In this document: one piece after another, positions 1-64,000 of the stretch
Layout: each line of letters starts with the position of its first letter
Numbering within the stretch: the stretch's first letter is position 1
Assembly (NCBI RefSeq): GCF_000332235.1
Contig: NZ_CM001775.1
Location: 1,952,230-2,016,229 of the forward strand
Reading direction: 5' to 3'
Source of the DNA: Geminocystis herdmanii PCC 6308
Lineage (GTDB): Bacteria; Cyanobacteriota; Cyanobacteriia; Cyanobacteriales; Cyanobacteriaceae
DNA: 64,000 nucleotides
Notes under the pieces: model-generated
What the model saw: only the letters and a program-made list of their open reading frames with translations
The model's database searches: none
Told to the model about the DNA's origin: nothing
Position numbers and translations under genes: made by a program

Positions 1-506
1 AAGCCTAAAATACCGCTATGATGAGGATTTGAGCTTGTGCCTCCTTCCGTTTGAATAATATCCGCACCAGCGATAACGAGGGCTTGAGCTAATTCTACTT
101 GCTCATCTAATGGTAAAATGTGGGGTACAGTTACAGAAAGAGTGATGTTAGGTAATAATGCACGGGTTTCACGGGTTAAAGCTAAGACATCTTGAGCGGA
201 AAAAGTAATACCTTGACTATAAAAACTATCAAAGTTACCGATTTCTACTAAATCTGCCCCAGCGATAACAGCTTTTGATAATAATTGAGCGTCAACGGCA
301 GATACACACACAGGAATATTAATTAATTGCTTGACGGTTTTAATTAAATTGACATCGGCAGCAATATCGACAAAAGTAGCACCACCAATTTCTGCGGATT
401 GACAAACCGCTTTCACATTATTGACATCGAAATTATTTAATCCGCTAATGACTTTGATGGCTTTTTTTGTAGCGAAGGCTTGAGCTAATTTAGAGTTGTT
501 AATCAT
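1..506 (-). CDS. ycf23: Ycf23/DUF561 family protein, 3' end cut by window edge
   Basis: The reverse strand reads from an ATG at 506 and stays open to base 1, giving about 168 residues starting MINNSKLAQAF with no stop, so the C-terminus lies outside the window. The sequence has the alternating beta/alpha pattern of a TIM-barrel protein, with stretches such as KVISGLNNF, FVDIAAD, VCVSAVDA and VEIGNFDSF. This matches my recollection of the Ycf23/DUF561 family, found in cyanobacteria and red-algal plastids; its biochemical role is not established. No partner gene is visible in the 260 bases upstream. Confidence 0.85.
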   Translation of the reverse strand, partial: MINNSKLAQAFATKKAIKVISGLNNFDVNNVKAVCQSAEIGGATFVDIAADVNLIKTVKQLINIPVCVSAVDAQLLSKAVIAGADLVEIGNFDSFYSQGITFSAQDVLALTRETRALLPNITLSVTVPHILPLDEQVELAQALVIAGADIIQTEGGTSSNPHHSGILG

Positions 507-765
507 AATTAAATTCGATCGTTGTAACGTTTTAAAGAGTAATTATATCAAATTAGGGATTATTTTTTTAGATGATTTAATCAGAATTTATCATCTAAAC
601 GTATTTAGTTTTAGGGGTGAAAAATTTTTCCCTCGCTTATTATTGAGTAAGTCATGATTTTAATTTAATCAAAATTTTGATAATAAGACTTAGCTTTTTT
701 TACGTCTTTGCGTCTTTGGGTGAAAATTTACCTCCATTAGTATCTTATAAATTCAATGTAGATAC

Positions 766-2901
766 TTAAATATCAATTATTTCATAAAGAAAATTAAATG
801 TAGCCCAATGGTTTAAATCTAAGGCATAAACATCACTTAAATTATTAACTAAATTACTGGTAATATTACTACCTAAATGTAAATCTTCTAGGATAGCTTT
901 AGCAATGACAACAGGATTTTCTAAAGAAATTATTTGCTCATTCTCTGGAGTTATTTCTGAGATTTTATTTAATTGGCTTAACGTTTGATTAAATGGGGAT
1001 TTTGAGCAAATTAAAATCAATTTTCCTAGGGCTTTTTCTGCATCAAATAACCATTTTAAATTACCCGTATTTTCAGGAAAAGAAATAGTATTTTTTCCTT
1101 GAATCATTTGGGCATTAGAGGGAAAATAAATTACTCCTTGACGAGAAGAATTAATGCCAAATAAAATATAGTATAAATTATGATCATTTTCATTGTCTAT
1201 GGTAATAGTTAACTGACTTCCGAAAGGAATAGATATTAATAAGTTATCTTGATTTTTAGGAGATTGTAAGGAAGAAGTGAGGATTTTTTGATGTTGACTT
1301 TGGGTTGTTTGTTGGGAGTGAATATATGTTTGATTATTATGGTTAATTTTAAGGTTAATATTTAGAGATAAAGAGGAGGAAGATTGATTCAGAGTAAGAT
1401 TTAATAATTTTTCTGCTAAGGCAATTTTAAAGGCTGGAGTTAAACGTTTGACGGCGGAGGAGACGGCTTCATTGGCTATTTTTGGGGCGGTATTGGGGAA
1501 TAAAATTCCAGCACTGGAAAATAAACCATAACCTTCGATCGAGTTATTATTATTAATGAATTTTCCAAAAATACAATCAGCGAAATTATCTCCTAAATTA
1601 ATAACTGATTCTATGTTATTCACGGCACTTAATGCACTGGTAGCATCGACTCTTTCTATTTTTTCTAAACTATTATTTAAGCCGACATTTAATCCAGTAT
1701 TTCGATCGATTATTCGCACGGATTCTTGTAAAATTAAACCTTTACTAATCAAATTTTTAGGACTATTAATTAAAATACCTTTAGCCTTGTTTCCTTGTAA
1801 ATAATTAAGTTGAATAACAATAACTTTTTCATCATTAACAATACCAGTAAAATAAGAATTTAAACCATAATTATATAAAACTAATAGAGGTAATCCTACT
1901 AAGTCAAATTCGACTAAATTAGGATCACTAAAATTAGTTATAATTGCATCTCCTTTGTTAGTTTTTTCTAAAGATAAATTATAGATATATTTTTCGTTTT
2001 GACTATTAGAAGGAAAGAACACTTTTTCCCCATTTCCACTAGCTAAAGCAACCTCAAAAGCAACCTTTTTCATTAAGGTTAAGTTATCAGTTTGAGGATT
2101 ATTTTGCCATAGGGATTGAGTTAAAGCATAGGTGAATAATCCCACATGAAAATTTAAACTATTAATTTCAATGGCGATCGAATCTAAAGAAGGGGATAAA
2201 ATAAAACCAGAGGAAGGATTATTATTTTTTAATAAAGTAATTTTCGAGTTATTTTTTAATAGTTGTTGATTCAATTCTAATTCTTGAGGACTAATAACAA
2301 AATCATGGGATGATGGGTAACAACGTAGAGAAAATTCATTAGTCAAAAATTCAGGGAAAGAAACAAAACTGGTATCAAGAATAAAAGTATATTTATTAGT
2401 CTTTAAAGACTGGGATAATTTAATAATTGTATCTAGTAAAATATCATCAACAAAATTATCTTTAGCTTTGATACTATCGTAAGTAATTAAACTATTTTGC
2501 CATGAAGATTCATCCCGATTTAACTTTACCCTACGCCCATAACCGCTAAAGTGAAAAATAACAATATCATTATTTTGGGCTTGTTGAATTAAATGCTGTT
2601 GAAAAGTCTCTAAAATATTTTCTCTAGTAGCGTTTCGATCGAGTAAAGTAATAATATCAGAAGGTAAGAAACCAAAACGATGAATAAGTAACTGTTTTTG
2701 TAACTCAGTATCTGTCACGCATCCCTTTAAATTTTTGCCCTCAGAATACTGATTAATGCCCACCAGTAAAGCTAACTTACGAGAATTAGGCAGATTTGCA
2801 CCATAGGCATCACCGTTAAAGAAGATATTATCCCCCAAAACGCCCCAAGAAGTGAGACTAATACCGATAGTTTGTAAAAAATTGCGTCGGGAAAATTTCA
2901 T
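766..2901 (-). CDS. Caspase-like (orthocaspase) protein lacking both catalytic residues; Tat-type signal; C-terminal DUF4384-like region
   Basis: A 711-residue protein. The N-terminus MKFSRRNFLQTIG is a twin-arginine signal, so export through Tat is expected. Residues about 40-200 form a caspase p20-type domain (KLALLVGINQY at 41-51). The usual catalytic His in HxSGHG is Tyr121 (HFSGYG), and the usual Cys in the D-x-C-H-S-G motif is Ser178 (LDTSFVS), so proteolysis is not expected. The C-terminal part (about 550-640) resembles the DUF4384 module often attached to these proteins. Pseudo-orthocaspases with a Tyr/Ser pair are known in cyanobacteria from published surveys, as I recall. The role is unknown; a structural or regulatory role in the periplasm or thylakoid lumen is inference. 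It stands alone with 215 bases upstream. Confidence 0.8.
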   Translation of the reverse strand: MKFSRRNFLQTIGISLTSWGVLGDNIFFNGDAYGANLPNSRKLALLVGINQYSEGKNLKGCVTDTELQKQLLIHRFGFLPSDIITLLDRNATRENILETFQQHLIQQAQNNDIVIFHFSGYGRRVKLNRDESSWQNSLITYDSIKAKDNFVDDILLDTIIKLSQSLKTNKYTFILDTSFVSFPEFLTNEFSLRCYPSSHDFVISPQELELNQQLLKNNSKITLLKNNNPSSGFILSPSLDSIAIEINSLNFHVGLFTYALTQSLWQNNPQTDNLTLMKKVAFEVALASGNGEKVFFPSNSQNEKYIYNLSLEKTNKGDAIITNFSDPNLVEFDLVGLPLLVLYNYGLNSYFTGIVNDEKVIVIQLNYLQGNKAKGILINSPKNLISKGLILQESVRIIDRNTGLNVGLNNSLEKIERVDATSALSAVNNIESVINLGDNFADCIFGKFINNNNSIEGYGLFSSAGILFPNTAPKIANEAVSSAVKRLTPAFKIALAEKLLNLTLNQSSSSLSLNINLKINHNNQTYIHSQQTTQSQHQKILTSSLQSPKNQDNLLISIPFGSQLTITIDNENDHNLYYILFGINSSRQGVIYFPSNAQMIQGKNTISFPENTGNLKWLFDAEKALGKLILICSKSPFNQTLSQLNKISEITPENEQIISLENPVVIAKAILEDLHLGSNITSNLVNNLSDVYALDLNHWATFNFLYEIIDI

Positions 2902-3116
2902 GGCGATCGCTTTTCCGTAAAATGAATAATAATAGGCTAGTGGTAAAATTTAGAATCTAAAAAAATTAATTTTGAGTACCTAGAAGAATTTGTGATCAAT
3001 AATTAATTATTTTTATTATCCCACGAGTTTAAAATTCAGAGTAATAAACATTTTCCTAAAATCTCATTTTCAGCAAAAGACTATGTTTATCAGTAGATAA
3101 GTACTAAACATTTATA

Positions 3117-3368
3117 TTATTTATCAACATTACTAATAAAACGATTAGCCACCGTTTCTGGTTGAATAGCTGACAGTACAACATGATTGGAGTCTGTTAT
3201 TATTACTGCTCTAGTTCTTCTACCGTAGGTTGCATCGATTAACTGTCCTTTCTCTTTAGCGTCAGCAATAAGACGTTTAATAGGAGCGGATTCTGGGCTA
3301 ACAATAGCGATAACTCGATTTCCTGTTACAATATTGCCAAAACCGATGTTAATTAATTTGGTATCCAT
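3117..3368 (-). CDS. RemA/DUF370 family small protein
   Basis: An 83-residue protein beginning [14 protein letters not shown], with the conserved [15 protein letters not shown] and the basic [11 protein letters not shown] stretch typical of DUF370/RemA proteins. In Bacillus RemA is a DNA-binding regulator of biofilm matrix genes; the cyanobacterial members have no settled function. Length is normal for the family, with a short non-conserved tail after IQPETVANR. It is monocistronic here, flanked by the orthocaspase-like gene and a repeat-rich spacer. Confidence 0.85.
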
Positions 3369-3497
3369 AAATTTCGATGACAGTTAACATTTTTCCTTTA
3401 CTTAATCATCATATCTTCAAATATTGAGATTTACAATGGTTTTTCATAAGTATTCGAGTAAAATGATTCTATCGAGTTTGTTTGTTAATGTCTAATT

Positions 3498-3747
3498 AGG
3501 GTTTGCTGAAAAAGTATTTTGATGAGGATAGGAGAGAAGAGTCAGGAGACAGGAGATAGGATAAATACTGAAACATCAAGGTTTTGATGCTGTTGATAGA
3601 TAGAACAAGTATAGTTGTATTAAAAAAAAATAAGGTCAAAAGTGTCGAATTTTTGAATAAAAATCCTCAAAACGGCGCACTTTTTCACTAATGTATTATA
3701 TCTAAACCGTTGATTTTAATAGCTTTCTGATTTATTCAGCAAACCCT
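3498..3747 (-). mobile_element. Repeat family B, copy 1 (MITE-like)
   Basis: A 250-bp element with inverted ends AGGGTTTGCTGAA and TTCAGCAAACCCT and no ORF. Its reverse complement aligns along most of its length with the copy at 40841-41193, sharing the blocks around CTATAAAAATCAAAGG, AGGATTTTTATTCAAAAATTC and CATCAAAACCTTGATG. The mobilising transposase is not in the window. Flanks read TT before and AA after, so a very short target duplication (TTA or TA type) is possible but cannot be proven. Confidence 0.7.
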
Positions 3748-3757
3748 AAGTAAAAAT

Positions 3758-3860
3758 CCCCCTAATTCCCTAACTCCCTAATACCCTAATACCCTAATAC
3801 CCTAATACCCTAATACCCTAATACCCTAATACCCCAATTCCCTAATTCCCTAACACCCCA
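3758..3860. repeat. Tandem CCCTAATAC/CCCTAATTC repeat
   Basis: About 100 bp made of a 9-bp unit, CCCTAATAC, repeated about seven times and flanked by the variant CCCTAATTC or CCCTAACTC. It ends just upstream of the stop codon of adhE. Similar CCCTAATTC runs occur at 37711-37770 and near 60213, so this is a dispersed simple repeat of intergenic spaces in this genome. Confidence 0.85.
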
Positions 3861-3885
3861 ACATTTTTAAGGGGAAAAAATTAAC

Positions 3886-6528
3886 TTAATTTGCGGTTAC
3901 TGCCTCGGAAGATTGATGATAAAATTGAGACTCTAGGCTAAACCCACGATAAGCCATGATGTATAACTCTTTCATATCCTTGATTAAGGGATAACGAGGA
4001 TTAGTCCCAGTACATTGATCATCGAAGGCTTGTTCTGCTAAACTTTCCATCTCATCATAGAATTTTTGATCATCAATAGATAACACTTCTCGAATGGTAA
4101 GGGGGATATTTAACTCTTTTTTCAAGTTTTCCACCGCTTCCACCAGTTTCTCTACCTTCTCATCATCCGTTGTGCCTCCTAAGTGTAAATAGTCCGCAAT
4201 TTGAGCATAACGGAATTTAGCATTAGGATATTTGTATTGAGGAAAAATCGCCTGTTTAAAGGGTGCATCCGTCGCATTGTAACGAATAACATGGGAAATC
4301 ATCAACGCATTTGCTAACCCGTGAGGCACATGAAAACTCGAACCCAGTTTGTGAGCTAGAGAATGACAAATTCCTAAAAAAGCATTGGCAAAAGCCATCC
4401 CCGCAATCGTAGCGGCGTAATGGACTTTTTCCCTAGCCTTAACGTCTTTAGCTCCGTTATGATAAGCCCTAGGTAAATAGTCAAATAAAAGTCCGATCGA
4501 TTTTAATGCCAAACCACTGGTAAACTCCGTGGAGTAGATAGACACATAAGCCTCTAAAGCATGGGTTAAAGCATCAACACCCCCAAAAGCGGTTAAACTT
4601 TTCGGCATATTTAACACTAATTCTGGATCGACGATCGCCATATTAGGGGTTAAGGCATAATCAGCCAGAGGATATTTCATCCCAGTCACGTCATCAGTTA
4701 CAACCGCAAAGGGTGTCACTTCTGAGCCAGTGCCTGATGTAGTAGGTATGGCTACCATAATCGCTTTTGTACCCAATTCAGGCAAATCATAAACCCGTTT
4801 GCGAATATCCATAAAACGAGTGGCAATGCCCTCAAATTCGATGTCGGGATGCTCATACATTAACCACATTACCTTCGCCGCATCCATGGGTGATCCTCCC
4901 CCGATGGCAATGATCACATCTGGGTTAAACTTATTTAAAACTGCTAATCCTCGATTAACAGTACTTAAAGAAGGATCAGGCTCAACATCATAAAATACAT
5001 CATATTTAAGCCCCATTTGCTCTAAAACATTTTCAATTTTTACCGTCACCCCCAAATCATAGAGAGGTTTGTCAGTGACGATAAAAGCACGATGTTTGTT
5101 TTTTAAATCCCCTAAAGCAACGGGTAAACAACCATATTTGAAGTAAACCTTCGGAGGAACACGAAACCAGAGCATATTTTCTCGGCGTTCTGTGATAGTC
5201 TTAATGTTGAGTAAATGTTGTATTCCCACATTGCCACTGATAGAGTTACCTCCCCAACTACCACAACCTAAAGTTAAGGAAGGATCAAGACGGAAATTAT
5301 ATAAATCTCCGATCGCACCTTGAGAGGAAGGAGTATTAACTAATACTCGACTGGTTTCCATTCTTTGTTCAAAGTATTCAATTAAATCATGTTTTTCAGG
5401 GCTAATATAAATACAAGAAGTATGACCTTTTCCGCCAAATTCAACTAACCTAGCCGCCTTTTCTGTGGCGTTTTCAAAGTTCTCCGCTCGATACATCGCT
5501 AAAATGGGAGATAATTTTTCATAGGATAAAGGCTCATCAAATCCGATGTTTTCCACCTCAGCAATAATAACTTTACTCTCAGGGTTGAGGGTGAATCCTG
5601 CTATTTCTGCAATTTTAGTCACGGGTTGCCCCACTATATCAGCATTGATTCTACCATTTTTAAGGATAATTTCTCGTAATTTCTGGGTTTCTTCCGCAGA
5701 AGTGAAATAAGCTCCCCGTAGCTCAAATTCTGTCTTAAACTGGTCATAAATAACATTTTCGACGATAACTGATTGCTCAGAGGCACAAATCATGCCATTA
5801 TCAAAGGTTTTACTCAGCATAATCGAAGATACTGCCATTTTAATATCAGCACTTTGCTCAATAACGGCAGGGGTGTTTCCAGCCCCAACCCCTAAAGATG
5901 GATGACCTGAAGAATAGGCGGCTTTTACCATTCCGGGTCCTCCTGTGGCTAAAATGAGCTTAATTTCGGGATGTTGCATCAAGGCTTGAGAGAGTTCGAG
6001 GGTTGGTTCATCAATCCAACCGATGATATTTTCGGGTGCTCCTGCGGCGATGGCTGCATCTCGGACAATTTTAGCCGCTTCTACGGTGCATTTTTGCGCC
6101 CTTGGATGGGGAGATAAAATAATCGCATTGCGAGTTTTTAAGGCTAAAAGGGTTTTAAAAATAGCGGTAGAGGTGGGGTTAGTCGTGGGGATAATTCCCG
6201 CAATGACTCCTAAAGGTTCGGCGATTTTTTCGAGTCCATAACATTCATCTTTTTCGATCACTCCGCAAGTTTTTTCGTCTCGATATTTGTTGTAAATAAT
6301 CTCAGAAGCAAAATGATTTTTAATAACTTTATCTTCAACAATTCCCATCCCTGTTTCTGCACAAGCTAATTTTGCTAAAGGGATTCGGGCTGAGTTGGCG
6401 GCTAGAGCAGCACGTTTAAAAATTCGATCGACCTGTTCTTGACTAAATTTTCCATACTCTTTTTGAGCTTTTTTTACACTATTAATTAACTGTTCAAGGG
6501 CTGTTAAAGTATTGATATTACCGTCCAT
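3886..6528 (-). CDS. adhE: Bifunctional acetaldehyde-CoA/alcohol dehydrogenase
   Basis: An 880-residue cytoplasmic enzyme that reduces acetyl-CoA to acetaldehyde and then ethanol, using NADH. Residues about 10-450 are the aldehyde dehydrogenase domain, with the catalytic cysteine at 248 in NGMICASEQ. Residues about 455-870 are the iron-dependent alcohol dehydrogenase domain, with the cofactor motif GGGSPMDAAK and the metal-binding stretch GICHSLAHKLG followed by FHVPHGLAN. Length matches the usual 870-890 residues, and both halves look intact. It is monocistronic. With ackA at 50.6 kb it suggests dark fermentation to ethanol and acetate. AdhE is present in only some cyanobacteria. Confidence 0.97.
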   Translation of the reverse strand: MDGNINTLTALEQLINSVKKAQKEYGKFSQEQVDRIFKRAALAANSARIPLAKLACAETGMGIVEDKVIKNHFASEIIYNKYRDEKTCGVIEKDECYGLEKIAEPLGVIAGIIPTTNPTSTAIFKTLLALKTRNAIILSPHPRAQKCTVEAAKIVRDAAIAAGAPENIIGWIDEPTLELSQALMQHPEIKLILATGGPGMVKAAYSSGHPSLGVGAGNTPAVIEQSADIKMAVSSIMLSKTFDNGMICASEQSVIVENVIYDQFKTEFELRGAYFTSAEETQKLREIILKNGRINADIVGQPVTKIAEIAGFTLNPESKVIIAEVENIGFDEPLSYEKLSPILAMYRAENFENATEKAARLVEFGGKGHTSCIYISPEKHDLIEYFEQRMETSRVLVNTPSSQGAIGDLYNFRLDPSLTLGCGSWGGNSISGNVGIQHLLNIKTITERRENMLWFRVPPKVYFKYGCLPVALGDLKNKHRAFIVTDKPLYDLGVTVKIENVLEQMGLKYDVFYDVEPDPSLSTVNRGLAVLNKFNPDVIIAIGGGSPMDAAKVMWLMYEHPDIEFEGIATRFMDIRKRVYDLPELGTKAIMVAIPTTSGTGSEVTPFAVVTDDVTGMKYPLADYALTPNMAIVDPELVLNMPKSLTAFGGVDALTHALEAYVSIYSTEFTSGLALKSIGLLFDYLPRAYHNGAKDVKAREKVHYAATIAGMAFANAFLGICHSLAHKLGSSFHVPHGLANALMISHVIRYNATDAPFKQAIFPQYKYPNAKFRYAQIADYLHLGGTTDDEKVEKLVEAVENLKKELNIPLTIREVLSIDDQKFYDEMESLAEQAFDDQCTGTNPRYPLIKDMKELYIMAYRGFSLESQFYHQSSEAVTAN

Positions 6529-6706
6529 AATTTGTACGCCTAAATGGTTAAAATTTTTAACGAATTTAAAGGGATAGTATCTTGAAATAAAGATATTTTT
6601 TACTACTTTTAAATTCTTTAATTTCCATTATAGACAAGATAACGAAAATGTATAATTTTATTTTTGTTTTGTCAAGAATTATTAATTATAGCAATCCTAA
6701 AGCATT

Positions 6707-6896
6707 ACCTGAGTGAACCATAAAATTTTTGGTGCTGTAAAGGTTGCGGAAAGGGTATCGGAAAGGGTTAAAGAATTGACAAAAAATATATCCTAATTGA
6801 TTTTTTTATCTTCAATTCTTTGATCGAATTATATAATCTTCTGAAAATTACACCTGAAACCTGCCCTTATCAAACATTCTTACATCGAACTGAGGT
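6707..6896 (-). mobile_element. Repeat family A, copy 1 (MITE-like)
   Basis: A 190-bp element in the spacer between adhE and pgk, starting ACCTGAGTGAACCAT and ending ATCGAACTGAGGT. Its body aligns in reverse with the copy at 40568-40787: both hold GAATTGACAAAAAATATATC, CGGAAAGGGTTAAAG and TACACCTGAAACCTGC. No ORF. The rest of this 495-base spacer shows a short GTAGGGCGATG repeat near 6980 that recurs near 21465, and nothing else that I can identify. Confidence 0.7.
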
Positions 6897-7023
6897 GATA
6901 TTGTAACGTGTCGATTTACTAATTTTTTTTTGACAAAGATAGAAGTTAGGCAAAACAATTATTTTTATAATCCTTGATGGTAGGGCGATGGACACCCCAC
7001 CTTACATAAAATAATAATGATTA

Positions 7024-8223
7024 TTAGTCGTCTAAAGCGGCGATACCGGGTAATACTTTACCTTCGAGTAACTCTAAACTTGCGCCCCCTCCAGTGGAAA
7101 TATGGCTCATTTTTTCCGCTACACCAACTTTTTCAACGGCGGCAACGGAGTCTCCTCCACCGATAATGGTAATTGCACCTTTACCTGTTAATTCTGCTAA
7201 AGTATGTGCGATCGCCTCTGTACCTTGAGCGAATTTTTCAAACTCAAATACTCCCATAGGACCATTCCAGATTACAGTTTTACAATCAGCTAAAGCAGTT
7301 TGGAAGGTTTTCACGGAATCTGGTCCAATATCTAAGCCCATCCAACCATCAGGAATACTATTAATATCAACGGTTTGAGTGTTTGCATCTGGGGCAAAAT
7401 TATCCGCTAAGATAACATCGGTGGGTAATAAAAATTCTACGCCTTTTTCTTTGGCTTTAATTTCTAAGGCTTTGGCTAAGTCTAATTTATCTTCTTCGAC
7501 TAAGGATTTACCGACACTTAAACCACGCGCTTTGTAGAAGGTGAAAATCATACCACCGCCGATGATTAATTTATCACATTTTTCGAGGAGGGTTTCGATA
7601 ACTCCAATTTTACTGGATACTTTTGAACCGCCAACGATCGCCACTAAAGGACGTTTGGGAGCTTCGATCGCACTTTGTAAGAATTCTAATTCTTTTTCGA
7701 TCAAAAATCCAGCAACAGAGGGAGATAAATAATGAGTTACGCCTTCAGTGGAAGCATGGGCGCGGTGAGCAGTACCAAAAGCATCATTAACGTATAAATC
7801 AGCGTTACTAGCTAATTTTTGGGCAAATTCAGCGTCGTTAGCTTCTTCTTCGTTGTAGAAACGGAGGTTTTCTAATAAAGCAACATCACCATTAGCTAAA
7901 GCATTAACGCCAGTAGTGACAGTATCCCCAATACAATCATCAAATTTAACTACGGTTTTGCCTAATAATTCAGAAAGACGAGTCGCAACGGGAGTTAAAC
8001 GTAAACTTTCTTTAACTTGACCTTTAGGACGACCCATGTGGCTACATAATAAAACTTTAGCACCGTTAGCGGTTAAATGGTTGATGGTGGGTAAAGCGGC
8101 TTTAATACGGGTATCATCGGTAATTTGTCCGTTATCCATAGGTACGTTAAAATCCACCCGCACTAAGACTCTTTTTCCTTCTAAATCAGATTTTGTTAAA
8201 CTTGCAATACTTTTTTTTGCCAT
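7024..8223 (-). CDS. pgk: Phosphoglycerate kinase
   Basis: A 399-residue enzyme that interconverts 1,3-bisphosphoglycerate plus ADP and 3-phosphoglycerate plus ATP in glycolysis and the Calvin cycle. Visible motifs include [13 protein letters not shown] near residues 19-31, [11 protein letters not shown] (substrate-binding arginine), [14 protein letters not shown], and the C-terminal nucleotide-binding region with WNGPMGVFE and [13 protein letters not shown]. Length is normal. The ATG at 8223 directly precedes the conserved N-terminus. Single gene, divergent from the ferredoxin gene. Confidence 0.98.
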
Positions 8224-8417
8224 GACGCAAATTTCCCTATATATATTATTTTTAAAAATAGATCGGTAAAAAATTTTACTCTGTGCAGATTTTACCCGAA
8301 GTGTAACGAATTGTAAATTATTTTTTAAAATTAAAACTGGTTTATTTTTCGATCGAGAAAATAGGGGAGAAGAAGATTGTTATAATAAATGAAAAACTCC
8401 GCAATTATTAATGAGTA

Positions 8418-8786
8418 ATGGTTAAAACATATCAAGTAACTATTCATAACCGACAAAAGAATACCACTGAAACGGTTATTGTACCCGAAGATAGATACAT
8501 TTTAAATACAGCAGAACATCAAGAAGTTGAACCGCCTTTTTCTTGTCGTAATGGTGCTTGTACGACTTGTGCTGTAAAGGTTGTTCAAGGTGAAGTATAT
8601 CAACCGGAAGCGATGGGATTATCTCCCGATTTACAAAGGCAAGGTTATGCTTTACTGTGTGTATCATACCCTCGATCGAACTTAGTAGTAGAAACCCAAG
8701 ATGAAGATGAGGTTTATGAGTTACAATTTGGGCGTTATTTTGGGAAAGGAAAAGTTCGTTTTGGCTTCCCCATTGAGGAAGATTAA
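8418..8786 (+). CDS. Plant-type 2Fe-2S ferredoxin with C-terminal extension
   Basis: A 122-residue electron carrier. Cluster ligands are in CRNGACTTCAVKV (C-x4-C-x2-C) and the later CVSYP cysteine. The protein carries about 20 residues beyond a photosynthetic PetF, ending in a GRYFGKGKVRFGFP tail. Synechocystis has a similar long ferredoxin (Sll1382, as I recall), so this is probably one of the minor ferredoxins and not the main photosystem I acceptor. The nuclease-like lipoprotein reading frame overlaps its 3' end, so the two may be co-transcribed. Confidence 0.9.
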   Translation: MVKTYQVTIHNRQKNTTETVIVPEDRYILNTAEHQEVEPPFSCRNGACTTCAVKVVQGEVYQPEAMGLSPDLQRQGYALLCVSYPRSNLVVETQDEDEVYELQFGRYFGKGKVRFGFPIEED

Positions 8787-9276
8787 GCTATTTAATAATT
8801 TAAAATTAGTGGGTTTATTCAGTATTCTTTTATCATTGCTTTTAGTGATGACGGGATGTCAGAATAACCCTAGCATCAAGGGTATAGAAGCAAAAGTTAA
8901 AAGAATAGTTAGCGCCCAAACCCTTGAGGTTATCATTGAGAATAAATCTTATACCTTGAGGTTATCAGGGTTAGAAATTCCTCGCAATCAACCAAAAATC
9001 TCTGAGGAGGGAAAACAATTTTTAAAGGATTTTTTTACCCCTCTTAATTCCGCAACGGTTATCATCGAAACCGATTTACAAGTTAAAGATAAATATAATC
9101 GTCTTAATGGTTATGTATGGTATCTCGATCGAATGGTAAATCAAGAATTACTCAAACAAGGTTATGGCATCGCTAACTTAAATTATACCGATGGTAAGCA
9201 CGATCGAGTTTTACTCAATAGTCAAGATTATGCTCGTATCATGGAAAAAGGAATTTGGCGAATAAAAAATGAATAG
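8773..9276 (+). CDS. Thermonuclease (SNase-like) lipoprotein
   Basis: The frame is open from an ATG at 8701, but that start would put 24 odd residues ahead of the signal peptide and lie deep inside the ferredoxin gene. A TTG at 8773 gives MRKIKLFNNLKL followed by a hydrophobic stretch and the lipobox VMTGC, so I prefer it. The mature part has staphylococcal-nuclease-like features: KVKRIVSAQTLEV, LRLSGLEIPR and VKDKYNRLNGYVW. Catalytic residues are only partly recognisable, so enzymatic activity is uncertain. The predicted location is anchored to a membrane facing the periplasm. The overlap of 14 bases with the ferredoxin gene suggests coupling. Confidence 0.65.
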   Translation: MRKIKLFNNLKLVGLFSILLSLLLVMTGCQNNPSIKGIEAKVKRIVSAQTLEVIIENKSYTLRLSGLEIPRNQPKISEEGKQFLKDFFTPLNSATVIIETDLQVKDKYNRLNGYVWYLDRMVNQELLKQGYGIANLNYTDGKHDRVLLNSQDYARIMEKGIWRIKNE

Positions 9277-9304
9277 ATAAAAGTTTTTTCATAGAGGTTT
9301 ATCA

Positions 9305-9442
9305 ATGACAAAAATAGAATTAAAACAAAGAATAGTCAAAAAATTAGACAAAATGGAGTCCGAAAAACTAGCTTTTGTAGATAAATTGATTGATAATTTA
9401 GATGTTTATTTCCCCTCTCAAAATATACGGAGTCGAATATAA
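9305..9442 (+). CDS. Small 45-residue protein upstream of a toxin-antitoxin pair
   Basis: ATG at 9305 to TAA at 9442, encoding MTKIELKQRIVKKLDKME and then a short acidic/hydrophobic helix. It lies two bases ahead of the antitoxin start at 9445. Composition is charged and helical, like the N-terminal part of DUF2281-type antitoxin partners. It could be a decayed second antitoxin copy or a real third member of the module. I do not recognise a specific family. Confidence 0.45.
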   Translation: MTKIELKQRIVKKLDKMESEKLAFVDKLIDNLDVYFPSQNIRSRI

Positions 9443-9444
9443 CA

Positions 9445-9669
9445 ATGCAAATAGAACTAAAAAAAATAGAAGATAATCCTAAAATTTTGGAAGAATTAAC
9501 TGAAAAAATAGAGGAATTAATTATCACTAAAAATGATAAACCAATATATAAATTAACCAGAATTAATCAATCTACTAAAAAACGTCGTACTCGTGGTAAT
9601 GCAAAAGGTTTAATTACAATGAGTGCAGATTTTGATGAACCATTAACCGAATTTACGGAGTATATGTAA
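9445..9669 (+). CDS. DUF2281-like antitoxin of a type II toxin-antitoxin module
   Basis: A 74-residue protein. The C-terminal part, RTRGNAKGLITMSADFDEPL followed by an EFTEYM tail, is the toxin-neutralising region typical of DUF2281-type antitoxins found before PIN toxins in cyanobacteria. The N-terminal half (LEELTEKIEELIITKNDKPI) resembles a Phd-like fold. Its TAA overlaps the toxin start (taATG) by one base, showing translational coupling. Such antitoxins usually repress their own promoter; the operator cannot be seen here. Confidence 0.8.
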   Translation: MQIELKKIEDNPKILEELTEKIEELIITKNDKPIYKLTRINQSTKKRRTRGNAKGLITMSADFDEPLTEFTEYM

Positions 9670-10055
9670 TGCAATTTTTGTTAGATACTCACACTTTTCT
9701 TTGGTTTGTTAATGAAAGTGACGAAATACCCGAACATTTATTTAATTTATTAGAATCTGATGTTGATTTATTATTAAGTATTGCCAGTTTATGGGAAATA
9801 GCTATTAAAGTGAGTATTAATAAATTAACTTTACCTAAAAATTATCACGAATTTATTAGCGAACAAATAAAGATTAATGACATAGAAATTTTGCCTATAT
9901 CTTTATCTCATTTGAATATAATTACTACTTTGCCATTGCATCATAAAGATCCTTTTGATAGACTAATTATTGCTCAAGCTATAGAAAAAAATATTACTAT
10001 TATTAGTAAAGATTCTGTTTTTAATTCTTACACTGAAATTAAAACCATTTGGTAA
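9669..10055 (+). CDS. PIN-domain ribonuclease toxin (VapC-like)
   Basis: A 128-residue PIN-domain toxin. Acidic residues are visible in LLDTHTFLW (Asp6), SLWEIAIK (Glu near 42) and DPFDRLIIAQA (Asp near 97). This is the subfamily often annotated as a type II toxin VapC family protein, which cleaves RNA when free of its antitoxin. The start overlaps the antitoxin stop. It looks intact and full length, so the module may be active. Confidence 0.88.
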   Translation: MQFLLDTHTFLWFVNESDEIPEHLFNLLESDVDLLLSIASLWEIAIKVSINKLTLPKNYHEFISEQIKINDIEILPISLSHLNIITTLPLHHKDPFDRLIIAQAIEKNITIISKDSVFNSYTEIKTIW

Positions 10056-10098
10056 TCACAATTAACTAATTAACTCAAATAATGTCAATTTTTCATTT

Positions 10099-10923
10099 AT
10101 GACTTATCAAATAGAAATCCCAAAACTTCTTGATGTTGCCCTGTTAGCCGCCCAAGCTGGAGGAAATATCCTACAATCTTATTGGGGAAAACAACTCCAT
10201 ATCAGAGAAAAAGGTAAAGCAGGAGACTTGATTACACAAGTAGATCAACAAGCTGAAGAAGAAATCTTAGCCGTGATCGATCGACACTTTCCAGAACATG
10301 GTATTCTAGCGGAAGAATCAGGAATTTTGGGCAATGCTGACAGCGAATATTTATGGGTAATTGATCCCCTTGATGGTACAACAAATTATGCTCATGGTTA
10401 TCCCCAAGCCGCCGTTTCCATTGGTTTATTAGTGTCAGGCATTCCCACCGTAGGAGTTGTTTATAACCCCATGCAAAATGAGTTATGGAGTGGTGCACTC
10501 GGTTTAGGTGCAACTCTTAATCATCAACTTATTCAGGTTTCCACCATTGATAAATTAAAAGATAGCCTTTTGGTAACAGGTTTTGCGTACGATCGTACAG
10601 AAGTAGAAGATAATAATTATGCAGAATTTTGTTATCTTACCCATTTAACTCAAGGAGTGAGAAGGGGAGGTAGTGCATCCCTAGATTTGTGTCATGTTGC
10701 AGGAGGAAGATTAGAAGGTTATTGGGAAAGAGGTTTAAAACCTTGGGATTTATTAGCAGGAGTTGTCATTCTCCAAGAAGCAGGAGGCAAAATTACCGCT
10801 TATGATGAGAGTAACTTTGACCTTTATAGTGGTAGAATCTTAGCTACTAACGGTTATATACATTCTCAATTAAGTAAAGTGTTATTAAATACCCCCCATT
10901 CTCCTGATTTTGTTTATAGGTAA
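10099..10923 (+). CDS. Inositol monophosphatase family protein
   Basis: A 274-residue Mg-dependent phosphatase. Motifs are ILAEESG near 72-78, the metal-binding WVIDPLDGTTNYAHGYP near 89-105, and WDLLAGVVIL near 215-224. In cyanobacteria members of this family act as inositol monophosphatase, histidinol-phosphate phosphatase or 3'-phosphoadenosine phosphatase; the sequence alone does not settle which. It is single and intact. Confidence 0.92.
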   Translation: MTYQIEIPKLLDVALLAAQAGGNILQSYWGKQLHIREKGKAGDLITQVDQQAEEEILAVIDRHFPEHGILAEESGILGNADSEYLWVIDPLDGTTNYAHGYPQAAVSIGLLVSGIPTVGVVYNPMQNELWSGALGLGATLNHQLIQVSTIDKLKDSLLVTGFAYDRTEVEDNNYAEFCYLTHLTQGVRRGGSASLDLCHVAGGRLEGYWERGLKPWDLLAGVVILQEAGGKITAYDESNFDLYSGRILATNGYIHSQLSKVLLNTPHSPDFVYR

Positions 10924-11019
10924 GGCTTAAAATTAGCAATGTAGAAATTTTATTTTTCTTCATCAACTTTTCATATCTACGTCACAGAAAAGTCAAATCA
11001 TTACTTTATATTAGTAAAT

Positions 11020-11076
11020 GTCAGCTTAAAAAAGGTTTTCCTCTTTTATTCCTTCGCTCTTTGAGCTGACTTTTTT
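11020..11076 (+). ncRNA. Candidate small RNA or attenuator hairpin with terminator
   Basis: GTCAGCTTAAA at 11020-11030 pairs with TTTGAGCTGAC at 11060-11070 (one G-T pair), and six T follow at 11071-11076, so this is a good Rho-independent terminator shape. The sequence just upstream, TTATATTAGTAAATGT at about 11006-11019, is identical to the -10 region of the rRNA promoter at 21599-21614. No reading frame lies between. Upstream genes end at 10923, so the hairpin could also be a long 3' end of the phosphatase mRNA. The remaining part of the 363-base spacer to 11286 shows only a GATCGT-containing palindrome near 11095. Confidence 0.45.
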
Positions 11077-11286
11077 CTCTTTTTCCTAATTTCGATCGTG
11101 CAGTGCCGTTTTACGATCGTACCTTAGTTCACTCAATTTTATTCTACAATTTAAAATATACAATGTAGAAAAAACGACATTTTACAGTTAAACAATAACC
11201 AACTATTAGGAATTACGCCATTATATTTAGTCTTTTATCTTATTAACCATTTTATTTGTTATCTTTTTTAGGAGTTTATATATACT

Positions 11287-12519
11287 ATGAAAAAATCCAC
11301 TAATTATTTACAAAAAGCCACTACTTGCACATCCGTTTTATTGTTGGGCGCCGGTATCGGGGTGGGAGTCAATTATTTAATGAATACTCAAGAAATCTTT
11401 GCTCGAACTAATGACAATGCAATTTTTTCTGAGAAAGAAAATACCACAATCGCAAGATTACCCGGATTAGTGGACAATGAGGATATTAATTTTGTGACAA
11501 AAGTTGTTCAAGATGTTGGTCCTGCGGTAGTAAGAATTAATGCTCAACGTACCGTAGCCAATAATGGTAACATTCCTCCAGTATTTAATGATCCTTTTTT
11601 CCGTCAATTTTTTGGTAATCAAATTCCTCAAATGCCTCAAGAAGAAATTCAACAGGGTACAGGCTCTGGTTTTATCATTAGTGATGATGGTAAAATATTG
11701 ACTAATGCTCACGTTGTAGAAGGTGCAACTCAAGTGACGGTAAATCTGAAAGATGGTAGAGTTTTAGAAGGTAAAGTTTTAGGTACTGATCCTCTCACAG
11801 ATTTAGCTGTTATTAAAATTGAAGCGGAAAATTTACCTATTGCTTTATTGGGTAATTCAGATGAGCTCGTAATTGGGGAATGGGCGATCGCCATCGGGAA
11901 TCCTTTAGGTTTAGATAATACGGTAACTACAGGCATTATAAGTGCTACAGGTCGATCGAGCTCTCAAATTGGAGTCGGAGACAAGAGATTAGACTTTATT
12001 CAAACCGATGCCGCCATTAATCCGGGTAATTCAGGAGGCCCACTTTTAAACGCCAAAGGTGAAGTTATCGCCATCAATACCGCTATTATCAAAAATGCGC
12101 AAGGGTTAGGCTTTGCAATTCCTATTAATCGGGCGGCAGAAATTGCCGAAAAACTGATCACAGAAGGAAAAGTAGATCATCCTTACTTGGGCATTTCTAT
12201 GGTGACATTAAATGAGCAGACAAAACAGCAATTAAACCAAAATGAAAACTTTAATTTAACTAATGAAAAAGGCGTATTAATAGTTAAAATTATGCCTAAT
12301 TCTCCTGCCGCCAAAGCAGGATTGCAGTCAGGGGATATTATTCAGAGTATTGAAGGAGAAGCCATTACAGAGCCTTCTCAGGTACAGAAAAAAGTAGAAT
12401 CCAAGGATGTAGGCTCAGATTTAACCCTTGATTTGCGCAGACAACAAAAAGAGTTGAAAATACCTGTAACTTTAGGTGTTTTACCTACTCAACCTCAACC
12501 ATCTCAGCAACCTCAATAA
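11287..12519 (+). CDS. Deg/Htr-family serine protease with PDZ domain (HhoA/HhoB/HtrA type)
   Basis: A 410-residue protein with an N-terminal hydrophobic segment (residues about 13-31) that serves as signal or anchor, a trypsin-like domain and one PDZ domain (about 300-395). The catalytic triad is His142 (LTNAHVV), Asp172 (LTDLAVIK) and Ser249 (NPGNSGGPL). An AGGAG ribosome-binding site sits about 13 bases before the ATG. Cyanobacteria have three such proteases (HhoA, HhoB, HtrA) acting in the periplasm and thylakoid in protein quality control; I cannot tell which paralogue this is. The C-terminus is a Gln/Pro-rich tail. Confidence 0.95.
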   Translation: MKKSTNYLQKATTCTSVLLLGAGIGVGVNYLMNTQEIFARTNDNAIFSEKENTTIARLPGLVDNEDINFVTKVVQDVGPAVVRINAQRTVANNGNIPPVFNDPFFRQFFGNQIPQMPQEEIQQGTGSGFIISDDGKILTNAHVVEGATQVTVNLKDGRVLEGKVLGTDPLTDLAVIKIEAENLPIALLGNSDELVIGEWAIAIGNPLGLDNTVTTGIISATGRSSSQIGVGDKRLDFIQTDAAINPGNSGGPLLNAKGEVIAINTAIIKNAQGLGFAIPINRAAEIAEKLITEGKVDHPYLGISMVTLNEQTKQQLNQNENFNLTNEKGVLIVKIMPNSPAAKAGLQSGDIIQSIEGEAITEPSQVQKKVESKDVGSDLTLDLRRQQKELKIPVTLGVLPTQPQPSQQPQ

Positions 12520-12538
12520 TATCTAAGTAAATCATATG

Positions 12539-12604
12539 AGTTTGTAGTAAACCTTTTAAGGCTTATCAATCAATGGCTTTAGCCATTACTACAAACTTTT
12601 TTTT
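12539..12604 (+). terminator. Terminator-like hairpin after the Deg protease
   Basis: AGTTTGTAGTAA at 12539-12550 pairs perfectly with TTACTACAAACT at 12586-12597 and is followed by eight T. The inner part also pairs (AAGGCTT/GGCTTTAGCC region). The same outer arm recurs in the palindromes at 62571-62643 and 62698-62722, so this terminator belongs to a dispersed palindromic repeat family. Confidence 0.7.
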
Positions 12605-12634
12605 ATAGCTAAATATCTGGCAAAAAAAGGAATA

Positions 12635-13108
12635 ATGACTAAAGAAATATTATTAATTGGCAATCCAGTTTTAAGGATAACAGCAAAAGAAGTAACAAAT
12701 ATTGATAATCCAAAAATACAAACTCTCATTGATGATTTATTAAAGATTACTTATCAGCGTCATGGAGTAGGTATTTCCGCACCCCAGATTGGAGAATCTA
12801 GCCGTGTGATTATCGTAGCTTCCCATGCCAATATTCGTTATCCTGATGCGCCTTTTCTTCCACCTATGGCAATGATTAACCCTCGCATTGTCAGTCATTC
12901 AGAAGATGTAGTGATTCGGGAGGAGGGTTGCCTTAGTGTGGAAAATCAACGGGGTGATGTGCCACGATATAAGGATATTATGGTAGAGTATTTCGATCGA
13001 GCTGGAAACCATCAACGAAAAGAATATAATAATTTTGTGGCGAGAATTATTCAACACGAATTAGATCATCTTAATGGTATTCTATTTGTCGATCGTCTTC
13101 AAGAATAA
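12635..13108 (+). CDS. def: Peptide deformylase
   Basis: A 157-residue metalloenzyme that removes the formyl group from the initiator methionine of new proteins. All three conserved motifs are present: GVGISAPQIG (44-53), EEGCLSV with metal ligand Cys99, and QHELDH with ligands His141 and His145 and catalytic Glu142. It is slightly shorter than many deformylases but complete. Its own start follows the terminator hairpin at 12604, so it has its own promoter or is weakly linked to the protease gene. Confidence 0.95.
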   Translation: MTKEILLIGNPVLRITAKEVTNIDNPKIQTLIDDLLKITYQRHGVGISAPQIGESSRVIIVASHANIRYPDAPFLPPMAMINPRIVSHSEDVVIREEGCLSVENQRGDVPRYKDIMVEYFDRAGNHQRKEYNNFVARIIQHELDHLNGILFVDRLQE

Positions 13109-13161
13109 GAAGTAAAAAATAAATTCTCAATTCTTAATTATCCATTATTCATTGTCAAAGG

Positions 13162-14316
13162 ATGTTATTTAAAAAGTCAATCTCTACTATTTTATTATGT
13201 TGTTTATTAATTAGTTGTCAAGGAAATAATACTGTAGAAGAAACCCAAGAAACCGAGTTTCAAAGAGAAGTAGAACAAGGATTAGTATTATATAACGCTG
13301 TATTAGAACAGTCTAATGCAGATGGTCAAATGTTGTGGCGTTTAAGTACCAAAAAAGCCATTTATACCCAAGATAAAGAAAGTGCTATTTTAGAAGGTTT
13401 AACAGGTAATTTATATGAAAACGGTAAAATTATTTTAAAAGTTAGTGCAGATAAAGGAGAGGTAAAAAATGAAGGCAAAGAAATTTATTTATCTGAAAAT
13501 ATTTTAGCTTTTGATACTCGTAATAAAGCAGAATTTAAAGGAGATACTCTTGTTTGGAAACCCGAAGAAAATGTGATGTTAATGGAAGGTAATCAAGGCA
13601 TAACTGCTAATCATCCTAAATTAGTCATCAAAGCACAACAGGCTAAATATAATACAGCGACTCAATTATTAGAATTAGATAAACAGATTTTAGGTACAAC
13701 AATTAATCCTTCTTTACAATTAAAAACTCAACATTTATATTGGCAAATTCCAGAAAATAAAATTATTGGGAATAAATTAATTGACTTAGTACGTTATGAT
13801 GACAAAAAAAAGGTAACAGATAAATTAAAAAGCAATCAAGTAGAAATAGATTTAGATGTTAATGTAGCCATTATCAATGGTAATATTGAGTATCAATCGT
13901 TAGAACCACCTTTACAAGCCGCAACAGAAAGAATTACTTGGTATTATACCGATCGAAAAATGCGATCGAACACCCCCACAAAATTAGTACAAGTAGAAGA
14001 TGATATAACATTAACTGCCAATAATGTGGACTTTCACTTAGAAGAAAATCAACTATATTTAAAAGGAGGAATTTATGGACAAGCCGTCAGAAATGAAGTA
14101 GAAATTTACTCCGATAATTTAGTCTGGAATTTAGACGATAAAGAAATTAACGCCGATGGTAATGTCTTTTATAAACAGATAAATCCCGATTTTAATTTAC
14201 GAGGCATAAGCGCCGTAGGTAAATTACAAGATAAACAAATTACCGTCAAAGGTAATCAAGATAACCCCGTGACTACCATTATCTATAGCAATGAATTAAA
14301 TCAAAAAAATCCCTAA
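13162..14316 (+). CDS. lptC: LptC-family lipopolysaccharide export protein
   Basis: A 384-residue predicted lipoprotein; the N-terminus has a hydrophobic segment ending in LLISCQGN, a lipobox. The rest is beta-rich with repeated motifs (NGKIILKVSADKGEVKN; AEFKGDTLVWKPEEN; LYLKGGIYGQAVRNEVEIYSDNLVWN), matching the long cyanobacterial LptC that is about twice the length of the enterobacterial protein. Known role of LptC: passing lipopolysaccharide from the inner-membrane LptBFG to LptA. No other lpt gene is near. Confidence 0.85.
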   Translation: MLFKKSISTILLCCLLISCQGNNTVEETQETEFQREVEQGLVLYNAVLEQSNADGQMLWRLSTKKAIYTQDKESAILEGLTGNLYENGKIILKVSADKGEVKNEGKEIYLSENILAFDTRNKAEFKGDTLVWKPEENVMLMEGNQGITANHPKLVIKAQQAKYNTATQLLELDKQILGTTINPSLQLKTQHLYWQIPENKIIGNKLIDLVRYDDKKKVTDKLKSNQVEIDLDVNVAIINGNIEYQSLEPPLQAATERITWYYTDRKMRSNTPTKLVQVEDDITLTANNVDFHLEENQLYLKGGIYGQAVRNEVEIYSDNLVWNLDDKEINADGNVFYKQINPDFNLRGISAVGKLQDKQITVKGNQDNPVTTIIYSNELNQKNP

Positions 14317-14396
14317 ATTGTATGGGTAACTACTCTCAAACCTAAATTAATTCGATAATCTATTACTTAACATAAGTTAATGAATAGAAATTGAAT

Positions 14397-15767
14397 ATGT
14401 ATAACTTTCAACAAAAATCAAATCAGCCTCATGTCGTAATAGTCGGAGGCGGTTTCGCTGGATTATATGCCGCCAAGGAATTAGGTAACGCACCAGTACA
14501 AGTTACCCTCATCGATAAGCGTAATTTTCATCTTTTTCAACCCCTGTTATATCAAGTGGCAACCGGTAGCTTATCTCCTGCGGAAATTTGTTCTCCTTTA
14601 CGGTTAATTGTCGGTAAAAATGAGAATACCCATGTTATTTTAGATGAAGTTATCGATCTCGATCCAGAACAAAAACGAGTTATCATGCGTGAAGGAGTGA
14701 TCAACTATGATTATCTTATCATCGGTACGGGAGTAAGTCATCATTATTTTGGTAATGAGCATTGGGAAACTGATGCCCCCGGATTGAAAAGTATCGAAAA
14801 TGCCCTTGATATTCGTCGTAAAATTTTCCTTGCCTTTGAAGAAGCCGAAAAAGTTTCCTCTCCTGAAGAAAAAGAGGAATGGTTAACTTTTGCTATTGTA
14901 GGAGGTGGACCTACGGGAGTAGAGTTAGCAGGTGCGATCGCAGAAATTGCCCATAAAATTATTAAAGATGACTTTAGGGAAATTGACACCACCAAAGCGA
15001 AAATATTGTTAATTGAAGGCATGAATCGCATTTTACCTCCTTACCCCGAAGACTTATCCCAAAAAGCGCAAGAATCTTTAGAAGAATTAGGGGTAACAGT
15101 ATTAACTAATCGCATGGTGACAAATATTCAAAAAAGTAGGGTTAATATTAGGCATGGTGAAGAAGAAGAAACCATTAAAGCGAGGACAATTTTATGGGCA
15201 GCCGGTGTCAAAGCCTCTGCTTTAGCCGAAGTCATCGCCAAAAGAACTAACGTAGAAGTCGATCGAGCTGGTAGAATTATGGTAGAGTCGAATCTCAGCA
15301 TTAAAAATTATCCTAACATTTTCGTAGTCGGTGATTTAGCTAACTTTTCCCATCAAGACAACAAACCCCTCCCCGGTATTGCACCCGTTGCCATGGAAGA
15401 AGGCTTATACATGGCTAAATATATTAAAGCAAAAGTTAAAGGAAGTTCGATCGAACCCTTTTATTATAAAGACAAAGGCAGTCTAGCAGTCATAGGCGAT
15501 AACTATGCCGTAGTCAATCTCGGATTCCTCAAATTATCAGGATTTATTGCTTGGATAGTGTGGGTATTTGCGCATATTTACTACCTCATCGAATTTGATA
15601 ACAAATTAACCGTAATGCTTCAATGGGGCTGGAATTACCTCACAAGAGGGAGAGGTGCAAGACTAATTACAGGAGAAATCAGTGAAAATAACCTCATCAA
15701 TAAATCCTTCAATAACGAACATTATCCCCCAACCCTCACCGAAGAAAAAGAAACCCTGAAAGTTTAA
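14397..15767 (+). CDS. Type II NAD(P)H dehydrogenase (NDH-2)
   Basis: An FAD flavoprotein that oxidises NAD(P)H and reduces quinone without pumping protons. A TTG at 14391 is in frame, but the ATG at 14397 (MYNFQQK) is the better start. Motifs: FAD site VIVGGGFAGLYAAKELG, NAD site IVGGGPTGVELAGAIAE, and VFVVGDLANF near the second FAD contact. A hydrophobic C-terminal segment (LSGFIAWIVWVFAHIYYLI) can bind the membrane. Cyanobacteria have several paralogues (NdbA, NdbB, NdbC); I cannot assign which. Length is 456 residues. Confidence 0.93.
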   Translation: MYNFQQKSNQPHVVIVGGGFAGLYAAKELGNAPVQVTLIDKRNFHLFQPLLYQVATGSLSPAEICSPLRLIVGKNENTHVILDEVIDLDPEQKRVIMREGVINYDYLIIGTGVSHHYFGNEHWETDAPGLKSIENALDIRRKIFLAFEEAEKVSSPEEKEEWLTFAIVGGGPTGVELAGAIAEIAHKIIKDDFREIDTTKAKILLIEGMNRILPPYPEDLSQKAQESLEELGVTVLTNRMVTNIQKSRVNIRHGEEEETIKARTILWAAGVKASALAEVIAKRTNVEVDRAGRIMVESNLSIKNYPNIFVVGDLANFSHQDNKPLPGIAPVAMEEGLYMAKYIKAKVKGSSIEPFYYKDKGSLAVIGDNYAVVNLGFLKLSGFIAWIVWVFAHIYYLIEFDNKLTVMLQWGWNYLTRGRGARLITGEISENNLINKSFNNEHYPPTLTEEKETLKV

Positions 15768-15912
15768 ATAAATACTTTCCATTTATTATATAACTGTTGG
15801 AATATTCTGCCATTGCGAGGTACAAAGTAATCTCAATCAAACCTTTATTTTTGGTAGAAGTGCGTAAGTTCTAACTATAATAGTTCATGGAAAATCATAT
15901 AATTAACTCATT

Positions 15913-16146
15913 ATGGGCGTTTATCAAGTAGTACAAATAATTTGGGCTGGTTCGGCTGCATTGCTAACAGTTTTAGTTTTATTACATTCTCCAAAAGGCG
16001 ATGGTTTGGGAGGTATAGGAGGACAAGCACAACTATTTGCCAGTGCAAAAAGTGCCGAAGCAACTCTGAATCGTGTTACATGGATTTTAAGTTTAACCTT
16101 TATTAGTTTAACCGTTGTGTTAAGTGCAGGATGGTTAAATAATTAA
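15913..16146 (+). CDS. secG: SecG, preprotein translocase subunit
   Basis: A 77-residue protein with two hydrophobic segments (residues about 5-22 and 54-74) joined by a loop with the conserved LLHSPKGDGLGGIGG, the SecG signature. It is a small accessory of the SecYEG channel in the plasma and thylakoid membranes. Cyanobacterial SecG is this length. A short upstream spacer separates it from the NDH-2 gene. Confidence 0.93.
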   Translation: MGVYQVVQIIWAGSAALLTVLVLLHSPKGDGLGGIGGQAQLFASAKSAEATLNRVTWILSLTFISLTVVLSAGWLNN

Positions 16147-16173
16147 TCAATTTCACCAGAAATTTTGTTTGTA

Positions 16174-16194
16174 GGGGTTGAATAATATTCAACC
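16174..16194. repeat. Palindrome GGGTTGAATAATATTCAACCC
   Basis: A 21-bp palindrome (8-bp arms and more around a short centre) after secG. A close copy lies at 60724-60745 after ssrA, there with a T run. There is no T run here, so a terminator role is less likely. It is a dispersed short palindrome of this genome. Confidence 0.6.
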
Positions 16195-16245
16195 CGTTAA
16201 GGTTTTAATCCCATTTATCGTAAAATTTTAAAAATCTGAGACACA

Positions 16246-17001
16246 GTGAATCCTAAGCGAATTATTAAAAGTCACATCAATTTTATCTCACTAATAGTTT
16301 GCACACTGATAATTGTTGTCAATTTTTCTATTTCCCTCAACGCAAAAGAAAGCAATTTACCCCCATTAAAAGTTCATCCCCTGCCCATAACCCTACAACA
16401 ATGGAAGGGAGAAACCCAAGATAATTACTTTAAAGAAATCCAACCTCACTTAGCAGGTTATCTAATTTGGTCACACTTTCCCATTAAAGTGTACATACAA
16501 ACTCCCGATGATAATTTATCCCCAGCAGGATTAACCCAATTTCAACAGTGGCAAAAAGCCGTTAGGATTTCGATCGAATCATGGAATCCTTATCTACCAT
16601 TAATAGAAATCGAAAAATCTGACAAAGCCGATATTCTCATCTATCGCCGTCATCCCCAAATCAAAGCGCAAATCAACCCCGAAACAGGATTATATAACCT
16701 TCCTAGAGCAAAAGCCGCAACCACCACCGTCAAATTCTATTTAACCCAAACACCACCAAAACAATTACGACACACCATGTCGATCGAAGTCAACCCCCAT
16801 CAAACCTTTGACTACCTAGTAACCAATATTACCCATGAATTAGGTCATGCACTAGGAATTTGGGGACATAGTTTAAACACAAACGATGTGATGTATCATT
16901 CTCACAGTCAAGAAATTCCTGCTATTTCACCCCAAGACATAAACACCCTAAAAAAAATTTATCAGCAACCCACCCGTTTAGGTTGGGTGCGACCCGTTTA
17001 A
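16246..17001 (+). CDS. Matrixin-like zinc metalloprotease; intron inserted at its last codons
   Basis: A 251-residue protein with GTG start, a hydrophobic signal segment (residues about 13-31) and the zinc site HELGHALGIWGHS (HExxHxxGxxH) followed by DVMYHS, the Met-turn. These are features of M10-type metallopeptidases. The last four codons (VRPV, stop) are intron sequence: the group II intron starts with GTGCG at 16987, directly after the Trp codon of LGW. If the intron is spliced, the reading frame continues into AATATTTAG and ends with Asn-Ile, so both forms differ by only a few residues. Confidence 0.85.
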   Translation: MNPKRIIKSHINFISLIVCTLIIVVNFSISLNAKESNLPPLKVHPLPITLQQWKGETQDNYFKEIQPHLAGYLIWSHFPIKVYIQTPDDNLSPAGLTQFQQWQKAVRISIESWNPYLPLIEIEKSDKADILIYRRHPQIKAQINPETGLYNLPRAKAATTTVKFYLTQTPPKQLRHTMSIEVNPHQTFDYLVTNITHELGHALGIWGHSLNTNDVMYHSHSQEIPAISPQDINTLKKIYQQPTRLGWVRPV

Positions 17002-17764
17002 TGTGAAGTTAGTCCCCAGTCGCAGGGGAATCGTTTAATAAAACGATGCCTAGAGCCTTCTCTAAGCCTATATAAACATTAGTTAGGTATAAAATGACCT
17101 GAAAGAAACTTAAACCCATTATGGGCGATTCTCGAAGGGCATCTACCAAGCAAGTACCTTGAAAGTTCATAATTAGAACATGAGTTGAAATACTCATTAA
17201 CATGGGAAAACAAGGTGATTGTTAAGGAATTGTTACAATTCCTGAAGCGGATTACCGTACCTTTAAGGTGTGGATAACCGTGAAGCAATTGTACCTAATA
17301 ACTCTATCTTTCTTGTAGGTGTGAATCCTACCCGTCATACCTGACGTGACAACACTAGCCCAGAGTGACTGGAGGTGGTATCTCCTACACTGAGTGCATG
17401 GGCAGAACGGGGGCAACACTGGTAGCCTTAACTGGTGTTCCTCCAGTAGTACAACTATGATTACAAAAGGAACTTTCGTTTGAACCATCGAAAGACGGAA
17501 CTAGCAAAATTAGGCTGACTAGCTAGACCAAAAGGTAACTTCTAATGTACCAGCAGGCTCTTGCCACCTGAACTGGAAGGTAATACATAGGACGGTGGAT
17601 AGAAAGAATCTAAGGTTGTGTAAAAAGAAAGTAAGAGAACGGGGAAACCCCCATGACCTCTCTTAATAAAGTCGATTATTAGGAGTAGTAACCAGCGTAA
17701 GGTTATGGGGAGTAAGATTGTTCAAAAAGCCAACGCCATTATGTAATGTAATAAATATGCTGAC

Positions 17765-19552
17765 GTGAACACTGCAACAAACAATGTATGGTCTTTAGTA
17801 ATAATAGAAATTATGAACTCTTTGAAGTATAAAGAAAACTTTTGGAATAAAATCGACTGGAAAACAGTAGAGAAGAAAGTTTTTAAGTTACAAAAAAGAA
17901 TATACAAAGCGAGTGCTAGTGGCAATGTCAAGCTGGTTCACAGTTTACAACGACTATTAACGAAATCCTACTACGGTAAATTACTTGCAACCAGAAGGGT
18001 AACTCAAGATAATCAGGGTAAAAAGACAGCAGGTGTGGACGGTGTTAAATCGCTGACCCCGAAGCAACGCCTTGATATGGTCAACAATCTGAAGTTAAAA
18101 GGGAAATGTAAACCCACTCGTAGGGTGAACATACCAAAACCAAACGGAGAAACCAGACCCCTTGGGATACCCTGCATGGAAGACAGAGCAAAACAAGCGT
18201 TAGTCAAATTGGCATTAGAACCCGAATGGGAAGCCAAATTTGAACCTAATAGCTATGGTTTTCGTCCTGCTAAGTCCTGTCAAGACGCAATAGGGGCAAT
18301 ATACACCAGCATTAACCAACAACCAAAATATGTATTGGATGCAGATATTGCTAAATGTTTTGACAGAATTGACCACGATAAATTACTTGCAAAACTAGAA
18401 ACATACCCACAATTAAGACGTGAAATCAAATCATGGCTAAAAAGTGGATACATGAACGGCAAAAACTTATTCCCTACTAAGGAAGGTACACCACAAGGGG
18501 GTGTAATATCCCCTCTATTGGCAAATATAGCCTTGCATGGGATGGAGTTAGAACTCAAAAAGTTTGCCAGTACATGGAAAGGCAAGAAAAGGAATATGAG
18601 TAATCTCAGCATAATCCGATATGCAGATGACTTTGTGATTCTTCACAAGGACATTGAGAAAATCATGGAATGTAAGGAGTTTATTGAGAAATGGTTGAGA
18701 GACTTAGGGCTGGAACTTAAACCAAGCAAAACCCGTATTTCCCATACTCTTAAAGAATATGAAGGAAATATAGGGTTTGACTTCTTAGGATTTAATATCC
18801 GACAATACGAAGTTGGGAAAACGCAATCTGGAAAAAGGTCAAATGGCAAACCTCTCGGATTCAAAACCCTCATCAAACCATCTAAAGAGAAGGTTAAACT
18901 CCACAGTAAAAAAATGGGAGAAATAATTGACAAACACAAGGCATCACCACAAGTAGCGTTAATAAAAGAACTTAATCCTGTAATCACAGGATGGGGAAAT
19001 TACTATCGCTCGGTATGCAGTAAGGAAACTTACAAGTCTTGTGACAACATAACTTACTCTCAATTAAAGAGATGGGCAGAAAGAAGACACCCCAAGAAAT
19101 CAAAATCATGGGTTAAAAACAGATATTGGCACACCGTAATAGAAGATAAAGGTGAAAACGGCATATCAATCAGAAATTGGGTCTTCAAAACAAAAGATGG
19201 ATTTGAATTAAAGGAACACGCCAAAATTGAAATCAATCGCCACACCAAAGTCAAGGGAGAAAAATCACCCTATGACGGAGATTGGATTTATTGGTCAAGT
19301 CGTAGAGGAGAACATCCTGATGTGACAATAAGAATGGCAACATTACTTAATAAACAGAAAGGTAAATGCAAACACTGTGGACTCAATTTTAAATATGAAG
19401 ACTTGCTAGAAATCGACCACATCATCCCGAAATCGCAAGGTGGAAAGGATGTGTATAAAAACCTACAAGTTTTACATAGACATTGCCATGACGAAAAGAC
19501 TAAGGAGGATTACCAGAAGTACCCAGAAATGGGGAAAAGAAACTATCACTAG
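17765..19552 (+). CDS. ltrA: Group II intron-encoded reverse transcriptase/maturase with HNH endonuclease domain
   Basis: About 595 residues if the GTG at 17765 is used; an ATG at 17813 (MNSLKYKENFW) gives a start nearer the conserved N-terminus. The RT domain has the YADD active site at residues 287-290 (SIIRYADDFVIL) and the GTPQGGVISPLL block. A maturase X domain follows (NPVITGWGNYYRSV). The C-terminal HNH domain has CKHCG, LEIDHIIPKSQGG and LHRHCH. The protein helps splice the intron and move it to new sites. It looks intact, although the host intron is disrupted in domain VI. Confidence 0.95.
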   Translation: MNTATNNVWSLVIIEIMNSLKYKENFWNKIDWKTVEKKVFKLQKRIYKASASGNVKLVHSLQRLLTKSYYGKLLATRRVTQDNQGKKTAGVDGVKSLTPKQRLDMVNNLKLKGKCKPTRRVNIPKPNGETRPLGIPCMEDRAKQALVKLALEPEWEAKFEPNSYGFRPAKSCQDAIGAIYTSINQQPKYVLDADIAKCFDRIDHDKLLAKLETYPQLRREIKSWLKSGYMNGKNLFPTKEGTPQGGVISPLLANIALHGMELELKKFASTWKGKKRNMSNLSIIRYADDFVILHKDIEKIMECKEFIEKWLRDLGLELKPSKTRISHTLKEYEGNIGFDFLGFNIRQYEVGKTQSGKRSNGKPLGFKTLIKPSKEKVKLHSKKMGEIIDKHKASPQVALIKELNPVITGWGNYYRSVCSKETYKSCDNITYSQLKRWAERRHPKKSKSWVKNRYWHTVIEDKGENGISIRNWVFKTKDGFELKEHAKIEINRHTKVKGEKSPYDGDWIYWSSRRGEHPDVTIRMATLLNKQKGKCKHCGLNFKYEDLLEIDHIIPKSQGGKDVYKNLQVLHRHCHDEKTKEDYQKYPEMGKRNYH

Positions 19553-19585
19553 ACTCGTATTCATGTAAAGAAGTTTGTTAGAGAG

Positions 19586-19646
19586 AAGCCGTGTGAGTGC
19601 GAAAGTCTCATGCACGGTTTTGAAGACAAGTGTAGGAGGTGACTCC
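19586..19646 (+). ncRNA. Group II intron domain V and 5' half of domain VI
   Basis: Domain V: AGCCGTGTGAG at 19587 onward pairs with CTCATGCACGG near 19607, capped by GAAA. The catalytic triad AGC is at 19587-19589. It is followed by GACAAGTGTAGGAG, the 5' arm of domain VI, whose loop GTGA and CTCC complete a small hairpin ending at 19646. The matching 3' arm (CTCCTATGCTT) is found only after the inserted element, at 21324 onward. Confidence 0.8.
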
Positions 19647-21315
19647 AGCCCTTTCAATGCGTACAGGAATACTAAAATGAAGGACTCTGATAGACTAAAT
19701 TATAAATTATCTATTCAGAGGATGTAGCTGATGTTATCTAATATTTTAGAAAAGTTTGTTAAAGATAGTCCCATTACCGTTATGGTACAAGTTTTAATGA
19801 CCAAAATTTTTGCACCCGATAATATTGACTATCTCTTTGAAAAATATGCACAACGTCAATACCAACAAGATTTATTTTTCTCCTCGGTAGTGGATTTAAT
19901 GAGTACTGTTGTATGTGGGATTTATCCTTCTGTGAATGCTGCTTACCGAGCCAAAGCCGAAACACTGACGGTATCAACTACTGCATTATATAATAAACTT
20001 CAAGGAGTTGAAATCGAAGTCAGTCAAGGATTATTAGCCGAAACAGCAAAACAATTACAAGGTTTATGCTACCATTTGGGAGATGCTGGTGAATCAATGT
20101 TACCTGGTTATGAAATTAGAATCGCAGATGGTAGTTGTTTGGCTAGTACTGAACATCGCCTCAAACCCACTCGTGAGTCAACGGCCGCCCCCTTACCGGG
20201 TAAAGCCATTGTAATATTTGACCCCACCTCAAAACTGGTATTGGATATTTTATGTGAACAGGATGCCTATACTCAAGAAAGAGCATTGTTTCCGTCACTT
20301 TTAGATAAAGTTCAAGCAAAACAAGTATGGATTGCGGATCGTAATTTTTGTACAGCTCATTTTTTAACTGCCATTGATCAAAAAGAAGCATTTTTTGTGA
20401 TTAGAGAACACAAATCCCTTCCTACAGAGGAAGTTGGTTTATTAAAATCCCTCGGTGAAATCAACAGTGGTAAATTATTTTCGCAAATGATTTACTTTAA
20501 TTTTGAGGGGAGAGTAGTTTCTGTTCGTCGTATTGTATTACATTTAAGTAAGGCGACACGGGATGGGGAAAAAGAAATAAGTATTTTGACTAATTTACCT
20601 TTAGAAATAGGGGAAGAAAAAATAGCTCAGATGTATCAACGTCGTTGGAATATAGAAACATTATTTCAAACAGTGACTAAAAATTTTCATGGAGAAATCA
20701 AAACTTTGGCTTATCCCAAAGCTGCTCTATTTTCCTATTCCATGGCACTGGTGACATATAATATTCTCGCCACCATAAAAAATATCTTATCTGTGGTTCA
20801 TGGTTGGGGAAAAATTGAAATGGGGATTTCTGATTATTATTTAGTCAATGAAATACAAGGTACATATAGAGGAATGATCATTGGTGTACCCGAAGATGAT
20901 TGGGCATGGATTAGTCAATTTGATGACGATGAAATGGTGGAATGGTTAAAGTCTTTAGCCCACAATGTTCGTTTGAAATATTTTTGTAAAACTGTTCGTG
21001 GACAAAAAAAACCAAAAGCGAAGTTAAAAAATAATCCTCAACGTCCTCATGTTTCCACCGCCAGATTACTAAAAGAGAATTAATGAATTTCTTTAATACA
21101 ACTGAATAATTAATAAAACAGGATTTTTCTCAAAGATAGAACAAATCTGATAGTTAATTATGTTTATTTACGGGAAAAATAACTCTCATCGATGATATTC
21201 TGAGGATAATTTCTTAAAGTAAGTCCATAAAGCATTGTTAAAAGCGTTATTGGGCATTTACATACATTTTTTGACCTTCATTTTTAACATTACAAATTAA
21301 CACATTGAAAGGGCT
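19647..21315 (+). mobile_element. IS4-family insertion sequence, complete, with 12-bp target duplication
   Basis: A 1669-bp element. Terminal inverted repeats are AGCCCTTTCAATG at 19647-19659 and CATTGAAAGGGCT at 21303-21315 (13 of 13). The flanking direct repeats GGAGGTGACTCC at 19635-19646 and 21316-21327 are identical and 12 bp long, in the range expected for the IS4 family. One transposase gene fills most of the element. The perfect ends and duplication suggest recent insertion. A decayed fragment of a related element is at 40788-41236. Confidence 0.92.
19731..21083 (+). CDS. IS4-family transposase
   Basis: A 450-residue DDE transposase. The acidic residues are Asp133 (IADGSC), Asp203 (WIADRNF) and Glu309 in the family motif YQRRWNIETLFQTVTK (Y-R-E-K type signature). 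It looks full length without frameshift, so the element could still be active. A GAGG-type ribosome-binding sequence (CAGAGGATG) lies about 12 bases before the ATG. The C-terminus is basic (KKPKAKLKNNPQRPH), as is common for these enzymes. Confidence 0.94.
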   Translation: MLSNILEKFVKDSPITVMVQVLMTKIFAPDNIDYLFEKYAQRQYQQDLFFSSVVDLMSTVVCGIYPSVNAAYRAKAETLTVSTTALYNKLQGVEIEVSQGLLAETAKQLQGLCYHLGDAGESMLPGYEIRIADGSCLASTEHRLKPTRESTAAPLPGKAIVIFDPTSKLVLDILCEQDAYTQERALFPSLLDKVQAKQVWIADRNFCTAHFLTAIDQKEAFFVIREHKSLPTEEVGLLKSLGEINSGKLFSQMIYFNFEGRVVSVRRIVLHLSKATRDGEKEISILTNLPLEIGEEKIAQMYQRRWNIETLFQTVTKNFHGEIKTLAYPKAALFSYSMALVTYNILATIKNILSVVHGWGKIEMGISDYYLVNEIQGTYRGMIIGVPEDDWAWISQFDDDEMVEWLKSLAHNVRLKYFCKTVRGQKKPKAKLKNNPQRPHVSTARLLKEN

Positions 21316-21410
21316 GGAGGTGACTCCTATGCTTAGTTTAATAATATTTAGCAAAGAAAAATTATTGTAGGGAAGACTATACCTAGTTTGTATAAATACT
21401 TACAATTAAT

Positions 21411-21447
21411 TTGTAGGTTGGGTTGAGGAAACGAAACCCAACAAAAA
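21411..21447. repeat. Palindrome GTTGGGTT...AACCCAAC in the rrn upstream spacer
   Basis: GGTTGGGTT is followed 11 bases later by AACCCAAC, forming a short hairpin that is common in cyanobacterial intergenic DNA. Just beyond it, near 21465, is the GTAGGGCGATG sequence also seen near 6980. No gene is visible between the intron end and the rRNA promoter. Confidence 0.5.
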
Positions 21448-21576
21448 CCTTAAACTTGATGGAGTAGGGCGATGCACTGCCCACCAAATCAAAATATTTT
21501 TAAAAAGAAAAAACTATATAAATCAACACTTCTAGCCATGCTCAACAAGAAAATGAAAAAAAGATGTCAAAAAAAG

Positions 21577-21605
21577 TTGCACATTTAAAAAAGATTAGTT
21601 ATATT
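21577..21605 (+). promoter_or_regulatory. rRNA operon promoter overlapped by a 9-bp inverted repeat
   Basis: The -35 box is TTGCAC at 21577-21582, the spacer is 17 bp and the -10 box is TATATT at 21600-21605. GCACATTTA at 21579-21587 and TAAATGTGC at 21608-21616 form a perfect 9-bp inverted repeat that covers the -35 box and closes just after the -10 box. Start of transcription is expected near 21612, about 200 bases before the 16S gene. Confidence 0.75.
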
Positions 21606-21808
21606 AGTAAATGTGCGATTGAGGCAAACGCCCCAGTCTAACACACCACGAACCTCGAAAATTCAATAGTTTGAAAGCCATTTTCAAATATAACATACAC
21701 CCTTGTTAAAGAACTTTAAATTAACAAAAAAGTATTAAATTACTAAAAACAAAGAGCAATCAAAAAGCTCATTATAGAAGACTGAGTAACGAAAGTAAAA
21801 AGAAATCT

Positions 21809-23296
<1,488 letters not shown>

Positions 23297-23363
23297 AAGG
23301 GAGATTATCGAAAGGTAATCACAAGAGTGTAGAGAATGGCTTTCAGGCTATGAAGGGGTTTAG

Positions 23364-23437
<74 letters not shown>

Positions 23438-23441
23438 TGAT

Positions 23442-23514
23442 GGGGGTATAGCTCAGTTGGTAGAGCGCCTGCTTTGCAAGCAGGATGTCAGCGGTTCGAG
23501 TCCGCTTATCTCCA
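23442..23514 (+). tRNA. trnA: tRNA-Ala (UGC)
   Basis: A 73-base cloverleaf four bases after tRNA-Ile. The acceptor GGGGGTA pairs with TATCTCC using G-T pairs, the anticodon loop is CTTTGCAAG with TGC, and the T-arm has GGTTCGAGTCC. CCA is not encoded. The Ile-Ala pair between 16S and 23S is the standard arrangement. Confidence 0.97.
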
Positions 23515-23627
23515 GATGAACAAATCAGCACCTAATAGAATGCTGAACGAATGTTCAGTGAGAACCTTGAAAACTGCATAAAAAAGTAAGTAGAAAAGCT
23601 AAAAATATCCTACGAGAGTAGGGTAAA

Positions 23628-26400
<2,773 letters not shown>

Positions 26401-26464
26401 ATCTTCAAGGAAAATTCTACTGAAAAATTATGCAGTCTTGAGGGTAGTAAATTCTCAAAGCTAT

Positions 26465-26582
26465 AGCTGGTGTGTCTAGCGTTGTGGAACCACTGCGAAC
26501 CATCCCGAACTCGTGGGTGAAACGCAATTGCGGCGACGATACTAAGGGGGTAGCCCCTAGGGACAATAGTTCCATGCCAGCT
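26465..26582 (+). rRNA. rrf: 5S ribosomal RNA
   Basis: Closing helix AGCTGG at 26465 with CCAGCT at 26577-26582; the inside holds GGAACCACTGCGAACCATCC and CCCGAACTCGTGGGTGAAAC. It follows the 23S end by about 65 bases. Length about 118. Confidence 0.93.
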
Positions 26583-26606
26583 TTAATATTCCATACAAAC
26601 ATAAAA

Positions 26607-26639
26607 AGCACTCTGATTGATTCGGGGTGTTTTTTTTTA
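26607..26639 (+). terminator. rrn operon terminator
   Basis: AGCACTC pairs with GGGTGTT (two wobble pairs) around a nine-base loop and runs into nine T. It ends the rRNA operon about 25 bases after the 5S gene. Confidence 0.7.
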
Positions 26640-26668
26640 GGATAATTAGGTAATTGACGATTTTGATT

Positions 26669-26935
26669 TTAACCGCCGCTAACGGGAGGAATTAAGGCAA
26701 TTTCATCTCCATGATCAAGAAGATAGTCTGGGTTAACAAATTTTAAGTTAACAGCTATTTGAGTTATTTTTGTCCATGATTCGAGGTTTGGTTTTTGTTG
26801 GGTTACTATCGATAAAATATCTTTGGCTTTACTGCCTGAGGCGATATTTAAGGTTATTTCTGGTTGTTGATATATTTCTTGATAGATGGCAAATAATTTG
26901 ATGTTCACGGTGATTAATTCTGATGTTGTTGTCAT
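26669..26935 (-). CDS. moaD: MoaD/ThiS-family sulfur carrier
   Basis: An 88-residue ubiquitin-fold protein. The C-terminus ALIPPVSGG ends in the Gly-Gly that is thiocarboxylated and delivers sulfur, and the DGDEIALIPPVSGG stretch is typical of the MoaD subunit of molybdopterin synthase, more than of ThiS. The N-terminal part is KLFAIYQEIYQQPEITL. No moaE lies next to it in this window. It is divergent from the HEATH-motif gene. Confidence 0.88.
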   Translation of the reverse strand: MTTTSELITVNIKLFAIYQEIYQQPEITLNIASGSKAKDILSIVTQQKPNLESWTKITQIAVNLKFVNPDYLLDHGDEIALIPPVSGG

Positions 26936-27001
26936 ATTAAATAGGGTTTTATTGTTGGTAGTGAGCTTTAAGTTATAATAATATTTTTGAGATTGTTTTT
27001 A

Positions 27002-27433
27002 ATGTTGTTTTTTTCTTTAATTTCTTCTTTTTTTGTCGCTAATAGTCTGTTTTCGATCGAATTTAATGAATTAAAAAAACGTTTAGAAGATTATAATTTT
27101 ACGGTTAAAATTGAGTCTCCTCCGGTGAGAAGTACCTATGGTTTATTAGAGATAAAAAGTCGTACTATTTGGATTGAACCTTTAGTGTTTGATTTAGGAA
27201 TTGCTTTACCTACTCTGATTCATGAGGCTACTCACGCCGCTCAATTATGCGGTGGCAAGGGTGAAATTAGAGCTTTAAATTTACCTTTTTCTCCTCCTAA
27301 TATTAGTCGCCCTTTTTTTACTCATTATAATCATGGTTTAAGGCGACATTTGGAGGCGGAGGCTTATGCTGTACAAACTCATCCTGATGGTTATAATTTG
27401 GTACTTTCTTTACTTGATAAGCACTGTAAATAA
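27002..27433 (+). CDS. Predicted exported protein with HEATH metalloprotease-like motif
   Basis: About 143 residues from the ATG at 27002 (a TTG at 26987 is the alternative). The N-terminus is hydrophobic (MLFFSLISSFFVANSLF), a signal peptide or anchor. The motif LIHEATHAAQLCGG gives HExxH, and the later RRHLEAEAYAVQTH could supply a third, glutamate zinc ligand, so a small zincin-like protease is plausible. I recall no named family. It is flanked by moaD (divergent) and a convergent P-loop gene. Confidence 0.7.
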   Translation: MLFFSLISSFFVANSLFSIEFNELKKRLEDYNFTVKIESPPVRSTYGLLEIKSRTIWIEPLVFDLGIALPTLIHEATHAAQLCGGKGEIRALNLPFSPPNISRPFFTHYNHGLRRHLEAEAYAVQTHPDGYNLVLSLLDKHCK

Positions 27434-27479
27434 TGAGGAATGAGGAATGAGAAATGAGGAATTAAATTTAAAATTTGTT

Positions 27480-28541
27480 CTAAATTTTCTCAATTTTTTC
27501 TAATAGTAAATCAATGTTAAAGTGTTCTTCAATGAGGTTTTGTACGCATTCTACCTTGATTGTTTCGTGTAATCTTACAGTTCCAAAAGCTCGATCGACT
27601 ATTTCAACGGTGGTAAGGGTATCAAAATCTACGGTTAAAATGGGGATTTCCAGGTCTTCTGCCCTTGCTAAAATCAATTGTTGAGGGGGAGTATGTCCTG
27701 TTAAAATCAAGCAGTTTGTAGAGCTTTCTAAGGCGGCTAGTTGTAAATCGGTTCGATCACTTCCCGTAATTACAGCCATGTTTTGCCGTTGACGAAAATA
27801 CTCTAAGGCTGAGTTAACATTCATCGCACCTACGGTAAGGCTTTCTACCATTAAGTCTAATCGATCGTCTCGGCATAGTACTTTTGCTTTTAGTTGATAT
27901 ACTAATTCTTTAACACTCACACTTTGCAATAGTCTATCGGTAGGTAACATTCCTAAAATGTCGATACCCTGAGATTGAAAAAAAGGTTTAATACTATTTT
28001 CGAGGGTGTCTAGTTGTTGGTGAGGAATACTATTAATTAAAACGCCTATGAGTCGATCTCCTAAAATCTGTTTTGCTGATAGAATTTGATCAATAATTAA
28101 TAATGGTTCATATTTAACAACTAACAATACGGAAGCGTCTATTTTCTCGCTAATTTCTGGGGCGCTAAGATTAAATAAATTTCCTTGAATTAAATTTCCT
28201 GCACCTTCTAAAAGAACTAAATCGGCATCGATCGAGGTACAATATTCGACTAATTGATCTTGATAATTTGTTTCTTTACCTAAATAATCAAGAATAGTTT
28301 TTTCATCTAATAGTAATAAGGGTAATTTGATTTGAGATTCAGGTAAATTTAAAATTTGACTAATAAATTGTAAATCTTGTTCATCTTTAAGGTTATCAGA
28401 AGGGTTAAAACAAGTGCCAATAGGTTTACCATAACCTAGTTTAATACCTTTATTTTGCAGTTGATGGGCAATGCCTAAAATGGTAGCAGATTTTCCAGTA
28501 TAAGGTTCACTGGAAGCGATTAATAAATATTTACTGGACAT
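27480..28541 (-). CDS. Phosphotransacetylase-family protein (BioD-like P-loop plus DRTGG domain)
   Basis: A 353-residue protein. The N-terminal domain has a P-loop in SEPYTGKSATILGIA and the LLEGAGNLIQG stretch seen in dethiobiotin-synthetase-like folds. The C-terminal part, from about residue 215, has the DRTGG-like VITGSDRTDLQLAAL and LILTGHTPP. This combination matches the N-terminal, non-catalytic region of long Pta proteins and cyanobacterial stand-alone versions, so direct acetyl-transferase activity is not implied. A regulatory role is inference. Confidence 0.8.
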   Translation of the reverse strand: MSSKYLLIASSEPYTGKSATILGIAHQLQNKGIKLGYGKPIGTCFNPSDNLKDEQDLQFISQILNLPESQIKLPLLLLDEKTILDYLGKETNYQDQLVEYCTSIDADLVLLEGAGNLIQGNLFNLSAPEISEKIDASVLLVVKYEPLLIIDQILSAKQILGDRLIGVLINSIPHQQLDTLENSIKPFFQSQGIDILGMLPTDRLLQSVSVKELVYQLKAKVLCRDDRLDLMVESLTVGAMNVNSALEYFRQRQNMAVITGSDRTDLQLAALESSTNCLILTGHTPPQQLILARAEDLEIPILTVDFDTLTTVEIVDRAFGTVRLHETIKVECVQNLIEEHFNIDLLLEKIEKI

Positions 28542-28666
28542 AATAATGAATAAAGTGTGATTTGGCTATTAAGTAAGGAGCAAAAATAAAATATACTTAA
28601 TGATATATAATTCATGGAGAATAACAACTAATTTAATTGTCAATTATTCATTGTCTATTGTCAATT

Positions 28667-29305
28667 TTACAACACACCTTTAGAACTAGGTATTTCATGA
28701 ATACGGCGACTATCGATTTCTAAAGCCATTCTCATGGCTCTGGCAAAGGCTTTAAATGTGGCTTCGATGATATGATGAGAATTAATGCCGTCTAGTTGAC
28801 GAATGTGTAAGGTAATTTGACTATGATTAACTAAAGCAACAAAAAATTCTCTGACTAATTGAGTATCGTAGTTACCCACTCTTTGAGTAGGTATATCTAA
28901 ACCATAGCTTAAATGTGGTCGTCCTGAAAAGTCAAGAGCGACTTGAATTAAGGCTTCATCTAAGGGAGCGACAAAATGCCCGAAACGATGGATACCTTTA
29001 CGATTTCCAACGGCTTGGGCGATGGCTTGTCCTAATGTAATTGCTACATCTTCATTTGTATGGTGATCATCAATCTCAATGTCACCTTTAGCTTGAATGT
29101 CTAAGTCGAGTAAGCCATGGGAGCAGATTTGATGTAACATATGATCCAAAAAAGGAACTCCAGTATTAACATTACATTTGCCTTCCCCATCAAGGTTAAC
29201 TTGTACTTGAATATCAGTTTCTTTGGTGGTGCGACTAACGGAGGCAATACGAGTTTTATGGACGATCGATTCTAAATTATGAGGTAAAGTATTAATGATA
29301 GACAT
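28667..29305 (-). CDS. hisB: Imidazoleglycerol-phosphate dehydratase
   Basis: A 212-residue enzyme of histidine synthesis that dehydrates imidazole glycerol phosphate. Metal-ligand motifs are [36 protein letters not shown] and [14 protein letters not shown]. Complete and of normal length. The start ATG follows a spacer that separates it from the divergent PIN gene. Confidence 0.97.
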
Positions 29306-29397
29306 GACTTAATTTATTTACGGATATATATAATCAAAATCGTGAGAGTTATTGAGTATAATTAAAACCACTCATGAAAGAGTAGAATTTTAAAATT

Positions 29398-30165
29398 ATG
29401 TCCCAAGATATATCTATCATAATCGTTTTTGAACTCAGAGCAATTTTAGCTGGAACTACCCGTGATTGGAGTCAATTTTCAGAGTTAGGTATTTGTTATA
29501 TTCCGCAAGTGCTGTTAGAGGAATTAGAATTTTTAACAAAAAGGGCTATTTCGGAGGTTGAAGAAAAGACGGCACGGGAATTTATACGTTTTTTTCCTGA
29601 TAGTGGTTGGCTAGTTACTCAAGGTATGACTCATCATGATGCTTTGACGGTGATGGAAGGGGAAAATTTGAGTAAAAATGCTCGTTTACAATTGGTAATG
29701 GCTGAATCCGTATATTATCTGAGTTTAGAAAATGTGAATAAGTTAGTGGTATTAGTCACCAATCAGCAAAATTTACGAGAAGAAGTGGATAATTTGGCAC
29801 AGGATAACTTAGTAAGTCTAACTTTAGCTCAGTTTACTCAATGGTTACGCACAAAGCAAAAACCGATTAATGTTAGTCAGAAAATTGCTAGTTTTAGTAA
29901 TGGTAAAATTTCTCATAGAGAGGAATCTTCTCCTATCAAAACTAATGCAAATAGTAATGGTAAAACTGTTTCTATCAATGCTCAAAATTATTCATCGAGG
30001 GCAAAAATTAAACCTAAAAATAATACTTTTAATACCATCATTTCGGGATTTTTGGCTATAGGAGGATTAACTATTACGGTGATGATTGCTTGGTATTTTA
30101 TTCAACCTGAATCTTTTCAACAATTTTGGCTAAAAACGGGTTTTCCCTCTCTAAACAAGAAATAA
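29398..30165 (+). CDS. PIN-like domain protein with C-terminal membrane anchor
   Basis: A 255-residue protein. Residues about 5-155 read as a PIN-like domain (RAILAGTTRDWSQF, CYIPQVLLEELEFL, EEKTAREFIRFFP, LVVLVTNQQNLREEV), followed by a low-complexity Asn/Ser/Lys linker and one membrane segment (AIGGLTITVMIAWYFI). The N-terminal Asp normal for PIN nucleases is not seen in the first strand (IIIVFELRAIL), so nuclease activity is doubtful. The family seems cyanobacterial. It is transcribed toward asnS with about 105 bases between. Confidence 0.65.
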   Translation: MSQDISIIIVFELRAILAGTTRDWSQFSELGICYIPQVLLEELEFLTKRAISEVEEKTAREFIRFFPDSGWLVTQGMTHHDALTVMEGENLSKNARLQLVMAESVYYLSLENVNKLVVLVTNQQNLREEVDNLAQDNLVSLTLAQFTQWLRTKQKPINVSQKIASFSNGKISHREESSPIKTNANSNGKTVSINAQNYSSRAKIKPKNNTFNTIISGFLAIGGLTITVMIAWYFIQPESFQQFWLKTGFPSLNKK

Positions 30166-30270
30166 ATTTTTCGATGAAGTAGAGGATAGGAGAGAGGGGA
30201 TTGTAGTAATAATTGATTTAAAGATTCGTTAAGTGGGTTATAATATTTAAAACTATTATAGGAATGTTTT

Positions 30271-31665
30271 ATGTATATTAATAAAAGAATTATTGAGATT
30301 TTAAGACAAGGAAAACCTGAACAAAAAATTAAAATACAAGGGTGGGTAAGAACAAAAAGAGAACTTAAAGATTTTGCTTTTATTGAAGTTAATGATGGTT
30401 CTTCTTTAGCTAATTTACAGGTAGTTTTAAATCAAGATTTTCCTGATTATGAACGTATCATTAAAAGGTTAAGTACTGGGGTATCTTTAACCGTAGAAGG
30501 GGAATTAGTGGAATCTCCTGCTAAGGGGCAAAAAGTGGAATTAAAGGCTAATTCGATCGAAATTTTTGGAGATTGTGATGGAGAAACTTATCCTTTACAG
30601 AAAAAACGTCACTCTTTTGAATTTTTAAGATCGATCGGACATTTAAGAGGAAGAACAAATACCATTGGTGCTGTAATGCGCGTCAGAAATGCTTGTGCGA
30701 ATGCCATTCATCAATTCTTTCAAAATAAGGGTTTTTTGTGGGTACATACTCCGATTATTACCGCCAGTGATTGTGAAGGTGCAGGGGAATTATTTACCGT
30801 TAGTAACTTAAATTTTGAGAAAATTTTACAAGGTAAAAAAGAGAAAATAGACTATTCCGAAGACTTTTTTGGCAGACAGGCTTATTTAACCGTAAGTGGA
30901 CAATTAGAAGCGGAAATTATGGCGATGGCGTTTGAAAATGTCTATACTTTTGGACCTACTTTTAGAGCAGAAAATTCTAATACTTCTCGACATTTAGCTG
31001 AGTTTTGGATGGTTGAACCTGAGATGGCTTTTTGTGATCTTGAAGGGGATCAAAATTTAGCAGAAGAATTTTTAAAATATGTCTTTAATTTTGTCTTAAA
31101 TAGTTGTCCTGAAGACTTAGAATTTTTTAATCAAAGAATTAATCAAAATGTGTTAAGTAATGCTGATAATATTATTAATAATGAGTTTGCGAGAATTACT
31201 TATACTGAAGCTATTAGTTTGTTAGAAAAGTGCGATCGAACTTTTGAATTTCCTGTGGAATGGGGTATCGATTTACAATCTGAACATGAGCGCTATTTAG
31301 CTGAAAAATTATTTAAAAAACCAGTAATTGTGACTAATTATCCGAAAGAGATTAAAGCCTTTTATATGCGCTTAAATGATGATCATAAAACCGTTTCAGC
31401 TATGGATATTTTAGCACCTAATATTGGAGAAATTATCGGCGGTTCACAAAGGGAAGAAAGATTAGATGTTTTAGAGTCTCGTATTGCTGATTTAGAGATC
31501 GATCGAGATAGTTTATGGTGGTACTTAGACTTAAGAAGATATGGTACAGTACCCCATGCTGGTTTTGGTTTAGGATTTGAAAGATTAGTGCAATTTATGA
31601 CGGGAATGGAAAATATTAGAGATGTGATACCTTTTCCTCGTACTCCCATGAATGCAGAATTTTAA
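30271..31665 (+). CDS. asnS: Asparaginyl-tRNA synthetase
   Basis: A 464-residue class II aminoacyl-tRNA synthetase. An N-terminal OB-fold ([24 protein letters not shown]) binds the anticodon. The catalytic core has [11 protein letters not shown], the motif 2 [19 protein letters not shown] and motif 3 [15 protein letters not shown]. Ends with [10 protein letters not shown]. Length and motifs are normal. Residues such as the AsnRS-type loop favour AsnS over AspS. Confidence 0.97.
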
Positions 31666-31752
31666 GCAAATAGTGTTTTAATAAAGTAGTCCAGATGAAA
31701 AAGGAGCAATACCAAAAAAAATAAGAGAATTAGAAGAGACACGAAGTAATTT

Positions 31753-31845
31753 TCACTCACTTTGATTTTTAGCTTGATTATGTAAATCATCATAAGGATT
31801 AAGTAATGCTATCCAATAACCTGTGTCAGCAAATACTTTTTTCAT
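31753..31845 (-). pseudogene. N-terminal fragment of a PIN toxin (decayed)
   Basis: A 30-codon frame from ATG at 31845 gives MKKVFADTGYWIALLNPYDD and then stops at a TGA. FADTGYWIALL is the start of a PIN/VapC toxin of the transposon-type toxin-antitoxin systems. No continuation of the domain is found in the other frames, so the gene is truncated. Confidence 0.7.
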
Positions 31846-31930
31846 TCTTCTATTTTGTCAGCCCCATATAGATAATGAGTTAAATTTTTAGATAAATCGG
31901 TAGGTAATTTTTGCAAGAGGAATCTGAAAA
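31842..31930 (-). pseudogene. C-terminal fragment of the matching antitoxin (decayed)
   Basis: On the reverse strand a short open stretch reads FRFLLQKLPTDLSKNL and ends in ADKIEE and a TGA that overlaps the toxin ATG (ATGA). This is the end of an antitoxin; the upstream part is lost. Together with the toxin fragment it is the remnant of a type II module in a 381-base spacer that otherwise holds nothing recognisable. Confidence 0.45.
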
Positions 31931-32046
31931 TTTTTGCTTAATATGGCACTCATTTATCTTGACTTTTTACAAAATACAATCACTATGATATTTTTTAGTA
32001 TAACAGAGATTTTTCTCGTTATATTTGTTTAACTTTTTTATTTAAT

Positions 32047-32553
32047 TTATATCTTTTGTTCAATCACTAATAGAAAACCAGTATCATTTTTAAATTTTTG
32101 CATTTGTTGTTTATGGGAATATTGAAAATAAGGTTTTTTACGATTAGCTATATAAGCCTTTTTAGATTTATAATCAGCTAAATTATGATTAGTGACAAAA
32201 TTACTAATAGTTGTCCTAAGTTGTTTATCTCCTTTGTCTATCCAAACTTTATTTTGATAATCTCTTTCCTTTAACTCTACAAAAATAATATTATTTTGAT
32301 AAGTAAGCATTCCATCACAACGATTATCCATTTTACCATTAGCTTTTCTAATTTCGATACAATTATCAATAGCGGTAAATGTTATTTCTATGGCATTGAT
32401 ATTTTCAACGATCGCAATCCATTTGGTTTGTTCATTAGCAATATCCGAGTCAATATAAGCTGGAGCTTGTGGTAATGAAGAATCATCACAAATTCCAAAT
32501 TTTAACTTAGATGTTTTACTTTGACAACGCTCATCAAAAAAATTTATACTCAT
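32047..32553 (-). CDS. PD-(D/E)XK nuclease-like protein, partner of the AAA ATPase
   Basis: A 168-residue protein. The central stretch has CDGMLTYQNNIIFVELKERD (residues 79-98), which fits the D-x12-E-x-K core of PD-(D/E)XK nucleases with Asp80, Glu93 and Lys95. Before it lies a beta-rich segment (EITFTAIDNCIEI). Its ATG overlaps the stop of the ATPase gene by four bases (ATGA), so the two are translated together. I recognise no named family. A defence-type effector is inferred from the pairing. Confidence 0.65.
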   Translation of the reverse strand: MSINFFDERCQSKTSKLKFGICDDSSLPQAPAYIDSDIANEQTKWIAIVENINAIEITFTAIDNCIEIRKANGKMDNRCDGMLTYQNNIIFVELKERDYQNKVWIDKGDKQLRTTISNFVTNHNLADYKSKKAYIANRKKPYFQYSHKQQMQKFKNDTGFLLVIEQKI

Positions 32554-33803
32554 AATTGTTCTTCAATTTCTAGTAAATTATCAAAAAAATCATTAGTTTC
32601 TGCCAGTGAAAGATTCAAATAATTTTCATCAGAAGGTAATCCATCATAATTGTAAAGTTTTTGAATTTCTCCTTCTTCTGTTAATTCATATATAACAGAA
32701 TCTTCTGAGGAGATAAGAGAATCTTTTGGCACAATTTTTTCTAATTGTTCTAGTAAATCTGAATTGGAAGAATTAGAAGATTCAATTTCTTTTTTGACTT
32801 TATCTGCCTTAATTGCTAATGTAAGATAGTTAATAATATAAGGACTATGAGTTGTCAAAATTAATTTATTATTAGTTATTAAATTAGCAAATTCTAATAA
32901 TTTATAAAACACATTTTTTTGAGATGTAGGATAAAGATTTTGTTCTATTTCTTCAACAATATTAATAAAACATTCAGGACGATATTGAGAAGATAAAAGT
33001 TTTAATGCCGCATCTTTAAGTTCTTCCGCAAGGGAATCATCGGATATAATTTTTTGAACTTTAGCTTGTAATATTTTTTGTTCTTCCACACTAAGTTGAT
33101 TTTGAGAAGTTTCTTGGTTTGGATTAATCGATAAAGCAATATTTTGAGAGACTAAAAATAAAGGAACAAAAGATTGAAAACCACTGGAAGACTCTGATAA
33201 ATTTAATTTATAATCATTGCCGATAATATATGATTGTTGTGTATTTTCATCAAATTTAAACTTAACATTACCGACAGGTAAAATTAAATCTTCCTCTGAT
33301 AATTCCTGTTTCGATCGTTCTAATTCTTCCCAAAAATCAGATAATGATCTTGATAAACCTTTTAATTTTTCAGGTTTTCTCACAACACTAAAAAAATTAC
33401 GTTCTGCGGGGATATATAAAATTTTAGGTACAACATATTTTCTATAATTATTTGTCAATGACTCTTGTTTTTCAATGTTTAAATTTCCTCCTTGAAAAGA
33501 AAAGTTATAAGCATTTCCTTTATATTCAATTTCTGTATCTGATGAAAAATAATTTTTTAAATTATGATAACCACAATATAGATTAATAAATCGTTTATAG
33601 GTAGTCACATTTTTTTCGTCTAAATTTCCTATATATAAAGTTTTTTCAAGCCAACTTAGTGTTGAAATTAATTTAGCAATGCTACTTTTTCCTGTACCTT
33701 GATTACCAATAAAAATAGTTATTTTACGGATGTTAATAAATCCGTTATTTTCAGAAAAACCTGATTTTATTGGACCAAAATTTTTAACTTTAATTTGATT
33801 CAT
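32550..33803 (-). CDS. AAA/ABC-type ATPase (OLD-like, AAA_15/AAA_21 class)
   Basis: About 417 residues from the ATG at 33803 (MNQIKVKNFGPI); a further ATG at 33830 would add nine residues and is less likely. Walker A is GNQGTGKSS at 33-41, an ABC-like signature is LSESSSGFQS at 202-211, Walker B is FINIVEE at 279-285 and the switch histidine is His319 in TTHSP. A long insertion between Walker A and the signature may be a coiled dimerisation arm. Such ATPases commonly act as sensors in two-gene phage-defence systems. The nuclease-like gene follows with a four-base overlap. Confidence 0.85.
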   Translation of the reverse strand: MNQIKVKNFGPIKSGFSENNGFINIRKITIFIGNQGTGKSSIAKLISTLSWLEKTLYIGNLDEKNVTTYKRFINLYCGYHNLKNYFSSDTEIEYKGNAYNFSFQGGNLNIEKQESLTNNYRKYVVPKILYIPAERNFFSVVRKPEKLKGLSRSLSDFWEELERSKQELSEEDLILPVGNVKFKFDENTQQSYIIGNDYKLNLSESSSGFQSFVPLFLVSQNIALSINPNQETSQNQLSVEEQKILQAKVQKIISDDSLAEELKDAALKLLSSQYRPECFINIVEEIEQNLYPTSQKNVFYKLLEFANLITNNKLILTTHSPYIINYLTLAIKADKVKKEIESSNSSNSDLLEQLEKIVPKDSLISSEDSVIYELTEEGEIQKLYNYDGLPSDENYLNLSLAETNDFFDNLLEIEEQL

Positions 33804-33935
33804 AATATTTTTGTTGATTAGATATTGCATATAATTTCATTCAGTAATTTATTTTTTGTAAAAATAAAAATATTGCTTTAAGAAGTATATATTTTTATGG
33901 GATAATAAGGAAAAATCTCGATCGAAATCGAAATA

Positions 33936-34994
33936 ATGAAAATTTTAATTTTATCTACTCCTGTGGGTGCATTGAGTTCAGGTATCGGCGGTGGGGTAGA
34001 ATTAACTATCTATAATTTAATTCAAGAAATGCAAAGGCGTAAGCATATCGTTAAAGTAGTCGCTCCTCAAGGTTCGTCTTTTCCCCATACTGATATAGTA
34101 GAAATAGAAGGAAATTTGCACATACCCGCCCAAACTCAAAGCCGTGATATTCCTACTATCATGCCCGAAAATTCTGTATTAGCAAATATGTGGGAATACG
34201 CAAGACAGGTACAATCAAATTATGATGTATTGGTAAATTTTGCCTTTGATTGGCTTCCTTTTTATCTTACTCCTTTTTTTCAGAGTTCGATTGCACACTT
34301 TATCAGTATGGGATCATTATCTGATAGTTTGGATCAAATTATGGCACAGACGGCGAAAAAATATCCTCAAAACTTTGCTGTTTATACCAAATCTCAGGCG
34401 CAAACTTTCCCTTTTCCTGATGTTTGTCAATGTTTAGGCAGTGGCATCGATTTATCTCTATACGAATTTAGGGAAAAACCAGACAAAAAATTAGCATGGT
34501 TAGGGAGAATTGCACCAGAAAAAGCCTTAGAAGATGCGGTTAAAGCCTCAGAAATAACTCAAATACCTTTACTTATTTTTGGCAAAATTCAAGATGAAAA
34601 CTACTGGCAAAATATTCTCACACAACATTCCAACGCACCTATAGAATATCGTGGTTTTTTATCTACGGTGGATTTACAGAGAGAATTAGGTTACTGCCAA
34701 GGCTTATTAATGACTCCCCGTTGGGTAGAAGCTTTTGGAAATGTTGCCATTGAAGCCTTAGCCTGTGGTGTGCCTGTTATTAGCTATGCTAGAGGAGGTC
34801 CAGCGGAAATCGTCACCGATGGAAAAACAGGATTTTTAGTAACTCCCGACAGTGTTGAAGAATTAGTCAATGCCATTAACCGCCTTTCGGAAATTAACCG
34901 TGATGATTGTCGGAAGATAGCAGAACAAGAGTACTCTTTAACTGCTTGGGGCGATCGTTTTGAGGCATGGTTGAAATGTGTGATGAAGGGATGA
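33936..34994 (+). CDS. Glycosyltransferase family 4 protein
   Basis: A 352-residue GT-B fold enzyme. The N-terminus has the glycine-rich STPVGALSSGIGGGVELT loop, and the nucleotide-sugar site is EAFGNVAIEALACGVPVI followed by GGPAEIV (E-x7-E motif). The substrate is unknown. Diverges from the ATPase pair. Full length. Confidence 0.92.
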   Translation: MKILILSTPVGALSSGIGGGVELTIYNLIQEMQRRKHIVKVVAPQGSSFPHTDIVEIEGNLHIPAQTQSRDIPTIMPENSVLANMWEYARQVQSNYDVLVNFAFDWLPFYLTPFFQSSIAHFISMGSLSDSLDQIMAQTAKKYPQNFAVYTKSQAQTFPFPDVCQCLGSGIDLSLYEFREKPDKKLAWLGRIAPEKALEDAVKASEITQIPLLIFGKIQDENYWQNILTQHSNAPIEYRGFLSTVDLQRELGYCQGLLMTPRWVEAFGNVAIEALACGVPVISYARGGPAEIVTDGKTGFLVTPDSVEELVNAINRLSEINRDDCRKIAEQEYSLTAWGDRFEAWLKCVMKG

Positions 34995-35013
34995 TAAGGC
35001 AAAATTTCCTAAT

Positions 35014-35571
35014 TTAATCACAGGGTTTAAGGGTAAAAAGACTGAGTAATTTTTCTTCTTCTTGATACTCAGAAAAACGCATAGATTTAAGGTGTCTGGC
35101 ATTTAAAATTATTGAGTAATTATAAAACTCATATCTAGTGAGTAAATGGGGATAACTAGGAGATATTTGCTCCCAAAATTTTTCTCCTTCAAAGGTTAAT
35201 TGTTCTTCTAATTTTAACCCTATTTCTTCTTCTAAACCTCGATAAGCACCTTGTAAGGGATTTTCATTTTTTTTGAGTTTTTCGGTAATATTATTTAACT
35301 CCCGTTTTCTTTCTATTCCTTTTAAAAATATTTGCTTATCTTCTATTAGTTGAAAATATCGATCGCCCAGTTTAAATTTAACATCGATCGAGCTTACTTT
35401 TAGTAATCTAACTAATATTTTATCAACGATTTTTAACTCTGATTCTCCTTCTTGAATCTCAATAAATAATTCCTCGATGGTTTTATTTCCTTGATGGTGA
35501 TTCCAATGTTGAGTATCAATATTATATTGTAATAATAATTCTTTTAATTCAATTAAAGTATTCGGGTTCAT
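35014..35571 (-). CDS. Nudix-like domain protein
   Basis: A 185-residue protein. YRGLEEEIGLKLEE at about residues 110-123 resembles the core of a Nudix box (RExxEExGx), with Gly in place of the first Glu, so hydrolase activity is uncertain. The N-terminus (LLLQYNIDTQHW) and the long charged linker are not recognised. It starts 23 bases inside the 3' end of the upstream redoxin gene, so translation is coupled. Confidence 0.6.
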   Translation of the reverse strand: MNPNTLIELKELLLQYNIDTQHWNHHQGNKTIEELFIEIQEGESELKIVDKILVRLLKVSSIDVKFKLGDRYFQLIEDKQIFLKGIERKRELNNITEKLKKNENPLQGAYRGLEEEIGLKLEEQLTFEGEKFWEQISPSYPHLLTRYEFYNYSIILNARHLKSMRFSEYQEEEKLLSLFTLKPCD

Positions 35572-36130
35572 TGCCTAATTTCCATTTAATATTACAACCT
35601 ACACTTGGTTTTTGTTCTATCTCGATCGATTGATCTAATAATAAAGCATCGATGCTCGATCGTAAATCTTTTCCCGTAACAGGTATATTTAAACTAGGAC
35701 GACTATCATCTAATTGACCACGATAAACCAATTTTAAATTATGATCAAATAAATAAAAATCAGGGGTACAAGCCGCTTTATAAGCCTTAGCAATATCTTG
35801 ATTTTCGTCATAACAAATAGGAAAATTAAAGCCTTCTTCTTGTGCCATTAACTTTAAATTGTCAGGAGAATCATCAGGATAATTAACCACATCATTACTG
35901 CTAATTGCCACGATACCTAAATTTTTATCTTGATAATCATAGCCTAGTTTTGCTAATTCCGTTTTAATATGTTTTACAAATGGACAATGACGAGAAATAA
36001 ACATCACTAATAAACCTTTACATTCCCGAAAATCATCTAAAGAAATAATTTTATCAGAGACGGTATCAAGCAAAGAAAAGAAAGGTGCATCACTATTTAA
36101 TACCAACATTGTCGAAGAAGTTAATACCAT
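35549..36130 (-). CDS. Thioredoxin-fold redoxin (AhpC/TSA family)
   Basis: A 193-residue thioredoxin-like protein. The active-site region is SRHCPFVKHIK, with a cysteine in the peroxidatic position and no second CxxC cysteine there. Other features: LVMFISRHCPF, GIVAISSND, and the cis-Pro region CTPDFYLFD. It ends in a cysteine (SVGCNIKWK) as in many cyanobacterial thioredoxin-family proteins. The Nudix-like gene overlaps its 3' end. Confidence 0.88.
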   Translation of the reverse strand: MVLTSSTMLVLNSDAPFFSLLDTVSDKIISLDDFRECKGLLVMFISRHCPFVKHIKTELAKLGYDYQDKNLGIVAISSNDVVNYPDDSPDNLKLMAQEEGFNFPICYDENQDIAKAYKAACTPDFYLFDHNLKLVYRGQLDDSRPSLNIPVTGKDLRSSIDALLLDQSIEIEQKPSVGCNIKWKLGNEPEYFN

Positions 36131-36405
36131 AAAAATAATAATAAATAATAGGTTTATTGAACAATAAAAGTAAACTTAATCTCAATTCTAACGAAAATTA
36201 ACAAAAGTTCGATCGAGCAGCGCCACTTTTAGTGATCGAACTGTACCACTTTTGGAAATCATTATTTTCGACTTTTTTGAGACATGAGATGACAAGAAAA
36301 AGACTAGAGATAGGTATCAAAATGGGTTTCAATCACCCAGATAAAATTAATTCCTTGGTGAGTATAAAATAGAAAAGGAATCAACTTTAATCAAATCTAA
36401 AAATT

Positions 36406-37650
36406 GTGACTGTTACACCTATTAAAAATAATTCTAATTTAACTCAAGTACCTGACAACTTTGGACGTTTCGGCAAATACGGCGGAAAATATGTACCCGA
36501 AACCCTCATGCCCGCCCTGAGTGAATTAGAAACCGCCTATAGTCAGTATAAGCTCGATCGAGACTTTCAAGCAGAATTAAATCAATTACTAAAAGACTAT
36601 GTAGGTAGAGCAAACCCTCTATATTTTGCCGAAAGACTCACCCAACATTACGCTAAACCAGACGGCACAGGCGCTCAAATTTACCTAAAACGAGAAGACT
36701 TAAACCATACAGGCGCTCATAAAATTAATAATGCCCTAGGGCAAGTTTTACTCGCCGTGCGCATGGGGAAAAAACGTATTATTGCAGAAACAGGAGCAGG
36801 ACAACATGGAGTTGCCACCGCCACCGTATGCGCTCGTTTCGGTTTAGATTGTGTAATCTATATGGGTGTAGAAGATATGGAACGCCAAAAGCTCAACGTT
36901 TTTAGAATGAGACTTTTAGGGGCAAAAGTTCAACCTGTATCCGCAGGAACTGGCACACTCAAAGATGCTACGTCCGAAGCCATTCGAGATTGGGTAACAA
37001 ATGTTGAGACTACTCATTATATCTTAGGTTCGGTGGCTGGGCCTCATCCTTATCCGATGATGGTAAGAGATTTTCATGGAGTCATCGGCAAAGAAACCCG
37101 TAGCCAGTGTGTAGAAAAATGGGGCGGTTTACCAGATATTTTACTCGCTTGTGTGGGCGGTGGCTCAAATGCTATGGGTTTATTTTATGAGTTTGTCGGC
37201 GATGCTTCTGTGCGTTTAATTGGAGTGGAAGCGGAAGGAAGCGGTATTGCTTCAGGAAAACACGCTGCCACTTTAACTCAAGGCAAACCCGGAGTTTTAC
37301 ACGGTGCTATGAGTTATTTACTTCAAGATACAGAAGGGCAAGTAACAGAAGCCCATTCTATCAGTGCAGGGTTAGATTATCCGGGAGTAGGACCAGAACA
37401 TAGTTACTTAAAAGATGAAGGTAGAGGAGAATATTACAGCGTCACCGATGGGGAGGCTTTAGAGGCTTTTCAATTGGTATGTAAACTAGAAGGTATTATT
37501 CCTGCCTTAGAAACTGCTCACGCTTTTGCTTATCTGGAAAAATTATGCCCTAATATTGAAGGTAGCCCTCGTATTGTTATTAATTGTTCTGGACGTGGTG
37601 ACAAAGATGTGCAAACTGTTGCTAAATATATTGATGGCATAGACTTGTAA
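36406..37650 (+). CDS. trpB: Tryptophan synthase beta chain
   Basis: A 414-residue PLP enzyme joining indole and serine to tryptophan. GTG start at 36406. The PLP lysine is in [13 protein letters not shown]; also visible are the [13 protein letters not shown] loop and the phosphate-binding GGGSNAMG. Normal length. No trpA neighbour; trp genes are scattered in cyanobacteria. The upstream spacer holds GATCGA repeats including AGCGCCACTTTTAGTGATCG near 36215, also seen near 52570. Confidence 0.98.
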
Positions 37651-37676
37651 TTTACAATTAGATTATAGGTGTTGAA

Positions 37677-37779
37677 AATTAAGAATTAAGAATTAAGAAT
37701 TAAGAATTATCTCCCCAACTCCCTAATTCCCTAATTCCCTAATTCCCTAATTCTCCTAATTCCCTAACTCCCCTTCTCT
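37677..37779. repeat. Simple tandem repeats (AAGAATT)n then (CCCTAATT)n
   Basis: AATTAAG/AAGAATT units repeated about four times, then CCCTAATTC units. Both run up to the stop codon of cobQ. No gene is present. Confidence 0.85.
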
Positions 37780-37783
37780 CTAA

Positions 37784-39274
37784 TCAAAGATTATCGAATA
37801 AAGATTCTAAATCAAGGTGTTTTTCGATTAAATCTGCTAAAGAATCTAGTAATTCTTCCCTTTGCTGACGATAATTACTAATACCTGTGGGTAAGGATGG
37901 TAAACCTCTTTTTTGTCTTAATGTATTTAACCACGCTCTGCGCCATGCACCATTGTCGAAGATTCCATGAAGATAACATCCCCAGACATTTTTGCTTTCA
38001 TTTACTATGCCTAAAGTGTCATCATCAAATATAGGAAAATAATTCATCTTTTTTTGTTTACCCACAGAAGGGATTATTTCTGTATATCCTTGATGGATTT
38101 CATAACCATCTACGGGTAAACCTTGTTGGGGATAATTAGCGAAGACTTCTCGTTGACGGGTGATTTTTTCTCGTTTTAAAATGGTTTTGATGGGTAATAA
38201 GTCTAATCCTTGACAATTTTCTGCTAATCCTTCAAGATGATCAGGATCACATATTATCTGTCCTAACATTTGAAAACCACCACAAATCCCTAAAATTGTG
38301 CCTCCTGATTCGACATATTCTTGAATTTGTGTCATCATTCCTGTTTTTTGCAATATTTCTAAGTCTTCGATCGAAGTCTTAGTGCCGGGTATAATAACAG
38401 CATCAGGATAGCCTAATTGTTCGTAAGGTTCAATATATTCTATTAAAACTCTATCTTCCGCTTCAAGGGGATCAAAATCGGTAAAATTGGAAATATGAGG
38501 TAATTTTATCACACTAATCTTTAATTCATAACCTTTTTTGTGATTGGTTCGATCGAGCAAACCAAGGGAATCTTCCGAAGGTAAAGCCGAATCAAACCAA
38601 GGAATCACCCCCAACACAGGAATTTGGGTATAGTTTTCTAACCATTCTATACCCGGAGTTAAAATAGTTACATCACCTCTAAACTTATTAATCACGATAC
38701 CCTTAATTAACGATCGTTCTTCTGGTTCAAGGAGTGCTAAAGTACCGACAATATGAGCAAAAACTCCCCCCCTTTCAATATCCGCCACCAAAATAGTCTC
38801 AGCGTTGAGATGTTTTGCCACTCGCATATTGGTTAAATCACGATGTTTAAGATTTATTTCCGCAGGGCTACCAGCTCCCTCACATACTACCAAATCAAAT
38901 TCCTGTGCTAAAATCTCCAGACATTCTTTGATATTATCCCAACCCTTATCAAAATAATTTTCATAGTATTCCTTCGCATTGGTAACTCCTACTACCTCAC
39001 CCTTCATAATCACCTGAGAAGTCATATTACCTTGAGGTTTAAGTAAGATAGGATTCATCTCTACCCTAGGGGCAATTTTCGCACCCCATGCCTGTAGTGC
39101 TTGAGCATATCCCATTTCCCCCCCCGTTGCCGTTACATAGGCATTTAAAGCCATATTTTGTCCTTTAAAAGGAGTCACTAACCAACCTTTACGCCATAAT
39201 AAACGACATAAACCCGTGACTAAAGATGATTTTCCAGCGTGGGAAGTAGTACCCACTACCATAATTGCTTTCAT
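37784..39274 (-). CDS. cobQ: Cobyric acid synthase
   Basis: A 496-residue enzyme of vitamin B12 (pseudocobalamin) synthesis that amidates cobyrinic acid a,c-diamide. The N-terminal ATP domain has MVVGTTSHAGKSSLVTG, and VCEGAGSPAEINL. The C-terminal glutamine amidotransferase has the nucleophile cysteine in GICGGFQMLG and the histidine in YLHGIFDN. No B12 riboswitch was found in the 160 bases upstream. Confidence 0.96.
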   Translation of the reverse strand: MKAIMVVGTTSHAGKSSLVTGLCRLLWRKGWLVTPFKGQNMALNAYVTATGGEMGYAQALQAWGAKIAPRVEMNPILLKPQGNMTSQVIMKGEVVGVTNAKEYYENYFDKGWDNIKECLEILAQEFDLVVCEGAGSPAEINLKHRDLTNMRVAKHLNAETILVADIERGGVFAHIVGTLALLEPEERSLIKGIVINKFRGDVTILTPGIEWLENYTQIPVLGVIPWFDSALPSEDSLGLLDRTNHKKGYELKISVIKLPHISNFTDFDPLEAEDRVLIEYIEPYEQLGYPDAVIIPGTKTSIEDLEILQKTGMMTQIQEYVESGGTILGICGGFQMLGQIICDPDHLEGLAENCQGLDLLPIKTILKREKITRQREVFANYPQQGLPVDGYEIHQGYTEIIPSVGKQKKMNYFPIFDDDTLGIVNESKNVWGCYLHGIFDNGAWRRAWLNTLRQKRGLPSLPTGISNYRQQREELLDSLADLIEKHLDLESLFDNL

Positions 39275-39437
39275 AGTGAATAATTAGACTTCTTGCAGAA
39301 ATCGAGTAATGAGTAATAAGTCATAAGTTAAGAAATTTATGTTTTCAACTTTACAGTAGATTTTACTTTTTATTTTGCACTCGTGTCTATTAATAATTGA
39401 TAATTGATAGTGGATAATTGATAGTTGATAAATAATT

Positions 39438-40547
39438 ATGAAAGTAAAAGCCGCCGTTGCCTTAGAAGCAGGAAAACCACTCTCGATCGAAATTATAGAC
39501 TTACAACCCCCTCAAGCAGGAGAAGTCTTAGTCGAAATAAAAGCCACGGGAATTTGCCATACCGATGCCTATACTTTATCAGGAAAAGACCCTGAAGGTT
39601 TATTTCCCAGTATCTTAGGTCATGAAGGAGCTGGAGTTGTGGTAGAAGTAGGTAAAGACGTTAAAAGCCTGAAAGTGGGAGATCATGTGATCCCCTTATA
39701 TGTGCCAGAATGTCGAGAATGTGAATATTGTCTCAGTTTCAAGACTAATCTTTGTCAGGCAATTCGAGTTACTCAAGGTAAAGGTTTGATGCCCGATGGT
39801 AGTAGTCGTTTCTCCCTCGATGGTAAGCCTTTATATCATTATATGGGGACTTCTACCTTTGCTAATTATACCGTTGTGCCTGAAATTGCCTTAGCGAAAA
39901 TTCGTCAAGATGTGCCTTTTGAAAAAGTTTGTTATATCGGTTGTGGTGTAACGACTGGAGTTGGTGCAGTTATTAACACCGCCAAAGTTGAAGCTGGGGC
40001 GAATGTTATCGTTTTTGGTTTAGGAGGTATCGGTTTAAATGTCATCCAAGCCTGTCGTATGGTAGGGGCAAACATGATTATCGGTGTGGATATTAATTCT
40101 AGCAAAAGATCGATCGCCGAAAAATTTGGTATGACTCACTTTGTTAACCCCCAAGAAGTAGAAGGTGATTTAGTGCCTTATTTAGTTGACTTAACCAAAG
40201 GAGGAGCAGACTATACTTTTGAATGTATAGGCAACACTAAAGTTATGCGTCAAGCCTTAGAATGTTGTCATAAAGGTTGGGGAGTTTCCACTATCATCGG
40301 TGTTGCTGGTGCAGGAGAGGAAATTAGTACAAGACCTTTCCAATTAGTGACAGGACGAGTCTGGAAAGGAAGTGCCTTTGGCGGTGCAAGGGGAAGAACT
40401 GATGTACCTAAAATTGTCGATTGGTATAAAGAAGGCAAAATTAATATTGACGATTTAATCACCCATGTCATGCCCTTAGAAGAAATAAACACCGCTTTTG
40501 ATTTAATGCACAAAGGGGAATCCATTCGCAGTGTCGTGACGTTTTAA
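39438..40547 (+). CDS. frmA: S-(hydroxymethyl)glutathione dehydrogenase (class III alcohol dehydrogenase)
   Basis: A 369-residue zinc alcohol dehydrogenase detoxifying formaldehyde as its glutathione adduct. Features: [12 protein letters not shown] and [12 protein letters not shown] for catalytic zinc, [15 protein letters not shown] for structural zinc, [15 protein letters not shown], and the NAD site [10 protein letters not shown]. The start ATG at 39438 follows short TTGATAA repeats. Length is the family norm. Confidence 0.95.
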
Positions 40548-40567
40548 ATCTTGACTTATACGGGAAT

Positions 40568-40787
40568 ACCTCAGTTCGATAAAAGAATTCTTGAGGTTAA
40601 TAGGTTTCAGGTGGCAGGTTGCAGGTTGCAGGTTTCAGGTGTAGTTTTCAGAAGATGATATAATTCTATCAAAAAATTGAACATAAACAAATCAATTAAG
40701 ATATATTTTTTGTCAATTCTTTAACCCTTTCCGATACCTGACACCTAACACCTTTACAGCACCGAAAATTTTATGGTTCACTCAGGT
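40568..40787 (+). mobile_element. Repeat family A, copy 2, with 11-bp direct repeats
   Basis: A 220-bp element from ACCTCAGTTCGAT to GGTTCACTCAGGT, homologous to the copy at 6707-6896. It is directly flanked by TATACGGGAAT (40557-40567) and TATACAGGAAT (40788-40798), an 11-bp direct repeat with one change that looks like a target duplication. Its inner GGTTTCAGGTGGCAGG-type repeats differ from the other copies. No ORF. Confidence 0.75.
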
Positions 40788-40840
40788 TATACAGGAATGC
40801 GAAAATGAAAGATTCTGATAGACTAGATTATAAATTATCT
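40788..40840 (+). mobile_element. Remnant of an IS4-type element, left part
   Basis: TACAGGAATGCGAAAATGAA and the following bases to ATTATCT match the start of the intact IS4 element at 19661-19710 (TACAGGAATACTAAAATGAA). The terminal AGCCCTTTCAATG of that element is missing here, and repeat copies A2 and B2 bound the fragment. Confidence 0.65.
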
Positions 40841-41193
40841 AGGGTTTGCTGAATAAGTCAGAAAACTATAAAAATCAAAGGTTTAGACATAATACATTCA
40901 CCAAAAAGTGTGCAGTTTTAAGGATTTTTATTCAAAAATTCAACACTTTTAACCTTATTTTTTAAAATACAACTATACTCATTCTATCTATTATACTCAT
41001 CAAGGTTATAATCTGATGTTGCAAAATGTACAGTTGCCTTTTGCCTACTTGCCTTTTGCCTACCTTCACCAAACTCAAGTTATACCCTCGCCAAGTATAA
41101 CAGCATCAAAACCTTGATGTTTCAGTATTTCTCCTATCTCCTGTCTCCTAACTCCTATCTCCCTAATCGATAAAGACTATGAGGCAAACCCTA
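40841..41193 (+). mobile_element. Repeat family B, copy 2, inside the IS4 remnant
   Basis: About 353 bp with ends AGGGTTTGC and GCAAACCCT; with flanking bases they form CTAGGGTTTGC...GCAAACCCTAG. It splits the IS4 fragment: the sequence before it and the sequence after it correspond to neighbouring parts of the intact element (19710 and 19731). It is about 100 bp longer than copy B1 because of an internal segment with CTTTTGCCTA repeats. Confidence 0.7.
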
Positions 41194-41194
41194 G

Positions 41195-41236
41195 TTAATG
41201 TTATCGAATATCTTAGAAAAATTTGTTTAAGACAAT
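41195..41236 (+). mobile_element. Remnant of the same IS4-type element, start of transposase
   Basis: ATGTTATCGAATATCTTAG and following bases match the first codons of the intact transposase (19731: ATGTTATCTAATATTTTAG). Similarity is lost where the RNase gene stop codon begins, so the remainder of the transposase has been deleted. Confidence 0.65.
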
Positions 41237-43239
41237 TAATTCATAATCGCTTCTTTGAAACGAATTTCATCCCGTTGAGGATCACAGAAATGTACTTGTA
41301 GTCTAATTTGTTCGCCAATTTTTGGAACACGATCGAACCTATGGGGAAATTCTAAACCTAAATCTTCTAATAAAATCAAGGCTAAATTCTCGTCTTCCCG
41401 TAACCAGCGCAAGACTAAACCATGCCAAACTTCGCTACTATGTTTTAGTAAATATTGTAAACTCCAATAACGATTCGTTTGTCTTTCAACTAATACCGCT
41501 TCGGAAGATGTTGCCATGACTTCAAAAATCATCTCTTGCATTCTATCCCGTGGGAAAGGTAATTCATCCCCCTGTAGGTAGGCTTTGATTTGAAAATGGG
41601 CGAGTAAGTCAGTATAACGACGAATAGGGGAGGTAACTTGGGTATAGGTTTCTAAACCTAAACTAGCATGACGTGCCGCCGATAATCCTGTTTCACTTTT
41701 TGGCATACAACGTCTTAAAGCACATGATCTTACAGGCCCAGGGGGCAAAAGTATTAATTCTTCTTCTGGGGGTAATTCGGGTTGGGGTTGACTGCGAAAG
41801 GCAACGGGAATACTGTTTTCTTGACAGAATCTTCCTGCGATTTCTCCCGTTAAAATCATCATTTCGGCTACTAATGAACGAGAAAAAGAGGGATCAAGTA
41901 GCTCGATCGAAACTTCTTCATTGTCCTTCACTTTAATAATAGCTTCAGGCATAGAAATCATAACAGAGCCATTATCTTTGCGCCACTGCGATCGTTTTTT
42001 GGCGGCTTCGGCTAACTGTTTTACCTCTTTTTCCGCTTGAATATCTAAATGCAACATTTCGTCAACATCATGATAGGTTAAACGGTAAGTTGGCTTAATG
42101 AGGGTAGAGTGAATTTCATAGTCTATAACCCCGCCATCATCGGCTAGAGTTACCCCAAAACTCAATGCAGGGCAAATTTGACCCTGAACTAAACTCATGG
42201 GTCCTGTAGCTAATTCTGGGGGAAACATGGGAATCATTCCCGTAGGAAGGTATAAACTGGTACTACGTTTACGCGCTTCTTTGTCTAAAATGTCGTCGGG
42301 CTTGATTAAACGGGTAGGATCTGCTATATGTATCCAATAACGTAATGTGCCATCTTCGAGGGTTTCTACGCTTAAACCGTCGTCGATTTCTTCGGTAGTT
42401 TCGTCATCGATCGTATATACTTTATGATGAGTTAAGTCTAACCGATTTGACAAGTCATCGATCGAACCTGTGGTAATTTGTTCGAGAATTAGATGCGCCG
42501 CTTCGGATACTTGTAGTGGGAAGTAGTTGGGATAAGAACTACGACGTAAAAAGATATTTTCGTGTTTATCCCATAGTTTCAAATCTATGAGTAATTGTAC
42601 GGCAGAATCACCGCTTTTGGGTCGATCGAGTGCTTCTAAAATTTCTTGGGCTTGTTTAGGAGGGTTATCAGGTTGTAAGGCATATTTTTCTAAAAAGTTG
42701 AGTCTGACGGAATCGCCATTTTCCCATTTGAAGGTTTCCCCTGCTAAAGCCTTTTGTAGTTTGAGGATAAACCCTTCTTTTTCCTGTTTTTTTTGCTCTT
42801 CGATTTCAATTTTATGCTTAATTTCTTCTACTTGAGAGTTCGATCGAGGTTCATAAATATCCCCTTTTTTCTTAAAATAAATTTTATCCTCAGAAAGCAA
42901 AACATGGGTTGCATAGCACACCGCAGGAGTATCTTCCGAAAAAATCAGAGATGCCAATTCAGAAGGAGTGACAGGAGTAGCATCTTCCACCAATAATTCC
43001 CAAGCCGTTTCTAAACTAGATTCATCTAAATAAGGTACAATATCTTCCTTAAATTGGGGTATTTCCGTGTATTTAAAAGATTGTCCTTGAATTTGATAAT
43101 CTACTCTTTGAGGACGAATTTTGTGGGGATTTCCTCTTTCATCAATGGCAATCCAATCTTTTTTGCCTTCTGGTTTATCTATTACTGCTAAACGACGATC
43201 GTTATTAACTCTAAATTCAACTAAAGTACCTTTTTCCAC
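41236..43239 (-). CDS. RNase II/R-family exoribonuclease (RNB domain)
   Basis: A 667-residue 3'-5' exoribonuclease. The RNB domain spans about residues 255-560, with the metal-binding YTIDDETTEEIDDGLSV near 275-291 and HIADPTRLI. Near the end is TQVTSPIRRYTDLLAH, the conserved RNB motif. Synechocystis has a similar-length enzyme (Sll1290, as I recall). The 3' end abuts an IS4 remnant. Monocistronic. Confidence 0.92.
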   Translation of the reverse strand: MEKGTLVEFRVNNDRRLAVIDKPEGKKDWIAIDERGNPHKIRPQRVDYQIQGQSFKYTEIPQFKEDIVPYLDESSLETAWELLVEDATPVTPSELASLIFSEDTPAVCYATHVLLSEDKIYFKKKGDIYEPRSNSQVEEIKHKIEIEEQKKQEKEGFILKLQKALAGETFKWENGDSVRLNFLEKYALQPDNPPKQAQEILEALDRPKSGDSAVQLLIDLKLWDKHENIFLRRSSYPNYFPLQVSEAAHLILEQITTGSIDDLSNRLDLTHHKVYTIDDETTEEIDDGLSVETLEDGTLRYWIHIADPTRLIKPDDILDKEARKRSTSLYLPTGMIPMFPPELATGPMSLVQGQICPALSFGVTLADDGGVIDYEIHSTLIKPTYRLTYHDVDEMLHLDIQAEKEVKQLAEAAKKRSQWRKDNGSVMISMPEAIIKVKDNEEVSIELLDPSFSRSLVAEMMILTGEIAGRFCQENSIPVAFRSQPQPELPPEEELILLPPGPVRSCALRRCMPKSETGLSAARHASLGLETYTQVTSPIRRYTDLLAHFQIKAYLQGDELPFPRDRMQEMIFEVMATSSEAVLVERQTNRYWSLQYLLKHSSEVWHGLVLRWLREDENLALILLEDLGLEFPHRFDRVPKIGEQIRLQVHFCDPQRDEIRFKEAIMN

Positions 43240-43336
43240 CCTTATCAGTCCTTAATCTCTAATTTCGATTACCTTATCTAATGTACCTCATTAGTGGATA
43301 ATTGAGAATAAGTTATAGTAAAAGTAGAAAAGCCCG

Positions 43337-43927
43337 ATGATTATTGGTTTAACGGGAGGAATTGCCACAGGAAAATCGACTGTATCCAACTATTTGCAAG
43401 AAAAATATGCCATTCCAGTATTAGATGCTGATATAATTGCAAGGGATGCAGTTAAAATTAATTCTTCTATTTATTATAATATTATCGATCGATATGGAGA
43501 AAATATTTTATTAAATGATGGTAACTTAAATAGAAACAAGTTAGGTAATATTATTTTTAATAATTATGCTGAAAAAATCTGGTTAGAATCAAAGATACAT
43601 CCTTTTGTTAGAGATAGTTTTGAGAGAAAAATTCAAGAGTTATCTAACCCGATAATTATCTTATCTATTCCCTTACTTTTTGAAGCAAACATGACAGATT
43701 TAGTCGATCAAATTTGGGTTATAAATTGTGATTTTGCGACTCAACTCGATCGATTAAAAAGTAGAAATAATTTAACACAAAAACAAGCAGTCGATCGAAT
43801 AAATAGTCAAATGCCCTTATCAGAAAAAGTTAAAAAAGCAGATATTGTGATTGATAATAATCATAATTTACTCGAATTATACGATCGAATAGATGAGATA
43901 ATGTCAATAGAAAGTAATAAAAATTAA
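43337..43927 (+). CDS. coaE: Dephospho-CoA kinase
   Basis: A 196-residue kinase for the last step of coenzyme A synthesis. The P-loop is MIIGLTGGIATGKSTVSN, followed by VLDADIIARD (substrate Asp) and SIPLLFEANM. Complete and normal length. It is divergent from the RNase gene, with 97 bases between. Confidence 0.95.
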   Translation: MIIGLTGGIATGKSTVSNYLQEKYAIPVLDADIIARDAVKINSSIYYNIIDRYGENILLNDGNLNRNKLGNIIFNNYAEKIWLESKIHPFVRDSFERKIQELSNPIIILSIPLLFEANMTDLVDQIWVINCDFATQLDRLKSRNNLTQKQAVDRINSQMPLSEKVKKADIVIDNNHNLLELYDRIDEIMSIESNKN

Positions 43928-44091
43928 TCTAATGACAAGTCTAGCCTTTTTGTTGGGTAGCCCTCTCAACCCTTAACTTAAGAGTGTCAATTTGGTATCG
44001 TTGCTCAACACGGAGAAAATAATTGAGAAAACTTTTTTAGATTTGAGGAAATTTTAGGTTAAAATATTTGGTTGTCATCTATAAAAAAGTC

Positions 44092-44484
44092 ATGTTAACA
44101 GAATCAGTGACAAAACTGGGATTATCCCACATTAAACGTCATGTTTTTCTTTGTTGTGATCAAGCTAAACCAAAATGTTGCAGTAAAGAAGATAGTATGA
44201 AGTCATGGCAATATCTAAAAAAAAGGTTGAAAGAACTGAATTTAGATCATCCTACCTCCGATAATCCTTATGGTGTATTTCGCACTAAAGCTGATTGTTT
44301 AAGGGTATGTATAGAAGGACCGATACTATTAGTCTATCCTGATGGTACATGGTATCGTAACGCAACTCCAGAGACGATCGAAAAAATTATTCAAGAACAT
44401 CTAATAGGCAATAAAATAGTAACAGAATATTTATTTCATCAACATCCATTACCTTTGTCAGAAACAGAGGATACATCTGGTTAA
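44092..44484 (+). CDS. (2Fe-2S) thioredoxin-like ferredoxin domain protein
   Basis: About 130 residues from the ATG at 44092; a TTG at 44068 extends the frame by eight residues but is a weaker start. Cluster ligands appear in CCDQAKPKCCSKED and CLRVCIEGPILLVYPDG, as in the thioredoxin-fold 2Fe-2S ferredoxins related to NuoE. The role is electron transfer of unknown partner. It precedes the response regulator by 41 bases, so co-transcription is possible. Confidence 0.85.
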   Translation: MLTESVTKLGLSHIKRHVFLCCDQAKPKCCSKEDSMKSWQYLKKRLKELNLDHPTSDNPYGVFRTKADCLRVCIEGPILLVYPDGTWYRNATPETIEKIIQEHLIGNKIVTEYLFHQHPLPLSETEDTSG

Positions 44485-44525
44485 TCGATTAATTGCGCAC
44501 ACACCTTAATTACTGACGGCAAATC

Positions 44526-45164
44526 ATGAAAGATACTACCCCGCACAAACTATTATTAATAGATGATGATCCCAACTTAATTTTATTAGTAAAAGACTAT
44601 TTAGAATTTAATGGTTATGAAATTTTAACCGCCAGTCAGGGAATGGAAGCAATGAAAATACTGGAAAAACAAACCCCTGATTTAATTATCTGTGATGTGA
44701 TGATGCCAGAAATGGATGGTTATACTTTTGTGGAAGAAGTAAGAAAAAATAGTAATTTTGATTCGTTGCCCATCATCTTTTTATCAGCAAAAGGACAAAG
44801 TAAAGAAAGAATCAAAGGTTTAACTAAAGGTGCAGATGTTTATATGGTAAAACCTTTTGAACCTGATGAGTTAGTGGCACAAGTTGAATCAATTTTAAAT
44901 TATAGTCTCCGTTTAATGGGGACTTGCCATCGAAAACCTGATAATTCACAAAAAATACAAGTTCCTAAAAGTGTCGAATTGACTGCCACAGAAACAAAAG
45001 TTGTTGACTTAGTCGCCCAAGGATTCTCCAATCGAGATATTTCCGTAGCGTTAGGTATTAGTCAAAGAACCGTAGAAAGTCATGTTTCTAATATGTTAAA
45101 TAAAACAGGTTTACATAATCGTACCGAATTATCTCGCTGGGTAATGGAAAATGAGCTAGTGTGA
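44526..45164 (+). CDS. NarL/LuxR-family response regulator (Rre1/Ycf29-like)
   Basis: A 212-residue protein with a receiver domain (LLIDDDPNLILLVKDYLE, phospho-acceptor Asp in LIICDVMMPEMDG, and KPFEPDEL) and a LuxR-type helix-turn-helix (LTATETKVVDLVAQGFSNRD then ALGISQRTVESHV). The receiver start resembles Rre1 (Ycf29), a stress response regulator conserved in cyanobacteria; that orthology is inference. No sensor kinase is nearby. Confidence 0.88.
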   Translation: MKDTTPHKLLLIDDDPNLILLVKDYLEFNGYEILTASQGMEAMKILEKQTPDLIICDVMMPEMDGYTFVEEVRKNSNFDSLPIIFLSAKGQSKERIKGLTKGADVYMVKPFEPDELVAQVESILNYSLRLMGTCHRKPDNSQKIQVPKSVELTATETKVVDLVAQGFSNRDISVALGISQRTVESHVSNMLNKTGLHNRTELSRWVMENELV

Positions 45165-45214
45165 TGAGGGGAGTATTAGGTTAAAGTGGGAATTAATAAA
45201 CTAATCCGCTATTT

Positions 45215-45273
45215 TTCCAGTATTTCTCCTATCTCCTGTCTTTTTTCTCCTAACTCCCTAATCGATAAAGACT
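45215..45273 (+). repeat. Fragment of repeat family B (right end)
   Basis: CCAGTATTTCTCCTATCTCC through AATCGATAAAGACTA matches the right end of the copy at 40841-41193 but lacks the AGGGTTTGC terminus and the left part. It runs into the 3' end of the sigma factor gene. Confidence 0.6.
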
Positions 45274-46471
45274 AGGTGTTGAGGACTTCTAAATAATCCC
45301 GTAACTGTTTTTCTTGATCTGGCTCTCTTAATTTTTGAATTGCTTTTGCTTGAATTTGTCTTACTCTTTCTCTGGATAAATTCATCATGGTGGCGGTGTC
45401 GCTTAAAGAGTACATTTTCCCGTTTTCAAAACCAAAGCGTAACCTTAAAATTTGTCGCTCTCGATCGTTCAAACGTTCCATCATTAAGTGTAAATCCTGT
45501 TGCATGGAAACTCGCAATAGGTTTTCTTCGGGGGTATCGGATTGAGCCTCGATTAATTCCACTAATTCGGTATTATAATCTTCTCCTACTTTCATCTCTA
45601 AAGAGATCGATCGAGGGATTTGATTTAAAAATTGTCGTAATTGAGGTGCTGTCATCTCCATTTTTTTGGCAATTTCCTCTATGGTTGCCATGCGCCCTAA
45701 TGTTTGAGATAGTTGTCTTTGAACCTTTTTGAGTAAATTCAATCTTTCTGTAATATGAATAGGAATGCGAATAGTTCTTCCTTGAGTTGCGATGGCCCTT
45801 GTCATTCCTTGACGAATCCACCAATAAGAATAAGTGCTAAAATGATAACCTTTAGTATAATCAAATTTTTCTACGGCTTTTTCTAATCCTAAAGTACCCT
45901 CTTGAATTAAATCTAATAATTCTAAACCCCTATTTTGATATTTTTTAGCGATGGAAACCACTAGGCGCAAATTAGCTTTAATCATCATTTGTTTCGCCTT
46001 AACGCCATCAGCTAAGATTTTGTCTAATTCTTTGGGGGTTAAATTTGCCAAACTAGCCCATTTTTGTTTACCGTGAAGGATAATTTTATCTAATTTTGAG
46101 GGAGAAATCTTTAAAGTTTTGGCTAAATTTTCTGAGGTAGGTGCTTGAGAATGATGCCCTGCTAAAGAATCATAGGAAGACATCACAAGAATATATTCTT
46201 TAATTTCAGGAATAGAATCATTTTGCTCTTTAATTTTATGGAGAGATTGAGCCGTTTGTACTTGTCGGGCTAAAGTTATTTCTTCTTCTTTGCTTAATAA
46301 ACGAATGCGCCCAATATCACGAAGATACAGGCGCATTAAGTCACGAGAATTTACATTTTGATTTTGAGAGGAGACGTTTAGAGTCGGCGAGTCATGGGAA
46401 GGATAAAGAGACTGGGTATGGGATGATAGGGAATGACGATCGTGTAATGGTTGAAAATAAAACTTTGACAT
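45272..46471 (-). CDS. RNA polymerase sigma-70, group 2
   Basis: A 399-residue sigma factor. Region 1.2 begins SRDLMRLYLRDIGRIRLLS, region 2 has LDLIQEGTLGLEKAVEKFD and YSYWWIRQGMTRAIATQGR, and region 4 has MNLSRERVRQIQAKAIQKLR. It lacks the long N-terminal region 1.1 of a primary sigma factor, so it is a non-essential group 2 type (SigB to SigE). The exact paralogue is not assigned; SigC is one possibility. Confidence 0.9.
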   Translation of the reverse strand: MSKFYFQPLHDRHSLSSHTQSLYPSHDSPTLNVSSQNQNVNSRDLMRLYLRDIGRIRLLSKEEEITLARQVQTAQSLHKIKEQNDSIPEIKEYILVMSSYDSLAGHHSQAPTSENLAKTLKISPSKLDKIILHGKQKWASLANLTPKELDKILADGVKAKQMMIKANLRLVVSIAKKYQNRGLELLDLIQEGTLGLEKAVEKFDYTKGYHFSTYSYWWIRQGMTRAIATQGRTIRIPIHITERLNLLKKVQRQLSQTLGRMATIEEIAKKMEMTAPQLRQFLNQIPRSISLEMKVGEDYNTELVELIEAQSDTPEENLLRVSMQQDLHLMMERLNDRERQILRLRFGFENGKMYSLSDTATMMNLSRERVRQIQAKAIQKLREPDQEKQLRDYLEVLNT

Positions 46472-46636
46472 AATCTCTGTTCCTTTCCTTAATGACTAAA
46501 TATTTATATTATAGATCGATCAGACTGTTTAAATCCGAACTTTCCCTCAATATACAATAAAAAAAATAAAATGGATAAAAATTTCTTTAATCTCTCATAT
46601 TTTCAATATTGAACTGGGGGTAAATTAAAACTAAGG

Positions 46637-46645
46637 TGATATAAT
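46637..46645 (+). promoter_or_regulatory. Likely extended -10 promoter of rpoZ
   Basis: TGATATAAT gives an extended -10 box (TATAAT at 46640-46645), about 32 bases before the rpoZ ATG. No good -35 box is at the right distance, as is common for extended -10 promoters. Confidence 0.5.
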
Positions 46646-46677
46646 TGCTTTGTTGAACAACTCCAATAAAAACGAGA

Positions 46678-46905
46678 ATGCTTAAGAAAAATAACTTTGA
46701 TTCCAGTCAAATAATGTTTCGTAGTGATGAATTAATGAATGCGGCATCTAATCGTTATAAAATTACTGTAGCCGTTGCTAAAAGGGCGAAACAACGCAGA
46801 AAAGAAGACTTTGAAAATATAGAAGAAGTGATGAAACCTGTGCTTAGAGCTATTATAGAAATGTCTGATGAAATTACCCAACCTGAAATTATCAGTGATG
46901 ACTAA
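46678..46905 (+). CDS. rpoZ: RNA polymerase omega subunit
   Basis: A 75-residue protein with the omega core [20 protein letters not shown] and [16 protein letters not shown]. It assists assembly of the beta' subunit. Normal length for cyanobacteria. It overlaps the downstream gene by eight bases (ATGACTAA), so the pair is one operon. Confidence 0.93.
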
Positions 46906-47509
46906 GATAAAAAGATTACATCTGAGTAAGTGGTTAAATTTGTCTGTATTTTTGGCTACTTTTCTCTTAATTAATTATTTTCATTTTTCTCCCTTTCTGT
47001 GGCGGTTAGGGATTCATCATTCTGCTGCGGTTTTTGCACAAAGTATCACTCCTGAAAAGGTTGCACAAGAAGTTTATCAACAAATACCAGACTTATCTTT
47101 AGAAAATAATTATACCAGTGTTAGTAATGGTCAAAGGGCGATCGAAAATACTTTAGTGAGTCGTCTGGTACGCTATCATCAATATGTTAAAGCACGTCCA
47201 ATTAATTATCGTCTTGATTGGAAGCTGACTTTGGCGGATTATCTCCGAAAAAATGAGATTATTAATGAGCAGAGGTATCCGGGTAATGGTACTCTAACAC
47301 AAAATCCCCTAGAGTTCGATCGAGCCATCATCGAAAAATTGACAATGCGCCAGAGAGAAGAATTAGTTAATGTGTTAGTAAGTATTTATAACCCCACCAC
47401 AGAAACAGAAAAAGAAACTAAACCTTCAACTTCTACAACTCCAGACAAACCTGCTTCTACGGGTATTATTCTTCCCCAACCCGGAGGGGCAGATTTATTA
47501 TTACCCTAG
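46898..47509 (+). CDS. Cyanobacterial hypothetical protein with signal/anchor, co-transcribed with rpoZ
   Basis: About 203 residues from the ATG at 46898 ([12 protein letters not shown]), which overlaps the rpoZ stop; an earlier in-frame ATG at 46868 lies deep in rpoZ. The N-terminal hydrophobic stretch [16 protein letters not shown] suggests export. The middle holds a conserved-looking domain ([43 protein letters not shown]), and the C-terminus is Thr/Pro-rich. No known family is recognised. Confidence 0.7.
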
Positions 47510-47649
47510 ACAGATAATATTCTCGAAAGATAATTTCAAAAAAGTTAATGATAGAATAGTAAATAAATGATAAAAAAATGTTATAGTTAACCAGTTATTC
47601 TACTTATCAAATATTCGTTTAAAATCTGGAAATATCAAAAGAGGAAATT

Positions 47650-48066
47650 ATGGAACTAATTATTTGCTTGGTTTTAGCGGTATCAGCTTTTGTCGCTGCC
47701 ATTACCTGTATTGTTGGGCTGGTATCCGCACCTACTCCTATTCTTTTGGCAATATTAGCAACGGGAATGTTACTTACGCAAAAATCTATTACTAAGTTTA
47801 ATGAACCTACCATCATTATGGAAGGTAAAGATAGAGTTGAAAAAGTACAGATTGCTTCAAATAAAAGTATTGATATTCCCAATATAATTAATTCATCTGA
47901 GAAAATCCCGACAGAAAATGCTCAGGAGAAAAAATCTTCTATGACTTATAGAGGTTTTCATTATAATCGCCTTAAATATAACCGTCTTAAAACTTTTGAC
48001 TCAAAACAAAGTCAAGTTATTTATCGGGGCGCAAAAAGTAATCCGAATAAGAAAACTGTGGTTTAA
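47650..48066 (+). CDS. Small membrane protein of unknown function
   Basis: A 138-residue protein with two N-terminal membrane segments (residues about 2-22 and 24-44: LIICLVLAVSAFVAAITCIV, LVSAPTPILLAILATGML) and a basic, hydrophilic tail. No family recognised. An AGAGGA ribosome-binding site precedes the ATG. Its stop overlaps the convergent ABC transporter gene stop by four bases. Confidence 0.7.
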   Translation: MELIICLVLAVSAFVAAITCIVGLVSAPTPILLAILATGMLLTQKSITKFNEPTIIMEGKDRVEKVQIASNKSIDIPNIINSSEKIPTENAQEKKSSMTYRGFHYNRLKYNRLKTFDSKQSQVIYRGAKSNPNKKTVV

Positions 48067-49151
48067 ATTCTGTTACCAGAAATAGGCTCAAAAATGTAGC
48101 TATGATCTAAACTAAATTCTATTTTAAATCGATCGAACCTTTCACCTTTCCATTTCATCGGTAACTGTAGATTAATATTTATCTCAGAGTCAACAATAGT
48201 TGCACCGACTAAAATTTCTTTTCCTAAAGGCTCAATTACTTCTATTTGGGCGATAATACCATTATCTGATGAATCGGATTCGATCGAAACATTGATATAT
48301 TCAGGGCGAATGCCTAAATCCCAACCTTGCCCATTATGGGGAGGTATTTTTTCTTTCCAATAGGGAGTTAAAGGGAGGGATTGCTGTTGATTAATCCACA
48401 ATGCCCCATCATGATAGGTAACGGGAATAATATTCATGGCGGGTGTACCTAAAAAAGTAGCCACCATACGATTAACTGGATTATCGTATATTTGTGCAGG
48501 TGTGCCAATTTGCTGTATTTTACCTTGATCTAAAACGACAATTCGATCGCCCAAAGTCATGGCTTCTACTTGATCATGGGTAACATAAATCGTAGTAATA
48601 CCAACCTTATTATGAAGTTTTTTTAATTCTGTGCGTGTTTGATCCCGTAATTGAGCATCTAAATTAGATAAAGGCTCATCCAATAAAAATACTTTTGGTT
48701 GTCGAATAATTGCTCTACCTAATGCAACTCTTTGTTGTTGCCCTCCTGATAAGTCTTTGGGTTTACGATGTAATAAGTGGTTAATATCTAATATTTGAGA
48801 GACAAATTCAACTTTTTCGGTAATGACTGATTTGTTTATCCCTCGCATTTTTAAACCAAAACTAAGATTTTGAGCAACGGTAAGATGAGGATATAAGGCA
48901 TAATTTTGAAAAACCATTGCCACGTCTCTTTCTCTGGCGGGGATGGTATTCATTAAAGTTCGATCGAAATATAAATTTCCTTCTGTAATTTCATCTAAAC
49001 CAGCGATCGATCTTAATATAGTTGATTTACCACAACCAGAAGGACCGACTAATACCCAAAACTCTCCATCGGGTACTTGAAAAGTAATATCAGAAATAAC
49101 CTTGACTTGATTAAAACTACGGGCAATATTTTCTAAAGTTACTGTCGCCAT
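48063..49151 (-). CDS. Sugar ABC transporter ATP-binding protein (MsmK/UgpC type)
   Basis: A 362-residue protein from the ATG at 49151 (MATVTLENIARS); the frame extends upstream by 45 residues of low-complexity sequence that is not family-like. It has Walker A GPSGCGKSTI, signature LSGGQQQRVALGRAI, Walker B KVFLLDEPLSNLDA and a C-terminal regulatory (TOBE) domain with MNIIPV and LGIRPEYI. It probably energises osmolyte or sugar import; no permease gene is adjacent. Confidence 0.93.
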   Translation of the reverse strand: MATVTLENIARSFNQVKVISDITFQVPDGEFWVLVGPSGCGKSTILRSIAGLDEITEGNLYFDRTLMNTIPARERDVAMVFQNYALYPHLTVAQNLSFGLKMRGINKSVITEKVEFVSQILDINHLLHRKPKDLSGGQQQRVALGRAIIRQPKVFLLDEPLSNLDAQLRDQTRTELKKLHNKVGITTIYVTHDQVEAMTLGDRIVVLDQGKIQQIGTPAQIYDNPVNRMVATFLGTPAMNIIPVTYHDGALWINQQQSLPLTPYWKEKIPPHNGQGWDLGIRPEYINVSIESDSSDNGIIAQIEVIEPLGKEILVGATIVDSEININLQLPMKWKGERFDRFKIEFSLDHSYIFEPISGNRI

Positions 49152-49341
49152 CTTGAATTTATACTTATTAGCAAGGTGATAAGCTGAAAGGCATCTAAGT
49201 TTACTGATAAAGGTGAGAGGAGGAGGAGGGGAAGACAAGGAGAGGAAGAAAATTGGTTTATTTATAAGTAACAAAATAATATGCAACTTAAATACGTCTT
49301 AACTTCAATTAATCTTCTAAAGGAACAACAGTGAATAATCA

Positions 49342-49397
49342 GTAATTGTTAATTGTTAATTGTTAATTGTTAATTATTAATTATTAATTATTAATTG
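49342..49397. repeat. Tandem TTAATTG/TTAATTA repeat
   Basis: Seven-base units TTAATTG (about four) then TTAATTA (about three), ending just before the psbV stop codon. Simple tandem repeat of an intergenic spacer. Confidence 0.85.
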
Positions 49398-49401
49398 TGA
49401 A

Positions 49402-49893
49402 CTACGGTTCGATGAGAGAGCGTTTACCCCATTTAGGATCGGCATTAGTTTGGATTAAGATATAACCAGCAACAGCTTTAATATCTTCATTAGTATAATT
49501 ACGAATTTCAGGCCAAAGATCAGGGCGCTCGGTGCTTAAATGGAATAAAGAAATATCTTCTTCACCATCATAACTGGTAGGGTTTTTAATATAATCTACT
49601 AAACCCAATAAATTGTCTCTGGGAGGAAGCGCATTAGCTAAACTCTCTTTACTTAAACCAACGTTAGGGTTAGTTTTGGTTTTTCCTTGAAGGTGACACT
49701 GCGCACAGTTATCAATAAACAATTTTGATCCTAGTTGTGCTTCTTTATTGGATAAAGTAACAGAAGTTCCATCTTCATTTAAAGGCACTGTACGAATTTC
49801 ATCACTTAAACTTAGAGCATTTGCATTTGGGGCAAAAGACTGCCATGCAAAAATTACTCCAGCTACTAATATTAAAAAAACTTTTTTCAACAT
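49402..49893 (-). CDS. psbV: Cytochrome c550 of photosystem II
   Basis: A 163-residue precursor. A cleavable signal (LILVAGVIFAWQSFAPNANA) directs it to the thylakoid lumen. The heme site is CAQCH (LFIDNCAQCHLQG). The C-terminus VAGYILIQTNADPKWG is characteristic of PsbV. It stabilises the oxygen-evolving Mn cluster together with PsbO and PsbU. Length is normal. Confidence 0.97.
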   Translation of the reverse strand: MLKKVFLILVAGVIFAWQSFAPNANALSLSDEIRTVPLNEDGTSVTLSNKEAQLGSKLFIDNCAQCHLQGKTKTNPNVGLSKESLANALPPRDNLLGLVDYIKNPTSYDGEEDISLFHLSTERPDLWPEIRNYTNEDIKAVAGYILIQTNADPKWGKRSLIEP

Positions 49894-50231
49894 AATTCTA
49901 AAACAAATATTTTTTTTGATATTTTCTTAGGGTTTCAGATTATACCCTAATCATTTTCTCTCAAAATTGGTTCATCTTTGAGGAATTATTGTAAAGTTTT
50001 GTTAATGAATTTTATTTTAACCCCTAGGAAGATTTTTCTACAACTGAGAATTTAACCATTGTAGAAGTTTCCCAAAAAAAACAATTATTTTTAGTCCTAA
50101 CCTCTCCGTGAATATCAACAAATAAGGTAACTTGAAATATAGCTACTTTTTTAAAGTTAAAGATTTCTTAACCAAAAAATTCCCATGACCTGAGATAATG
50201 TGCGTTAGTACTTTACAAACAAGATTGTTTT
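49894..50231. other. Divergent spacer between psbV and the cNMP gene
   Basis: A 338-base spacer, AT-rich. It must hold the promoters of both flanking genes. I see no strong -35/-10 pair and no terminator or repeat copy. Confidence 0.5.
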
Positions 50232-50603
50232 ATGTTAGAAATTAGTGATGTCATTGATTTATTCTTTAATCATCTCAAAACCCATGACTTTTCCGCAGGA
50301 GAAGTCATTTTTAAAGAAGGAGAAAAAGGAGATAAAATGTTCGCATTGATGAAAGGTCAAGTAGAATTATGGAAAGATGGCAAGGTTTTAGAGACAATTC
50401 ATGAGCATGATGTTTTTGGAGAAGGAGCTTTAGTGCAGTTAGAACATGACAGATGTACAACTGCGATCGCCCTTACTGATTGTAAATTGGCAGAATTAAA
50501 TAAAGAAAGATTTTTATTCTTATTACAAGAAACTCCTTTATTTGCTCTGGAAATTGTGAGAAGTTTATCGAGCCGTTTACGCAAATTAAAGCAGAAAATG
50601 TAA
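50232..50603 (+). CDS. Cyclic nucleotide-binding domain protein
   Basis: A 123-residue protein that is a single cNMP-binding beta-barrel: DFSAGEVIFKEGEKGDKMFAL, then the phosphate-binding cassette FGEGALVQLEHDRCTTAIA. The cassette has FGE and an Arg (DRC), in keeping with cAMP or cGMP binding. There is no DNA-binding helix or effector domain. The gene is nine bases from ackA, so a link to acetate metabolism is suggested. Confidence 0.85.
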   Translation: MLEISDVIDLFFNHLKTHDFSAGEVIFKEGEKGDKMFALMKGQVELWKDGKVLETIHEHDVFGEGALVQLEHDRCTTAIALTDCKLAELNKERFLFLLQETPLFALEIVRSLSSRLRKLKQKM

Positions 50604-50612
50604 ATTTTAACT

Positions 50613-51845
50613 ATGAAAATCTTAGTTCTTAATGCTGGTTCAAGTAGTCAAAAAAGTTGTTTATATGATATTAATTCCCTTGAAAATATCATTTCTCCTC
50701 CTTCTCCTCTTTGGGAGGCAATCATTGATTGGACTGTTAGTAGTAATTATGGACTGTTAAAAGCAGAAGCTAAAGGCAATAAAATAACCCTTGAGTTACC
50801 CATAAGTAACCGTCAAACCGCTATTAAAACTATGTTAGATACCATGAGGGAGGGCAAAACTAAGGTTTTAAATGATTTGTCTGATATAAATGTAGTTGGT
50901 CATAGAGTAGTACATGGGGGAAGTAAATACTCTCAGGCAATTTTGATTACGGAGGAGGTTAAGGCAACGATTAGAGAATTAATACCTTTAGCACCTAATC
51001 ATAATCCTGCTCATTTAGAAGGTATTGAAAGTATTGAGAAGATAAATCAAGAAATTCCTCAAGTAGCGGTGTTTGATACGGCTTTTCATCGCACTATCCC
51101 TGATTATGGCAAAATTTACCCTATTCCTTATGAATATTATGAACAAGGAATCCAACGTTATGGTTTTCATGGTATTTCCCATGAATATGTAGCCCAACGT
51201 ACAGCAGAAATTCTCGATCACGAAGTGGCGCTGCACGATCGAACTTTAGATAGTCTTAGATTGATTACCTGTCATTTAGGTAACGGTTGTTCGATTACGG
51301 CGATAAAAGATGGTATCAGTGTTAATACCAGTATGGGTTTTACTCCCTTAGAAGGGGTGATGATGGGCAGTCGTAGCGGTTCGATCGATCCAGCTATTGT
51401 TACTTATTTTATGAGAGAATATGACTATGATAACAGGGTTATTGATGAAATTTTAAATAAAAAATCGGGATTATTGGGAATTTCAGGGATTTCTGGGGAT
51501 TTGCGCACGGTATTAAAAGCGATGGAAGAAGGAGATATTAAAGGGAAGTTAGCGGTAGAAATGTATATTAATCGCATCCAAGAAGTGATTAGCAGTATGT
51601 TACCTTGTCTTGGGGGTTTAGATGGTTTAGTTTTTACCGCAGGAGTTGGGGAAAATTCGGCATTTATTCGAGAGAAAATTTGTGATAAATTGGGCTTTTT
51701 AGGGCTTAAATTAGATACTGAAAAAAATAATCAATTTTGTTTAGATAAAAACATCGCTACGGATGATTCGGCAGTTAAAATTTTGGTGGTACATACTCAA
51801 GAAGATTGGTCGATCGCCCGACAATGTTATCATTTAATAAGATAA
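50613..51845 (+). CDS. ackA: Acetate kinase
   Basis: A 410-residue enzyme that interconverts acetate and ATP with acetyl phosphate and ADP. Motifs: MKILVLNAGSSSQKSCLYD, HRVVHGGSKYS, VFDTAFHRTIPDY, HLGNGCSI and FTAGVGENSAFIR. Complete. It follows the cNMP-binding gene by nine bases and shares its promoter by layout. With the pta-like gene at 27480 and adhE it fits fermentation. Confidence 0.97.
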   Translation: MKILVLNAGSSSQKSCLYDINSLENIISPPSPLWEAIIDWTVSSNYGLLKAEAKGNKITLELPISNRQTAIKTMLDTMREGKTKVLNDLSDINVVGHRVVHGGSKYSQAILITEEVKATIRELIPLAPNHNPAHLEGIESIEKINQEIPQVAVFDTAFHRTIPDYGKIYPIPYEYYEQGIQRYGFHGISHEYVAQRTAEILDHEVALHDRTLDSLRLITCHLGNGCSITAIKDGISVNTSMGFTPLEGVMMGSRSGSIDPAIVTYFMREYDYDNRVIDEILNKKSGLLGISGISGDLRTVLKAMEEGDIKGKLAVEMYINRIQEVISSMLPCLGGLDGLVFTAGVGENSAFIREKICDKLGFLGLKLDTEKNNQFCLDKNIATDDSAVKILVVHTQEDWSIARQCYHLIR

Positions 51846-51949
51846 AGTAATTGACAAAGCAGGAATGTACATATTCGATAGAACTCCCTCTGTCATTGGG
51901 AGGCACGAAGCAATCTCCAAAACTCCGAATAATATTATATTTTCATATT

Positions 51950-52226
51950 CTAATAAACTTCATTATGAGAGCCAATATCAACCAAAATAATTTCTTTTTC
52001 CGTAATGATTAAATGAAGACAAATCCTGTAAGAAATATTAATTGATACTGAATACAAATCTTGAAGTTTGCCTTTTAATCTATGTAATCTCAATGACGGA
52101 TGATGAGGATTTAATTCCAGTAATTTTAAGGTTTTTTCATATTGTTTAACTAATTCAGGTATGTTTTTTGATAAATTTTTTTGCTCTATTGTTATAGCTT
52201 TTTGTATAAATCAAATTATAATTCAT
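51950..52226 (-). pseudogene. RelE/YafQ-type toxin with frameshift
   Basis: ATG at 52226 overlaps the antitoxin end by 11 bases. It reads MNYNLIYTKSYNNRAKKFI and then KKHT before a TGA. A second frame continues at once with PELVKQYEKTLKLLELNPH and LYSVSINISYRICLHLI to a stop at 51950. The break is at an A6 run; losing one A restores one continuous toxin of about 91 residues. Either a real inactivating mutation or a sequencing error. Confidence 0.7.
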
Positions 52227-52470
52227 TAGTTATACGCTCAATATGTTTTTCTACACTTTCTTTCACAAAATTACCTTGCTCATACTCACTTTTTGCTTGT
52301 TGTAGTGCTATTTCCAATTCACATTCACGCAAATAATTATAATATTCCATATTCATAACCACAAAAGTATCTTGTCCTTTTACCGTGATTGTTTCCTGAC
52401 TCGTTTTTTCCAGTTTTGTTTTAATAACCGAAATACCTTTCTTTTTTAACTCTCCTGCTGAAATACTCAT
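52216..52470 (-). CDS. Phd/YefM-type antitoxin
   Basis: An 84-residue protein. The N-terminus ISAGELKKKGISVIKTKLEK has the Phd/YefM-like start, then TITVKGQDTFVVMNMEYYNYL, and an acidic C-terminal half that would bind the toxin. It comes just before a RelE-type toxin gene that carries a frameshift, so the antitoxin may be kept alone. Confidence 0.8.
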   Translation of the reverse strand: MSISAGELKKKGISVIKTKLEKTSQETITVKGQDTFVVMNMEYYNYLRECELEIALQQAKSEYEQGNFVKESVEKHIERITNEL

Positions 52471-52675
52471 AAAATCTTACTCCTTTTATCTCGATAACGC
52501 AGTGATCTGCTGCGCAGTGCGAACTTTACGTTTATTATATAACATCGATCAAACCTCCCAAAACCTCGATCACTCCACTTTTAGTGATCGAATCTACCTT
52601 AAATCACAGGAATTTTATCATCAACCGCTTTGCAATAAATTGACAAAGCTAATAGCACAAATCGGCTAATTAATT

Positions 52676-52798
52676 TTGCCTAAGAACTTATCCTTTGATG
52701 CCGATGGTAATGGTGCAGGTAGTTCGATCGACATTGCTCAGTTGCGACGTGGTTTAGCCTTTGGGAATGCCAATATCATCGTTTTTGGTGGTGCCTAA
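52676..52798 (+). pseudogene. C-terminal remnant of a calcium-binding/RTX-type protein
   Basis: A 40-codon stretch reads LSFDADGNGAGSSIDIAQL and ends ANIIVFGGA, stop. FDADGNGAG is like the last acidic repeat and C-terminus of type I secreted calcium-binding proteins. There is no start codon or upstream domain, so it is a decayed end. The 517-base spacer around it otherwise holds a CACTTTTAGTGATCGA palindrome near 52570 and a CCCCCAACTTTGGGGG hairpin near 52840. Confidence 0.5.
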
Positions 52799-52987
52799 GT
52801 AATCAAATGACTGGTGGATAATCCCCCTTTAATTCCCCCAACTTTGGGGGTTAGGAGACGAAAATTTTACAACTGATTTAGGATTGCTATAGTAGGTTGA
52901 AGAATTTGAATCCTTGAGAAAATTTATTTGGTAGAAATGTTATAAACTAATCTTTGTATTTAACACTTATACTAATTTTATATTCTA

Positions 52988-54325
52988 ATGACTACCCGTG
53001 TAATTATAGTTCGTCATGGTCAAAGTAGCTACAATGCGCAAAAAATGATTCAAGGACGTTGTAATGAGTCTGTGATTACGGAAAAAGGCGAAAAACAAGC
53101 CAATGCCCTCGGAAATGCCCTGAAAACGATCGAATTTGACGGATTATATTGTAGTCCCCTTCAAAGAGCACATAAAACTGCACAAATTATTCAAGAATTA
53201 AATGATCATAATCCTAATCTGATCATTGCCGAAAAATTAAGAGAAATCAATCTTCCTATCTGGGAAAAATGGAAAAAAGAAGACGTTAAAAGAGAATATC
53301 CCGAAGAATATCGTCTTTGGAAAGAAAAACCCCATGAGTTAAAGATGACAGTAGAAGGGGAAGACTTTTACCCCGTGTTGGATTTATACCGTCAGGCGCA
53401 GGAATTTTGGCAAGAAATCATCCCTCGCCATGATAACCAAACTATTTTAATTACTGCCCATAATGGTATTAACCGTTGTTTAATTTTAACTGCCTTGGGA
53501 ATGTCAGCTAGTTATTATCACACGATTCAACAGTCTAATTGCTGTATTAATGTCCTTAATTTTACTGGCAATTTTGGCGATGCTGTACAGTTAGAATCCT
53601 TAAATCAAACATCTCATTTAGGGATGCCTTTACCAGATTTTCGCCCCGAACAAAAACAAGGTTTAAGATTATTGTTAGTACGTCATGGGGAAACTGAATG
53701 GAATAGAATGTCGAGATTTCAAGGAGTTAAAGATATTCCCCTCAATGATAACGGCAGACAACAGGCACAAAAAGCCGCCGATTTTCTCAAGGATATAACG
53801 ATCGATTTTGCTGTAACAAGTCCATTATTACGCCCGAAAGAAACCGCCGAAATTATTTTACAAAATCATCCAAATATTAGTCTTACTACGAAAAAAGATT
53901 TAGAAGAAATATCTCACGGTTTATGGGAAGGGAAATTAGAAAAAGAAATTGAGGCAGAATATCCGGGTTTGTTAAATGAATGGAAAGAAAAACCTGAAAC
54001 AGTGCAGATGCCTGAGGGGGAAAATTTAGATCAAGTTTGGGCAAGGGCAGTCAATTCTTGGCATGAAATCATTAAAGAAAACCTAGAAGAAGGCAAAATG
54101 AAGACTGGTTTAGTTACTGCCCATGATGCTATTAATAAGGTAATTATCTGTTATTTATTAGGTTTAAAACCTGCTAATTTTTGGAATATTAAACAAGGTA
54201 ATGGAGCAGTAACGGTTATTGATTATCCTCAAGGCTTGGATGGTATGCCCATTTGTCAGGCGATGAATATTACTAGCCATTTAAGTGATAGTGTATTCGA
54301 TCGAACCGCCGCTGGAGCGCTCTAA
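52988..54325 (+). CDS. Tandem histidine phosphatase (phosphoglycerate mutase-like, two domains)
   Basis: A 445-residue protein with two dPGM-like domains. The first has RHGQSSYNAQ near residue 9 and TAHNG near 156. The second has LLLVRHGETEWNRMSRFQG near 228 and VTAHDAINKV near 377. Both carry the RHG catalytic motif. Members of this family act as phosphoglycerate mutase or phosphoserine phosphatase; I recall dPGM-like phosphoserine phosphatases in cyanobacteria but cannot assign this one. Confidence 0.88.
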   Translation: MTTRVIIVRHGQSSYNAQKMIQGRCNESVITEKGEKQANALGNALKTIEFDGLYCSPLQRAHKTAQIIQELNDHNPNLIIAEKLREINLPIWEKWKKEDVKREYPEEYRLWKEKPHELKMTVEGEDFYPVLDLYRQAQEFWQEIIPRHDNQTILITAHNGINRCLILTALGMSASYYHTIQQSNCCINVLNFTGNFGDAVQLESLNQTSHLGMPLPDFRPEQKQGLRLLLVRHGETEWNRMSRFQGVKDIPLNDNGRQQAQKAADFLKDITIDFAVTSPLLRPKETAEIILQNHPNISLTTKKDLEEISHGLWEGKLEKEIEAEYPGLLNEWKEKPETVQMPEGENLDQVWARAVNSWHEIIKENLEEGKMKTGLVTAHDAINKVIICYLLGLKPANFWNIKQGNGAVTVIDYPQGLDGMPICQAMNITSHLSDSVFDRTAAGAL

Positions 54326-54350
54326 TTAGGGTTTGCCTCATAGTCTTTTG
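54326..54350 (-). repeat. Solo terminus of repeat family B
   Basis: TTAGGGTTTGCCTCATAGTC matches the reverse complement of the right end of copy B2 (GACTATGAGGCAAACCCTAG). It directly follows the stop codon of the phosphatase gene; the rest of the element is absent. Confidence 0.6.
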
Positions 54351-54396
54351 GTGAAGGGGAGGTGTCAGGTGTCAGGTATTAGGTATTAGGTTTAAG

Positions 54397-55884
54397 CTAT
54401 TTTGCTTCGTGAAAAGTTTGCACATTACCATTAGGACTTAAAATTAATCGTACCGTTACTTGTTCTTGATCTGAAAAAGACGAGGTAATTTTTTCTCCTA
54501 ATAATGGTATTCCTGTTCGATCGAGAAACACGATCGCCACTTGTCCCACAGGCGTAACCTTAGCTAGAGAACCGTTTTGATTAAATTTTAAGCGATATTC
54601 AATGCTTTGTCGAAGATTTTCGGGGGGTTGCCATTTACCCTGAAAATATTGTTTGACATCACTAGATACTATTCCCGCCGATTTTTTGTCATTTAAAGAC
54701 GAATCTAAACGACTGATTTGCTGGGAAAATTGAGGACTATTTTCGATAACATTAGGGGAAATACTATTTAAACTGTTGATAGCTGGTGCTAAGTTATTAG
54801 ACGGCTTAGGGCGTGTTGCTGTTGTAGCTACCTCTGAGCTATTAGATTGTAAAGTGGGTAAAGTAGAAAGACGGGTGGGATATTGGGGAGGAGAAGGAGG
54901 AGTTAAAGGTTGAGTTGGTTGAAAAGAAGGAGTAATCGCCGAAGGAGATGGTTGTAAGGAGATAATATTAGGGGTTGTGGTGTCTATGGGAGGAGGAGAA
55001 GGCAGGTTAGAAATTGCTGGTGCAGGAGGAGGAGGTACAATAATTAAATTAGCTTGGGGGGAAGGTGCTAAATTATTATTAGAATTTTCGATACTGTTGT
55101 TAGCAATATTAGTATTTTCTGGTTGGGGAGGTTGAGTAATGGTAGAAGGAGGAGGCAAAAGAGGCTCTCTATTTTTGAGATTTTCTGGTACTTCAGGCGC
55201 TACGATCGAAGGTAGGGTATTAGCATCAAGGGGAATAGGTGGAATAACATCTTCTACATTAGAAGGAATAACTTCTGTAGTTCGATCAACTGGAATAGTA
55301 TCCGCCATCTGTCTTTCATAACGCCACCAAATTGCACCTCCCAAAGCAAAAGCTAAGGCGGTAATGGTAATACTTAATCCGATGTGACTAGACATGGATT
55401 CACCGTTATCGAAAATCGGTTTTGTAGCATCACGATGATAAGCCGAAAGAGCGTTAACAAAATCAAATAATTGAGTATTGGTTAAAATTACTTCTAAGAT
55501 TTCTTCTTTGGGGAAAAAGCATTGATAAAACAAGCGATGACGATAGGCAGAATCTCTACTGATAGAGATAAATTCTTCTTGATTATCCAACGGCAAGGCA
55601 CAAGTTAAAGATTCCCCTTCTAAACTATCAGATTCTAAATATTTACTAATATATTCGTTAATTTTTTCTCTCAATTTTTCCAATAAATTTCGATCGCCCA
55701 ATATAATACTTTTTTCACTTTTTGGTAATCTAGGATCATCAAAATGAAGTTGAAAGCTAAACTGAGGGGGGAAATTTTTTGCACCCCAATTACCCCAAAA
55801 ATGAGGATGATAAATTTCTAAAGTACAAGTAGGGGGGGTATAGCGTCTAAAAGAAGAAGTATTAATAACCATATTCAATGCCAA
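54397..55884 (-). CDS. DUF4335 family cyanobacterial protein
   Basis: A 495-residue protein. The N-terminal part (residues about 10-150), with SFRRYTPPTCTLEIYHP and DGESLTCALPLDNQEEF-type segments, matches the cyanobacterial DUF4335 domain as I recall it. A membrane segment follows at about 173-190 (GLSITITALAFALGGAIWW), then a long Pro/Ser/Asn-rich linker, and a C-terminal region with KLIL-type beta strands (GQVAIVFLDRTGIPLLGE). Function unknown. A second in-frame ATG four codons later is possible. Confidence 0.8.
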   Translation of the reverse strand: MALNMVINTSSFRRYTPPTCTLEIYHPHFWGNWGAKNFPPQFSFQLHFDDPRLPKSEKSIILGDRNLLEKLREKINEYISKYLESDSLEGESLTCALPLDNQEEFISISRDSAYRHRLFYQCFFPKEEILEVILTNTQLFDFVNALSAYHRDATKPIFDNGESMSSHIGLSITITALAFALGGAIWWRYERQMADTIPVDRTTEVIPSNVEDVIPPIPLDANTLPSIVAPEVPENLKNREPLLPPPSTITQPPQPENTNIANNSIENSNNNLAPSPQANLIIVPPPPAPAISNLPSPPPIDTTTPNIISLQPSPSAITPSFQPTQPLTPPSPPQYPTRLSTLPTLQSNSSEVATTATRPKPSNNLAPAINSLNSISPNVIENSPQFSQQISRLDSSLNDKKSAGIVSSDVKQYFQGKWQPPENLRQSIEYRLKFNQNGSLAKVTPVGQVAIVFLDRTGIPLLGEKITSSFSDQEQVTVRLILSPNGNVQTFHEAK

Positions 55885-55930
55885 GATGCCGTTTTTTGGG
55901 AATAAACAAAACCCTATTATTACACATCTG

Positions 55931-55985
55931 AGGGATTAGGGGATTGGAGGATTAGGGGATTGGAGGATTAGGGGATTGGAGGATT
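55931..55985. repeat. Tandem 16-bp repeat GGATTGGAGGATTAGG
   Basis: Three units of a 16-bp sequence (ATTAGGGGATTGGAGG), directly followed by repeat copy A3. Similar GGATTAGG sequence resumes after A3, so A3 may have inserted in the array. Confidence 0.8.
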
Positions 55986-56178
55986 ACCTGAGTTCGATAT
56001 AAAAATAGGTGAGGACTGACTTGGAAGACAGGCAGACAGGCAGACAGGAGGATTGTGTTTTTTTGAGTCAATAAAATTATTTTTAAAACCCACAAATATT
56101 GGGAATTTTTCTACCTGTCCACTTGTCCACTTGTCTACCTGTCTAGTTTTCATCATTTTCTTTATGGTTCACTGAGGT
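55986..56178 (+). mobile_element. Repeat family A, copy 3
   Basis: A 193-bp element from ACCTGAGTTCGAT to GGTTCACTGAGGT. Its ends match copies A1 and A2, but the inside is different: GACAGGCAGACAGGCAGACA on one side and CTGTCCACTTGTCCACTTGT on the other, able to form a long hairpin. AGGATT lies on both sides as a possible short target duplication, though the flank is repetitive. Confidence 0.65.
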
Positions 56179-56273
56179 AGGATTAGGTAATAATTTCTGA
56201 TTTTTTGTATATTCTATCTCGATCGAACTTAAAATGCTATAAGCTAAAAATAATTGATATGGGGTGAATGATT

Positions 56274-58013
56274 ATGAGTTATTTTATGGATAGACGAGCC
56301 TATGCTGAAACCTATGGAGTGACAAAGGGCGATCGAATTAGACTAGCAGACACAGAATTAATTATTGAAGTAGAGAGAGATTACACCGTTTACGGCGATG
56401 AAGTAAAATTTGGTGGTGGTAAAGTAATTCGAGATGGTATGGGGCAATCAGGCATTTCAAGGGCAGATGGTGCAGTGGATACGGTGATTACTAACGCTTT
56501 AATTCTCGATTGGTGGGGTATTGTTAAAGCCGATGTGGGCATTAAAGACGGCAAAATTTTCAAAATTGGCAAAGCAGGAAACCCGCAAATTCAACCTAAT
56601 GTGGATATTATCATCGGTGCAGTAACAGAAGTTATCGCAGGAGAGGGGATGATTTTAACCGCTGGAGGCATTGATACCCATATCCATTTTATCTGCCCTC
56701 AACAAATCGAAACCGCCCTTGCTTCTGGAATTACAACTATGATTGGTGGTGGTACAGGACCAGCTACAGGCACAAATGCCACAACTTGCACCCCCGGAGA
56801 GTGGCATCTCTATCGAATGTTAGAATCTGCTGACGCTTTTGCCATGAATTTGGGCTTTTTAGGTAAGGGTAACAGTAGCCAACCAGAGGGGTTAATTGAG
56901 CAAGTCAAGGCAGGTGCTATGGGGTTAAAACTCCATGAGGATTGGGGTACAACCCCTTGGAGTATCGACACTTGTTTAACTATTGCTGATAAATATGATG
57001 TGCAAGTAGCCATTCACACTGACACCCTTAACGAAGCGGGTTTTGTGGAAGACACCATCAATGCTTTTAAAAACAGGGTTATTCATACCTATCATACGGA
57101 AGGGGCTGGAGGTGGACACGCACCAGATATTATTAAGGTATGTGGGCAAATGAATGTTTTACCCTCCTCGACAAATCCCACTCGCCCTTATACTATGAAT
57201 ACCTTAGAAGAACACTTAGATATGTTGATGGTGTGTCATCATCTCGATCGAGGTATTCCCGAAGATGTGGCTTTTGCTGAGTCACGCATTCGCCGTGAAA
57301 CCATCGCCGCCGAAGATATTTTGCACGATTTAGGCGCTTTTAGTATGATTGCTTCTGATTCCCAAGCTATGGGAAGGGTAGGAGAAACTATTATTCGTAC
57401 TTGGCAAACTGCCCACAAAATGAAGGTACAAAGAGGACATTTGATCCCCCCCTCCCCCTTCAATAAGGGAGAGATTGATTTTAATACTACCAACGATAAT
57501 TTTCGGGCAAAACGCTACATTGCCAAATATACCATTAACCCTGCTATAACCCATGGTATCGCTGATCATGTGGGTTCGATCGAACAAGGTAAATTAGCGG
57601 ATTTAGTGTTGTGGAAACCTGCCTTTTTTGGGGTTAAACCAGAATTAGTAATTAAGGGAGGAATGATTGCCTATGCCCAAATGGGAGACGCTAACGCTAG
57701 TATTCCTACCCCTCAACCAAGGCACTCTCAACCAATGTTCGGGAGTTTTGGAGGTTCGATCACAACTACCAGTTTAACCTTTGTTTCTCAGGCTTCTTTG
57801 GAGTTAGATATTAAAGGTAAATTAGGCTTAAGAAAACCCACTATTGCCGTTAAAAATACCCGTAATTTGAGTAAAGCTGATATGAAGTTAAATGATTATG
57901 CACCTTTTATGGAAGTCGATGCAGAAACCTATGAAGTACGAGCCGATGGACAACTTTTAACCTGCGAACCTGCGAATATATTGCCTATGGCACAACGTTA
58001 TTTCTTATTTTAA
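56274..58013 (+). CDS. ureC: Urease alpha subunit, with in-frame insertion
   Basis: About 579 residues from ATG 56274 ([15 protein letters not shown]); another ATG lies two codons before. Catalytic subunit of nickel urease: nickel ligands HIHF (GGIDTHIHF) and the carbamylated lysine in GLKLHEDWG, histidine cluster with VAIHTDTL and [14 protein letters not shown], and the MVCHHLD flap. Between KMKVQRG and [10 protein letters not shown] the protein has an extra segment [15 protein letters not shown] (about residues 391-405) encoded by a C-rich/G-rich palindrome (57444-57475). Other urease genes are not adjacent, as usual in cyanobacteria. Confidence 0.95.
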
Positions 58014-58066
58014 TACTTAACAAAACAAAGAAAGTTTCGATCGAACTTTGGAAAATATTGTTTATC

Positions 58067-58180
58067 CTAGCAATGATTCAAGAATTCATAATTAATCAAA
58101 CAGTCGTTTTTTTTTAATAATTTATCGATTTTAATTAAATCCTTTAACTCTTTTAGATCGTTATCTGTGACTGTACTCAT
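58067..58180 (-). pseudogene. Short ORF resembling the start of a cyanobacterial coiled-coil/membrane protein family
   Basis: ATG at 58180 gives MSTVTDNDLKELKDLIKIDK and a short unrelated tail, 37 residues. TDNDLKELKDLI is the N-terminus of a widespread cyanobacterial family of small coiled-coil proteins with a C-terminal membrane segment, which are much longer. It looks truncated. The rest of the 373-base spacer up to the GTPase gene shows nothing. Confidence 0.45.
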
Positions 58181-58386
58181 GGTAAAATCCTTTTAATCTT
58201 ATGGAATATCTGATTAGGAGTAATGGCTGTTACTCCTAACAAACATTTTAATCCTAACTATCCTCAAAACTGCTATTAGAATTACTCGATCGATTCACTA
58301 ATTAAATACATGAGGTTAAACTATAGTTCTCAAGATTGTATTGTAAATTTAGTTTATAAGGTACGATCGCATTAAATATATAAACT

Positions 58387-60018
58387 ATGCCTTTATCTCG
58401 GATAATTACTATTGTTGTTGGTTTAAGTTTCATCTTCGGGTTAATGCTGTGGTTAATTAGTGCCTTATCCCGTCTTTACAGTGAAATTGCATGGACTAGC
58501 CCATTTTTAGCCAATTTTCTGGTATTTATTCTCATTGTCTTACTTATTTGCTTTATTGCTATCTTTATCTACTATTTAGGGGTTTTACCCAATCGCCAAA
58601 GTGGCACAAGAGGAAAACGCCGTAAAAATTTACCGACTTTACCCGCCGAAAAAAATCAAATTGCCTCCAAAACCATCCAAGCAGTAAAAAAACAAGTTGC
58701 CCAAATTCAAGATGAAGTTACCCAAAAAGCATTACTGGCTAAATCTCAACAAATTGAGGCTAATTTAACTACTGGTATCCTCAAAGTAGCGGTTTTTGGC
58801 ACGGGAAGCGCTGGTAAAACTTCCCTCGTTAATGCCTTAATTGGTGAGATGGTTGGTGATGTCAATGCAAGTATGGGAACAACAACAGAAGGTGTGACTT
58901 ATAGTCTAAAATTACCCCAAGCTAATCGAGAGATATTGATTACCGATACCCCCGGTATTTTAGAAGTGGGCGCCCCCGGAGAAATTAGGGAACAATTAGC
59001 GCGACAATTAGCTACAGAAGCGGATTTGTTGTTATTTGTCTGTGATAATGATTTACGCGCTTCGGAGTTTACCCCTTTGGAGGCTTTAGCCAGTATTGGC
59101 AAACGATCGATCCTCATATTTAATAAAATAGATTTATATTCAGAAGAAGATCAAGAAATAATTATTACCAACCTTCAAGAGAGGGTAAAAAATTTCATTG
59201 CCCCTGTGGATGTCTTAAAAGCCTGTGCTAATCCTCAACCAGTGCAGTTTTCCGAAGATGAAATGATACAACCAGACATTGACATAATAGCGGTAATTAA
59301 ACGTTTAGCAAGTATTTGCCGTGCGGAAGGCGATGATTTATTAGCAGATAATATTCTGTTGCAATCCCAACGATTAGGGGAAGAAGCCCGAAAATTGATT
59401 AGTCAGCAGAGGAGTCGAGAAGCGGATAAAATCATTGTGCGTTATCAATGGATTGGCGCTGGAGTCATTGCTTGTACCCCCCTTCCTGTGGTGGATATGT
59501 TGGCAACGGCGGCGGTAAATGCACAAATGGTGGTAGAAATTGGACAGGTTTACGGATGTGACTTAAATAGTGAGACAGGGAGAGATTTGGCTTTATCTTT
59601 AGGTAAAACTCTTGTTAGCTTAGGGGTGGTAAAAGGTGCGATCGAGCTTGTGGCAAAAGCCTTACAATTTACAGCAGCAACTTATGTTGTGGGTAAAGTG
59701 ATTCAAGGAATTAGTGCAGCTTATTTAACCAGAATTGCAGGAAAAAGTTTTGTAGAGTATTTCAGTCATGATCAAGATTGGGGAGACGGTGGTATAACAG
59801 AAGTAGTGCAAAGACAATTTAAACTAAGTCGTAAGGATGAATTTATTAAAGGTTTTGTGCAGGATGCTATAACCCGTGTCATTGAGCCGATTAAAGACAC
59901 TTTAGATAATAATTTTCAAGGGGAAGAAATGGAAGAAATGGAATACAGCAACGATGTTTATTTTGATGACGGTGATGATTGGGGAGATAACAATAAGTTA
60001 AAAGACGAATGGAATTAA
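58387..60018 (+). CDS. Era-like GTPase with DUF697 domain, membrane-associated
   Basis: A 543-residue protein. Two N-terminal membrane segments (residues about 4-25 and 35-60) precede a GTPase domain: G1 VAVFGTGSAGKTSL near 133, G3 LITDTPGILE near 179, and G4 IFNKIDLY near 247. The C-terminal part (about 360-480) is a DUF697-type hydrophobic region (GAGVIACTPLPVVDMLATAA). The tail is acidic. The exact role is unknown; such proteins are common in cyanobacteria. Confidence 0.88.
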   Translation: MPLSRIITIVVGLSFIFGLMLWLISALSRLYSEIAWTSPFLANFLVFILIVLLICFIAIFIYYLGVLPNRQSGTRGKRRKNLPTLPAEKNQIASKTIQAVKKQVAQIQDEVTQKALLAKSQQIEANLTTGILKVAVFGTGSAGKTSLVNALIGEMVGDVNASMGTTTEGVTYSLKLPQANREILITDTPGILEVGAPGEIREQLARQLATEADLLLFVCDNDLRASEFTPLEALASIGKRSILIFNKIDLYSEEDQEIIITNLQERVKNFIAPVDVLKACANPQPVQFSEDEMIQPDIDIIAVIKRLASICRAEGDDLLADNILLQSQRLGEEARKLISQQRSREADKIIVRYQWIGAGVIACTPLPVVDMLATAAVNAQMVVEIGQVYGCDLNSETGRDLALSLGKTLVSLGVVKGAIELVAKALQFTAATYVVGKVIQGISAAYLTRIAGKSFVEYFSHDQDWGDGGITEVVQRQFKLSRKDEFIKGFVQDAITRVIEPIKDTLDNNFQGEEMEEMEYSNDVYFDDGDDWGDNNKLKDEWN

Positions 60019-60025
60019 TTAACAA

Positions 60026-60123
60026 TGGAGAATGGAGAATGGAGAATGGAGAATGGAGAATGGAGAATGGAGAATGGAGAATGGAGAATGGAGAATGGAG
60101 AATGGAGAATGGAGAATGGAGAA
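60026..60123. repeat. Tandem 7-bp repeat (GGAGAAT), 14 copies
   Basis: About 98 bp of a perfect 7-bp unit, right after the GTPase stop codon. Such arrays are prone to length variation. Spacing is too regular and short to be a CRISPR array. Confidence 0.95.
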
Positions 60124-60246
60124 TTAAAGCGTTTTCAAAAATTTTGAGTTCAATTTATTGAACGAGAACATAATAGCCGTGTAATTCATTACACGGTGGT
60201 TGATTGATTAACGCCTAATTCCCTAATTCCCTAATCCTCTAAGGGG

Positions 60247-60276
60247 TTGTCAAGTTCGATCGAAATAGGTTATGAT
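60247..60276 (+). promoter_or_regulatory. Promoter of ssrA
   Basis: TTGTCA at 60247-60252 and TATGAT at 60271-60276 are 18 bp apart. The mature tmRNA begins at 60291. The spacer holds GATCGA. Confidence 0.6.
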
Positions 60277-60290
60277 GGAAGAATGCACAA

Positions 60291-60676
60291 GGGGCTGTAA
60301 CGGTTTCGACAGGCTGGTGAAAGCTGACCCGTGATGCAGGTCGAGAGTGAGTCTTCTCTCGGAAATACTGGACTCAAAAAAATAGTAACTGCGAACAACA
60401 TCGTTCCTTTTGCTCGTAAAGCTGCACCTGTTGCTGCCTAAGACCTAAAAACTGGTTCGAGCGCTTATAGTGTGACTCCGTTAAACATTATAGGCAACCC
60501 TCAACGGATGCCCTCTGGGAAGGCTTCTAGTCCGACTCATAGTTAAGAATATACTAGAAAATCCTACTATCAGGGATAAGTGATAGTTCCCGTCTTAGGA
60601 CTAGAAAGACTAAACCTGTGAACGAACGATAAGTAAATAACTGGTTTGGACAGCAGTTCGACTCTGCTCAGCTCCA
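60291..60676 (+). ncRNA. ssrA: tmRNA
   Basis: A 386-base RNA with tRNA-like ends: GGGGCTG at the 5' end pairs with CAGCTCC at the 3' end, and the T-arm has GTTCGACTC. The tag reading frame at 60391-60441 encodes ANNIVPFARKAAPVAA followed by TAA. tmRNA rescues stalled ribosomes and marks the nascent protein for proteolysis. The sequence is in one piece, not permuted as in some cyanobacteria. Confidence 0.97.
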
Positions 60677-60720
60677 TATCATAATAAGACAAAAATAGCT
60701 ATAATTTGTCATTTTTCTTG

Positions 60721-60755
60721 TAAGGATTGAACAATATTCAACCCTTATTTTTTTT
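60721..60755 (+). terminator. Probable terminator after ssrA
   Basis: TAAGGATTGAA pairs with TTCAACCCTTA (one A-C mismatch) around CAATA, with eight T following. Its core matches the palindrome at 16174-16194. Confidence 0.6.
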
Positions 60756-60794
60756 ACCCTTGATTTTTATAGTTTTTTGATTTACTGAGTAATT

Positions 60795-61661
60795 CTAACT
60801 TGGTTTTTTTGAGGTGAATTTAAGGCGAAAATAGTGGGTAATTAATCCTTGACTGGGACTAAATAAAAAACTTAAAATAAATAATACTGTAGCAACTAAA
60901 ACGATCGCAGGACCAGAAGGAAGGTTAAAATAGTAACTTAAATACATTCCACTAATACTGGAAATAATCCCAATTAGTACCCCTATTAACATTACTAGAT
61001 GAAGTCGATCGACCAATAAATAAGCAGTAGAAGGAGGAGTAATTAATAAAGATAAAACCAAAATTACGCCTACGGCTTTTAAACTAGCAATAATCGTTAA
61101 ACCGATTAAAATCATTAACCCCGTATCTAACCATTTTACGGGTAAACCCACAGATTCAGCTCCTAATTTATCAAAGGTATAAAATAGTAATTCTTTGTAA
61201 AATAAAAAGACAATTAATAGCACAAAAATAGCGATAATTATGGTATCTCTAACTTCCGTAAAACTTACCCCTAATATGTTGCCAAAAAGGAAATGATTTA
61301 AGTCTATTTTATTCTCTTTTTGAACTACAGTAATTAAGGTAATTCCTAGGGCAAAAAAAGCCGAAAAAACAATACCCATAGCGGCATCTTCTTTTATTTT
61401 AGAGTTATTTCTAATAATATTGATGCACACAGTACTAATTAATCCGGCGACAAATGCACCGATAAAGATGTTAATTTCTAAGATAAAAGCAACGGCTAAT
61501 CCGGGTAAGACAGAATGACTAATGGCATCCCCTAATAATGCTAATCTTTGCACCATCAAATAACTACCCACTACCGCACAAATTATACCAACAATTATGG
61601 CAACAATTAACGATCGTTGCATAAAAGCGTACTGTAGAGGTTCAAGTAAAAAATTAAGCAT
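60795..61661 (-). CDS. Metal ABC transporter permease (ZnuB/MntB type)
   Basis: A 288-residue protein with about eight membrane segments and the family-typical DAISHSVLPGLA loop near residues 36-47. It is the membrane subunit of a Zn or Mn importer. The ATPase gene is upstream in the same direction with 72 bases between. Which metal is carried cannot be told from the sequence. Confidence 0.9.
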   Translation of the reverse strand: MLNFLLEPLQYAFMQRSLIVAIIVGIICAVVGSYLMVQRLALLGDAISHSVLPGLAVAFILEINIFIGAFVAGLISTVCINIIRNNSKIKEDAAMGIVFSAFFALGITLITVVQKENKIDLNHFLFGNILGVSFTEVRDTIIIAIFVLLIVFLFYKELLFYTFDKLGAESVGLPVKWLDTGLMILIGLTIIASLKAVGVILVLSLLITPPSTAYLLVDRLHLVMLIGVLIGIISSISGMYLSYYFNLPSGPAIVLVATVLFILSFLFSPSQGLITHYFRLKFTSKKPS

Positions 61662-61733
61662 TTATTATGAATTAATAACTAAATAAATCTTTGCGTCTTT
61701 GCGTCTTTGCGTGAGAAAATAATCACCATTTTT

Positions 61734-62486
61734 TTAAGCAGATAATCGACTATTTTGATTGTAAAAAGAGACTTTACCATTATAGGCATTATACAAATTT
61801 TCTTGTTGTAAAACTGCCTTTCTTTCTCCTATGGCAATAAGAGTTTTATTTAATAAAATTAAGTCATCAAAGTTATTAATTGATTCTCCTAAATCATGAT
61901 TTACCACGAGAATTATTTTACCTTCATCGGCTAATTCTTGGAAAATATTAAAGATGATTGCTTCTGTTTTTTGATCAACTCCCACAAAAGGTTCATCAAA
62001 GAAAAATATATCAGCAGATTGCGCTAACGATCGAGCTAAAAATACTCTTTGTTGTTGTCCGCCTGAAAGTTGTCCGATCGGTCGATCGCAATAATCATAC
62101 ATTTCTACTTTTTCTAAAGCAGTTTTTGCCATTTCTCGACTCATCCTCGAAAAAGGTTTAAACCATCCCGTTTTTTTCACCCTTCCCATCATCACCACAT
62201 CCCACACCGTTGCGGGATATGTCCAATCTATTTGCGATCGTTGTGGTACATAAGCAACTCTTTGTTTTTGTTTGACAAGAGGTTGACTATCTAAAAGAAT
62301 TGAGCCAAACTGATAAGGGATCAAGCCTAACATAGCTTTAATCATAGTACTTTTTCCCGCTCCATTAGGTCCAATAATTCCCGTGACTCGTTGAGGAAAA
62401 ACTTGAAAAGAGAGATTTCTTAACGCCTCAACATTCCGATAGCTTACCGTCAAATTTTCAACCTTCAGACAACCTAAATTACTCAT
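61734..62486 (-). CDS. Metal ABC transporter ATP-binding protein (MntA/ZnuC type)
   Basis: A 250-residue ATPase. Walker A GPNGAGKSTMIKAM, signature LSGGQQQRVFLARSL, Walker B IFFFDEPFVGVD and switch HDLGE. Partner of the downstream permease. The solute-binding protein usually found with it is missing here: the 243 bases upstream and the next gene do not encode one. Confidence 0.92.
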   Translation of the reverse strand: MSNLGCLKVENLTVSYRNVEALRNLSFQVFPQRVTGIIGPNGAGKSTMIKAMLGLIPYQFGSILLDSQPLVKQKQRVAYVPQRSQIDWTYPATVWDVVMMGRVKKTGWFKPFSRMSREMAKTALEKVEMYDYCDRPIGQLSGGQQQRVFLARSLAQSADIFFFDEPFVGVDQKTEAIIFNIFQELADEGKIILVVNHDLGESINNFDDLILLNKTLIAIGERKAVLQQENLYNAYNGKVSFYNQNSRLSA

Positions 62487-62570
62487 TTTTTGATTTAACC
62501 TTGGGAGAGACTAAAGTTATTATAACAAAAAATGAAAAGATTATGAAAAGATTATGAAAAAAATAAAATA

Positions 62571-62643
62571 AGTTCGTAGTGATGGCTTTAGCCTTCTCTT
62601 GAAGAAACCGATCTTAATAGGGTTAAAACCCTTACTACGAACT
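62571..62643. repeat. Palindromic repeat AGTTCGTAGT...ACTACGAACT
   Basis: AGTTCGTAGT at 62571-62580 and ACTACGAACT at 62634-62643 form a perfect 10-bp inverted repeat. A nearby partial copy, GGTTAAAACCCTTACTACAA, is at 62702-62721. They are the same family as the terminator at 12539-12604. They fill most of the spacer between the ATPase and the FAD-protein gene. Confidence 0.75.
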
Positions 62644-62729
62644 AATAAAAAATCTATTCGATCGATGTCTATTAGCTTTCTCGATAAATTTAGGAAATAA
62701 GGGTTAAAACCCTTACTACAAACAAATAT

Positions 62730-64000
62730 TTACCTCCAATCGTCCCAATCTGAATTAAAGATAGAAGTATTAGGGAATTGAGTGGGATTACCTCTTTTTT
62801 CTAAGGTGATTTTTAATTCCTGTAGATTTTTGTTGCGGAATGCAAAACCTTCTGTAAATTCATAGGGTAAAATACCTTTTTGTAAAGCCATAGATGCTGT
62901 AATACCTGCCGCTGCACCCGATGACCACTCGAAGGAATGGACTCGATAAGCGGCGGCGGCAATATGACTGGTGGCGATACTTTTTCCTGCTACGAGCATA
63001 TTGTCAATTTTTTGGGGAATCATGGCAGATAAGGGAATTTGGAAGGGATAAGCCTGTCCTTGTCCTCGTCTTTCTCCTTTTCGCTCGGTATTACCCGGTT
63101 TTTCGTGGGGATACTCTGTCATACAGGGGTGAAAGTCGATGGCATAGTGTCCAATACCAACTGCATCGGGGTAAATGGTCGATCGAGTGCGATTTTTAAC
63201 TTCATCAGGATCAATTTGACCACTTAACACGGAAAATCCTTCTAAACCAGACAATAAGGCTTGTAAACGGCGATATTGATCAGGGGTAAGAGTTTGACGG
63301 TAATAGTCATCTCGATAGTTACGGCGAGAAATATCAATTTCATTGACCATAAAACCGTTAGGATGAGCATAATTTGGTCTGCCAATGATTCTTCTTCCTT
63401 CCCTCATATAAGGATACTTCGATAAACCGTGAACTGTACCCATAGGAGAGTCTAAACCCTTCAACAATATCTGATTGGGATTTGGTTTTTTGACACCATC
63501 CCCTAATTGAGAATCCGTTGTACCTGCTACTAACCAATGGTAAAAACCTAGGGCGTTTTCTTCTCCTTTTCGGAGGGTTTCTGTGCGTAATCCCCCCATC
63601 CACCCGCCAGGGTTAAATTGTCCTGTCTGTTGTAATTGTTCTTTGGTATAAATTAAATTGTCTTTTGATGTACCTGGGCGATAATCATTTCCCCATGTCC
63701 AGTTTTGCATGGAAATATCGCCGGGGGTAGGTTTTGTAAAGCTAATACCTTGAAATGTCACCATCTCACTAGGCTCTGCTTTCCAAATACGTCTGTAGGT
63801 ATAAACAAGGTCAAAATCGGCTAATCTGGGTAATTCATAGCTATAATAAGGCTCATACTGTTTATAAAAAGGGGGTTCGGGTTGCGGTTGTGGTTCGGCG
63901 GTTTGCTCCATAGCAAAGGTATAAGTAAATCCTTGAGTGCAATAGGGGTCTTGTGTAGTACTCGATGATGATGGTTCTAATTCCGATCGAGGATCAATTC
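62730..64000 (-). CDS. FAD-dependent oxidoreductase, C-terminal part (cut by window edge)
   Basis: The frame is open from the stop at 62730 through base 64000; an internal ATG at 63911 is not the start because the upstream codons (FTYTFAMEQ) continue in frame. At least 423 residues are visible. The visible part has the IPQKIDNMLVAGKSIATSHIA stretch and HSFEWSSGAAAGITAS near the FAD contact at the end, as in FAD-dependent oxidoreductases with a Rossmann N-terminus. That N-terminus (GxGxxG) is outside the window. The substrate is unknown. Confidence 0.85.
   Translation of the reverse strand, partial: IDPRSELEPSSSSTTQDPYCTQGFTYTFAMEQTAEPQPQPEPPFYKQYEPYYSYELPRLADFDLVYTYRRIWKAEPSEMVTFQGISFTKPTPGDISMQNWTWGNDYRPGTSKDNLIYTKEQLQQTGQFNPGGWMGGLRTETLRKGEENALGFYHWLVAGTTDSQLGDGVKKPNPNQILLKGLDSPMGTVHGLSKYPYMREGRRIIGRPNYAHPNGFMVNEIDISRRNYRDDYYRQTLTPDQYRRLQALLSGLEGFSVLSGQIDPDEVKNRTRSTIYPDAVGIGHYAIDFHPCMTEYPHEKPGNTERKGERRGQGQAYPFQIPLSAMIPQKIDNMLVAGKSIATSHIAAAAYRVHSFEWSSGAAAGITASMALQKGILPYEFTEGFAFRNKNLQELKITLEKRGNPTQFPNTSIFNSDWDDWR

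Follow-up and report, generated by a model that had tools for sequence, protein, structure and literature searches.

Host Gene and Group II Intron

The window (the whole stretch of 64,000 nucleotides from Geminocystis herdmanii PCC 6308 that was analyzed) contains a gene for an M10-peptidase-like protein that is interrupted by a group II intron, and this intron carries a nested insertion sequence (IS), all of them on the plus strand. The 5' exon of the gene (16246–16986; PF00413, Pfam E value 5.3e-6) is followed by the intron with its nested IS (16987–21342), which starts with GTGCG and ends with TTTAAT, and then by a 3' exon whose first bases, AATATTTAG (21343–21351), would encode Asn-Ile-stop once spliced. 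The host gene was matched in all four of the other genomes of this genus that were searched and all four orthologues are without the intron. The empty allele of a relative from the same genus (L083) reads GGTTGG^AATATTTGA at the exon junction, which is matched by the start of the 3' exon, and this junction fixes the bounds of the intron at 16987–21342, in agreement with the splice sites (16986|21343) given in an earlier note made from the sequence. The termini of the intron, GTGCG at 16987 and AT at 21341–21342, also follow the 5' GUGYG/3' AY rule. As the intron is located two sense codons ahead of the stop codon of the host gene, the protein ends in ...GWVRPV* when the frame enters the intron in the unspliced message versus ...GWNI*, as in L083, in the spliced one; hence, splicing alters just the last few residues. 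The C-termini of the four orthologues are WQQ*, WNI*, WDIN*, and WNIN*.

The intron contains an open frame of 595 aa (17765–19552, plus strand) for an intron-encoded protein (IEP) with RVT_1, RVT_N, GIIM, and HNH domains, which is identified as a reverse transcriptase/maturase by the model TIGR04416 (345.3 bits versus a cut-off of 300) as well as by GIIM and HNH. The closest intron that was found, L052, has an IEP that is 83% identical and whose frame contains a single stop codon, and its DNA is 82% identical to that of the window intron over 2585 alignment columns, domains I–III being compared by this alignment. Inspection by eye of the EBS/IBS pairing gave no convincing result. An uninterrupted copy of the intron elsewhere in the genome, which the earlier note had envisaged as a comparison, was not found; the search recovered nine other matches (69–85% identical), all of partial length.

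The composite of intron and IS ends ~470 nt upstream of a 16S rRNA gene (21809), with the transposase of the IS pointing toward the rRNA operon. Farther along the window, on the minus strand (56430–56715), there is a match of 126.8 bits to the Rfam family 5_ureB_sRNA, which may reflect only similarity to ureB coding sequence on the opposite strand.

Domains V and VI and the Inserted Element

Domain V (19583–19624, plus strand) is clear, although its scores are just under the Rfam gathering thresholds for both models, viz. RF04357 (47.5 bits, E value 9.6e-9; gathering score 53) and RF00029 (36.4 bits; gathering score 40). It is followed by the 5' arm of domain VI, AAGTGTAGGAG (19628–19638), whose 3' counterpart, CTCCTATGCTT (21324–21334), lies on the other side of the IS. 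The adenosine that follows this arm, A21335, is seven nt ahead of the last base of the intron, is predicted to be unpaired and occupies the same position in L052, and it is the candidate branch point. In L052, the same hairpin of 11 bp, GTGA, and 11 bp is uninterrupted. To compare this domain more widely, 32 rows were assembled, comprising the window without the element and 31 intron relatives, of which 29 were loci from the search for relatives (window excluded) and two (L011 and L012) came from the genome of the window, whose other matches were not used. An uninterrupted, GNRA-capped hairpin is present in all 31 of these related introns. At least 8 of the 11 positions form standard pairs in 30 of the 32 rows (L058 and L060 have 6/11 in the register used), a count biased toward high pairing as the best-pairing GNRA loop was chosen for each row. 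Among the 30 rows, each of the 11 pairs is represented by 2 to 6 types of standard pairs. Due to the presence in relatives of this hairpin with varied standard pairs, the sequence comparison confirms 19624–19646 and 21316–21342 as the two halves of domain VI, split by the element at the centre of the tetraloop. The interpretation in the earlier note of the duplicated sequence as the hairpin tip of domain VI is upheld by the uninterrupted hairpin of L052 and by the pairs in the 30 rows, and both arms and the putative branch adenosine are retained, as it had stated, on the evidence of the sequence, of L052 and of the predicted fold.

The inserted element is 1.67 kb in length and occupies 19647–21315 if its ends are read from AGCCC or 19646–21316 if they are read from CAGCCC. 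Its terminal inverted repeats, AGCCCTTTCAATG on the left (19647–19659) and CATTGAAAGGGCT on the right (21303–21315), are perfect over 13 bp. The element is flanked by two copies of the target GGAGGTGACTCC, placed at 19635–19646 and 21316–21327 in a 12-bp reading or at 19636–19645 and 21317–21326 in a 10-bp reading. Both the 13-bp inverted ends and the duplication reported in the earlier note were recovered, but the 12-bp length assigned there to the duplication is not unique. With a target that reads GG..CC next to an element that starts with (C)AGCCC, duplications of 12, 10, and 8 bp are equally perfect, and each end of the element can be placed only to within two bases. The element is complete, its transposase frame is open and its target duplication is exact, and the insertion is thus more than a chance pattern. 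Based upon the exact duplications and the open frame, the insertion looks recent. A chimeric contig is exceedingly improbable as the origin of this arrangement: nothing specific points to such an artefact apart from the junction being of single copy, and against it the genome is assembled as a single contig of 4.26 Mb with 99.98% completeness, the target duplication is exact and the exon is continuous on both sides.

The element of the window is the only full copy in its genome, the seven further matches being fragments. A remnant of the same IS lies in the window at 40790–41232 and consists of element positions 16–67 and about 79–119. Its two parts are separated by ~350 nt of inserted sequence, which has the inverted ends AGGGTTTGC...GCAAACCCT, is flanked on each side by CTAG and for which no ORF of at least 60 aa is listed; this insert is MITE-like, and the IS around it is dead.

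Relationship of the Element to the IS4 Family

The element encodes a DDE transposase of 450 aa (19731–21083; PF01609, E value 8.4e-14) in an open frame on the same strand as the intron. The IS4 family is defined by the spacing D(60-110)D(100-150)E, the signature Y(2)R(3)E(6)K, a single ORF, and a target duplication of about one helix turn (PMC2266710). The residues D133, D203, and E309 of the transposase are invariant in the 12 aligned proteins and their spacers of 69 and 105 residues fall within the IS4 ranges; the transposase is encoded by a single ORF, and a duplication of 8, 10, or 12 bp corresponds to about one helix turn. However, the YREK signature is incomplete: Y302, R305, and E309 are present, whereas the lysine position is occupied by a threonine (T316), which is invariant in the 12 aligned proteins. 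Moreover, the score against the NCBIfam model for IS4 family transposases, NF033592 (112.2 bits), is just under its curated cut-off of 115. The designation "IS4-family" in the earlier note is therefore apt for the DDE spacing, the single ORF and the duplication but not for the YREK lysine and the NCBIfam score and, since on these two counts the sequence formally falls short of membership, we refer to the element as IS4-like rather than as a member of this family.

Relatives of the Element and Their Target Sites

Relatives of the transposase were detected in 41 of 388 genomes from the order to which the window belongs (E value of 1e-30 or less). A first scan with the single transposase as query found no relative among 17 stretches; with an alignment as query, 260 of 288 stretches were related, and the best 80 of these 260, together with the window, gave 81 loci. 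The ends were not resolved in 36 of these loci, two (L107 and L122) had an inexact duplication and 43 an exact one. The sites tested, 46 in number, were the 43 exact ones plus L115, L118, and L200. From 20 additional stretches, only L088 and L102 entered the comparison of sites, and no separate row resulted from either of them.

The duplications range from 9 to 14 bp across the 46 sites and are of 10–12 bp at 35 of them besides that of the window. Relatives with other ends have duplications of 10–12 bp at 35 of 36 sites, and those in the group read from AGCCC are mostly of 14 bp, which fall in line if the start of the element is taken one base earlier. For the subgroup IS4Sa, ends of the form CA------T and a duplication of 8–10 bp are given (PMC2266710). 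The ends CAGCCCTTT with a 10-bp duplication fit this definition, and AGCCC with 12 bp is equally perfect as a reading. Based upon the duplication lengths in the relatives and the IS4Sa definition, we favour CAGCCC ends with a 10-bp duplication.

The relatives with nearly the same ends as the window element (AGCCCTTTCAAYG) often sit in palindromes. In Calothrix sp. PCC 7103, where 12 full-length copies were considered out of 23 matches (eight near-identical, at 100%, and four at 88–89%; partial copies excluded), the half-site GTGGGCANTGCC of a GGTGGGCANTGCCCACC-type palindrome is present at one or both ends in 10 copies, viz. at both ends in six and at one end only in four, and at neither end in two. 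Beyond 200 nt from these copies, their flanks contain no such half-site in 31,200 nt. Two related copies in this strain (L186 and L192) have the same sequence, GGCTATAGTACACC, beside their opposite ends, an exchange of flanks which suggests a rearrangement between IS copies.

The palindromic character of the targets was also assessed by a dyad test, which ignores G-T pairs and any hairpin beyond eight to ten positions. As a version with the centre fixed understated the sites that are off-centre, the test was also run with a shift of the centre. By the latter, at least 7 of 8 pairs are complementary at 5 of the 10 sites of the same-ends group, a level reached by 2.1% of the 1,274 control positions (p of ~1e-6). 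Three of these 10 sites lack site-specific controls, and L151 and L200, which are among the five high scorers, resemble each other in their right flanks and may be non-independent. Within a second group, with TAGCCCTGTCAAGG ends, two of four sites reach 7/8 pairs. No preference for palindromes was seen in the relatives with other ends (0 of 32 sites in the test with shift). The site in the window scores 6/8, a value reached by 14.3% of its 182 controls when the centre may shift and by 0.8% of the controls of the group when the centre is fixed on the duplication.

The genome of the window contains 63 exact copies of GGTGGGCANTGCCCACC and none of the reversed pattern, and none of these 63 copies is inside the window. 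Three genomes with related elements have 39, 11, and 31 copies of GGTGGGCANTGCCCACC. The copies of the related element in Calothrix parasitica lie outside GGTGGGCANTGCCCACC repeats, and the left flanks of two decayed copies in the genome of the window are non-palindromic. Several of the target sites are preceded by GTAG or GTAA. A specialization of this lineage in group II introns was also considered and is not supported: a domain V pattern that matched the window and all 31 of 31 intron loci, when scanned within 900 nt of the transposase frame, was found near the element only in the window out of the 81 loci.

Insertion into Domain VI

The earlier note gave no reason for the place of the insertion, and the preference for palindromes of the nearest relatives probably offers one. 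Since these relatives favour palindromes and the DNA of domain VI is itself palindromic (GTAGGAG-GTGA-CTCCTAT), we consider it likely that a palindrome-favouring, IS4-like element inserted at the dyad of the hairpin for this reason, although the role of palindromy in this particular insertion is deduced from the sequences of relatives. According to this proposal, an IS4-like element moving by cut-and-paste, whose closest relatives prefer palindromes as targets (in Calothrix sp. PCC 7103, mostly the dispersed repeat GGTGGGCANTGCCCACC), took domain VI, a palindrome in DNA and RNA alike, as a substitute target and inserted at its dyad centre. The hairpin is split at its tip alone, with both arms and the candidate branch adenosine left in place, and its GNRA cap becomes a GTGA/GTGA internal loop. 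The stem can be extended by pairing between the inverted ends of the element, with the transposase frame wholly within the loop. The insertion was probably tolerated through the position of the intron near the stop of the host gene: as the intron is only two sense codons before the stop, the unspliced mRNA would still encode nearly the whole protein.

Against targeting by palindromy stands the observation that the only full copy in this genome lies outside its 63 GGTGGGCANTGCCCACC repeats. The element may instead have little target preference and have hit domain VI at random, like any other dispensable intron DNA. Such a chance insertion would accord with the presence of a single full copy in the genome, with the absence of a palindrome preference in the relatives with other ends, and with a dyad score for the window that is unexceptional once the centre may shift. 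However, the duplication is centred exactly on the dyad of the hairpin and the nearest relatives show a preference for palindromes (10 of 12 copies in PCC 7103; 5 of 10 sites versus 2.1% of controls), and we regard a random hit as unlikely. Targeting of the hairpin for its palindromic DNA is the explanation that we prefer.

Predicted Pairing of Domain VI and the Fate of Splicing

When the region 19583–21342 was folded, all 11 outer pairs of domain VI were predicted, with probabilities of 0.94–1.0, the ends of the element were paired with each other and A21335 was unpaired. The proposal in the earlier note that the outer arms could still pair across the element is borne out by this full-length fold, though shuffled inserts do likewise: at least 9 of the 11 pairs were kept in 80 of 80 controls. 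A need for the inverted ends of the element in holding the arms together found no support in these folds, as 11/11 pairs were kept in 40 of 40 shuffles of the interior and 9–11 pairs in 40 of 40 shuffles of the whole element. Because the shuffled controls pair as well, with or without the element ends, the fold gives no evidence of splicing. The intact arms likewise say little about it, since the insertion looks recent and pairing of the arms is predicted irrespective of the intervening sequence. As the transposase frame (19731–21083) is inside the loop, its translation would probably not have to melt the stem.

We consider it somewhat more probable than not that the intron is dead, the 1.67-kb insert blocking either the docking of domain VI or the second step, so that the host gene would be expressed only in its unspliced form, ending in WVRPV*. 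The loss of the conserved cap is consistent with this possibility, and selection for splicing may be weak as the unspliced protein is nearly full length; however, neither the IEP nor the regions compared with those of L052 showed any decay. Persistence of splicing is possible but somewhat doubtful. In this case the composite of intron and IS would splice and maybe also move: the arms would pair again and the IS, contained in a giant loop, would leave with the intron RNA and be silent for the host. The open IEP frame, the presence of domain V and the branch region, and the arm pairs of 0.94 to 1.0 in the full-length fold, in which the ends of the element are also paired, are in accordance with such a course. 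Against it, the fold does not discriminate between the element and shuffled inserts (80 of 80 keeping at least 9/11 pairs), the intron has lost the GNRA cap that all 31 of the relatives possess, and the intactness of the parts may merely reflect a recent insertion. In some group II introns, such caps take part in tertiary contacts. A broader idea, that RNA hairpins serve as safe landing sites for palindrome-targeting transposons, strikes us as rather unlikely: the duplicated palindrome and the complementary ends of the element would rebuild the stem around the insert, the intron would splice and the IS would leave the mRNA unseen by the host gene.

The locus is a natural experiment on the amount of additional sequence that a group II intron can accommodate in its branch-point domain. 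Should splicing persist, a cargo of kilobase size could be carried by domain VI; should it be lost, the locus shows such introns in the course of dying. It also suggests a route by which a preference for dispersed DNA palindromes can steer an element into a catalytic RNA. The palindrome-targeting lineage in cyanobacteria may be the more general result.

Comparison with Known Systems

In the part of the literature that was covered, the titles and abstract openings yielded no mention of an IS in domain VI. Group II introns that contain an insertion sequence have been described before, and so have IS4-type elements that lie in palindromic repeats. For the latter, ISRm22 of Sinorhizobium meliloti, an IS4 family element, is reported from nine copies in REP palindromes, and six copies with identical direct repeats place its insertion point at the axis of palindromy (PMC1525189); it has been assigned to the subgroup IS4Sa (PMC2266710). 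The element of the window resembles ISRm22, as the latter is described, in being of IS4 type with a palindromic target, but its target is domain VI of a ribozyme rather than a REP and it is without the YREK lysine. GTAG-tagged REPs, as described in PMC3733652, are dispersed short palindromes with families in cyanobacteria included, and the targets of the present lineage are similar in this regard, with several sites preceded by GTAG or GTAA. By this description, GGTGGGCANTGCCCACC may be a GTAG-tagged REP.

With regard to nested elements, TeI4g::ISEL2f of Thermosynechococcus elongatus, in which an insertion element interrupts the ORF of a group II intron (PMC2882425), is likewise a nested insertion element in a cyanobacterial group II intron; in that intron the ORF was hit, whereas in the window the element is in domain VI and the ORF is open. 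The twintron T.e.I7/T.e.I8 of Trichodesmium has an inner intron in domain I that splices itself out (PMC4649490), and twintrons are also described in PMC4424553. The Trichodesmium twintron shares with the window the nesting of one mobile element within another, inside a cyanobacterial protein-coding gene. However, its inner element is a self-splicing intron, whereas the IS of the window cannot by itself leave at the RNA level. The locus described here is a new example in which known kinds of elements meet at an instructive place, with an IS located in domain VI.
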